DNA from: Pirellulaceae bacterium
GTDB taxonomy: Bacteria > Planctomycetota > Planctomycetia > Pirellulales > Pirellulaceae
NCBI GenBank assembly: GCA_022448315.1
Contig: JAKVCA010000040.1
Location: forward strand, 1-37,377
DNA length: 37,377 nucleotides
Direction of reading: 5' to 3'
The notes beneath the pieces were generated by a model that saw only the letters and a list, made by a program, of their open reading frames with translations, was not told the DNA's origin and did not search any database. The position numbers and the translations under genes are program-made. Below are positions 1 through 37,377 of this stretch, piece after piece; positions within the stretch are counted from its first letter, which is position 1; every line of letters begins with the position of its first letter.

Positions 1-833
1 ATCTCGTGGCTTGTGCCGGGAACATCCGGAACATCTTTGACCGTGATTCTCGCTTCGTACTTGGTCACCGCCGCACCGCTGACGGACTGGCCCTCGATCT
101 CTGGTTCCGCTGCGATCACGGTGCCGGGGATATCGGTAGCGCTGCTGCGGACGTGGATGGCGACATTGAATTTTTTGGCAAACTCGATGGATCGACTGTG
201 CATGACGCCTGCTCCGAGACTGGCCAGTTCAAGCATCTCGTCGTAGCAGACCTGTCGAACGCGTCGTGCTTCGGGCAGGACACGAGGGTCGGTCGTGTAA
301 ACTCCATCGACATCCGTGTAGATTTCGCAGGCATCGGCTTGGAGGACAGCTGCCAGTGCAACCGCAGTCGTGTCGCTTCCGCCTCGGCCGAGTGTCGTGA
401 TGTCGTAGTTTTCGTCGATCCCCTGAAAGCCGGCAGCAATCACAATATTGCCCTCCTCCAGCAGTTCACTGACCCTTGCGGTTGAGATCGAGATGATCCG
501 AGCTTTTGTGTGTGAACTATCGGTTCGAATCCCGATTTGACCCCCCGTGAGGCTAACCGCCTTGTAGCCAAGCGAATCAATGGCCATGGCCATGAGGGAA
601 ACACTGACCTGCTCTCCCGTGGAAAGGAGCATATCCATTTCGCGAGCCGGAGGCTTTTCCGTCACTTCACTCGCGAGGCTGACAAGTTCGTCCGTTTGCT
701 TGCCCATGGCGCTGACCACCATGACCACCTGGTGACCACTCTGGTGGGCGCGAACCGCCTTGCGAGCAGCAGCGAGAATTTTTTCCGTATCCGCGACGCT
801 GGTTCCACCGAATTTTTGAACGATCAGAGTCAT
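1..833 (-). CDS. lysC: Aspartate kinase (3' end beyond window)
   Basis: Phosphorylates L-aspartate with ATP, the first committed step to lysine, threonine and methionine, in the cytoplasm. I translated it from the ATG whose complement lies at 831-833. The N-terminus reads [12 protein letters not shown], the family's KFGGTS nucleotide-binding signature. Further in are STGEQVS, a GFQG segment and [14 protein letters not shown], all characteristic of the amino acid kinase domain, followed by [13 protein letters not shown]. The last visible residues enter the linker before the regulatory ACT domains, which lie outside the window, so feedback type cannot be judged. No clear Shine-Dalgarno is visible. 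It is the last visible gene of a minus-strand series after hom and the apgM-like gene, with a 135-base gap after the latter, so it may be co-transcribed. Confidence 0.95.
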
Positions 834-968
834 GACGGTTTTCAAAGAGAAGAGTATCGGGGGAACAACAAGTGGGCGGCAGCTCTTCGGTTTCAGGTCC
901 TCTGCGACTTTTTCTGAGTGGGTCGGACGCGTTGTCAAACACTCCGACTGGGCGTGAGTCGCAGAGAG

Positions 969-2186
969 CTATGCCGAGGTGTTGCCAAGGAAGTCACCCA
1001 TCAGTTTCCAGCCTCCTGGATAATCATATTTCGATTCATCGGCAGACGCTTCGTCGTAGGTGTTTGCCCCTTCGCTTTCGATTCCAGCGCCTGCCATCGC
1101 GTACGGCACGAATCCATGGCTATGCGTTTTGAGGTGAATGGGAGTCGGGTGATCAGGAGTCACCAGGTACCGGACCTCTGGCAGTTCATGACGGAGTTCC
1201 CAAAGCGGTCGCACAATATGTCGATCGATTTCCTGCAAGGCTTCTATTTTAGCATCCACACGTCCCTCATGGGACGCTTCGTCGGTGGCTTCAATATGAA
1301 CACAAACAAGATCGACGTTCTCCTGCTGGATCGCCTCGATCGCAGCCCGCCCTTTTGCTCCGTAATCGGTATCCAGATAGCCTGTCGCACCGGGGACTTC
1401 GATGCAGCTCCAATCGATCAGTTTTGCCAGTCCGCGAAGCAGGTCGACTGCGGTAATCATTCTTCCGCGGGGGCCGTATGTTGAGGTGAAAGGAGTGAGC
1501 GCGGGGGTTCTGCCCAAGCCCCATAGCCAGACATTCGTCGCAGGAAGTTGCCCACGACTGGCTCGCTGTTGGTTTACCGGGTGGTCGCAAAACCACTCCA
1601 CCGACTGATTCATCAAGTCGACGAGCAAGTCGCTTCCGGGCCCACGAGGATAGTCGTTAGACACCGACTTGTCGGTAAGGTCATGGGGGGCTGTGTGACG
1701 GGTTTCCATGGTGAATGGCTGGTCGCTCTCACTTCCTCGGTAAACCAGCAGATTGCGGTAACTGACGCCGGGGATGAATTCGAGTCTCGAATCCGAAATC
1801 TTGGAGTTTGCAAACTGGAGGAGTTCCGTCGCTTCTTCCGTGGAAATGTGATTGGCGGTGAAGTCGTTCATGATCTGGTCTTGAATGGTGACCAGATTAC
1901 ACCGAATCGCCCAATCGTAGGGTCCAAGCTGAATCCCTTGCGCCGCGGCCTCAAGAGGCGCACGACCGGAAAAAAATTCGTTGGGGTCGTATCCAAGAAG
2001 GCTCATGTTTGCGACGTCGGACCCGGCCGGCAAATGCGCCGGAACATGATTGGCTTTGCCCACGTGGCCTGTCGCCGCGATTTCATCCATGGCTGGAATG
2101 TTGGCTGCCTGAAGCGGCGTTTTCCCACTCAGACTTTCCAAGGGTTCATCTGCACATCCATCAGGGATGATTATCACGTATTTCAT
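969..2186 (-). CDS. ApgM-family phosphoglycerate mutase, candidate homoserine kinase
   Basis: A 405-residue member of the alkaline-phosphatase superfamily resembling cofactor-independent (archaeal type) phosphoglycerate mutase. Visible motifs are the N-terminal metal site MKYVIIIPDGCADEP, the PAGSDVANMSLLGYDP segment holding the predicted phospho-accepting serine, a second metal cluster around HIEATDEASHEG, and TPDHPTP followed by HSHGFVPYAM near the end. A longer frame reaches 2219, but MKYVII matches the family start and lies 5 bases after the hom stop, which argues for translational coupling. From family knowledge, a subset of these proteins that clusters with threonine genes in species lacking ThrB has been proposed to act as homoserine kinase. 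The position between hom and lysC fits that subset. Glycolytic mutase is the alternative. Confidence 0.88.
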   Translation of the reverse strand: MKYVIIIPDGCADEPLESLSGKTPLQAANIPAMDEIAATGHVGKANHVPAHLPAGSDVANMSLLGYDPNEFFSGRAPLEAAAQGIQLGPYDWAIRCNLVTIQDQIMNDFTANHISTEEATELLQFANSKISDSRLEFIPGVSYRNLLVYRGSESDQPFTMETRHTAPHDLTDKSVSNDYPRGPGSDLLVDLMNQSVEWFCDHPVNQQRASRGQLPATNVWLWGLGRTPALTPFTSTYGPRGRMITAVDLLRGLAKLIDWSCIEVPGATGYLDTDYGAKGRAAIEAIQQENVDLVCVHIEATDEASHEGRVDAKIEALQEIDRHIVRPLWELRHELPEVRYLVTPDHPTPIHLKTHSHGFVPYAMAGAGIESEGANTYDEASADESKYDYPGGWKLMGDFLGNTSA

Positions 2187-2191
2187 GGTCG

Positions 2192-3493
2192 TTAATCCAA
2201 TACTCTCATCCGGATGCAACTTGATTTTACGGTTTCGAGTTGTTCGATTTTCTTCATCGCTGCGTCAGCCTCACCTTCATGCGCCTCATGGGTCATCACG
2301 ATCAAGGGGACGACGTTATTTTCGCTCTGCCCATCGGGCGAATGTTGGATCACGGAGGCAATGGAAATGTTGTTCTCTCCAAGCACTCCTGTGATCTGAG
2401 ACAGGACACCCGGTTGGTCAAGGACCTGAAGTCTGACATAGTACCGGCTTCGAGTCGTGGCGGGGTCGGCCATCTGAACACGGGCTTCCTGATCGGACCA
2501 GAGTTCCAGTGTTTTGAAGGTGAGGCCCGTGCGTCCGACCGCCGTATCCATCATGTCGGCGACAACGGCCGATGCTGTCGGCATTTGGCCCGCGCCCAGG
2601 CCGTGAAAGAAAACACGTCCTACGGCATCCCCGACGACGCTGATGGCATTGTTGGCACCGCGGACCTCCGACATGGGAGTGAACATCTTGACGAGAGTGG
2701 GCGAGACATGCAGTTCCAGACCGCCCGCGATTAATTTTGCGACGGCGATCAGTTTCACGCGGTACCCAAGTTGGTTCGCGTATTTAAGATCGACCAGTTG
2801 CAACTGGTCGATTCCCTGAAGCGGAATCTCGCTCCAGTGAACTCTGGCACCGAACGCCAGGTGGGCCAAGATCGCCAGTTTCTGGGCCGCATCACTGCCG
2901 TTGACATCAAGAGTTGGGTCCGCTTCCGCGAGACCAAGACGTTGAGCTTCCAAAACGACGCTCTCGAAGGCTGCCTCCGATTCTTCCATTTCGGACACGA
3001 TGTAGTTGCTCGTGCCATTGAGGATCGCCTGCAGGGACTGGACTTGGTTGGCAGAAAGGCACTGACTGATGTTGGTGATGATGGGGATACCACCGGCAAC
3101 CGAGGCCTCGAAGGCGATGGACCGGCCCAACTCCCGGGCTCGATCGAAAAGCTCGGGACCAAACTCAGCGAGCAGGGCCTTGTTGGCCGTGACCACATCT
3201 TTCCCGCTCTCAAGCAGTTTCATCATGATCGAGCGGGCAGGTTCAAGACCTCCAATGAGCTGGGCGACTACCTCGATGGATGGGTCATTCAGGACGTCGT
3301 TGAGGTCATTGGTCAAAACACCTTTGGGGAGGTCAACATTTCGGGGTTTCGCTAAATCTTGAACGACGACTTTTTCCAGCCATAGCGTTCTGCCGGCGTG
3401 ACGGGCAGTACGATCGCCGTGGTCAAGCAGTAGTCGGGCGACACCCGCGCCAACCGTCCCCATGCCGACGATCGCAACATTTGTTTTTTCCAT
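2192..3493 (-). CDS. hom: Homoserine dehydrogenase with C-terminal ACT domain
   Basis: Reduces aspartate semialdehyde to homoserine with NAD(P)H, at the branch between lysine and threonine/methionine. The protein opens with a Rossmann nucleotide site, VAIVGMGTVGAG (GxGxxG at about residues 10-15). The catalytic domain contains TANKALLAEFG, EASVAGGIPII and NGTSNYI, all conserved in the family. A C-terminal ACT domain (YYVRLQVLDQPGVLSQIT onward) suggests threonine feedback inhibition. Length, 433 residues, is normal for the monofunctional enzyme. I chose the ATG at 3493 because MEKTNVAIVG matches the usual start. In-frame ATGs at 3520 and 3523 are possible, and no start has a strong Shine-Dalgarno. 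It is the first gene of the hom, apgM-like, lysC series. Confidence 0.95.
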   Translation of the reverse strand: MEKTNVAIVGMGTVGAGVARLLLDHGDRTARHAGRTLWLEKVVVQDLAKPRNVDLPKGVLTNDLNDVLNDPSIEVVAQLIGGLEPARSIMMKLLESGKDVVTANKALLAEFGPELFDRARELGRSIAFEASVAGGIPIITNISQCLSANQVQSLQAILNGTSNYIVSEMEESEAAFESVVLEAQRLGLAEADPTLDVNGSDAAQKLAILAHLAFGARVHWSEIPLQGIDQLQLVDLKYANQLGYRVKLIAVAKLIAGGLELHVSPTLVKMFTPMSEVRGANNAISVVGDAVGRVFFHGLGAGQMPTASAVVADMMDTAVGRTGLTFKTLELWSDQEARVQMADPATTRSRYYVRLQVLDQPGVLSQITGVLGENNISIASVIQHSPDGQSENNVVPLIVMTHEAHEGEADAAMKKIEQLETVKSSCIRMRVLD

Positions 3494-3611
3494 CGCTTCG
3501 GCCCGTGCTTGGTGTTCCATCATAAATAGACTGGCATCGAAGAGTGGCTCTGGACCCACTCGCTCGCCATTTCGCCCTGTCCTTGGGCAAACTCACCCCG
3601 TTAATTCGTCA

Positions 3612-3641
3612 ATGGTAGGACCCGCGAGGAAAAACCGTCAA
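3612..3641 (-). promoter_or_regulatory. Candidate sigma-70-type promoter for hom operon
   Basis: On the minus strand TTGACG (3636-3641) is followed after 18 bases by TACCAT (3612-3617). The site lies about 120 bases upstream of the chosen hom start. The -35 matches five of six consensus bases and the -10 four of six. This is a by-eye call, and planctomycete promoters are not well described. Confidence 0.35.
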
Positions 3642-3718
3642 GCCGTCCTCCGCCAAGTTCTCCCGGGTATTCGGGGTAAATCTTCGATCTTTCCGCAAAA
3701 ACTTTGCCCAACCTGGGT

Positions 3719-3748
3719 TTGACACAACCGGAGGAAGCTCGCTAAAAC
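3719..3748 (+). promoter_or_regulatory. Candidate promoter for tRNA-Ser
   Basis: A perfect TTGACA at 3719-3724 is followed, 17 bases later, by CTAAAA (or TAAAAC at 18 bases). It lies about 80 bases upstream of the tRNA gene on the same strand, in the divergent gap between hom and the tRNA. The remainder of the 336-base gap 3494-3829 shows nothing else I can name. Confidence 0.45.
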
Positions 3749-3829
3749 TTCACACACAACACGACATGGGGATTAGAACATGTGGTGTTCTCTGGGGCAC
3801 AGGGATCTGGGCCAAAGAGCATTGCGATT

Positions 3830-3916
3830 GGACGGATGGCTGAGCGGTTTAAGGCACTGGTTTTGAAAACCAGCGTACGGGTGACCGTACCGGGGGTTCA
3901 AATCCCTCTCCGTCCG
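3830..3916 (+). tRNA. tRNA-Ser (anticodon UGA)
   Basis: An 87-base class II tRNA. The acceptor arms GGACGGA and TCCGTCC pair perfectly, with discriminator G. The D arm contains GGCTGAGCGG. The anticodon stem-loop is CTGGT, loop TTTGAAA, ACCAG, giving anticodon TGA, which reads UCA serine codons. A long variable arm (around TACGGGTGACCGTA) is as expected for tRNA-Ser. The T arm is GGGGG TTCAAAT CCCTC with one G-U pair. CCA is not encoded. Confidence 0.97.
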
Positions 3917-3920
3917 CATG

Positions 3921-3955
3921 AAGGCGTTTCGGTCTCGGATCGGAACGCCTTTTTT
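3921..3955 (+). terminator. Rho-independent terminator after tRNA-Ser
   Basis: An 11-base stem (AAGGCGTTTCG against CGGAACGCCTT, one G-U or mismatch position) encloses a 9-base loop and ends in a run of T. It begins 4 bases after the tRNA 3' end, so the tRNA appears to be a single-gene transcript. Confidence 0.85.
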
Positions 3956-4152
3956 GGGTCTTTGCCAAGTCAGAAGTCCTTGCCAGCAGCAAAGCCGATC
4001 CGATCTTCGCGAGTGTCCCGCGGTTGCGGACAAGTCGCTGGGAAAGTCGCTGATCAAACGGTTTAAGAGTGATTTTCAAACTCTCGGTCACCCGACGTCA
4101 GAGTCTTGGCTTGGTGGCCTTGGGTGAGGCCAGCGATACTCGCCATGGGAAT

Positions 4153-4947
4153 TTAGCGAGTTTGACGATCTCGATTCAGGTATTGTGCAAACTGAACCCG
4201 ATCGAATTTGATCAGTTGCCTCACTTTTTCAAGATGCTCTTGATCGGATCGACTCAATGTCCAGCTGACAAAATGGCGACTTGTGGCTTTGAGTTTTCTT
4301 TCGAGAACGCCCGGCGGTGAATAGGTGAGCTCAACCTGTTCCGGAATGATCCGGTGTTCCCGGATGGATTTGTTCAGTGCTTTTCGTGCGTAAGGAGGCA
4401 TCTTACGTGGGTCGGTCCCGTTAAGCGAGGTGTACCAGTCCATGTAATCACAGTAGGCGTTGAACATGTCCGGATTTCTTGGGGGTTGACCTTGGGCTTG
4501 ATAGGTCAGCCGTCGACTCTCCGAGGTGAGTGTGATCTGGTTTTCGCCCGCATCAAAGTCCTCTTGCAGCTTCCCCGGCAGATGGGCTTCGAAAAGTAAT
4601 GGGTCGCGTCCCTTCAACGCCGGATCCGTGGCGACTTTGGCAAGAACGCGAATAATCTCCTCTTCCGTCATGACCATTTGCGTCTGGCTGCCCAAGTCGT
4701 AGAGCTTGAAAACTTTGTTTGCAGGATCGTAAACCGTGACCTCAACCGGTTCGTGGGTTTCGGTATCCATTCGGAAATCAAAGACTCGACCATCCTTGAA
4801 AAGGGTCAGGTTTTCTGAGACGGGGCGATCTTTGCTGTCGGTGTAAATGAAGGTTTCGATGCGCAGCTCGCGCAAATCTTGAGCCGTTGCTTGAGTGGCT
4901 GTCAGCATGAATACCCCTAGACAAACGATCCGTCGTCCCAGACTCAT
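4153..4947 (-). CDS. Secreted protein of unknown function
   Basis: A 264-residue protein with a clear Sec signal peptide: MSLGRRIVCLGVFML then TATQATAQ, with cleavage probably after ATA. The mature part begins with alternating hydrophobic and charged strands (RELRIETFIYTDS, ENLTLFKDGRVFDF, VTVYDPANKVFKLYDL) that suggest an antiparallel beta sheet. A helical, basic C-terminal half follows, including a DYMDWYTSL segment. I do not recognise a named family. The beta-rich start loosely resembles lipoprotein-carrier folds, but that is only an impression. The ATG at 4947 was chosen over an upstream in-frame ATG because AAAGGAAT lies about 8 bases before it. It is transcribed divergently from the cupin gene at 5342. 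Confidence 0.8.
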   Translation of the reverse strand: MSLGRRIVCLGVFMLTATQATAQDLRELRIETFIYTDSKDRPVSENLTLFKDGRVFDFRMDTETHEPVEVTVYDPANKVFKLYDLGSQTQMVMTEEEIIRVLAKVATDPALKGRDPLLFEAHLPGKLQEDFDAGENQITLTSESRRLTYQAQGQPPRNPDMFNAYCDYMDWYTSLNGTDPRKMPPYARKALNKSIREHRIIPEQVELTYSPPGVLERKLKATSRHFVSWTLSRSDQEHLEKVRQLIKFDRVQFAQYLNRDRQTR

Positions 4948-5341
4948 GTCCGCGATTCCTTTGAAATTTTGCCCAGCACCCAGTCGCATGGCATGGGTCG
5001 CGGGGCATTGCCAAACTCGTTTCGTTTGCCGTGTTCCATGGCAAACTCCAAGTCACATGCGTCTGTCCAAAAATGGGCTTCGAAACGCTAGCACCATGAA
5101 AGGCGCTCCTGTGACTTGCAGAACGTTAGGGGATATCCCCCAACGTGTCGACAGCACTTTAGGTCTCGTATCCGCTGCGATCTAACCCAAGGCAAAGAAG
5201 TGAGGAATGCTTGATGGCTTGGCGACTCACACATCAAGAAATTTGGACGTTTCCCTTGCGATCCTCTTGAGGGAGTCCCAAAATCAGGGGCCGCGCGACG
5301 TCCTTTCGACGCGGATTTCAAATTTTAAGAAGAGCGATGTG
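4948..5341. other. Divergent intergenic region (394 bases)
   Basis: Lies between the start of the unknown secreted protein (minus) and the cupin gene (plus), so it should hold both promoters. I see no credible coding frame. The only strong structure is the palindrome at 5123-5146, listed separately. Confidence 0.6.
5123..5146. promoter_or_regulatory. 24-bp near-perfect palindrome, candidate operator
   Basis: The left half ACGTTAGGGGAT and the right half ATCCCCCAACGT are reverse complements at 11 of 12 positions, with no spacer. It sits about 175 bases upstream of the secreted-protein start and 195 bases upstream of the cupin start. A no-spacer palindrome with no T run fits a dimeric repressor site better than a terminator. 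No cognate regulator lies nearby. Confidence 0.4.
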
Positions 5342-5671
5342 ATGTCAAAGTACTTTGTTCCGGTCGCCGACCAGGGCAGCCGAAATCTCTTTTCAGGTGT
5401 GGATATTCGGACGGCTGCGGGGGAGCAGATGATGATTTCCGTTGTGGAACTCCAGCCCCACGCGATTGTGCCTTGGCATGATCATCCCCACGAGCAGATG
5501 GGAATTTTGATTTCGGGGCAACTGTTGTTTGAAATTGGCGACGAGAAATTAACACTACAGGCAGGGGACTGTTGGCGTATTCCCGGAGGGGTCCCCCACA
5601 CCTGCCAAGCAGGCGAGGAATCCGTTCGCGCCATCGATATTTTTTCGCCTGTGAGGGAAGACTACCTCTAA
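5342..5671 (+). CDS. Small single-domain cupin protein
   Basis: A 109-residue cupin. Motif 1 is visible as WHDHPHEQMGILISG, with likely metal ligands H46, H48 and H50/E51. Motif 2 is AGDCWRIPGGVPHTC, with ligand H86. The fold is a small beta barrel that usually binds Fe, Mn, Ni or Zn. Substrate and reaction cannot be told from sequence, since this group includes enzymes and sensors. No signal peptide is present, so it is probably cytoplasmic. The frame extends upstream to 5207, but the ATG at 5342 is preceded by AAGAAGAG at a fitting distance and gives a compact cupin. It converges with the RNase H-like gene 82 bases downstream. Confidence 0.85.
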   Translation: MSKYFVPVADQGSRNLFSGVDIRTAAGEQMMISVVELQPHAIVPWHDHPHEQMGILISGQLLFEIGDEKLTLQAGDCWRIPGGVPHTCQAGEESVRAIDIFSPVREDYL

Positions 5672-5753
5672 CACGAGGGGCCGCGATTCTGCAATCCGGT
5701 GCGGTTCACAGCCAAACCCATGCTTGCCCCTCGCCTTCTGGTGGCCGATCCGT

Positions 5754-6341
5754 TCAAGCACCGATTGCGAAAGGCCGGCGAGATTTTTGACGATCACTGG
5801 CGGCAGCCCGCATCCTTTCAATCCAACCCGGCTTTCGCTCCGCTTGGAGAGGGAGAGGCGAAACCCGTTCGAGCTTCGGCGTGGGGGAGTTTGCAGGTTT
5901 GCTCAAAAAGTGAGGGCTTGGAATGATCGATTCGCCTGAATCATCCGCACGGAGAAAACGACTTTTGACTTTGTGAAAACGCATCGCATGGTCGACACGT
6001 TGCCAGAGGTCCCGGTCTCGGACCGGCGCCATGGATCCAAATCTTTCCCATTCCCAGCCAGAATCTCGCCAGACCGGGAGACCATTTCGAAGCCCTCGAT
6101 TGAGGTGCGAGCTGGTTGAGACCAGCATGACCTGCGACGGTTGTTCGAGTGCTTCAAGGCCACGCACTAAACCTAACAACTCGAGTCGCTCGATACTTCG
6201 TTGGTCTTCAAAATCTTTCACCTCCAGTCGTGCCGCATCGTGGAGAGGTTCGATCGAAAACTGCCAGAAACCTCTCGGCTGTGACTTCGAATTCTCGAAC
6301 CCGGCCTGGACAAACAGAAGGTAGTGGGGAGTGTGTCGCAT
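5754..6341 (-). CDS. RNase H-fold protein lacking catalytic acids
   Basis: A 195-residue protein whose first 130 residues align by eye with RNase HI. RLELLGLVRGLEAL corresponds to the RMEL helix of the E. coli enzyme and keeps its glutamate (E54). The later part, with RGL, a tryptophan-rich GWEWERFG segment and RDLWQRVDHAM, matches the basic-handle region and the DLWQRLD motif. The catalytic set is otherwise lost. The TDGS start is replaced by VQAG, the STDS aspartate by S77, and the C-terminal aspartate region is absent, replaced by an unrelated basic tail (LQAERKPGWIERM). It is therefore likely a non-catalytic nucleic-acid-binding or structural derivative. The start at 6341 fits the fold's first strand. 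Confidence 0.75.
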   Translation of the reverse strand: MRHTPHYLLFVQAGFENSKSQPRGFWQFSIEPLHDAARLEVKDFEDQRSIERLELLGLVRGLEALEQPSQVMLVSTSSHLNRGLRNGLPVWRDSGWEWERFGSMAPVRDRDLWQRVDHAMRFHKVKSRFLRADDSGESIIPSPHFLSKPANSPTPKLERVSPLPLQAERKPGWIERMRAAASDRQKSRRPFAIGA

Positions 6342-6791
6342 CTATTGGACCCGCGCAGGATGGTTTCGTGTGAAAAGAATTCAATCCGCAGGCCCTGACT
6401 CGTTTCTCCTGATTAAGGAAAACGGGTAAGCCTGAGGCACGTAAGCCGTCCTGGGCTGTCGAGGCTGTCCATAAAAGTTGTTTTCTTCTCTACAGACATC
6501 GGCCCAGTTTGACTGATCGTCATCACTTTTCTCCACGCTTCAAGATGTAACGACAATGACGACTTCGCGTTTTGGTCAAAGCTGCACAGCTATGCCATTT
6601 GCGGGCCTTGATTGGTCTACAATATCGTATGTCAATACAGAATATCGTACGTCAATACAGTGCGGCGATATTGTGCTGCAATGGACTGCAATGGTACGCG
6701 GATTCGAGGCGGTGACGCGTTGAATCCCTCGAACCACAAGCTTGCATTCAAGGGACGCTACCCGGTTGCTTCTTTATGCTGAAGGCAGAAT
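6342..6791. other. Divergent intergenic region (450 bases)
   Basis: Separates the RNase H-like gene (minus) from the PSCyt/PSD1 gene (plus). No credible coding frame. It contains the 20-base tandem duplication at 6621-6660. An 8-base inverted repeat (CAATATCG at 6620-6627 and CGATATTG at 6666-6673) flanks it. A shorter near-duplication of CTGCAATGG lies at 6676-6694. A TACAAT at 6618-6623 could be a -10 element, but no matching -35 is seen. Confidence 0.6.
6621..6660. repeat. 20-bp tandem duplication
   Basis: Two adjacent copies of AATATCGTATGTCAATACAG, differing at one base (T or C at unit position 10), about 130 bases upstream of the PSCyt/PSD1 start. Either a duplicated regulator site or a recent slippage event. 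Confidence 0.9.
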
Positions 6792-9700
6792 ATGTTGGTA
6801 CGCTTCTCCCCAAAATCGGATTTTTGCGCCGCTGGTGATTGTCGGTATCGTGTTCAAGCTCTCTTTTTCATCTTGCTCGTGTCGATGGGATCCACCTCAT
6901 GGGCACAGTCGGAGTCTCAGCCGACACGCGAGTTGGAAGATGAAACCGACCTTTCTCAGGCGGTTTATTCATTGATGAAAACACGTTGCTTTTCCTGCCA
7001 TGGTCCAGAAGCATCCGAAGGAGGGCTTCGGCTAGATCGTCCTGCTGACTTCGAACAGGGAGGGGATCATGGTCCTCTGGGCGTAACACTTGAAGAGACC
7101 CGGGAGTGGCTTTTGGTTCAAGTGATACGCGGGATTCACGAGGAATTGGAGCAGATGCCGCCCGGAGGCGAAGGGACGCCGCTTAGTGACGCGGAGGTCA
7201 AACTTGTGGAACGTTGGCTTTCCATCGGAGCACCATTTCCTGCCGAAAGCCAAGGGGGAACCGAGCAGCCCGATCTCTGGTCGTTGCAGGCCCCACAAGC
7301 GGCTCCGCGAGTTCCCCAGCCAGCATCGAATTGGTCGAGGCACGCGATCGACCGTTTTGTGATCACGCGGCTAGGCGAGGTTGGTGTCGAGCCAGCACCC
7401 CGAGCCGATCGCGCAACACTGGTCAAACGGGTCTATCTCGACCTGTTAGGGTTATTGCCACCGCCGGAGGTGGCTCTGTCGTTTATGGAAGATGCGACTC
7501 CCGGTGCTTATGAAAAAATGGTGGATCGAGTTTTGAGTTCTCCACATTTCGGGGAACGGTGGGGGCGGCATTGGCTCGATGCGGCACGTTATGCAGACAG
7601 TGATGGCTATGAAAAAGATCGACCTCGTCCACACGCTTGGCGGTATCGCGAGTGGGTGATCGATGCGATCAATCGAGATTTGTCCTATCGGGATTTTTCG
7701 ATCCAACAGATTGCGGGTGATCTATTACCTCAGGCAGCAAGTGACGTCTTTGCAGCAACGGGGTTTCACCGGAACACTTTGCACAATACGGAAGGAGGAA
7801 CGGATCAGGAGGAGGATCGGGTGAAGAAGACGGTCGATCGAACCAATACGGTCGGCAGTTTGTGGCTCGGCATGACTGTGGGGTGCGCCCAGTGCCACAC
7901 TCACAAATATGATCCGATCACACAACGAGAGTACTTTCAGCTTTACGCCTTTTTCAATCAGATTGACGAACACAATACTCCAGCCACTTTGCCGCGCGAT
8001 CAGATTGAAATTCTTTCTGAGCTTGATCGCTGGTCGCTTCAGGGCGAAGAACTCGGTCGCCTCAAACGGGAGGCGGAACTGGAGGTCCAGCTAAGGTTCG
8101 ACGAGTGGCTAAACAGTTCGCCCAACTTCCCGATCTGGTCGACGCTGTCCGAAACGAGTGCGGAGTCGAAAAATGGGACAATTCTGGAGAGGTTGGTGGA
8201 CGGCTCCTGGCTGGCTCGTGGGCCCAATGAGGCTGCCGAGGTCTACGAGATTCATGGGAATTTGGATCCAGGGCACTCATGGACGGCGATGCGACTCGAA
8301 GTTTTGCCACATGACACATTGCCCAAGGGAGGGCCGGGGCGTGCTGACAATGGCAACTTTGTGTTGACCGATCTGGAAATTGAGGTTCTCAGAGCGGGGG
8401 GCCGCCCTGAGAAGGTCACGGTGGAAAAGGCCTATGCCGACTTTTCTCAAACGGACTGGCAAGCGGAAAAAAGTATCAATGATCAGCCGGACGATGGTTG
8501 GGCCGTTTCACCTCATGTCGGCCAACGCCATTTTGTGATCTATGAGTTTTCAGAGCCCGTCACCTTGCTCGAAGGGGCTCGGGTAATGGTGCGTCTCAAA
8601 CAAAAGTACCCGGGGAAGAGTCACAATCTCGGACATTTTCGCATTTCGCTGACGAACTCCACAGACTTTTTTCCGGGGAATGAACCGAGGGGCGAGTGGG
8701 TCAAGCAGTTGGCGGGTTCGACGAATCTGTCTGATTTGGCGTCTCTCGCACCTCTGCTTCGATACTTTCGACTTTGGGATCCCAAGTTTCGAGAAATCCA
8801 AAGCAAGGTCGAGCAGCATCAGGCGAGGAAGCCGAAGCTTCAGGGAGCTGAGGTACAAGCCGTGATTGAACGCAGCAAGCCTCGCGAGACTCGGGTTCAC
8901 CTGCGTGGTGATTTCCTTAATCCTGGGGTGCGAGTGACGGCCGCCGTTCCGAGAGTTTTTCCCGATTTGGAGATCACAGAAGGGAGTCCCAGTCGGCTCG
9001 ATTTTGCCGAGTGGCTGTTTCGAGACGGGCATCCCACCACCGCCAGGACCGAGGTAAATCGCATCTGGTTACGGCTTTTCGGCGAAGGTCTGGTCCGATC
9101 CCCGGAGGATTTTGGAACGCAAGGTGATCTTCCGACACACGCGGAACTTCTGGATTGGCTCTCTGTGGAATTCCAACGGCTCGGTTGGAGTCGCAAGCGG
9201 TTGATCCGTACCATTTTATTGAGTGAGACGTATCAGCAGAGTTCTGCGGTTCGCCCCGAGTTGTGGACCCGGGATCCCGAGAATAAATGGTTGGCACGCC
9301 AGAATCGTTTGCGTCTCGAAGCGGAGGTGATTCGAGACATCAGTCTTCAGGCGAGCGGTCTACTGGATGAAACGGTGGGTGGGCCGAGTGTCCGACCTCC
9401 CCAACCGAAAGGCTACAACGCGTTGACGTACGCAAACAGCGCCAAATGGGAGGAGAGTCAAGGAGGAGACGCCCATCGCAGGGGACTCTATACCTTTTTC
9501 CAAAGAACCAGTCCCTACCCGATGTTGATGACGTTTGATTGCCCGGATGCCAACCAATCTGTCGTCATGAGGAATCGGAGTAATACTCCGCTGCAGGCAC
9601 TGACACTCTGGAACGAAAGAGTCTTTTTTCAGTGCCACCAAGCCATGGCAGGCGAGGTGCTCGCCGAGTGGCCGGATTCGGCGACAGACGCATCGAAAGA

Positions 9701-9989
9701 GTTTCAGCGGTCAAGGCTGAACTGGTGTGTGGCAAGAACCCTTGGGCGGCCGTTGACCTTTGAAGAGGAGGAAACATTTCTTCATCTTTACGAAGCGACA
9801 AAAAGCCGTCTGTTGTCTTTTCCAGCAGGATCAGAGGATCTTGAAGCTCTGATTGGCGGCCAGCACCTTGGCCAGCAACGAGCAGACCTCTCTGGTCAGC
9901 GATCCAATGAGTTAAAGGTTGAATTGGCAACCTGGATTCTCATTTGTCGGACTTTGATGAACCTCGATGAGTTTATCAGTCGAGAGTGA
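6792..9989 (+). CDS. Secreted planctomycete cytochrome protein, PSCyt1-PSCyt2-PSD1
   Basis: A 1065-residue exported protein with the three-part planctomycete architecture. After a signal peptide (hydrophobic VQALFFILLVSMGS, then TSWAQ) comes a PSCyt1 cytochrome c-like domain with heme motif CFSCH at residues 66-70, followed by GPEASEGGLRLD. The PSCyt2 (DUF1549) domain is marked by RWGRHWLDAARYADSDGYE, FSIQQIAGDLLP and a second CxxCH, GCAQCHTHKYDP. A beta-rich insert follows, which may bind carbohydrate. The PSD1 (DUF1553) domain has RTEVNRIWLRLFGEGLV and RNRSNTPLQALTLWN. Family function is unproven; a role in extracytoplasmic redox or polysaccharide breakdown is often suggested. The start gives an unusually long pre-signal segment, so initiation slightly downstream is possible. 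It is followed by the DUF1501 gene, its usual partner. Confidence 0.95.
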   Translation: MLVRFSPKSDFCAAGDCRYRVQALFFILLVSMGSTSWAQSESQPTRELEDETDLSQAVYSLMKTRCFSCHGPEASEGGLRLDRPADFEQGGDHGPLGVTLEETREWLLVQVIRGIHEELEQMPPGGEGTPLSDAEVKLVERWLSIGAPFPAESQGGTEQPDLWSLQAPQAAPRVPQPASNWSRHAIDRFVITRLGEVGVEPAPRADRATLVKRVYLDLLGLLPPPEVALSFMEDATPGAYEKMVDRVLSSPHFGERWGRHWLDAARYADSDGYEKDRPRPHAWRYREWVIDAINRDLSYRDFSIQQIAGDLLPQAASDVFAATGFHRNTLHNTEGGTDQEEDRVKKTVDRTNTVGSLWLGMTVGCAQCHTHKYDPITQREYFQLYAFFNQIDEHNTPATLPRDQIEILSELDRWSLQGEELGRLKREAELEVQLRFDEWLNSSPNFPIWSTLSETSAESKNGTILERLVDGSWLARGPNEAAEVYEIHGNLDPGHSWTAMRLEVLPHDTLPKGGPGRADNGNFVLTDLEIEVLRAGGRPEKVTVEKAYADFSQTDWQAEKSINDQPDDGWAVSPHVGQRHFVIYEFSEPVTLLEGARVMVRLKQKYPGKSHNLGHFRISLTNSTDFFPGNEPRGEWVKQLAGSTNLSDLASLAPLLRYFRLWDPKFREIQSKVEQHQARKPKLQGAEVQAVIERSKPRETRVHLRGDFLNPGVRVTAAVPRVFPDLEITEGSPSRLDFAEWLFRDGHPTTARTEVNRIWLRLFGEGLVRSPEDFGTQGDLPTHAELLDWLSVEFQRLGWSRKRLIRTILLSETYQQSSAVRPELWTRDPENKWLARQNRLRLEAEVIRDISLQASGLLDETVGGPSVRPPQPKGYNALTYANSAKWEESQGGDAHRRGLYTFFQRTSPYPMLMTFDCPDANQSVVMRNRSNTPLQALTLWNERVFFQCHQAMAGEVLAEWPDSATDASKEFQRSRLNWCVARTLGRPLTFEEEETFLHLYEATKSRLLSFPAGSEDLEALIGGQHLGQQRADLSGQRSNELKVELATWILICRTLMNLDEFISRE

Positions 9990-10126
9990 GTTGACGATCG
10001 CCGGTACTCCATATCAGCGAAATCCGTCGCAGGAATTTGAACTCAGGTCCCGTAAGGACGATGACACATAACGGTCAAACAAATAAAATTGACAGAGGTA
10101 TCAGAGCAAGTGAAAAAGGTATCCCG

Positions 10127-11590
10127 ATGAATAATGATGGTCCATGGTCTGCCAGCCGTCGGAGTTTTTTCACGTCTAGCGCGAGCGGTCTTGGTGGCGT
10201 CGCCCTGGCGAGTATGCTTGCTCGCGAGGGGCAGGGTGATCAAGCGAGGGAAAAATCTCGGGCACCGCATTTTCCACCCCAGGCGAAAAATTGTATTTTT
10301 GTGCTGCCGGCTGGTGCTCCAAGCCATTTGGATCTTTTCGATCCAAAGCCCAAGTTGAACGAATTGCATGGACAGCCTCTGCCGGAATCCCTCACGAAGA
10401 ATGTTCGATTTGCGTTCATACGGAAGGACTCGGCGGTACTTGCCGGAAGTGTGAGGCGATTTCGAAAGTACGGCGAGTGCGGCACTGAGTTTTCTGATCT
10501 GCTTCCTCGGATTGGTTCTTGCGCCGATGATATCGCGTTAGTGAGATCGATGCATACCGATGCGTTCAACCATCATCCCGCTCAGTTGATGCTCAATAGT
10601 GGCATCGCGAGGTTTGGCCGACCCAGCATGGGGAGTTGGCTGCTCTACGGGTTGGGCAGTGAATCTGACAATCTTCCCGGCTATGTTGTGTTGACCGCGG
10701 GCCGTGGAAGCAGTGGGGGAGTTTCGAATTGGACCAGCGGTTTTCTTCCATCAAATTACGAAGGCGTCCTCTTTCGGAACGGCCAAGAGCCCGTATTGAA
10801 TCTCCAAAATCCACCGGGAGTGGATGAGCATCTCCAAAGCCTTGGTTTGGACGCGATTCAGAAGCTGAATACCCATCGCCTTAAGGTCCAGCAAGACTCA
10901 GAAATCGCAAGTCGAATTGCTTCGTACGAACTGGCTTTCAGGATGCAATCTGCGGCTCCTGAATTGATCGATTTGAGTGGCGAATCCCAAAAGACGCTGG
11001 AGGCTTACGGTGTCACTCGATCGGAACCGGAGAAAAGGAACTTTCGCGGGGGAGGGCCCGATGTCTACCGCCAGTTTGCAACCAATTGTCTACTCGCCAG
11101 ACGCATGGTCGAACGCGGGGTCCGATTCGTGACCTTGGTGCACGCGTCCTGGGACCATCACAGTAATATTGACGAAGAACTCTCGTATAACGCAGGTATG
11201 GCTGATCAGCCTGTCGCGGCGTTGTTGCGGGATTTGAAGCAGCGAGGCCTGCTGGAGACCACGCTGGTTGTTTTCGCTGGAGAGTTTGGGCGGACGCCGC
11301 TGGCAGAGAATCGTGCAGGGCGAGAAAATTCAAAGATGGGTCGGGACCACCATCCTTTCGCATTCAGTGTTTGGATGGCAGGTGGCGGTATCCGCGGAGG
11401 TCAGGTTTACGGAAAGACGGATGAGATTGGCTGGGCGCCGATCGAAGACAAGGTCCACATGAATGATTTTCATGCCACCATTCTCCGGTTGTTTGGTTTC
11501 GACCATCACCGTTTGGCCTATCGTTACAATGGTTTGAATGTTCGCTTGACGGATCAGGGCGGAAAGGTGATTGACTCCCTGATTTCATGA
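10127..11590 (+). CDS. DUF1501 protein with Tat signal
   Basis: A 487-residue protein of the DUF1501 family, related to the sulfatase/alkaline phosphatase fold. A twin-arginine signal is visible near the N-terminus (SRRSFFTSSASGLGG, then VALASML), predicting folded export through Tat. Family landmarks include APSHLDLFDPKP, SMHTDAFNHHPAQ, RMVERGVRFVTLVH followed by WDHH, the FAGEFGRTP motif and GRDHHPFAFS. The aspartates and histidines in these motifs are candidate metal ligands. I chose the ATG at 10127, preceded by AAAAAGGT, over earlier in-frame ATGs at 10037 and 10061 because it places the RR motif close to the N-terminus. It lies 137 bases after the PSCyt/PSD1 gene, and the two are probably one functional unit. 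Substrate is unknown. Confidence 0.93.
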   Translation: MNNDGPWSASRRSFFTSSASGLGGVALASMLAREGQGDQAREKSRAPHFPPQAKNCIFVLPAGAPSHLDLFDPKPKLNELHGQPLPESLTKNVRFAFIRKDSAVLAGSVRRFRKYGECGTEFSDLLPRIGSCADDIALVRSMHTDAFNHHPAQLMLNSGIARFGRPSMGSWLLYGLGSESDNLPGYVVLTAGRGSSGGVSNWTSGFLPSNYEGVLFRNGQEPVLNLQNPPGVDEHLQSLGLDAIQKLNTHRLKVQQDSEIASRIASYELAFRMQSAAPELIDLSGESQKTLEAYGVTRSEPEKRNFRGGGPDVYRQFATNCLLARRMVERGVRFVTLVHASWDHHSNIDEELSYNAGMADQPVAALLRDLKQRGLLETTLVVFAGEFGRTPLAENRAGRENSKMGRDHHPFAFSVWMAGGGIRGGQVYGKTDEIGWAPIEDKVHMNDFHATILRLFGFDHHRLAYRYNGLNVRLTDQGGKVIDSLIS

Positions 11591-11630
11591 TTCTGTTCAT
11601 GGTAGACTGGCTGCCTCGGCGGACAGAATC
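11589..11630 (+). other. Hairpin overlapping DUF1501 stop
   Basis: GATTCTGT at 11589-11596 and ACAGAATC at 11623-11630 form a perfect 8-base stem with a 26-base loop, starting within the stop codon. There is no T run after it, so it is at best a weak terminator or a 3' stabilising hairpin. Confidence 0.3.
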
Positions 11631-11674
11631 GTATTTCGTCGCCCCAATGAATGATCAAAATAGGAACGCTGCCA

Positions 11675-12058
11675 ATGGCCCGCGCTTCAAATGTTTTCGG
11701 AGAGCCTTTGCAAGGTTGTTGCCAAAAACCAGTCACCGGATTTTACCGTAATGGCTACTGCGAAACCGGTCCGGAGGATGCTGGGATGCATCTGGTCTGT
11801 GCGGAAATGACCGAGGAATTTCTTGAGTTTTCGGTTTCCCGGGGTAACGATCTTGTCACGCCCCATCCGGAATGGCAGTTTCCCGGGCTCAAAGCAGGAG
11901 ACTGCTGGTGTCTTTGTGTCCTCAGATGGAAAGAAGCATTGGAGGCAGGGTGCCCACCTCGCGTCAAGCTTGCGGCGACGCACATTTCCACGCTCGAGTT
12001 TGTGGACCTTAAGGATCTGAAAGCTCATGCGTTGGATGATCAGGAAGATGATGAATAG
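11675..12058 (+). CDS. DUF2237 family protein
   Basis: A 127-residue cytoplasmic protein. It matches my memory of the DUF2237 family nearly end to end: NVFGEPLQGC, PVTGFYRNGYCETGPED, GMHLVCAEMTEEFLEFS, RGNDLVTPHPEWQFPGLK, GDCWCLC and a C-terminal ATHISTLEFV. Several conserved cysteines are present, and function is unknown. The chosen ATG at 11675 has AGGA about 9 bases upstream. An in-frame ATG at 11651 would add eight residues. It stands alone, downstream of the DUF1501 gene and converging with the EF-hand gene. Confidence 0.9.
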   Translation: MARASNVFGEPLQGCCQKPVTGFYRNGYCETGPEDAGMHLVCAEMTEEFLEFSVSRGNDLVTPHPEWQFPGLKAGDCWCLCVLRWKEALEAGCPPRVKLAATHISTLEFVDLKDLKAHALDDQEDDE

Positions 12059-12117
12059 AGGTGATGTCATCCCTTGACTCTTACGAGACTCCCTACGTCG
12101 CCTACAAAAGCTGGGCC

Positions 12118-12153
12118 ATAAAAAAACTCCCGACCCTCACCAGGTCAGGAGTT
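12118..12153 (-). terminator. Rho-independent terminator of EF-hand gene
   Basis: On the minus strand AACTCC-GACC pairs with GGTC-GGAGTT across one bulged mismatch, followed by a run of seven T (complement of the A run at 12120-12126). It lies about 30 bases past the EF-hand stop codon. Confidence 0.85.
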
Positions 12154-12184
12154 CAAATCGTTTCAATGAGTGACCGAAGGCGAT

Positions 12185-13729
12185 CTATTTGTCCATCCAC
12201 TCGGTTGGAGAGATCACGCCGTCTCCGTTGGCGTCGATCTCTTCGAATTCTTCAAGTTTGTCCTGAGTCCAGCGGGTGGTGAACTCACTCATCTGCAACT
12301 GACCATCTCCGTTTTTGTCATCCTCGATAAATTCGTCATCGAGCCCCATGTCCTCAAGTTTGGACTGGATGGAGGTTCTCTGGTAAACGGAGCGCTGTTT
12401 CGTTGAGGCACTTGAAGATGAGTTTCTGGAGGAACTCGATTTTGAACTGCTGGACGAGGTTTTCTGGGCTCGGTTCAGGTAGGCCTGCAGAAGTTCTTCC
12501 TTCGTCAAGCTCTTGTCCTTGTTGGAATCCGCCTCGTCAACGTTGACCAGTTTGCGAATGGACTCCTGTTCTTTCTCGTCAAGTTTTCCATCTTTGTTTG
12601 CATCTTTTGAGTTAAAGATGCTGTTGACGTACTTCGAATAACGTTCTTTCAGAGCATCCGTGTTTGACTGGCTGGATCGCGAACTCGATTCGGAGGACCG
12701 ACTTCGCGAATCACCTCCGCTAGAACGACTGGAACTGCTTTCGCGCGAGCGATCGTCGCTTCGATCATCATCCCGACTGTCTCCTCCACGTCCGGAATAC
12801 CGGGCTCTCATTTCTTCACGCATCTTGTTGCGTTCTTCCTCACTGGCGTTCATCCAACGTGAACGCCAGTCGGACGAATCACCTCCGCGATCACCTCCGC
12901 GATCACCTCCGCGATCACCTCCGCGATCACCGCCACCGCGTTGTTGTTCGTTGGACTCGCGTGCCTTGTAACGCTCCGCGAGTTCGGCGCGAGTGAGTTT
13001 ACCGTCTTTGTCGAGGTCGTTTTCACTTGGGTTAGGACTTCCCCAACGAGCACGCCCGATTTCCTGTTGATCGAGGATGCCGTCCTTATTTGCATCGTAA
13101 CGACCAAGCGTCTGTTCGACACGTTGTAGAATTCGTTGGTCGTATCGGTCTTCAAGTTTACCCGTTGCCGCAATCGTGCTTCCAAACTCGACTTCAAAAC
13201 CAGGGACGGCCGTGAATTCGGCGTCAACTCCAAAGCCGGGAACGCCAGTTTCCTTGGGGGCCTCAGACGTTCGACCTTTTCGGAACGCTTCACCAATTTT
13301 GTCGAGTTCGATGGACTTGGACAAATCGATGCCAGCGGACTCAAGCCTGGGTCCAATCCACTGTTTCATCCGATCCGACATTTCGTCCGGATCAAGCTTC
13401 CCATTGCCGTTACGGTCCATACGGGAGAGAAAACCTGAGGGGTCGAAGCCACTTCGCTGGTCTCCCTGATCACCGCCACGATCACCGCCACGATCACCGC
13501 CACGGCTGCCCCACGAAGACCGACCTCGATCATCGCTCTGGCCACCCCAAGAAGGGCGTCCACCCCATGATGGACGTCCTCCCCCTTGAGCGTCGCTCTG
13601 GTCGCCTCGCGGAGGGCCTCCGCGGCCGGGGAATCCCCCGCGGTCACCCCCTGGTTGGGCGGATGCGAACGAGCCAAGCGTCAATACAGTGACACACATC
13701 ACAAAGAGTGTGAGGTGGTTTCGGTGCAT
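12185..13729 (-). CDS. Secreted protein with seven EF-hand calcium loops
   Basis: A 514-residue exported protein with a signal peptide (hydrophobic LTLFVMCVTVLTLGS, then FASAQ). Seven EF-hand loops of the DxNxDG type are visible at about residues 105-116, 212-223, 238-249, 376-387, 401-412, 471-482 and 499-510. Most keep the Asp at position 1 and Glu at position 12; loop 5 (DSNKDKSLTKEE) lacks the central glycine. Between them lie disordered tracts rich in Gly, Arg and Asp (RGGD repeats at about 77-90 and 265-285) and in Ser and Arg (about 312-355 and 424-442). It probably binds calcium outside the cytoplasm, with scaffold or adhesive roles inferred only. Start has AGAGGT upstream, with its own candidate promoter and terminator. 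Confidence 0.93.
   Translation of the reverse strand: MHRNHLTLFVMCVTVLTLGSFASAQPGGDRGGFPGRGGPPRGDQSDAQGGGRPSWGGRPSWGGQSDDRGRSSWGSRGGDRGGDRGGDQGDQRSGFDPSGFLSRMDRNGNGKLDPDEMSDRMKQWIGPRLESAGIDLSKSIELDKIGEAFRKGRTSEAPKETGVPGFGVDAEFTAVPGFEVEFGSTIAATGKLEDRYDQRILQRVEQTLGRYDANKDGILDQQEIGRARWGSPNPSENDLDKDGKLTRAELAERYKARESNEQQRGGGDRGGDRGGDRGGDRGGDSSDWRSRWMNASEEERNKMREEMRARYSGRGGDSRDDDRSDDRSRESSSSRSSGGDSRSRSSESSSRSSQSNTDALKERYSKYVNSIFNSKDANKDGKLDEKEQESIRKLVNVDEADSNKDKSLTKEELLQAYLNRAQKTSSSSSKSSSSRNSSSSASTKQRSVYQRTSIQSKLEDMGLDDEFIEDDKNGDGQLQMSEFTTRWTQDKLEEFEEIDANGDGVISPTEWMDK
12877..12936. repeat. 12-bp tandem repeat encoding RGGD
   Basis: About four and a half copies of GATCACCTCCGC (plus-strand reading), the last diverged to GATCACCGCCAC. 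In the EF-hand gene they encode successive RGGD units. Near identity between units suggests recent slippage expansion, and unit number may vary between strains. Confidence 0.85.
13468..13504. repeat. Second 12-bp tandem repeat in EF-hand gene
   Basis: Three copies of GATCACCGCCAC (plus-strand reading) encode RGGD units near residues 77-88 of the EF-hand protein. The unit differs from the repeat at 12877-12936 at the third codon position, so the two arrays expanded separately. Confidence 0.8.
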
Positions 13730-13836
13730 CGGCTAACCTCTGTGCTATTCTGGGCGTAAATCGCGTGAGAGTACCCTGGAACTCTACGTAGACACCTAAA
13801 CCTCAATTCTAGTGACACAGTTTCGAAAGTTGTTTG

Positions 13837-13865
13837 ATAATTTTGAGGTTTCCTGTTTCGGTCAA
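13837..13865 (-). promoter_or_regulatory. Candidate promoter for EF-hand gene
   Basis: On the minus strand TTGACC (13860-13865) and AATTAT (13837-13842) are separated by 17 bases, 108 bases upstream of the EF-hand start and just past the DUF1844 stop. A run of nine T precedes and overlaps the -35. By-eye call. Confidence 0.35.
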
Positions 13866-13897
13866 AAAAAAACGCCGTTTGCAGGGAATTCAGTATT

Positions 13898-14326
13898 CTA
13901 GGGGAGCTCGATCTGACTTTTAGGCGGTTCCCCGGCCGGGGCACTTGTTGCCTGTTGTTGGGTCTGAAGGAAAGCCATTCTCAGCTGATGGACCGTACTG
14001 GTCAGCATCTGCGACTCCTCCTCGGACAGATTTCCCTGAGTTTTCTCTTCCAGCATGCTCAGCGTATCGATCATGTGCTTGGCCAAATCCAATCGGAGGA
14101 TCGGCCGATTTTCAATTGGGTCCGGGATTGCCCCCAAACCACTCAAGGCTTGAGAAGCGAGGGTGGAAACCAGTAACGGGAACGATGCAGGGGGAATTCC
14201 GTCGTTGGCCTGCTCATCGGGAGTCGGGGCGGGCTCCTCTTTGGCCTTTTCTTTTTCCTGCTGGACCTGTGACTTCCAGTCATCGTCGACAACGATCTTT
14301 GGCTCTTGGGGATTGGGATCATTCAT
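13898..14326 (-). CDS. DUF1844 family protein
   Basis: A 142-residue cytoplasmic protein. The first 45 residues are charged and probably disordered (VVDDDWKSQVQQEKEKAKEE). A helical core of the DUF1844 type follows: PPASFPLLVSTLASQALSGL, GAIPDP, LDLAKHMIDTLSMLEEKT, NLSEEES and VHQLRMAFL. The C-terminal tail is Gln/Pro rich. Function is unknown in the family. It starts 27 bases after the pyrG stop on the same strand, so the two are likely co-transcribed. Its start codon directly follows a small perfect hairpin containing the only Shine-Dalgarno-like GGAG (see 14327-14339). Confidence 0.9.
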   Translation of the reverse strand: MNDPNPQEPKIVVDDDWKSQVQQEKEKAKEEPAPTPDEQANDGIPPASFPLLVSTLASQALSGLGAIPDPIENRPILRLDLAKHMIDTLSMLEEKTQGNLSEEESQMLTSTVHQLRMAFLQTQQQATSAPAGEPPKSQIELP

Positions 14327-14339
14327 CGGAGTATCTCCG
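14327..14339 (-). promoter_or_regulatory. Hairpin covering DUF1844 ribosome-binding site
   Basis: The 13 bases before the DUF1844 ATG read CGGAG ATA CTCCG on the minus strand, a perfect 5-base stem with a 3-base loop. The 5' arm holds the GGAG ribosome-binding motif, so folding would hide it. Ribosomes finishing pyrG, 27 bases upstream, could open it. Confidence 0.45.
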
Positions 14340-14353
14340 TTGAAGGGGGGGTG

Positions 14354-15988
14354 TTAGAACGAAACCGAAGCGTTTTGTTTTTCTTTGACGCGTCGAGAGA
14401 CGGCTGCCTCGATAAAGCCCTGGAAAAGTGGGTGTGAGTGGGTGGGTTTCGACTTGAATTCAGGGTGATATTGAACGGCCACAAACCATGGGTGGTCTTC
14501 GAGTTCCACGATTTCGACCAGTTTGCCATCAGGACTCGTACCTGCAAACCTCATCCCATGCGCTGCAAACTGTTTGCGGTACACGTGATTGAATTCATAG
14601 CGATGGCGATGGCGTTCTTCGACTTCCGTTTTTCCGTACAGATTCGCACAGTGCGTTCCCGACTCAAGAATCGCCGGCTGCGCACCCAATCGCATGGTGC
14701 CGCCCATTTCAACGATGTTCTTCTGTTCGTCCAGGAGGCATATCACTGGGTGAGGAGAATCTTTGTCGAATTCAGTGGAGTGGGCGTCCGTCAAACCGAC
14801 CACATTTCGACCGTATTCGATGACGGCACATTGCATCCCTAGACAGATTCCAAAGAACGGTATGTTTCTTTCCCTCGCGTAACGGATGGCGGCGACTTTA
14901 CCTTCAATTCCACGTTCGCCAAAACCTCCGGGAATGAGGATGCCGTCGTAGCCACTCAGGAGACGCTCGGGGCCTTCGTTTTCGACATCTTCACTTTGAA
15001 TGCGGCCGATGCGTATTTGTGCAAGGTTACTGATTCCCGCATGATCGATCGCCTCATAAATGGATTTGTATGCGTCCTTATGTTCCGCGTACTTTCCAAC
15101 TACCGCGATACTGATTTCGTGTGACGGATTCCTCATCCGATGGAGAAGTTCTCGCCAGTCGTCCAGATCAAGCGTTGATGAGGACTCGAGCTGAAGTCGG
15201 CGAACAATGAGTTCATCAAGTCCATGTTCGACCAAGCTGAGTGGGACCTCGTAGATGGAGAAGTCCTTGTCCTTCTCTTCGATTACCGCTTCCAAAGGGA
15301 CGTTGCAGAACAGACCAATTTTCTCGCGGTCTTCACGACTGATGGTCCTCTCGCAACGACAGATGAGAATGTCCGGTTGGATACCGATTTCACGGAGTTG
15401 CCCCACCGAGTGTTGCGTCGGCTTGGTTTTCAGCTCTGCCGCGGCCTTGAGGTAAGGAACAAGTGTCAGGTGAATGTAGAGGCAGTTTTCCTTACCAACG
15501 TCCAATGAGAATTGCCGAATGGCCTCAAGGAACGGCTGGCTTTCAATATCCCCAACCGTTCCACCAATTTCAGTGATCACGACGTCTGTATCATCATCTC
15601 TGAGGCGTTTGATGCACTGCTTGATTTCGTTGGTGATGTGGGGAATGACTTGGACCGTTTTACCCAGAAATTCCCCACGCCGTTCTTTTTCAATGACTGA
15701 AAGGTAGATTTGGCCAGTGGTGTAGTTGGAGTCCCGCGAAAGAGGACTGTTGGTGAACCGTTCGTAGTGGCCAAGATCTAGATCGGTTTCGCTTCCGTCG
15801 TCCAGAACATAAACCTCTCCGTGTTGATAAGGACTCATCGTTCCGGGATCGACGTTGATGTAGGGGTCAAGTTTTTGAATCTTGACCTTCAGTCCTCGTT
15901 GCTCCAATAGCATACCGATGGAAGCACTGGTCAGCCCTTTTCCCAACGAGCTGACGACCCCTCCAGTCACAAAAATATGCTTAGTCAT
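14354..15988 (-). CDS. pyrG: CTP synthase
   Basis: Makes CTP from UTP, ATP and glutamine in the cytoplasm. The 544-residue length is standard. The synthetase domain starts [18 protein letters not shown] with its P-loop, then [20 protein letters not shown] and [10 protein letters not shown]. The linker leads to a class I glutamine amidotransferase domain with GGFGERG, the nucleophile-elbow FGICLGMQ (catalytic Cys) and a late HPEF segment. A purine-rich GGAAGG lies about 13 bases before the ATG. It follows kdsB on the same strand after a 343-base gap and precedes DUF1844. From memory, kdsB next to pyrG also occurs in chlamydiae; CTP is the co-substrate of KdsB. Confidence 0.98.
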
Positions 15989-16331
15989 CGATCTAAAACG
16001 CCTTCCATTACGTGATTGGAATCAAATCGAAGCGGGCAAAACGAAAGCGTGCGGCGGCCCACGGAGCGAACTCACCCGCTCATGCCCTCCTGCGTCCAAC
16101 CAGGGAGACGTCCCCGGTAAACAGGATTGGCGGACACCGAGCAGACACATCGCGTCTGATTGTCGGTGATGGGCTCCCTCGGGAACGACCGTATTCGCTT
16201 GCGAGCGAGTTGCAAGCGCCAGAGAAATCTCTCCGATGATCGAACGGAAGGCCCATCTTGAGAGACGACAATTTCCACGGGAATCTACCCAAAGAGGCGG
16301 ATTCAAAAACCGCGTCCCATGGGCGAGCATC
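15989..16331. other. Intergenic region between kdsB and pyrG (343 bases)
   Basis: Both flanking genes run on the minus strand. Several overlapping frames exist but none resembles a protein or has a ribosome-binding site. No terminator or riboswitch-like fold was recognised. It may carry an internal pyrG promoter. Confidence 0.5.
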
Positions 16332-17084
16332 CTAGCAATTTTGCTGACGTCTGACAAATGCCTCGTAATCTTGCAGCGTGTCAATTCCTCCTTGAGATGC
16401 GGAGACGATACCCACTTTTATCCGATGACCGTGGTCCAGAATCCTCAACTGTTCAAGACTTTCGAGCTTTTCCATGCGAGAAGGCGGCAGATTAGGGATC
16501 TTTAGTAAAAAATCCCGTCGGTAGACGTACAAGCCCAGATGGAGATAGTGAGAGGGCGTCTGCCCCGAGAAATCCACCTTTTCCTGCGCTCGCGGAAATG
16601 GGATTGGGCTTCTCGAAAAGTACAGGGCCTGTTGGTTCTGATCCATGACGACTTTTACCGCAGCAGGGTCCGAGAGCGTCTCTGGGGTTCGAATCGGGGT
16701 TGCCAGAGTCGACATCATCGCAGTCGAGTCCTCTCTGAGGATTCTGATCGCCAAATCAATCGCTTCGGGCTCGATCTCCGGTTCGTCCCCCTGAACGTTG
16801 ACCACAAGTTCGTAATCCGAGAAGGCTCGGGCCACTTCGGCGATTCTATCGGTCCCACTTTGGGCGTTCGGGTCGGTCATGATGGCTTCACCGCCGAAAT
16901 GACGCACCGCTTGCTCAATTTCAGGATGATCGGTTGCAACCAGAACCTTGCTCGCTTGGGTCGCTTGGCTCGCCGCTTCGTAGGTATGCTGAATCAGGGG
17001 TTTGCCCGTCTTGCTGAGCAGCATCTTTCGTTCGAGTCTTGTGGAGGCGTATCGGGCGGGAACCACAATCATTACTTGCGTCAT
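16332..17084 (-). CDS. kdsB: CMP-Kdo synthetase (3-deoxy-manno-octulosonate cytidylyltransferase)
   Basis: Activates Kdo with CTP to CMP-Kdo for lipopolysaccharide inner-core synthesis, in the cytoplasm. The 250-residue length is normal. Motifs visible are VPARYASTRLERKM (nucleotide-binding start), VATDHPEI, the SGTDRIAEV segment, VNVQGDEPEI (Mg-binding aspartate) and YFSRSPIPF. HLGLYVYRRDFL and KLESLEQLRIL follow, both characteristic of KdsB. The usual PGK in the first motif is ERK here, a minor variation. AAGGAA precedes the ATG at 17084 by about 10 bases. It runs with pyrG and is divergent from the SGNH hydrolase gene. Its presence implies a Kdo-containing outer-envelope glycan. Confidence 0.96.
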   Translation of the reverse strand: MTQVMIVVPARYASTRLERKMLLSKTGKPLIQHTYEAASQATQASKVLVATDHPEIEQAVRHFGGEAIMTDPNAQSGTDRIAEVARAFSDYELVVNVQGDEPEIEPEAIDLAIRILREDSTAMMSTLATPIRTPETLSDPAAVKVVMDQNQQALYFSRSPIPFPRAQEKVDFSGQTPSHYLHLGLYVYRRDFLLKIPNLPPSRMEKLESLEQLRILDHGHRIKVGIVSASQGGIDTLQDYEAFVRRQQNC

Positions 17085-17418
17085 CGAACACCATTTCCTT
17101 GTATCGCGAGCCGTTTCACTCAGAACTCGGTTGTAGCAAATCGGGTGTTTTGAAAATCAAGTCAGAATCTGGGGCCACCTGGGGCAGGGCTCGTTCGACC
17201 CTTGCTCTTCCTATTCAAATTTCTCATTCAGCCCCATTCGGTTTGCGTGACCAGAGTATCATACAAGGCATCACCGTCGGGACACCCGATCGTCGCCAAT
17301 TCCTGAATTTCCTGAAACCCTCGCTGCGTTTCCAATCCAATGGGTTGATCGGACAAGGGGTAGAGTGCGAAAACAGGCCTCGAAAAATCATCACCCGTAT
17401 GATGGAGAACTTTTCATA
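17085..17418. other. Divergent intergenic region (334 bases)
   Basis: Between kdsB (minus) and the SGNH hydrolase (plus). No coding frame I trust. The only small structures are CGGG ACA CCCG near 17277-17290 and a 9-base near-duplication of TTCCTGAA around 17300-17316. Promoters for both genes should lie here but none is convincing by eye. Confidence 0.45.
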
Positions 17419-18114
17419 ATGAAATCTGCTCGATGGAGTCCCTGCTCGATCCTGCGAAGTCTTTTGTGGTCTAGTTGCCTTGTTCCTTTGTTTTTTTTGA
17501 CAGCACAAGCCCAGACGGATCCATTTGATCGATGGGAAGACGACATCAAGAGGTTTGAACGTCTGACACGCGAGTTACCAGTGGACTCGGGTGGCGTCGT
17601 TTTTGTCGGAAGTTCAAGCATCCGAAAATGGAAACTTGATCAATTTTTTCCCAATAAGGGGTATCTCAATCGAGGTTTTGGCGGATCGACGATTGCGGAT
17701 TCGACCCACTTCGCGGAACGGTTTATCAAGCCTTTGAAGCCCTCAAAAATTGTGATTTATGCCGGTGATAATGACATCAAACACGGCAAGAGCGCGGAAC
17801 AAGTGGTTCAGGACTTCAAAGCGTTTGTGGAGATGGTGCAGCAGCTGGTGCCGGGTGTGGAAGTGATTTTTATTTCGATCAAGCCGAGCCTGAAACGGTG
17901 GGAACTCTATCCAGAAATGTCGAAGGCCAATGCCTCGATTGCCGAGCTATGCAAGACCAGTGATCAACTGAAGTTCGCGGATATCGCGACGCCGATGATC
18001 GGAAACAACCCGCAACCTGCTGAGAGCCTGTTCGTCAAAGACCAGCTTCATCTATCCGACAAGGGCTATGAGATTTGGACACGCGTGCTCCAAGGAGTTT
18101 TGGACATCCCCTAG
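17419..18114 (+). CDS. Secreted SGNH/GDSL-type hydrolase
   Basis: A 231-residue exported esterase-like protein. The signal peptide contains SLLWSSCLVPLFFL followed by TAQAQ. SGNH blocks are visible: block I GSSSIRKW with nucleophile S66, block II glycine in NRGFGGS (about 85-90), block III GDND (G116, N118), and block V DQLH with D208 and H211, followed by LSDKGYEIW. The substrate is not predictable; acyl or acetyl groups on envelope or external polysaccharides are usual for this group. The ATG at 17419 has GGAG 11 bases upstream and leaves a standard signal peptide; an earlier in-frame ATG exists at 17365. The downstream neighbour is a glycosyltransferase, 266 bases away. Confidence 0.9.
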   Translation: MKSARWSPCSILRSLLWSSCLVPLFFLTAQAQTDPFDRWEDDIKRFERLTRELPVDSGGVVFVGSSSIRKWKLDQFFPNKGYLNRGFGGSTIADSTHFAERFIKPLKPSKIVIYAGDNDIKHGKSAEQVVQDFKAFVEMVQQLVPGVEVIFISIKPSLKRWELYPEMSKANASIAELCKTSDQLKFADIATPMIGNNPQPAESLFVKDQLHLSDKGYEIWTRVLQGVLDIP

Positions 18115-18380
18115 CCGCCCTTCCACCAATGTCCGATGGCATGACGCCAGCCTTGCATAAAAACATTTTGCAGAAGTGGCTTGGGATTTGGAATGCTTGC
18201 GAAAGGGGCTTTGCCGCGTTTGTGCGATCATGCTCGTGCGATCCTATCGCACTTGGGGTTCGATCTTGGGACGCAGGAGACGTTTGGGACTGGATGCTGG
18301 GGGCAATTTATCCAGGGTCTGAAGAGCGACTGCGGCTTTATTGACGGATTTCAAAATGTTTTGGTGGTGAGCAGAATTTC

Positions 18381-19148
18381 ATGGTGTTAGCCCACGAAGA
18401 AGAGGCCGTGAAGAGAACACTGGTGGTCGTTGCGACCTACAACGAGGTTGAGAACATTGCTCAGCTGGTAGAAGCGATTTTTTTCGCCTTACCGAGAGCT
18501 GAAATTCTGGTGATTGATGATAATTCTCCGGATGGAACAGGCGACTGGTGTGATTCGTATCAGCAGCAAGACTCGCGGCTGAGGTGTCTGCATCGATCCG
18601 GAAAACTTGGACTCGGCTCTGCATCCATCGAGGGATTTCGTTTTGCGGTCGATTCTGAATACGATTTCGTTTTGACGCTTGACGCCGATTTCAGTCATCC
18701 TCCGGAACATCTACCGGCATTGTTGAACCGGCTCAACCAACCGGATTGTGATGTGGTGGTCGGGTCGAGGTATATCAAGGGGGGCAAGATTGAAGGCTGG
18801 CCTCTAAAACGGCGGATCATGAGTCGTTTGGTCAACCTTTACGCCCGCGTTGCTTTGAGAATTCCATGTCGAGACTGCAGCGGCGCCTTTCGAGGATACA
18901 AGGTTGCTGTTCTGCGCGACCTACCTCCGGAGGCGGTCCAAAGCCAAGGGTATGCCTATCTTGAAGAGTTGCTCTGGAGGCTCAAGAGACTCGGCTGCCA
19001 ATTCCGAGAAGTGCCTTTCACCTTCAAAGATCGGGAATTTGGCGAAACCAAAATCAACTTCCGCGAAGCTCGGCAGGCGATATGGGCGATTCTTACGCTT
19101 GGCCTCCGAGAATGGACAGGCGCCTTGTCGGGCCCGCAACGAAAGTAA
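18381..19148 (+). CDS. DPM1-like family 2 glycosyltransferase
   Basis: A 255-residue cytoplasmic-face GT-A glycosyltransferase resembling dolichol/polyprenol-phosphate mannose synthase. Motifs in order are VVVATYNEVENI (19-22 is TYNE), VIDDNSPDGT (46-53), LDADFSHPPEHLP with the metal-binding DAD at 101-103, VVGSRYIKGG, and KDREFGETKI near the C-terminus. No C-terminal membrane segments are present, so it resembles the soluble or peripheral type. It would transfer a sugar from a nucleotide sugar to a polyprenyl phosphate carrier for envelope glycosylation; the sugar is inferred. Start alternatives include a GTG ten codons in; the upstream Shine-Dalgarno is weak. Confidence 0.93.
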   Translation: MVLAHEEEAVKRTLVVVATYNEVENIAQLVEAIFFALPRAEILVIDDNSPDGTGDWCDSYQQQDSRLRCLHRSGKLGLGSASIEGFRFAVDSEYDFVLTLDADFSHPPEHLPALLNRLNQPDCDVVVGSRYIKGGKIEGWPLKRRIMSRLVNLYARVALRIPCRDCSGAFRGYKVAVLRDLPPEAVQSQGYAYLEELLWRLKRLGCQFREVPFTFKDREFGETKINFREARQAIWAILTLGLREWTGALSGPQRK

Positions 19149-19407
19149 TCGGTCACGACAGAATATGTTTTACGAAAAATGTGACAGGTCAGGCCGAACG
19201 AAGCGATTTGACGGGCGGTTGTTCTCTGGATTAGAATACGGCCCGCGAAGGATGCGTCCCACAGTGCCACGGAAGGGTTGTTCCGCTCGATCACCCCCCC
19301 TGCCCGCCTTTACCTGCAATTCCGGACTTCTGGAAGGGAGTGCAGGCCCACCTCGCCAGGTGATCTTGCTTAATAAGTTCGCTCGCTCCGTCAGGCATCC
19401 ACCCGCC

Positions 19408-20004
19408 ATGAACTCGCATCGCGCGTTACTCGTTTTACTCGTCGTCACCCTCAGTGCCGCCATGGCGGATCCGGGTCCCTTGCTCGCGACCGAACCGTTT
19501 GGCGTGGGTGAAAGCGCGCCAGACTTTGATGTGAAAGCAGTCGATGGAACGCCCCTATCGTTGAAACAATTTTCAAAGGCGAAAGTGGTCGTACTCTGCT
19601 TCACCTGCAATGGTTGTCCGGTAGCCAAGTCCTATGAGGGGCGTTTTCGAGAATTCGCTGCGGAGTTTCGCGTTCAGGGCGTCGAGTTCATCGCGATCAA
19701 CTGCGATTTTGATGAGATTCACGGCGGTATTGCAGAGCAGCTTTCGACCCAAAAACTGGAGTACACCTACGCGGTGGATGCGTCAGGACAAACGGCGAAA
19801 GATTACGGGGCCAAAGTAACGCCTCAGCTGTTCGTCTTGGATCAGCAACGCAAACTCGCCTATACGGGGCCGTTTGATGACCGCATGAATGACCCCACGG
19901 TCCCCTTGGTGCGAAATGCAGTTGAAGCCTTGCTTGAGGGCAACACGCCTCGTGTGACCACGAAGCGACCCTTTGGTTGTCGCATCAAGCTCAAACGACG
20001 TTAA
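19408..20004 (+). CDS. Exported thioredoxin-fold (redoxin/AhpC-TSA-like) protein
   Basis: A 198-residue protein with a signal peptide (ALLVLLVVTLSAAMA). The mature part begins with the redoxin signature GESAPDFDVKAVDGTPLSL. The CxxC active site is CNGC at residues 67-70, followed by PVAKSYEGRFREF; an additional cysteine sits at 64. A cis-proline element is visible in VTPQLFVLD. The fold resembles peroxiredoxin or TlpA/ResA-like proteins, with CxxC pointing to disulfide exchange in the periplasm rather than peroxidase action. A longer frame reaches back into the glycosyltransferase gene but is out of frame with it and lacks homology, so I start at 19408. The ribosome-binding site is weak. Confidence 0.9.
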   Translation: MNSHRALLVLLVVTLSAAMADPGPLLATEPFGVGESAPDFDVKAVDGTPLSLKQFSKAKVVVLCFTCNGCPVAKSYEGRFREFAAEFRVQGVEFIAINCDFDEIHGGIAEQLSTQKLEYTYAVDASGQTAKDYGAKVTPQLFVLDQQRKLAYTGPFDDRMNDPTVPLVRNAVEALLEGNTPRVTTKRPFGCRIKLKRR

Positions 20005-20055
20005 TGACGTTGAATTGCCGAGCATTGGGTTTGGGTCGAAGGTTTACTGGGGTAC

Positions 20056-20083
20056 AAGTTCTCACTCACAAGTTCTCACTCAC
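20056..20083. repeat. 14-bp perfect tandem duplication
   Basis: Two adjacent copies of AAGTTCTCACTCAC in the short gap after the thioredoxin-fold gene. No function seen; likely slippage. Confidence 0.9.
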
Positions 20084-20135
20084 AAGGTTCACTGCGATCA
20101 GCTTGATGGGTTTGATTTCCGCCGTGAAAGAAGGA

Positions 20136-20173
20136 TTAAAAAAAGCCATGCACTCTAGTGGAGGCATGGCTTT
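20136..20173 (-). terminator. Rho-independent terminator of tatA gene
   Basis: A perfect 10-base stem (AAAGCCATGC and GCATGGCTTT) with a 12-base loop. On the minus strand it runs into seven T (A run 20138-20144). It lies about 30 bases after the stop of the downstream TatA gene and also faces the convergent thioredoxin-fold gene. Confidence 0.88.
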
Positions 20174-20201
20174 CAGCTTTCCTAAGAATGCTCATCGGAC
20201 C

Positions 20202-20495
20202 TCACGGTTCTGAGCTGTCCTTCTGTGCCGGCAATGTGAATTTAGGTGCCGTCGGCTGATCGTAGTCGTCGTAATCATCTTGGGACTGGTAGGTGGACTT
20301 GGCAATGTCCTTCACCGGTGCGGTGACCTCATCCGCTGCTTCGGTGAACGAGCGTTGAAAGTCGGTCAGTCCCTTTTTGAATTCGCGATAACTTCCGCCC
20401 AATGATCGAGCCACTGAGGGAAGTTGCTTGCCGAAAAGCACGACGGCGACGATCCCGATGATGACCATCTCGTTCATGCCAATACCGCCAAACAT
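20202..20495 (-). CDS. tatA: TatA/TatE-type translocase subunit (97 residues)
   Basis: A component of twin-arginine protein export, in the cytoplasmic membrane. The N-terminal transmembrane helix is [16 protein letters not shown]. The family hinge [23 protein letters not shown] and an amphipathic helix ([15 protein letters not shown]) follow. An acidic, Asp/Tyr-rich tail (DDYDDYDQP) is less usual. A consensus AGGAGG lies 9 bases before the ATG, the best ribosome-binding site in the window. It is downstream of a second TatA gene with a 151-base gap on the same strand. No tatC or tatB is in view. Confidence 0.92.
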
Positions 20496-20646
20496 GGTGT
20501 CGAGCCTCCTGAATCTTTGATAACAAGCAAAACGATCGGGGATTCGCTCGAAACAGCGCGGGAGATACTCCCGAGGACGAGTAACAATCTTGCGGACGTT
20601 CCCGTCTCAACGCCGATCAAGCTACGTTTGATCCAAACAGCTTTCG

Positions 20647-20865
20647 CTATCCTTCACCCTGTTCGCCCGATCCTTCTTCCTCGTCTTGATTGGTCATGCC
20701 CTTTTTGAACTCGGTCACGCTGCGACCCATGTTTCTCATCAGAGAGGGCAATTTTGCCCCGCCAAAAAGTAGCAAGACGATAAAAGCAATAATCAGAAGT
20801 TCCTGGATTCCAGGCATCCCGAATCCAAGGAGTGGACTCTCCAAAATCGAGCCGTTCGTGGTCAT
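20647..20865 (-). CDS. tatA: TatA-type translocase subunit (72 residues)
   Basis: A second, shorter TatA-family protein. The transmembrane helix GIQELLIIAFIVLLLFGGAK is followed by the hinge and amphipathic segment LPSLMRNMGRSVTEFKKGM, then a short acidic tail (QDEEEGSGEQGEG). GFGMPGIQELL is typical of the family N-terminus. GGGAG precedes the ATG by about 8 bases. The two paralogs are clearly diverged in sequence and tail, so they are not a recent duplication; one may play the TatB-like role. The Tat signal on the DUF1501 protein in this window shows at least one likely client. Confidence 0.92.
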   Translation of the reverse strand: MTTNGSILESPLLGFGMPGIQELLIIAFIVLLLFGGAKLPSLMRNMGRSVTEFKKGMTNQDEEEGSGEQGEG

Positions 20866-21237
20866 TACATACTCCCGCTAGAACAAGTGAAAAGTGTTAA
20901 AGCACACTCATCGGCGAGAGCAAACTAGCACCCGTGTGGGTCTAGTTGGGACCGAGACGTGCGAGTCGGTCGAGATCCGATCCGACGTACTCCCTCATTT
21001 TATTGCGTGTCATTTGACTGTCAAACGGACATTTTCAATAGAAATAGTCATTGAGGGCAGGAGAAATGAAAAAATCGACGCCGGAGATGCTAGCGATGCC
21101 GGAAATCACTGGAATCTCGTGCCGGAAAGACCGATTTTAACGGTTGGGGCAGGTTGATCGGTTTTTCTTGTCGTGAGGGCATCTTTGCCCGAACTCGTCG
21201 CCGATTCGCCTCAAGATCCTGCTTTTATCTCGCAGAA
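20866..21237. other. Divergent intergenic region (372 bases)
   Basis: Between the TatA pair (minus) and the DUF1573 gene (plus). A short frame at 20894-21157 has no family features and no ribosome-binding site. A 13-base palindrome TTTGAC T GTCAAA lies at 21013-21025. Confidence 0.5.
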
Positions 21238-22221
21238 ATGAGTTTCATCATGAGGATTGTCACGGCCGTTTTGCTCGGAGTCTTCGTCGTCTGCGTTACA
21301 CCAGTCGCTGCACAAGACTGGGCGAAATCGTTGTTCGAAAGTCACCGGCACGATTTCGGAGTGGTTGCTCGGGGCGGTAAAGCGGAATACTCGTTCAAAA
21401 TTACGAATCGATATCAACAGGCGATTCACATCGCTGAGGCCCGCTCCAGTTGTGGCTGTACGACGCCTTTGGTGGCGGCAGATCGAATTGCCAGTGGCGA
21501 AACGGGTGAGATTCTCGCGAAGTTCAACACGCGTTCTTTCCTGGGGCAAAAAGAAGCCACGATTACGGTCGTCTTCGACGAGCCCGCTTATGCTGAAGTT
21601 CAACTCAAGGTGTCAGGCTTTATTCGCTCAGATGTGGTCTTCACCCCCGGTTCGGTCAATTTCTCAGACATTCAGAAGGGCGAGGAAGCCGTAACGCCAA
21701 TCGAGATCTCTTATGCTGGCCGAGAAGATTGGGCAATCACGGACGTTCGCAGTCGAAACAGCCATTTGAGTGTTGAGTTGGCGGAGACCCACCGCGGTCA
21801 GGGAGGCGTCCAATACCAAATGTCGGTAAAGCTTCAGCCGACAGCACCGCCGGGTGCGTTTCTCGATGAAATCAGTATCATCACCAACGATGGTGCCCAG
21901 CGATCGATTCCTCTCGTGGTGGAGGCAAGGATTCAGGGTGAACTCGTTGTGAGCCCTCCACTCTTGAGCCTTGGGACGGTTGAGCCGGGCGAAACCGTGA
22001 CCAAGAAGGTGTTGATCAAGAGTGAGCACCCGTTTCGTGTCACTGGGGCCACTGCACAAACTCGAAGCTTGAACGTCAAGTTGCCCGGAGAATCCAAAAA
22101 GCTCCAACTTGTACCGGTGACTTTTCGAGGACAATCGTCCGGCGACAAGCTCAACGATACCGTCCGTTTGGAGACCAGCCTCGGTTCGGTCGAAGTCAAA
22201 ATTACAGGTTCGGTGAAATGA
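21238..22221 (+). CDS. Secreted DUF1573 protein
   Basis: A 327-residue exported protein. The signal peptide MRIVTAVLLGVFVVCVTPVAAQ is clear, with an in-frame ATG four codons earlier at 21238 that I used; 21250 is equally possible. The DUF1573 domain follows: HDFGVVARGGKAEYSFKITN, then the signature SSCGCTTPLV and GEILAKFNTRSFLGQ. The remainder consists of two further Ig-like beta segments (VVFTPGSVNFSDIQKGEE and PPLLSLGTVEPGETVTKKV), consistent with an extracellular beta-sandwich protein. Family function is unknown; a structural or binding role outside the cell is likely. It is convergent with the DUF1499 gene. Confidence 0.92.
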   Translation: MSFIMRIVTAVLLGVFVVCVTPVAAQDWAKSLFESHRHDFGVVARGGKAEYSFKITNRYQQAIHIAEARSSCGCTTPLVAADRIASGETGEILAKFNTRSFLGQKEATITVVFDEPAYAEVQLKVSGFIRSDVVFTPGSVNFSDIQKGEEAVTPIEISYAGREDWAITDVRSRNSHLSVELAETHRGQGGVQYQMSVKLQPTAPPGAFLDEISIITNDGAQRSIPLVVEARIQGELVVSPPLLSLGTVEPGETVTKKVLIKSEHPFRVTGATAQTRSLNVKLPGESKKLQLVPVTFRGQSSGDKLNDTVRLETSLGSVEVKITGSVK

Positions 22222-22475
22222 GGCTCGTTCAAATGACCCGAGCACCTGCGCCGGGCCGTGGATGAGTCGCAAATGTTTTGCCCTCAGTTGCGTGACTTGC
22301 GGACTATGCCTTTCTGCTCCCCTTGGACTCGTTTACCGTTTCTGCAATTCGCGGGTCCGGCAATACGTCGCCGAGGTTTCTAGAAGCGACCATGCCACTG
22401 GGACTTGTCGACGTGGGACTCGGTCATGGCTCCGATGCTTAACGTCGCTTAATCACTCAGCGACTAAGAACCCTT

Positions 22476-23000
22476 TCAGTCCATCTGCTGTTGGAATTGC
22501 GTCACGAATCGTTGCATGCGTTTCCGGTTTGCTCCAAGGTCTGAGTAACCGACTCGAGAGGCGGACCGAAAGTGAATGGCTTTATCTTTGGGACTGACCC
22601 AAAATTCGACATCGTCGACAAAACCAAAGATCAACGAAGTGAATTCCACATGAAGATAATCTTCTGCGGTGGTAACGATCTTGGTTCGCGGTAATGAACC
22701 TATCGTCTTCTCCAAGTTCGCGATCGCCTCGGCAACAGAGCCATCCCAAGGGATCGAATCCATACGGTGGGACGAATCGCTTGCTTGGGTTGAGACGCAA
22801 TTTGGTGAATCCGGGCACTGCGCCAAGCGACCGTCGAAAACACCCAGTCTTGAGGCGGGTTGACTGGAAGCATTCATGTTTCGAGCCCCTCCGATAACGG
22901 CCAAAAGTATGATGCCGACTCCCCCGTAAAAACCCCAGCGAACTCGATGTTTCCAAGTGCGTGGTGACTCGTCGGAGGCGGGGGACTGGGAATCTGACAT
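22476..23000 (-). CDS. Membrane-anchored DUF1499 protein
   Basis: A 174-residue protein. One N-terminal transmembrane helix (about 22-38, FYGGVGIILLAVIGG) is preceded by a charged cytoplasmic stretch. The DUF1499 domain follows outside the membrane: LAQCPDSPNCVSTQA with the conserved CPxxPNCVS motif, then ATAEDYLHVEFTS-like strands (TTAEDYLHVEFTSLIFGFVD), VEFWVSPKDKAIHFRSASR, and VGYSDLGANRKRM. Function is unknown in the family. I chose the ATG at 23000 over an upstream in-frame start at 23045 because the extension adds only charged residues. A weak GAGAAA lies about 9 bases before it. Confidence 0.9.
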   Translation of the reverse strand: MSDSQSPASDESPRTWKHRVRWGFYGGVGIILLAVIGGARNMNASSQPASRLGVFDGRLAQCPDSPNCVSTQASDSSHRMDSIPWDGSVAEAIANLEKTIGSLPRTKIVTTAEDYLHVEFTSLIFGFVDDVEFWVSPKDKAIHFRSASRVGYSDLGANRKRMQRFVTQFQQQMD

Positions 23001-23466
23001 CTTTGATTTCTCGCTACAGTAAGCAGTCTTTTCTCGCTCACGCAATCAATCTGAGTTCCGCCTCTTCATCTGGATTGTTGCACGCTTCGCGTGAACAAAC
23101 ACCGTTGACAGGGTCAATAACGGGCAAGATTCTTCTTGCGTGGAACTGGCTCAAGCCCGTTGAGGCCACATGACCAGTCAACATGGGATTGAACGAGTGT
23201 CAACGATGATTTTGGGTGATGGTTGTGCTGTCGACGGTCAAAGTGTTAACGGCTCCCCGTGACTTAGATTGATACGGCTTGACGGTGTTTTCACCGGAGT
23301 GAGCGCGATAAACTACAGCCACAATCCCGCGGAACAGATGGGGCGCGATGACTCAACGAGGAGGGGTTGTAGATAAACTGTCGCGAAGTGCAGGCGACTG
23401 GCAACATGCCTGCCTTTTCGAGTTTCCGACAGTCGAGGTTTCCTGAAGCGTTAGGTGAGGAAGACA
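23001..23466. other. Divergent intergenic region (466 bases)
   Basis: Between DUF1499 (minus) and the esterase/SMP-30 gene (plus). No coding frame is convincing. The pentamer TTGAC or its complement GTCAA occurs six times between 23105 and 23283, including the inverted pair TTGAC AGG GTCAA at 23105-23117. A small hairpin CGGTG TTTT CACCG lies near 23283-23297. Confidence 0.5.
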
Positions 23467-25200
23467 ATGATGGATTTCCGGCGGATGTGGCTGAGGACTT
23501 TAGGTTTGGCCACGGTGGTTTTGGTCTCCTTTTGTTCCAATGTTGAAACTGCGATTTCTCAAGAGGCTCAGGCAGTAGCTGAATTTCCCAAGGGTGAAAT
23601 CAAAGGCCCATTTCGATGGGAGAGTCAGATTTTTCCCGGGACCGTTCGAAACTTTTGGCTGTATGTTCCCGCTCAATACGATGGTCAAACACCCGCTTGC
23701 GTCATGGTGGTGCAAGACGGCCTTCAACTGGCTCGCCGATGGAAGTTGATCGAAGCCTGGGATCGTTTGATTGCCAACGGTGAAATTCCCGTCCAGATTG
23801 GGATCATGATTGAGCCGGGTGTGGTTCCCGCTCCTCACGACGATGCTCAACCTCGTTTCAATCGGAGCTTCGAATACGACGGCCTGGGCGACCAGTACGC
23901 CCGTTTTTTGGTCGAGGAAATTTTGCCTGCGGTGGGTCAGGACTACAGTCTGAGCAAGCGCCCGGGCGACCGCGCGATCGCGGGTTCGAGTTCAGGCGGC
24001 ATCTGTGCCTTCACCACCGCGTGGGAGCGTCCTGATCAATTTGGCCGTGTTCTCAGCACCATTGGGACCTACGTCGGATTGCGAGGGGGAAACGAATATC
24101 CCATCCTGGTTCGCAAAACCGAGCCCAAGCCACTTCGTATTTTTCTTCAGGACGGTAATCAGGATCAGAATATCTACGGGGGCAACTGGTGGATCAGCAA
24201 CCAGCAGATGCTTTCGGCTTTGGAATTCAGCGGCTATGAGGTCAAGCACGTCTGGGGCGAAGGAGGGCACAATAGCAAACACGCTTCTCAAATCATGACC
24301 GCTGCGGTTCGCTGGCTCTGGCAGGGACATCCTAAGCCCATCGGATCGGCCGGTGGAAAGAAGCGGCGAACGGATATCCTGATCGAAGGCGAAGATTGGG
24401 AACGGGTAAGTGACGGTCATGGATTTACCGAGGGTCCAGCGGTGAGTGCGTCCGGCGAGGTTTTCTTCACCGACATTCCCAACGATAAAATCTATAAGAT
24501 CAATGTGGATGGAACGGTGGTGGAGTTTGTGTCGGGAAGCGAAGGGGCGAACGGTCTGATGTTTGGTCCCGAGGGATGGCTATATGCATGCCAAACGAAA
24601 ACCGGAAAAATTATTCGGTACGATTCGGATGCCAAGATGGAGGTCTTTCTCGAAGAGGCATCCGCGAACGATATCGTATTGCTTCCGGGGGGAGGGTATT
24701 ACACCGATCCCGATCATCAACGCGTCTGTTTTTTCGACTGGGACGGAAATCAGAAAGTTGTTGACGAGGGCTTGGCGTTCCCCAACGGGGTGGTGGTCAG
24801 TCCCGATCAAACACTCCTGATGGTGTCAGATACTCGGGATCGCTTCACTTACTCTTATCAAATTCAGCCCAACGGTGACCTCAAGTTTCGGCAAAAATAC
24901 GGCCATCTTCATCGCAGAGATGGAGATCGCGACTGTGGGAGTGATGGAATGGCGGTTGACCGGGATGGGCGGACTTACGTCACCACCCGCAACGGTCTTC
25001 AAGTCATGGATGCTCTCGGGCGGGTGCATCTGATACTTCGCAAACCCCAACCAGGGTGGATGAGCAATGTTGTGTTTGGGGGCGTGGATCGAAATTGGCT
25101 CTACGTCACCTGCCAAAACGCCGTCTACCGTCGCAAGGTCAAAACTCAAGGGTTTGATTCGGTTGCCTCACCCTTCAAGCCGCCCCGCCCAGGTCTCTGA
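23467..25200 (+). CDS. Secreted esterase/SMP-30 beta-propeller fusion
   Basis: A 577-residue exported two-domain protein. After a signal peptide (LRTLGLATVVLVSFCS) comes an enterochelin-esterase-like alpha/beta hydrolase (about 45-290): RNFWLYVPAQYDG, VMVVQDG, nucleophile motif GSSSGG with S175, FLQDGNQD, and a catalytic histidine in GEGGHNSKH (H268). The second half (about 305-575) is an SMP-30/gluconolactonase propeller: FTEGPAVSASGEVFFTDIP, GANGLMFGPEG, FPNGVVVSPDQ, and DGMAVDRDGRTYV. The pair could deacylate a sugar ester and then open a lactone, but the substrate is inferred. GAGGAAG sits directly before the ATG at 23467; ATG 23470 and GTG 23455 are alternatives. Confidence 0.92.
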   Translation: MMDFRRMWLRTLGLATVVLVSFCSNVETAISQEAQAVAEFPKGEIKGPFRWESQIFPGTVRNFWLYVPAQYDGQTPACVMVVQDGLQLARRWKLIEAWDRLIANGEIPVQIGIMIEPGVVPAPHDDAQPRFNRSFEYDGLGDQYARFLVEEILPAVGQDYSLSKRPGDRAIAGSSSGGICAFTTAWERPDQFGRVLSTIGTYVGLRGGNEYPILVRKTEPKPLRIFLQDGNQDQNIYGGNWWISNQQMLSALEFSGYEVKHVWGEGGHNSKHASQIMTAAVRWLWQGHPKPIGSAGGKKRRTDILIEGEDWERVSDGHGFTEGPAVSASGEVFFTDIPNDKIYKINVDGTVVEFVSGSEGANGLMFGPEGWLYACQTKTGKIIRYDSDAKMEVFLEEASANDIVLLPGGGYYTDPDHQRVCFFDWDGNQKVVDEGLAFPNGVVVSPDQTLLMVSDTRDRFTYSYQIQPNGDLKFRQKYGHLHRRDGDRDCGSDGMAVDRDGRTYVTTRNGLQVMDALGRVHLILRKPQPGWMSNVVFGGVDRNWLYVTCQNAVYRRKVKTQGFDSVASPFKPPRPGL

Positions 25201-25333
25201 GGGATGCTTGCACTTCTATCTTGCCCATCTTATATAAACGGAAATATTGTCATATTCGATTTAACCGTTGAGTCCCTAGGTGTCGATCACCAGAACAGAG
25301 GTAATTGTCTGTCTTCACTTGGGGTCCATAATC

Positions 25334-27469
25334 ATGTTGAAAAAGTCGTTGGTCACCGCGTCATTGCTTTTGGCGTGTGCGGTCGCCTGGGGAGTTGCTC
25401 AAGACAACTTGGGGCCATCCATCTTGGCAAAGCCCATTCAGTCGACTCAGGAAACTGAGAGCAAAACAGAATCGAAACCTCCGAGCCTTTCTACCGCGCT
25501 GAAATCGGCCCAGCAAAACGCGGTAGCTGATTACAGTTCCACACCGGGTGGAGAAGCTTCAGCCAGCGTTCAACGGTCTTCTGCAGAAGTGACTGAGGAC
25601 GCCGGCAGCGATTTTGAAATCCCGTCGATCCTTTCCGGGCGAAAGGACGTGAAGCCGCAACCGACCACTCAACCGGGACCCGCTGTACCCTCGATGGTTC
25701 AGCCACGAAAAATTGGAGACAAGCCCGATCTTTCCTCGCCTCGCGGGGGAACAGGCCTACCATCTTCGGTCCCACCTTCTCAGTTGCCTACACCCCGTCT
25801 CGCTCAACCGATTCCGCAGCAGCCTACGAACGGAACGGTGCAGCCTGCTTCTCAACTCCCCAAACCGTCCACGCTCGGTTCACCCTCTCAACCAAGGCGT
25901 CTGCTTCAACCCTCAACCACCGGCGACGCGACTCCAATGACGCTTCCGTCGACGTCGGGTAAATCAAGTCGCTCGGATGTGCGTCCCCGGACAGCAAGGA
26001 CCATCGAAATTGGCCAGCAATCCAATGGGATACGCCCGATGTCAATGTCGATCCCTGGACCCTCGCTGCGAGTGGACACCGTTGGACCCGGAACACTTTC
26101 CGTCGGTAAGCCTGCGGATTTTGAGGTCGTGGTCTCGAATCTTGGTTCCATGGCCGCCCAGGAAGTCCTGGTTGCGGTTGATTTCCCCGCGACCGTCGCA
26201 CTTTCCGCCGCTCAAGCCGTCAATGGAGAAATTGAACAGACCGATGGAAGCAAAATGGCTCGAGTGATCTGGACAGTTTCGGATGTGGCTGCCGGTGGAG
26301 AGCAACGCCTTTCGATGAAGCTGACCCCTTCGGTCAACAAGCCGTTCGATCTGGATGTGGAATGGACCTTCATCCCATTGGCGAAAAAGACTCAAATTCA
26401 GGTGACTCAACCCGAAATCGAATTGACGATAGACGGTCCCACCGAAGTGCTGTTTGGCGAGAAAGCCAATTTCCGTTTTGTCGTGACCAACAGTGGGACC
26501 GGAGCGGCAGAGGATGTGACCGTCGACCTTCCAGGGAGTCTTGGTGCAGAGCCCAAGAATCTTGGGACGATCGCCGCGGGACAAACCCGTTCTTTCGAAA
26601 TCGAAATCGAGGCGGTCGATGCAGGTGAGGTCACTTTGGGAGCGCGTGCGACGGCGGACGGAGGATTATCCTCCGAGAAGTCGCTGAAGTTCGTTGTCCG
26701 TCGCGGCGAATTGAATGTCGCGATTGCCGGTCCTGAGTTCAAATATGCCGGAACGACCGCGACTTACGAATTGATCATCAGGAATACCGGAGATGCTGCG
26801 GCGAAAGAGGTGATGGCTGCAGCAGCTTTGCCAGCCGGAGCCGAGTACATCGACGGGATCTCTGGAGTCGAACAGGTTGATGGCGGAATCCGTTGGAACA
26901 TCGGGCAACTTAATCCGGGTGAACAACGTGAATACTCCATTCGTTGTGTTTTGAATACGGCCGGAGAGACCCGTTTTGAGGCGGGAGCACGTGGAGCCGG
27001 CGATCTTGCCGCGGCAAATGGAATCTCGACGACTGTGGAAGCCGTCGCCGATTTGACGCTGGTCGTTGAGGATCCAAAGGGACCCAAACCGGTCGGCGAA
27101 GAAGTGACTTACACCCTGCGTATCAAGAATCGCGGAAGTAAGGCGGCAACCTCGGTCAATCTCCTCTCTCAATTTTCGGATGGAATCGAGCCATCGAAGG
27201 TGGTAGGAGGGAAAGCGGAAATGGTTCCGGGGCAGGTGATTTTTGAACCGATTCGGCAGATCAAGGCGGGCGAAGAGGTCGTCTTGGAGATCAAAGCGGT
27301 TGCAAGTGCAGATGGAAACCATGTTTTCCGAACAGAGCTTACTTGCGATACGCCAGAGACAAGACGGCTGTTTGAAGGGACCACGCGATATTTTGCGTCA
27401 GCGAGAGCAGCACAGGGGACCCCAGCGTCTGGAGGAGGTGGCTTCAGGCCCTCTTCAATTCAGAGATAA
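25334..27469 (+). CDS. Secreted DUF11-repeat protein
   Basis: A 711-residue exported protein. The signal peptide is MLKKSLVTASLLLACAVAWG then VAQ. Residues about 25-240 are low-complexity, rich in Pro, Gln, Ser and Thr, probably an extended linker. Four Ig-like repeats of the DUF11/CARDB type follow, starting near residues 243, 362, 459 and 572. Each carries the pattern of a G-P start, a YxxxxxNxG core (VVVSNLGSMAA, FVVTNSGTGAA, LIIRNTGDAAA, LRIKNRGSKAA) and a late PGE or AGE turn. Such proteins are usually cell-surface or envelope structural components. An earlier in-frame GTG at 25280 is less likely. It ends in a Rho-independent terminator. Confidence 0.92.
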   Translation: MLKKSLVTASLLLACAVAWGVAQDNLGPSILAKPIQSTQETESKTESKPPSLSTALKSAQQNAVADYSSTPGGEASASVQRSSAEVTEDAGSDFEIPSILSGRKDVKPQPTTQPGPAVPSMVQPRKIGDKPDLSSPRGGTGLPSSVPPSQLPTPRLAQPIPQQPTNGTVQPASQLPKPSTLGSPSQPRRLLQPSTTGDATPMTLPSTSGKSSRSDVRPRTARTIEIGQQSNGIRPMSMSIPGPSLRVDTVGPGTLSVGKPADFEVVVSNLGSMAAQEVLVAVDFPATVALSAAQAVNGEIEQTDGSKMARVIWTVSDVAAGGEQRLSMKLTPSVNKPFDLDVEWTFIPLAKKTQIQVTQPEIELTIDGPTEVLFGEKANFRFVVTNSGTGAAEDVTVDLPGSLGAEPKNLGTIAAGQTRSFEIEIEAVDAGEVTLGARATADGGLSSEKSLKFVVRRGELNVAIAGPEFKYAGTTATYELIIRNTGDAAAKEVMAAAALPAGAEYIDGISGVEQVDGGIRWNIGQLNPGEQREYSIRCVLNTAGETRFEAGARGAGDLAAANGISTTVEAVADLTLVVEDPKGPKPVGEEVTYTLRIKNRGSKAATSVNLLSQFSDGIEPSKVVGGKAEMVPGQVIFEPIRQIKAGEEVVLEIKAVASADGNHVFRTELTCDTPETRRLFEGTTRYFASARAAQGTPASGGGGFRPSSIQR

Positions 27470-27520
27470 GCGGGTCGCTTGGACCCCGACCAAAGCAAGC
27501 CAGACAGGCTTGATTACCTC

Positions 27521-27556
27521 GAAACACCTCGGCGAATATCGCCGGGGTGTTTTCTC
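27521..27556 (+). terminator. Rho-independent terminator after DUF11 gene
   Basis: AAACACC-CGGCG pairs with CGCCG-GGTGTTT across one T/G position, loop AATAT, followed by TTTTCTC. It lies about 50 bases after the stop codon, between the convergent DUF11 and hisB genes. Confidence 0.85.
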
Positions 27557-27640
27557 TTGCTCGGTACCAATTCGTTTCGCAGAAGGGCGTGGGGTGATCG
27601 CAAGGTTTGTAGCTGCAACAAACCTTGGAAAATGTACCGA

Positions 27641-28228
27641 CTAGAGGACCCCTTTCGTACTCGGGATGCCGGTTTCGCGGTGGTCCTGCTCGACCGCCAT
27701 TCGAAATGCTCGGGCCAATCCTTTGAAGACTGCTTCACTGATATGGTGGCTGTTGCGACCATACCTCAGGTTGACGTGAAGGTTGCACGGCAGATTGCTC
27801 GAGGCGGATTGCCAGAAGTCGTAGACGAGTTCGGTGTCGAAGTCTCCAATTTTTTCGGTGGGGAAATTGACATTGAACACCCAGAAAGCTCGTCCGCTGA
27901 GATCGACTGCGGTATCGACCAGCGTTTCTTCCATCGGAAGAACAAAAAAACCGTACCGGCGAATGCCCTGCTTATTCCCCAAGGCTTCCCCAAAAACTTG
28001 CCCCAGACAAATGCCAATGTCTTCAACCGTGTGATGCTGGTCGATGTGCAAATCACCCTGAGCCTCAACCTTGAGATCGAATTTCCCGTGCTTCGCAAAA
28101 AGATCGAGCATGTGGTCGAGAAAACCGACACCTGTTGAAATTTGACTGACACCGTCGCCATCCAAATTCAACTCAAGTTCGATTTGTGTTTCTTTGGTCT
28201 TTCGCGCAATGGAAGCTTTGCGGGTCAT
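27641..28228 (-). CDS. hisB: Imidazoleglycerol-phosphate dehydratase
   Basis: Catalyses the sixth step of histidine synthesis, imidazoleglycerol phosphate to imidazole acetol phosphate, in the cytoplasm. The 195-residue length equals the monofunctional enzyme. Metal-binding and catalytic signatures are visible: [32 protein letters not shown], and [30 protein letters not shown] contains the second HH cluster. I chose the ATG at 28228, with CGGAG 6 bases upstream; a GTG two codons earlier is also in frame. It is the last gene of hisD-hisC-hisB, 42 bases after hisC. Confidence 0.97.
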
Positions 28229-28270
28229 CGTCACTCCGGGTACGCCATTGCCGCTGGCGTGATGGTGGTA

Positions 28271-29362
28271 TCAGGACGGAACACCAAGGTGTTGCAGGAC
28301 GGCCAGGAGCGCCTGGATCTGGTCCGAGGTGCCCACCGAAATTCGTAGACCGTCGCCCCAATTCGGGTAATCCATGTATCGAACCAAAATCCCCTGATCC
28401 TTAAGTTGCTGGTAAAGGGTTTGGTGGTGCTGTTTGGGATGGGTGCACCACACGAAATTGGCTTCCGATGGCTGAACCTCAAAACCGCATTCTGTAAGGC
28501 CTTGAGAAAGTAACTTGCGATTGGATTGAATGGATTGGAGGTTCTGTGACAACCAATCCTGATCCATCAAAGCAGCCGTGGCGGCAGCGATGGAAAGCGT
28601 ATCGCAGTTGTAAGAGTCCTTGACTTTGGCCAATTGTGTGACCAGTTCCGGTTGGGCAACCAGGTACCCAAATCGAAGTCCCGCGAGTCCATAGGATTTG
28701 CTTAACGTCCGGGTAACAATAACGTTATTGCAGTCGCGGACCAATTCGACACACGACTCCTGTGAAAAATCGGCATACGCCTCGTCCACCACCAGTGGGC
28801 AGGTGATCTGATCGGCCCAGTCTCGAATCTGCTCCTTTGAAAATCGGGTTCCGCTCGGACTGTTCGGGTTGGGCAAAAACATCAAACGCAGACCATCCGT
28901 CGGTGCGGTCCACTCGGGGCCGAGTGTCCAGTCTTTACGGAAAAGAACTTCGTCATATTCCGCACCCTGGATCTCGGCGAGCGTGCGATAGAGAACGTAG
29001 CTGGGATAGGGATACCGAATCTTTTCGTTTTCGCCGACGAAGGTGCGAGTCAGAATGGTGAGCAGGTCGTCACTACCATTGCCCGCGAGGATCCATTCGG
29101 GTTCGACTCCCCAATGCTGAGCGGCGGCAATTCGGAATGGAGTCGCGAATGCGTCGGGGTATCGCTGCAACGCCGCGGTTGCAGTCTGCTGGATCGCTTG
29201 GACAACTTTGTCAGACGGCGGAAATGGATTTTCGTTGGTGTTCAGCTTGATGACTTTCCCCACCCGCGGTTGCTCACCGGGTGCGTAGCCCCTCATCCGC
29301 TGAATATTCTCGCGAATCTGGCAGTTCCCTGAGGAAGCGGGTTGAGGAGAATTCTCGGTCAT
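28271..29362 (-). CDS. hisC: Histidinol-phosphate aminotransferase
   Basis: A PLP enzyme converting imidazole acetol phosphate to histidinol phosphate with glutamate. At 363 residues it is a normal length. Visible landmarks are KLNTNENPFPPS, RYPDAFATPFRIAAAQ, LAGNGSDDLLTIL, PNPNSPSGT, VVDEAYADF and the PLP-lysine motif TRTLSKSYGLAGLRFGY. DGLRISVGT supplies the substrate-binding arginine. It lies between hisD (94 bases upstream) and hisB on the same strand. The product feeds HisB's neighbouring step, so the three genes form a partial histidine operon; the other his genes are not in view. Confidence 0.97.
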   Translation of the reverse strand: MTENSPQPASSGNCQIRENIQRMRGYAPGEQPRVGKVIKLNTNENPFPPSDKVVQAIQQTATAALQRYPDAFATPFRIAAAQHWGVEPEWILAGNGSDDLLTILTRTFVGENEKIRYPYPSYVLYRTLAEIQGAEYDEVLFRKDWTLGPEWTAPTDGLRLMFLPNPNSPSGTRFSKEQIRDWADQITCPLVVDEAYADFSQESCVELVRDCNNVIVTRTLSKSYGLAGLRFGYLVAQPELVTQLAKVKDSYNCDTLSIAAATAALMDQDWLSQNLQSIQSNRKLLSQGLTECGFEVQPSEANFVWCTHPKQHHQTLYQQLKDQGILVRYMDYPNWGDGLRISVGTSDQIQALLAVLQHLGVPS

Positions 29363-29456
29363 CGTAGTCTCTCAAAGTCTACCGCTGTAACACACCCAGT
29401 CGGGTATCGGGAACGATCGATTGGTGGGTAACTCGATCGCATAAAACCTCGCACGT

Positions 29457-30824
29457 TTAATGCTTGAGCCGAATGTCTACGCTGGCTCGGTGTGCCGTCA
29501 AGCCTTCTTTGTCTGCAAGGTTCTGCACATCACCCGCGTCTGCCTTGAGCGAAGTCTGATCGTATTCGGTCACGCTGCCTGGCCGGAGAAAGTCGTTGGC
29601 ACAAAGGCCAGATGCCCATGTTGCAGTTCCACTCGTTGGCAGGACGTGTGATGGTCCCGCGACGTAGTCCCCCAACGCGACCGGCGTCCAGTTTCCGAGG
29701 AAAATTGCCCCAGCGTTCACAAGATGCGGCACAAGTCGATTGGCCTCTTCGATGGCGACATGCAGGTGTTCCGGGGCAATCATGTTGGTGATCTCGCACG
29801 CTTGTGATTCATCACGAACTAGAATCAGATAGCCATAGTCTCTGAGACTCTGCAACGTCAATTCGGATCGGGAGAGTAACTGACTCTGCTTCGAAAGTTC
29901 CGCCGCCGTCGCCTGGAGGGTTTGCTCACTCCATGTCACTAAAATGCTCGCACCGGGCGCGTGTTCTGCCTGAGCGAGAAGGTCGGCGGCGGTGAAGTCG
30001 GCTCTCGTCGATTCGTCGGCAATCACGACCACTTCGCTTGGACCCGCGATCGAGTCGATGTCGACCTCGCCGTAGACGAATTTTTTCGCCAAGGCAACGA
30101 ATAGATTGCCCGGCCCAACGATTTTGTCAACGCTCGGGACACCCTCGACACCATACGCGAGGGCCGCAACTGCTTGCGCGCCGCCCATCCGATACACTTC
30201 ATGAACGCCAAGCTCGTGGCAGGTTGCAAGGACATCAATGTTGTTTGCACCAAAGTCCGTTGGTGGCGCGACGACCGCCACCTCCTGCACACCCGCTGCC
30301 ATCGCGGGAACCGCCGTCATCAGGACGGTGGATGGATAAGCGGCAGCTCCTCCTGGGACACAGACTCCGACTCTTCTGAGTGGAACATAACGCTGCCGCA
30401 TCTTGATTCCCGGTTCGCGGGACACTTCAACATCTTGATGGAGAATCGCCCGTTGGAAATGCAAAATGTTGTCCCTAATACGCCGGACGCTCTTAAGGAA
30501 TTCAGGATCCGCTTGTTGGTACGCTTTTTCCAGCTCTTCCTCTGTCACTCTGAGCTTGTCCGCCCCATATTGGCTTCCGTCGATCTTCGCAGAGTATTCA
30601 AGAACTGCCTGAAGGCCCCGATCTCGGACGTCGACGCAAATCTTTTCAACAACCTGCTGGGGCGTCAGCGGTGTTCCAAAAACCTCGATCGTCTTTTTTC
30701 GACCCGCCTCGCTGACCACATTGCCTCTTGGGCTGAGTTTGGTGCGTAGGTCGCTGAGGACACTCGTGACATCACCGTCGCGGGCGTCAATTTGTTGAAT
30801 TTCCAAGGAAGACGAATCGGTCAT
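29457..30824 (-). CDS. hisD: Histidinol dehydrogenase
   Basis: A zinc enzyme oxidising histidinol to histidine in two NAD-dependent steps. The 455-residue length is typical. Motifs include VPLRRVGVCVPGGAAAYPST, YRMGGAQAVAALAYG and KIVGPGNLFVALAKK. DSIAGPSEVVVIADE, LLAQAEHAPGAS, NMIAPEHLHV and the C-terminal GPSHVLPTSGTA follow, matching the family throughout. I chose the ATG at 30824; a longer frame to 30890 adds an unrelated stretch. No clear Shine-Dalgarno. It is the first of hisD-hisC-hisB and lies 239 bases downstream of the XRE-cupin gene on the same strand. Confidence 0.97.
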   Translation of the reverse strand: MTDSSSLEIQQIDARDGDVTSVLSDLRTKLSPRGNVVSEAGRKKTIEVFGTPLTPQQVVEKICVDVRDRGLQAVLEYSAKIDGSQYGADKLRVTEEELEKAYQQADPEFLKSVRRIRDNILHFQRAILHQDVEVSREPGIKMRQRYVPLRRVGVCVPGGAAAYPSTVLMTAVPAMAAGVQEVAVVAPPTDFGANNIDVLATCHELGVHEVYRMGGAQAVAALAYGVEGVPSVDKIVGPGNLFVALAKKFVYGEVDIDSIAGPSEVVVIADESTRADFTAADLLAQAEHAPGASILVTWSEQTLQATAAELSKQSQLLSRSELTLQSLRDYGYLILVRDESQACEITNMIAPEHLHVAIEEANRLVPHLVNAGAIFLGNWTPVALGDYVAGPSHVLPTSGTATWASGLCANDFLRPGSVTEYDQTSLKADAGDVQNLADKEGLTAHRASVDIRLKH

Positions 30825-31062
30825 GTTGGATCGAATGAGAGGGAGAGGTGCACAAAAGCGTTGGGTTAAAAATCGGGTGGTTAACGCCATTTTAGTGTTG
30901 GCGGACCGAACAGGATGCGCACCGACCGCTGACTTCGCCGGGGCGGCATGGAAGCGTCTCTCGACGTCTACATCATAGGATGGCCAGCCCCATTGTTGCT
31001 AGACCCTGAGTCGAGCCAAGTCCACTTGTACCTGTTCGAAAGGAGGGAGTGGAATTCCGGAT

Positions 31063-31683
31063 CTAGGTGCTAACCGCACGCCCCGGATAGATGACCACCA
31101 GAAAGACGACCGCCTCTCCCTTTCCCGCATTTCGTAACGCATGAGGGCAATCCGCTGGATAGTGGGCGGAATCCCCAGGCTTCAACTTGCGCGTTTCTTC
31201 CCCGACGCAGAGTTCAAGCGTTCCTTTTTCTACGGTTACGAACTCGCGGGTGTGCCGAAAGTGGGGCGCACTTTGCATTTCACCCCCATGTTTCAGAGAA
31301 ACCTGATAGAACTCGACGTCTTTCTCCAAATGAAGCGGGGAGAGTGTGCGGACCTTGCAACTTGAATCATCTCGAAAGAGGAACTGGGGATCATTGGAAC
31401 GAATGACCTCCACCTGACTATCCTGTTCAGGCGTCCCAACCAATTCCCCCAGAGACAGTCCCAATGCTTTCGCGAGTCGATACGCGACCGCGAGCGTCGG
31501 ATTGGCAAGTCCTCGCTCGATTTGACTGATCATGGAAGAGCTGACTTCGCTGGCTTCACCAAGCTGCTGCAGGGTCCATCCGAGTTCTTTGCGTGCTGAC
31601 CGTATTTTTTCACAAAGTTGTCGGTGTAGTGGATCCATCGAGGAAGTGACCGGTGGCTCATCGGAAGGTTTCGGCGGCATCAT
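31063..31683 (-). CDS. XRE-family regulator with C-terminal cupin sensor
   Basis: A 206-residue transcription factor. An N-terminal helix-turn-helix of the XRE/Cro type (about 20-77) shows KIRSARKELGWTLQQLGEA, the recognition segment SSSMISQIERGLANPT and YRLAKALGLSLGELV. A linker leads to a cupin_2 domain (about 115-200): VSLKHGGEMQSAPHFRHTRE, VTVEKGTLELCVG, and LKPGDSAHYPADCPHALRN. Cupin domains in this class usually bind a small metabolite. It is divergent from tdh with a 106-base intergenic region containing a long dyad, so it probably controls tdh-kbl and itself, sensing threonine or a breakdown product (inferred). Starts at 31683, 31680 or GTG 31692 are all possible. Confidence 0.93.
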   Translation of the reverse strand: MMPPKPSDEPPVTSSMDPLHRQLCEKIRSARKELGWTLQQLGEASEVSSSMISQIERGLANPTLAVAYRLAKALGLSLGELVGTPEQDSQVEVIRSNDPQFLFRDDSSCKVRTLSPLHLEKDVEFYQVSLKHGGEMQSAPHFRHTREFVTVEKGTLELCVGEETRKLKPGDSAHYPADCPHALRNAGKGEAVVFLVVIYPGRAVST

Positions 31684-31733
31684 TTCACCCACAGTTTTCG
31701 GATTTGCGTGTTGATCGTGAGTTCCGACTGCGT

Positions 31734-31767
31734 TTTAATATAGTGGATCTGATTGCACTATTTTAAA
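31734..31767. promoter_or_regulatory. 34-bp dyad between XRE-cupin gene and tdh, candidate operator
   Basis: Arms TTTAATATAGTG (31734-31745) and CACTATTTTAAA (31756-31767) are reverse complements at 11 of 12 positions, separated by 10 bases. The centre spacing of about two helical turns suits a dimeric HTH regulator. It lies 23 bases before the tdh start and about 50 bases before the regulator start, where it would overlap both promoters. Confidence 0.7.
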
Positions 31768-31789
31768 TAAAATTCGCTCGAAGTCGAAG

Positions 31790-32866
31790 ATGAATGACCC
31801 CATGCCCGACCTGCCTGAAACCATGTTGGCCATCAAGAAGTTGAATGATGCCCCGGGACTGAACTGGTGTCCAGAGACCGTTGTTCCGGAAGTGGGAGCT
31901 CGGCAAGTGCTCATCCAGGTGACCCACGCGGGGATTTGCGGAACCGATCGGCACATTTACGAATGGGATGCCTGGAGTCGCAACCGCGTGAAGGTTGGAA
32001 TCACGACGGGGCACGAATTCGTAGGTCGAGTTGTCAAACTGGGGGATGCTGTCGAACGGGTCCAACTGGGCCAGCGCGTCAGCGCCGAGGGGCATATTGG
32101 CTGTGGTGTCTGCGAACCTTGCCGTACAGGGAACGCGCACATCTGTGAGAAAGTCGACATCCTTGGCATCGACTGCAATGGGTGCTTCGCGCAGTACGTG
32201 GCCGTTCCTGAGGAGAATGTCTGGACCGTCCACCCAGATATTCCTGATCATGTCGCTGCGGTTTTTGATCCGCTAGGGAATGCGGTTCACACGGTGATGG
32301 CGGCAGGAGTGAGTGGTCGCAGTGTGCTTGTTACGGGCGTCGGTATCATCGGATTGATGGCGGTAAACGTGGCGAAGGCGGCGGGGGCAGGCCAAGTGCT
32401 TGCGGTCGACGTGGATCCTCGACGACTGGAACTTGCGAAACATCTTGGCGCCGACTTGGTGCTGAACGGCAGCGAAGAATGGGTCTCCGAAGTGAGAAAG
32501 GCGACCCGAGGGCAGGGACCGCAGGTGCTTTTGGAGATGAGTGGGCACGCCGAAGCCATACGGATGGGTTTCGCATCGCTGCGGAATGGCGGCACGGCAG
32601 CCTTGCTAGGTATCCCCTCCAATGAAATTACTTTTGACCTCGCCAACGATATCATCTTCAAGGGTGCGACCGTACTTGGCATCAACGGCAGACGCATGTT
32701 TGAAACTTGGTATCAAATGGAAAATTTGCTGCTTTCAGATCGACTCGATCTTGAGCCCATCATCACCCACCAGATCGATATGCCCGATTATCAACGCGGT
32801 TTTGAACTGATGCAGAGCGGCGAAGGGATTAAAATCGTTTTGAAGATTCCACAGGAAAGTGATTGA
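31790..32866 (+). CDS. tdh: L-threonine 3-dehydrogenase
   Basis: Oxidises threonine to 2-amino-3-ketobutyrate with NAD+, the first step of the main threonine breakdown route. A 358-residue zinc-dependent medium-chain dehydrogenase. The catalytic zinc site is GICGTDRHIYEWD (C50) with GHEFVG (H75, E76). The structural zinc cysteines are C105, C108, C111 and C119. The Rossmann motif is VTGVGIIGLMAV. GRRMFETWYQM near the C-terminus is characteristic of Tdh. In-frame ATGs at 31802 and 31823 are alternative starts. kbl begins 5 bases after its stop, so the two enzymes are co-translated as in many bacteria. Confidence 0.96.
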   Translation: MNDPMPDLPETMLAIKKLNDAPGLNWCPETVVPEVGARQVLIQVTHAGICGTDRHIYEWDAWSRNRVKVGITTGHEFVGRVVKLGDAVERVQLGQRVSAEGHIGCGVCEPCRTGNAHICEKVDILGIDCNGCFAQYVAVPEENVWTVHPDIPDHVAAVFDPLGNAVHTVMAAGVSGRSVLVTGVGIIGLMAVNVAKAAGAGQVLAVDVDPRRLELAKHLGADLVLNGSEEWVSEVRKATRGQGPQVLLEMSGHAEAIRMGFASLRNGGTAALLGIPSNEITFDLANDIIFKGATVLGINGRRMFETWYQMENLLLSDRLDLEPIITHQIDMPDYQRGFELMQSGEGIKIVLKIPQESD

Positions 32867-32870
32867 TAAT

Positions 32871-34046
32871 ATGTCGAGTAAGCACTTCGAAGAACGTTGT
32901 CAGGAATTGCTCCAATCTTTGGAGACCAGCGGTCAAACCAAGCCGTTTTATGAAATTCAGGGACCGATGGGCCCCGTGGTGAAAATCGATGGCAAAGGTG
33001 AGATCATTGTCCTCTGCTCCAACAATTACCTTGGTCTCGCAGACCACCCTGAAGTGATTGAGGCTGGAATTCAGGGATTGAAGGACTACGGAGCTGGAAC
33101 GGCATCGGTTCGGTTTATTTGCGGAACCCTCTCATGTCATCGGCAGCTTGAAGAGGAGATCGCGGAATTGATCGGAACTCCCAGCAGCTTGAGTTATGTA
33201 AGTTGCTGGAATGCGAATGAGGCGGTGTTTCCGACGCTGACCGGCCCCGACGACATTCTATTGAGTGATGAATTGAATCACGCCAGTATCATCGACGGCT
33301 GTCGGTTGGTCAGCAAGAAGGTTGAAAAGCAGGTCTATAAACACAGTGACCTCGAAGATCTCGAGCGGCGGCTCAAAGGTTCCATGGATAAGGCGTGTCG
33401 CTGGGTCATCACCGATGGCGTTTTCAGCATGGAAGGAGACGTCTGCCGTCTGCCGGAGTTGATCGATCTTTGCGAAAAGTATGAAGCTTTACTGGTTTTG
33501 GATGATTCACATGGCATCGGTGTCCTCGGGCAGTCAGGACGCGGGACTCCCGAATTTTTTGACGCCATAGGCAAGGTCGATATCATCACGGGAACGCTCG
33601 GTAAAGCGCTCGGCGGAGCCGCAGGAGGTTATGTCGGAGCCAGTCAGTCTGCGATTCGCACGCTGGAACAGCGAGCTCGCCCGAGTCTTTTTTCCAACGC
33701 ACTTCCTGCAACCGTCGCGTACAGTGCTGGGAAAGCGATCGAGATTCTACGGAGAGATGACTCCATCGTGAGCCGTCTCCATGGAAACGTGTCCAAGCTA
33801 CGCCAAGGGTTTGCGGACCTTGGTTACGATTGTCCATCCTCGCCAACGGCCATCATACCCATCATGATCGGCGATGAAGCAGAGGCCATTCAAAAAAGTA
33901 AGCGACTTTTCGAGTTGGGCATCATGGTCATCGGGTTTGGATTTCCCGTTGTCCCTCGCGGAGAGGCGCGTCTTCGGGTTCAAGTCTCCGCAGCCCTACA
34001 GCAGGAACACATCGACCGTATTCTAGATGCCTTCGCCAAGCTTTAA
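32871..34046 (+). CDS. kbl: 2-Amino-3-ketobutyrate CoA ligase (glycine C-acetyltransferase)
   Basis: A PLP enzyme splitting 2-amino-3-ketobutyrate with CoA into glycine and acetyl-CoA, completing Tdh-dependent threonine breakdown. 391 residues, normal for the alpha-oxoamine synthase family. Motifs are CSNNYLGLADHPEV, GAGTASVRFICGT, SDELNHASIIDG, TDGVFSMEGDVC, LDDSHGIGVLG and the PLP-lysine motif GTLGKALGGA (K245), then RPSLFSNALP. The ATG at 32871 starts 5 bases after the tdh stop, with AGGAAA about 12 bases before it inside tdh. A GTG at 32859 would overlap tdh and is less likely. The unstable intermediate is normally channelled between the two enzymes. Confidence 0.97.
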   Translation: MSSKHFEERCQELLQSLETSGQTKPFYEIQGPMGPVVKIDGKGEIIVLCSNNYLGLADHPEVIEAGIQGLKDYGAGTASVRFICGTLSCHRQLEEEIAELIGTPSSLSYVSCWNANEAVFPTLTGPDDILLSDELNHASIIDGCRLVSKKVEKQVYKHSDLEDLERRLKGSMDKACRWVITDGVFSMEGDVCRLPELIDLCEKYEALLVLDDSHGIGVLGQSGRGTPEFFDAIGKVDIITGTLGKALGGAAGGYVGASQSAIRTLEQRARPSLFSNALPATVAYSAGKAIEILRRDDSIVSRLHGNVSKLRQGFADLGYDCPSSPTAIIPIMIGDEAEAIQKSKRLFELGIMVIGFGFPVVPRGEARLRVQVSAALQQEHIDRILDAFAKL

Positions 34047-34218
34047 TGGCGTTTTCGAAGAGTTGGCTTAACGTCGTCGGCGACCAAGGCATTGGTCTCG
34101 TGGGCCAACACTTTTCGATTCGCGTGGTGCCCAGAAATTGATTTTGGCTTGCCCGTTTCGGTTGGAAGATTCCGGGCCTTAAGAGTGAAAAAGAAATTGA
34201 AACCAGGGTGGGTGGTCT

Positions 34219-34252
34219 AGCCCATGTCTAAGGAAAGCCCATGTCCAAGGAA
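34219..34252 (+). repeat. 17-bp tandem duplication across aldolase start codon
   Basis: Two adjacent copies of AGCCCATGTCTAAGGAA, differing at one base, each containing an ATG. The ATG of the second copy is the gene start, with AAGGAA from the first copy as its Shine-Dalgarno. The ATG of the first copy (34224) opens an 11-codon frame (MSKESPCPRKR) ending at 34259 and overlapping the gene start out of frame. Confidence 0.85.
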
Positions 34253-35290
34253 ACGGTGATTGATCTTCGCAGCGATACGGTGACGCTCCCCAACCGGGAG
34301 ATGCGGCAGGCGATGTTGTCTGCGGAATTGGGAGACGACGTGATCGATGTCGATCCCACTGTCGAGCGACTGCAAAGAGTCATCGCGGAACGTTTGGGCC
34401 ATGAGGCCGCAATCTTTATGCCATCAGGCACGATGACGAATCAGGTCGGCCTGCGTCTGCATTGCCGACCCGGGGACGAATTTTTATGCGAAGAGCGATG
34501 TCATATCTTCAACTTCGAACAGGGGGCTTTTGCCCAACTGAGCGGACTGGTCGCTCGAACGATTCCCACCGAGACCGCCTTGTTGCAGTTGAGCGACGTG
34601 CAGTCGCTCATCCGACCTCCCAGTGAGCACATGACCCGGACCCGCCTCCTCTGCCTGGAAAATACGCACAACCTTGGTGGAGGACGAATTCATCCGTTAG
34701 AGACAGTTCAAGAACTTTGCCAGTGGGCCAAACAGAACGGGTTGGCCACGCACCTGGACGGCGCACGACTGTTCAATGCTGTTGTCGCGACAGGGATTGA
34801 GGCATCGCGCTGGGGCAGTCTCTTTGACTCGGTCAGCGTCTGCTTCAGCAAAGGGCTAGGCGCTCCAGTCGGCTCGGCACTCTGCGGCTCGCGAGATCTG
34901 ATTGATGAGGCTCGATTTCACCGAAAACTGTTTGGCGGTGCCATGCGGCAAAGCGGCGTTTTGGCTGCTGCCGCACTCTATGCGTTGGAACACCAGGTGG
35001 ATCGTCTTGAGGAGGATCATCGTCACGCAAAGATTCTTGCCGACGGCGTCCTCCGATCGGAGTCGTTGACGCTCGACCCTTCCGCGGTGGACTCCAATAT
35101 TGTGATCTTCAAGGTCGATCCCAACTGGGGGACTGCTCCCGAATTTGTTAAGGCGTTGGCAGATCGTGACGTGCGAATGATGCCTTTCAGTCGGCATCAT
35201 GTACGTGCGGTGACTCACATGCACGTCGATGAGCCAATGGCCAAACACGCGGCAGCGGTGGTTGAAGCCGTCGCTGCATGGGACGCCTGA
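34241..35290 (+). CDS. ltaE: Low-specificity L-threonine aldolase
   Basis: A PLP enzyme cleaving threonine (and allo-threonine) to glycine and acetaldehyde, a route parallel to Tdh-Kbl. 349 residues. Family motifs are IDLRSDTVTLPNREMR, GDDVIDVDPTVERL, FMPSGTMTNQVGL, ERCHIFNFEQGA with the ring-stacking histidine (H89), LENTHNLGGG, HLDGARLFNA (D173), and the PLP-lysine motif CFSKGLGAPVGSALCG (K204). It follows kbl after 195 bases on the same strand and completes a threonine-breakdown neighbourhood. The 34-bp dyad upstream of tdh is not repeated here, so control may differ. A duplicated start region precedes it. Confidence 0.94.
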   Translation: MSKETVIDLRSDTVTLPNREMRQAMLSAELGDDVIDVDPTVERLQRVIAERLGHEAAIFMPSGTMTNQVGLRLHCRPGDEFLCEERCHIFNFEQGAFAQLSGLVARTIPTETALLQLSDVQSLIRPPSEHMTRTRLLCLENTHNLGGGRIHPLETVQELCQWAKQNGLATHLDGARLFNAVVATGIEASRWGSLFDSVSVCFSKGLGAPVGSALCGSRDLIDEARFHRKLFGGAMRQSGVLAAAALYALEHQVDRLEEDHRHAKILADGVLRSESLTLDPSAVDSNIVIFKVDPNWGTAPEFVKALADRDVRMMPFSRHHVRAVTHMHVDEPMAKHAAAVVEAVAAWDA

Positions 35291-35421
35291 CGGTCCATGC
35301 ACGTAATTTACGCTGGTGACAGGGAGTCGCCGTCTTATTTGGGCGGAACTTTCACCCGTGATATCTTCCGGGGGGCCAATTCTTGGTTCCACGAAATCGC
35401 CAATTTCAACCTCAACCGCCA

Positions 35422-37377
35422 TCAGACCCCGATGGCGGTCTCAATCTCAGGTACAACGTCTGGCGGTTGAACGCGGTCTTCCGTGTACTGGTCGCCTTTC
35501 TGACGCACGTCGTTCAGATTGACGATGTAGGCGTAAATATCGAAGGCGACGGGGACCAGCACGAGAACGAGAACTGTCGCGAACAACACGCCAAAACAGA
35601 GGCTGGTCGCCATGGGAATGAGCACTTGAGCCTGAAAGCTTGTTTCCAGCAACATTGGAATCAAACCGGCCATGGTAGTCAGGCTCGTCAGGACCACAGG
35701 GCGGAATCGTCGTTGACCGGCCAGTACGATGGACTTTCTGATGGAGTGTCCCTCGTTGATCATGCGATTGATGAAATCCAACAGCACGATGGAGTCGTTG
35801 ACCACGACGCCTGTTAAGGCAATCAATCCGAACATGCTGAAAATGGTGAACTCAAGGTTCAGCACGTAGTGACCAACAACGGCTCCGATGATCCCGAACG
35901 GAATGATGACCAGGACGATCAACGGTTGCAGGTAGGATCGAAATTCGAGGGTGAGCAGGATGTACATGACAATGGTCGCAATCCCAAATCCAATAAACAT
36001 GCTCGCAAATGACTCGACGGTTTGTTGTTGTTGACCTTCCCAGCGGATGAAAATTCCCGGATATTTTTCCAGAAGTCCTGGAACAAAATCACTTCGCAGT
36101 TCTTGAACGATGGAAAAGGAGTTTGCTTTCGTGCGGTCCACATCGGCCAAAACGGTAATCGATCTCATCTGGTCGATACGATTGATTTCGCTTGGTCCAC
36201 GGTTGAACGTGAACTCCGCGAGTTCGGTGATGGGTCGCTCGATGCCGTCGGTGCCGCGAATACGTAACCGATTGAAGTCATCCATGCTGCGGCGATTCTC
36301 CTGAGGGTAACGCACCATCAATTTGACTTCATGCCGACCCCTCTGCAATCTCATCACCTCTTCACCGTAAAACGCGGCACGTGCGGTGCGGACGACTTCT
36401 TCCAGCGTGACTCCGAGCGAACGTCCCGCTTCGGTCAGTTTGATCTGGAGTTCCCATTTTCCCGGTTGATTGTCATCTTCAATGTCGAAGACACCGTCGT
36501 AGGTTGCCAGTTTTGCTTTGCAGTCTTCCACGGCCGCCTTGAGCTGATCAATATCCTGACGTTTGGCAAGAAGCTTGAATTCAATGGGAGTTCCGCCGGG
36601 GCCCATCGATTCGGAAACGAATTTCACCGTTTCTGCTCCAACCACCGGGCCTACTTTCTTTCGCCACTGAGCCAAGATCTGCTCACTCGGTAATCTGCCT
36701 GACTCGATCGGGACCAGAGCGACACGCACGCTTCCCGCATGGCCCCCGTCAGTATTGCCACCGGGGCCAACCGCTTGAGGGTTTCTGACGGAGCCAACGC
36801 ATCGATGAACCGCCTCAATGATTCCTGGCTTTCCGGCGTCCAGCTGCTCCTGATTGATTTCGTAAATCGCCTGCTGCATCCTTTGGGTCGCGGTATCGGT
36901 ATATCTCGCTGGAGTTCCATCCGGATAAATGGCACTCGCTTCGATGGTCCGCGCATCCATTTTTGGGAAAAACTCAAATGGGACGAGACCGCTGAGAAAC
37001 ATGCCTACCATGACCAAAACAGCGGCGTTCAGTCCTGCGATGACTGTCGCTTTGTTGCTCAGGCACCAGGAAATCGATGGGCCATAATATCGATTCACCA
37101 TCGTCTCCATCAACGAGACGGCCCGTTTATTGAGCCAGTTGAATCCTTTCAACGTGAAACTGAGCGGCGAGAGGAGCCAGCTTAAAGAACGGAAAAACAG
37201 ATTGTTGTCATGGGAAAGATGCACTGGAAGGACAAACGTGCTTTCCAGTAGGGAGATGATCAACATCCCAATGACGGCCAAGGGCATCACGGCGATGAAC
37301 TTGCCCATCACCCCGCTCACGAAGAGCAAGGGACAGAACGCCACGATCGTCGTCGTTACGGATGCGGTGACCGATGG
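35422..37377 (-). CDS. RND-family efflux transporter, C-terminal portion (5' end beyond window)
   Basis: About 650 residues of an inner-membrane RND pump of the AcrB/HAE1 or CzcA type, read through the right edge. It starts within the N-half membrane bundle (TTTIVAFCPLLFVSGVMGKF, then PLAVIGMLIISLLESTFVLP). The second large periplasmic domain follows, then six C-half helices including FIGFGIATIVMYILLTLEF, LIVLVIIPFGIIGAVVGHY, and the RND motif FGLIALTGVVVNDSIVLLDF followed by RRFRPVVLTSLTTMAGLIPM. The N-half helix with the proton-relay aspartates lies just outside the window. Substrate is unknown. It is convergent with the aldolase gene. Confidence 0.95.
   Translation of the reverse strand, partial: PSVTASVTTTIVAFCPLLFVSGVMGKFIAVMPLAVIGMLIISLLESTFVLPVHLSHDNNLFFRSLSWLLSPLSFTLKGFNWLNKRAVSLMETMVNRYYGPSISWCLSNKATVIAGLNAAVLVMVGMFLSGLVPFEFFPKMDARTIEASAIYPDGTPARYTDTATQRMQQAIYEINQEQLDAGKPGIIEAVHRCVGSVRNPQAVGPGGNTDGGHAGSVRVALVPIESGRLPSEQILAQWRKKVGPVVGAETVKFVSESMGPGGTPIEFKLLAKRQDIDQLKAAVEDCKAKLATYDGVFDIEDDNQPGKWELQIKLTEAGRSLGVTLEEVVRTARAAFYGEEVMRLQRGRHEVKLMVRYPQENRRSMDDFNRLRIRGTDGIERPITELAEFTFNRGPSEINRIDQMRSITVLADVDRTKANSFSIVQELRSDFVPGLLEKYPGIFIRWEGQQQQTVESFASMFIGFGIATIVMYILLTLEFRSYLQPLIVLVIIPFGIIGAVVGHYVLNLEFTIFSMFGLIALTGVVVNDSIVLLDFINRMINEGHSIRKSIVLAGQRRFRPVVLTSLTTMAGLIPMLLETSFQAQVLIPMATSLCFGVLFATVLVLVLVPVAFDIYAYIVNLNDVRQKGDQYTEDRVQPPDVVPEIETAIGV

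Follow-up and report, generated by a model that had tools for sequence, protein, structure and literature searches.

The usual account of the control of tdh-kbl in Escherichia coli places the operon under Lrp. The same organism has PuuR, an XRE-cupin protein that represses an amine catabolic operon and has the site AAAATATAATGAACA. In the open-licence literature searched, no XRE or cupin regulator was linked to tdh, tdh-kbl, or threonine. In Pseudomonas, known XRE-cupin factors reportedly inhibit the genes next to them (PMC7901475). In Pseudomonas putida, the XRE-family repressor DbuR reportedly protects 44 bp around the palindrome AATTCTCATATATTAGAATT, which lies over the -10 element (PMC12724383). 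Near the tdh-kbl genes of Burkholderia xenovorans, MgxR (Bxe_B3018) is described as regulating a neighboring operon with putative transporter genes and as responding to methylglyoxal; bxe_B3022 is a second regulator gene in the same region (PMC4349456).

The DNA considered here, positions 1–37,377 of the forward strand of contig JAKVCA010000040.1 (assembly GCA_022448315.1, a Pirellulaceae bacterium; hereafter the window), carries an XRE-cupin regulator gene divergent from tdh-kbl. Because a regulator and repeated promoter sites stand together beside tdh-kbl in several phyla, sequence comparison indicates that this gene very probably encodes a dedicated local switch of the operon.

The Regulator and Its Neighboring Genes

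The regulator gene occupies 31063..31692 on the minus strand. Its product has the layout of XRE-cupin local metabolic regulators, with an N-terminal XRE-type helix-turn-helix (HTH_3, 59.3 bits) and a C-terminal small cupin (Cupin_2, 58.6 bits), each above the Pfam cut-off. The protein is 209 aa long from GTG 31692 and 191 aa long from ATG 31638, where the part that aligns well with relatives begins. In the predicted structure (mean pLDDT 89.2), helices at 3–67 are followed by strands at 87–183, and the cupin part matches 6b8w with a Z of 15.5 and an rmsd of 1.6 over 95 aligned residues. H126, E132, and H166 (numbered from ATG 31638) are invariant in 102/102 regulator sequences, the set that served for the tree and the residue counts and from which L063, L072, L057, L124, and further near-copies were excluded; this pattern would fit a metal site. 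The best solved full-length relative is 1Y9Q, an HTH_3 regulator of Vibrio cholerae (profile E 4.6e-24; Foldseek rank 1), to which the window regulator is 27% identical.

On the plus strand, tdh (31790..32866) encodes an L-threonine 3-dehydrogenase of a divergent planctomycete kind that passes the curated equivalog cut-off of NF003808 (437.2 bits against 380) and falls below that of a second model, TIGR00692 (411.9 against 458.35). The gene that follows (32871..34046, plus strand; alternative GTG start at 32859) scores under both curated equivalog cut-offs, with 455.2 bits against 460 for NF005394 and 420.2 against 493 for TIGR01822. It is named kbl-like here on account of its position after tdh and because a protein of the same kind, from locus L037, passes NF005394 at 469.5 bits; its product is a probable glycine C-acetyltransferase. 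A gene for a PLP-dependent aldolase of the GntG/threonine aldolase kind (34241..35290, plus strand; NF041359, 399.8 bits against a cut-off of 230) lies 194 bases downstream of kbl on the same strand. It may be co-transcribed with tdh-kbl; a scan of 33900–34400 returned neither terminator-like nor promoter-like sites. Separately, an aldolase gene is also found after tdh-kbl in L037.

The preliminary description of this DNA had reported an XRE-cupin regulator divergent from tdh-kbl, and the open reading frame coordinates, strands, and profile scores agree with it. The 106-base gap that it gave is right when counted from ATG 31683, presumably the start it had used; from GTG 31692, the gap is 97 bases.

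Divergent Pairing in Relatives

Adjacency itself, a feature of XRE-cupin local regulators, recurs widely: among relatives of the regulator (45–64% identical), tdh lies on the divergent side in 89/110 loci examined. These 110 loci remained after L012–L030 (weak regulator matches) and ten same-place repeats (L111–L114, L116, L118–L120, L122, and L127) had been dropped, and they still include some near-copies, such as L008/L057. Planctomycetota, Verrucomicrobiota, Pseudomonadota, and one Acidobacteriota bin are represented. In the 80 named loci, tdh is found within 500 bp in 61 and farther away in 2; in another 5 the contig ends, and the remaining 12 offer enough space for tdh yet lack it. The pairing recurs with two kinds of tdh that are about 43% identical, in at least three phyla, which points to a common substrate or product.

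Several relatives have other neighbors. L057 (the same place as L008) lacks tdh and has four boxes of the kind described below beside a phosphate acetyltransferase gene, and L042, also without tdh, has two boxes beside a fatty-oxidation gene. Further tdh-less relatives carry two boxes (L085 and L099) or one (L067, L082, and L103), L067 adjoining metH. In G004, putA lies between the regulator and tdh-kbl, and in G024 the regulator is found by pta, while the tdh of that genome has no boxes. With pta, putA, metH, or a fatty-oxidation gene thus next to the regulator in some close relatives, threonine need not be the signal of every member.

Tandem Boxes Upstream of tdh

The conserved unit upstream of tdh is a 16-bp pseudopalindrome, TTCCAnTATAnTGGAA, present in tandem copies about 20–23 bp apart. 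After six near-copies were removed from the 89 tdh-bearing regions, 83 dereplicated regions remained. With a model trained on those same regions, a box pair at 19–24 bp was found in 79/83 and four boxes in 50/83, against a chance expectation of 0.22 boxes per region; the four regions without such a pair were L039, L078, L080, and L101. The commonest spacing was 20, accounting for 96 of the 200 neighboring box pairs. The fullest array, four boxes all at 19–24 bp, occurs in 47/83 regions and has a regular layout: near the regulator start comes box 1, the -35 is covered by box 2 and the -10 by box 3, and box 4 falls just past the transcription start. Box 2 has TTG at its -35 position in 45/47 of these regions, and a -10-like hexamer falls within box 3. 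The relatives have conserved putative 16-bp operator boxes over both promoter elements, in keeping with the palindromic, promoter-proximal sites of XRE-cupin local regulators.

With a flat background, unseeded EM was drawn toward G+C composition and gave nothing useful; the unbiased test was therefore an exact dyad count, without whose support the seeded model was not used. In 78 of the 83 regions (those of 60–430 bases), the top dyads were GGAA-4-TTCC (16 against 0.31 expected), TTCC-8-GGAA (12 against 0.5), and TCCA-6-TGGA (10 against 0.29), while no dyad exceeded 6 in 100 resampled sets. The gap inside the box is rigid, TTCCA-6-TGGAA being counted 39 times and any other gap up to 20 at most 3 times. 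The gap between boxes varies from 3 to 8, with peaks of 12 at gap 4 and 13 at gap 7. In a held-out test, a model built from proteobacteria only detected the pair in 47/54 other regions.

As a check on its proposal, the preliminary description had asked that the site be conserved ahead of tdh where relatives retain the regulator, and the outcome did not go against it: boxes are found where the adjacent regulator is kept and are missing where it is absent. Of 42 tdh matches, 30 were retrieved and all 30 scored. At the 6/6 genes with an adjacent regulator, five of which belong to the training set, the pair score was at least 20.3; at the 24/24 tdh genes without one, it was at most 9.0.

The Gap in the Window

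An inverted repeat with arms at 31734–31745 and 31756–31767 (12 nt each, 92% complementary, 10 nt between) matches exactly, in position, arms, and spacer, the dyad described earlier at 31734–31767, with 11 of 12 bases paired. When the 97-base gap was resampled 3000 times under a first-order Markov model, 13 of the resampled sequences contained a dyad of this quality with a spacer of 3–20, so chance origin is unlikely, though the dyad alone is not decisive. Its arms (31734..31767) are the facing halves of two neighboring boxes. Putative operator box 3, TTTTAATATAGTGGAT, lies at 31733..31748 and scores 15.2 bits with the full model and 14.7 with a window-free model; putative box 4, TTGCACTATTTTAAAT, at 31753..31768, is weak (8.1 bits). 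Their centers are 20 bp apart, and the gap has no recognizable box 1 or box 2. A model built without the window gives the pair 22.8 bits, a value reached in 0/5000 resamplings of the gap (maximum 20.4), and on the plus strand of the 37-kb window it ranks first, ahead of a runner-up of 18.2 at 6615.

On the minus strand, a consensus scan returned a promoter-like pair for the regulator, TTAAAA-18 nt-TATATT (31737..31766), which falls within boxes 3 and 4 and by itself is no functional proof. On the plus strand, a weak candidate tdh promoter, TTGATC-17 nt-TTTAAT (31711..31739), was picked out by eye from analogy with the box 2/box 3 promoters of relatives; the consensus scan of 31600–31900 did not report a plus-strand promoter there. 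The same scan returned no terminator-like sites.

Searches of Whole Genomes

For genome searches, 35 of 69 box pairs were aligned; the window's own pair is among them, so E-values in its own genome are somewhat flattered. Among the matches listed at E ≤10 in that genome, one place only was found (150 of 416 first-look candidates scored). In 15 relatives that hold the regulator, a match at E ≤1 was obtained in 11, and in 9 of these 11 the best match adjoined the regulator; for G030 and G022, the best match was on a contig other than that of the regulator. The model had no match in G019, G021, G024, and G230. Two of these, G024 and G230, carry boxes at other spacings, which indicates that the model misses arrays not spaced by 20.

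Proposed Mechanism and Alternatives

We consider it likely that the protein acts locally as an XRE-cupin repressor of both tdh-kbl and its own gene, released by threonine or a product of the pathway. Regulator dimers would bind the tandem row of boxes, and with box centers about two helical turns apart, they would sit on the same face of the DNA, where side-by-side and perhaps cooperative binding would be possible. Occupied boxes would exclude RNA polymerase from tdh-kbl and probably from the regulator gene too, giving autoregulation. The effector, threonine or a derivative (2-amino-3-ketobutyrate or aminoacetone), would be held in the metal-type pocket of the cupin; once it is bound, the repressor would leave the DNA, and threonine would be degraded to glycine and acetyl-CoA. 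The broader proposal that the gene is a dedicated local regulator of tdh-kbl is supported by a divergent pairing that recurs with two kinds of tdh and across at least three phyla, and by boxes upstream of tdh only where the regulator is adjacent.

The operator had originally been seen as a single 34-bp dyad, i.e., one dimer on two 12-base arms with a 10-base spacer. That dyad is real, and no exact dyad is more frequent across relatives than the GGAA-4-TTCC of its facing halves (16/78 regions), but rigid spacing within the box (39 counts at 6) against a spread of 3–8 between boxes disfavors the single-dyad operator, and four-box regions are not readable as one dyad. Such an operator is thus very improbable, and the dyad instead represents two copies of the tandem pseudopalindrome. 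That the dyad is a terminator or RNA hairpin, or arose by chance because the gap is rich in A+T, is scarcely conceivable: dyads as good did appear in a few resamplings, but the pair score was never reached, no terminator-like site was found in 31600–31900, and the boxes conserved in promoter register in relatives contradict such a reading.

Repression or activation had both been envisaged; the positions of the boxes over the -35 and -10 favor the former and count against the latter. Activation of tdh-kbl would accord with box 1 lying upstream of the -35 in four-box regions (47/83) and with a title, cited in PMC12724383, on activation by the XRE-family protein NceR. Boxes also cover the -35, the -10, and the start region, the usual position for repression, and those XRE-cupin factors known from Pseudomonas reportedly act only as inhibitors (PMC7901475), which makes an activator unlikely. 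A local switch that senses something else, such as how much acetyl-CoA is available or a different amino acid, and has tdh-kbl only as its commonest target, is rather doubtful but draws on the close relatives that adjoin pta, putA-tdh-kbl, a beta-oxidation gene, or metH; against it, tdh is the neighbor in the majority of the closest relatives found, which span at least three phyla.

The pairing of this conserved, probably local regulator with a defined putative operator in several phyla offers a testable answer to how bacteria other than E. coli decide on threonine breakdown. The box motif can be used to detect further members, confirmation of the effector could provide a threonine sensor, and the row of boxes at helical-turn spacing could be used to examine whether XRE-cupin repressors bind jointly, as phage repressors do.

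Comparison With Known Systems

Lrp of E. coli acts on an operon of the same function, yet it is a global regulator of another fold, whereas the regulator here is a local XRE-cupin protein. The PuuR site AAAATATAATGAACA resembles the right half of the window box, but PuuR serves another pathway, and membership of its family (NF007408) was rejected for the window regulator, which scores 32 bits against a cut-off of 211. PsdR, PauR, ErfA, and other Pseudomonas aeruginosa repressors are described as sharing the HTH-cupin layout, adjoining metabolic genes, palindromic sites, and a small local regulon; the main text of that report does not contain "tdh" (PMC7901475). The PsdR site, given as TTAAGxxxxxCTTAA, is unlike the window box (PMC10965056). 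MgxR is comparable in that its gene lies near tdh-kbl, and "cupin" and "xre" are absent from the main text of its report (PMC4349456). DbuR is described as acting on an amino-acid catabolic operon, its palindrome AATTCTCATATATTAGAATT resembles the box (TTCT..TATA..AGAA), and the protected 44 bp would correspond to about two boxes; unlike here, its targets are genes for D-branched-chain amino acids, and the account describes one palindrome without mention of a tandem row (PMC12724383).

On balance, we lean toward an undescribed family of dedicated threonine-catabolism repressors ("TdhR") in Planctomycetota, Verrucomicrobiota, Pseudomonadota, and perhaps Acidobacteriota, in which up to four in-phase operators, lined up much as in phage repressor systems, would enclose the whole promoter, and the regulator-operator module would have been kept with its function across both tdh kinds, about 43% identical. 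The XRE-cupin local regulator is a known kind; in the open-licence literature searched, no such regulator of tdh-kbl turned up.

Distribution of the Regulator and Its Association With tdh

The XRE-cupin regulator gene (31063–31692, minus strand), the divergent tdh (from 31790, plus strand) and kbl-like gene, and a dyad with arms at 31734–31745 and 31756–31767 were all found in the window as the preliminary description had placed them. The gap between regulator and tdh spans 97 bases from the GTG start of the regulator (106 from an ATG at 31683), and 13 of 3000 resamplings of this gap gave a dyad of equal quality. The proposal built on these features, a dedicated tdh-kbl regulator with its own operator, stands in substance and misread the operator. 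Judged from sequence comparison, the finding is stronger than was then known, with a regulator–operator–tdh module that extends over at least three phyla.

Of 60 related genomes, 11 gave a strong match to the regulator (E 1e-54 or better), the window's own counted, and a family-wide search gave a match at E 1e-40 in 30 of 241 genomes. Every one of the 11 regulator-bearing genomes also has tdh: ten gave matches at E 1e-60 or better, and G025 carries a fragment of the gene where a contig ends. As tdh is present in 32 of the other 49 genomes too, the regulator is not a universal companion. Among named genomes, a pattern scan gave the best 80 of 566 confirmed relatives, and its counts therefore describe the closest relatives only. 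These relatives belong to Planctomycetota, Verrucomicrobiota, Pseudomonadota (Halomonadaceae, Halieaceae, Cellvibrionaceae, and others) and one Acidobacteriota bin (L101). Many of them are metagenome bins whose names may be wrong. The window's genome falls within a planctomycete family, and two other members of it, G024 and G030, share their regulator places with the Pirellulaceae-named loci L057 and L063. Identity to the window's regulator ranges from 45% (L083) to 64% (L002) among the loci counted, and Mariniblastus clusters with the window's family in the regulator tree.

The divergent side of the regulator is occupied by tdh at 89 of the 110 loci counted. Within the best 80 of 566, it is at most 500 bp away in 61 and at 906 or 1377 bp in two (L071 has kbl first); five reach a contig end inside 700 bp, and 12 have room without a tdh within about 4 kb. 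In the same set, kbl is also there in 42 of the 49 adjacent cases with room to show it. Two kinds of tdh stand beside the regulator. The first is ~40–47% identical to the window's tdh, and three samples (L074, L031, L049) passed both equivalog models for L-threonine 3-dehydrogenase, NF003808 and TIGR00692. The second, ~70% identical and met in planctomycetes, passed NF003808 and not TIGR00692 in the two samples scored (the window and L037); on the regulator tree it requires three changes versus a shuffled mean of 18.7.

Directly 3′ of kbl, a GntG/threonine-aldolase-like gene (34241–35290), also present after tdh-kbl at L037, is a possible second threonine-to-glycine route. Farther on, a large minus-strand ORF (35422–37377), which by eye resembles an RND-type efflux transporter, is open at the window edge.

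A Regular Row of Putative Operator Boxes

In the intergenic regions of relatives, a repeated 16-bp unit is visible by eye. When 5376 exact dyads were counted over 78 regions, the top three all derived from this unit (GGAA-4-TTCC in 16, TCCA-6-TGGA in 10, and TTCC-8-GGAA in 12 regions), and no dyad exceeded 6 regions in 100 resampled sets. With a weight matrix seeded from this unit, four boxes were detected in 50 of 83 regions, two in 19, three in nine, five in two, and six, one and none in one region each, with 0.22 matches expected per region by chance. The spacing of 200 neighboring pairs was 20 bp in 96, 21 in 30, 23 in 24, 19 in 19, and 22 in nine. Four regions lack a pair at 19–24 bp (L039, L078, L080, and L101, whose region spans just 27 bases).

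As this matrix was trained on the same 83 regions that it scored, three checks were made. In 47 of the 54 other regions, the window included, a matrix from 29 proteobacterial regions detected a pair in which each box exceeded 4 bits; among shuffled regions, no more than about 1% held one. The window's own pair (box 3, 31733–31748; box 4, 31753–31768) scored 22.8 bits with a matrix blind to the window, a value reached in none of 5000 resamplings. Across 30 tdh loci of relatives, the pair scored at least 20.3 in the six with an adjoining regulator (the window outside the training set, the other five inside it) and at most 9.0 in the 24 without. The expectation that the site would be conserved upstream of tdh where the regulator is retained was borne out for the box pair, which is kept beside the regulator in 79 of 83 regions and not seen at the 24 tdh loci with no adjoining regulator.

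Using relaxed half-sites, the inner gap of TTCCA-6-TGGAA is exactly 6 in 39 cases, whereas no other length up to 20 has more than three, and the outer gap of TGGAA-x-TTCCA spreads over 3–8 with peaks at 4 (12) and 7 (13). This rigid inner and loose outer gap points to the box centred on TATA as the unit likely bound; the dyad, centred between boxes, would be a by-product of two side-by-side palindromes.

Elsewhere in the window, the second-best plus-strand pair (18.2 bits, spacing 20; GTCTACAATATCGTAT and ATACAGAATATCGTAC) lies at 6615–6650, overlapped by no ORF of 60 aa, and is absent from the genome-wide box-pair model matches (150 of 416 candidates scored).

Promoter Position and Regulator Protein

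In 47 four-box regions (19–24 bp), the sequence of box 2 is TCTTGcAt, and its TTG keeps a fixed position in 45. In 42 of these 45, a -10-like hexamer follows after 16–18 nt, within box 3 and at either of two offsets; having been picked as the best of spacers 15–19, it is a fit and not an independent find. Where a pair is present (79 regions), the last box stops short of the approximate tdh start by a median of 26 bases; for the first box, the median distance to an in-frame start codon of the regulator is 22 bases. The window has a promoter-like pair for the regulator on the minus strand, within boxes 3 and 4. These positions would be compatible with repression of tdh and with autoregulation. 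Transcription from the regulator promoter could conceivably continue into hisD, hisC, and hisB (27641–30890, minus strand), which lie downstream in the same orientation; the hisD ORF begins 172 bases past the regulator.

The predicted structure combines an HTH of the SinR kind with a small cupin barrel, and its best solved match over the full length is 1Y9Q, an entry with zinc and a methionine in the cupin pocket. All 102 sequences compared share H126, E132, and H166 (numbering from ATG 31638), as a predicted metal-type pocket would need. The window's regulator carries Ser34 (codon 31537–31539, minus strand) versus Arg in 99 of 102, and Glu31 versus Gly in 98 of 102; both residues fall within or beside the recognition helix as assigned from knowledge of the family. 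The window's boxes are degenerate at their CC/GG positions, and this single case may reflect coevolution.

Possible Targets Beyond Threonine Breakdown

A box-pair model, built on one spacing and limited accordingly for regulon searches, listed, at E up to 10, a single place in the genome of the window, namely the tdh–regulator gap described here (150 of 416 candidates scored). Among 15 regulator-bearing relatives, it matched at E up to 1 in 11 and gave no such match in four; the best match adjoins the regulator in nine of the 11 and lies on another contig in G030 and G022. The switch looks local, since its own genome gives one place and nine of 11 relatives have their best match beside the regulator.

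Its gene neighborhood varies. In G024 (L008/L057), the regulator and four boxes are divergent from a phosphate acetyltransferase gene rather than tdh, and the tdh of that genome (L163) has no boxes, a possible target switch. Two boxes adjoin a fatty-oxidation gene at L042. No tdh occurs within 4 kb at L085 and L099 (two boxes each) or at L067, L082, and L103 (one box each); L067 adjoins metH, and L082 a gene reading alike. At L194 (G004:C23:42500–48500), the regulator, two boxes, putA, tdh, and kbl follow in order, a single divergent row with genes for the breakdown of both proline and threonine. L041, L105, L107, L108, and L110 lack both tdh and any box above 8 bits, as do L004 and L121 within the short stretches examined. 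Cases such as these are at odds with a pure threonine switch, and threonine or a related compound as the signal is a guess.

Comparison With Known Systems

Among the papers listed by a literature search, none was recognized as describing an XRE or cupin regulator of tdh, and the main text of a large XRE motif survey mentions neither threonine, Planctomycetes, nor Halomonas (PMC12565409). MgxR, encoded near tdh-kbl in Burkholderia, represents a different situation (PMC4349456). Pseudomonas XRE-cupin factors are described as inhibiting neighboring metabolic genes and as having palindromic sites (PMC7901475). The stretch protected by DbuR measures 44 bp and surrounds a 20-bp palindrome, which lies over a -10 and resembles the regulator's box (PMC12724383). 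Set beside these systems, the regulator would be a local repressor of a known kind, with an unusually regular operator row.
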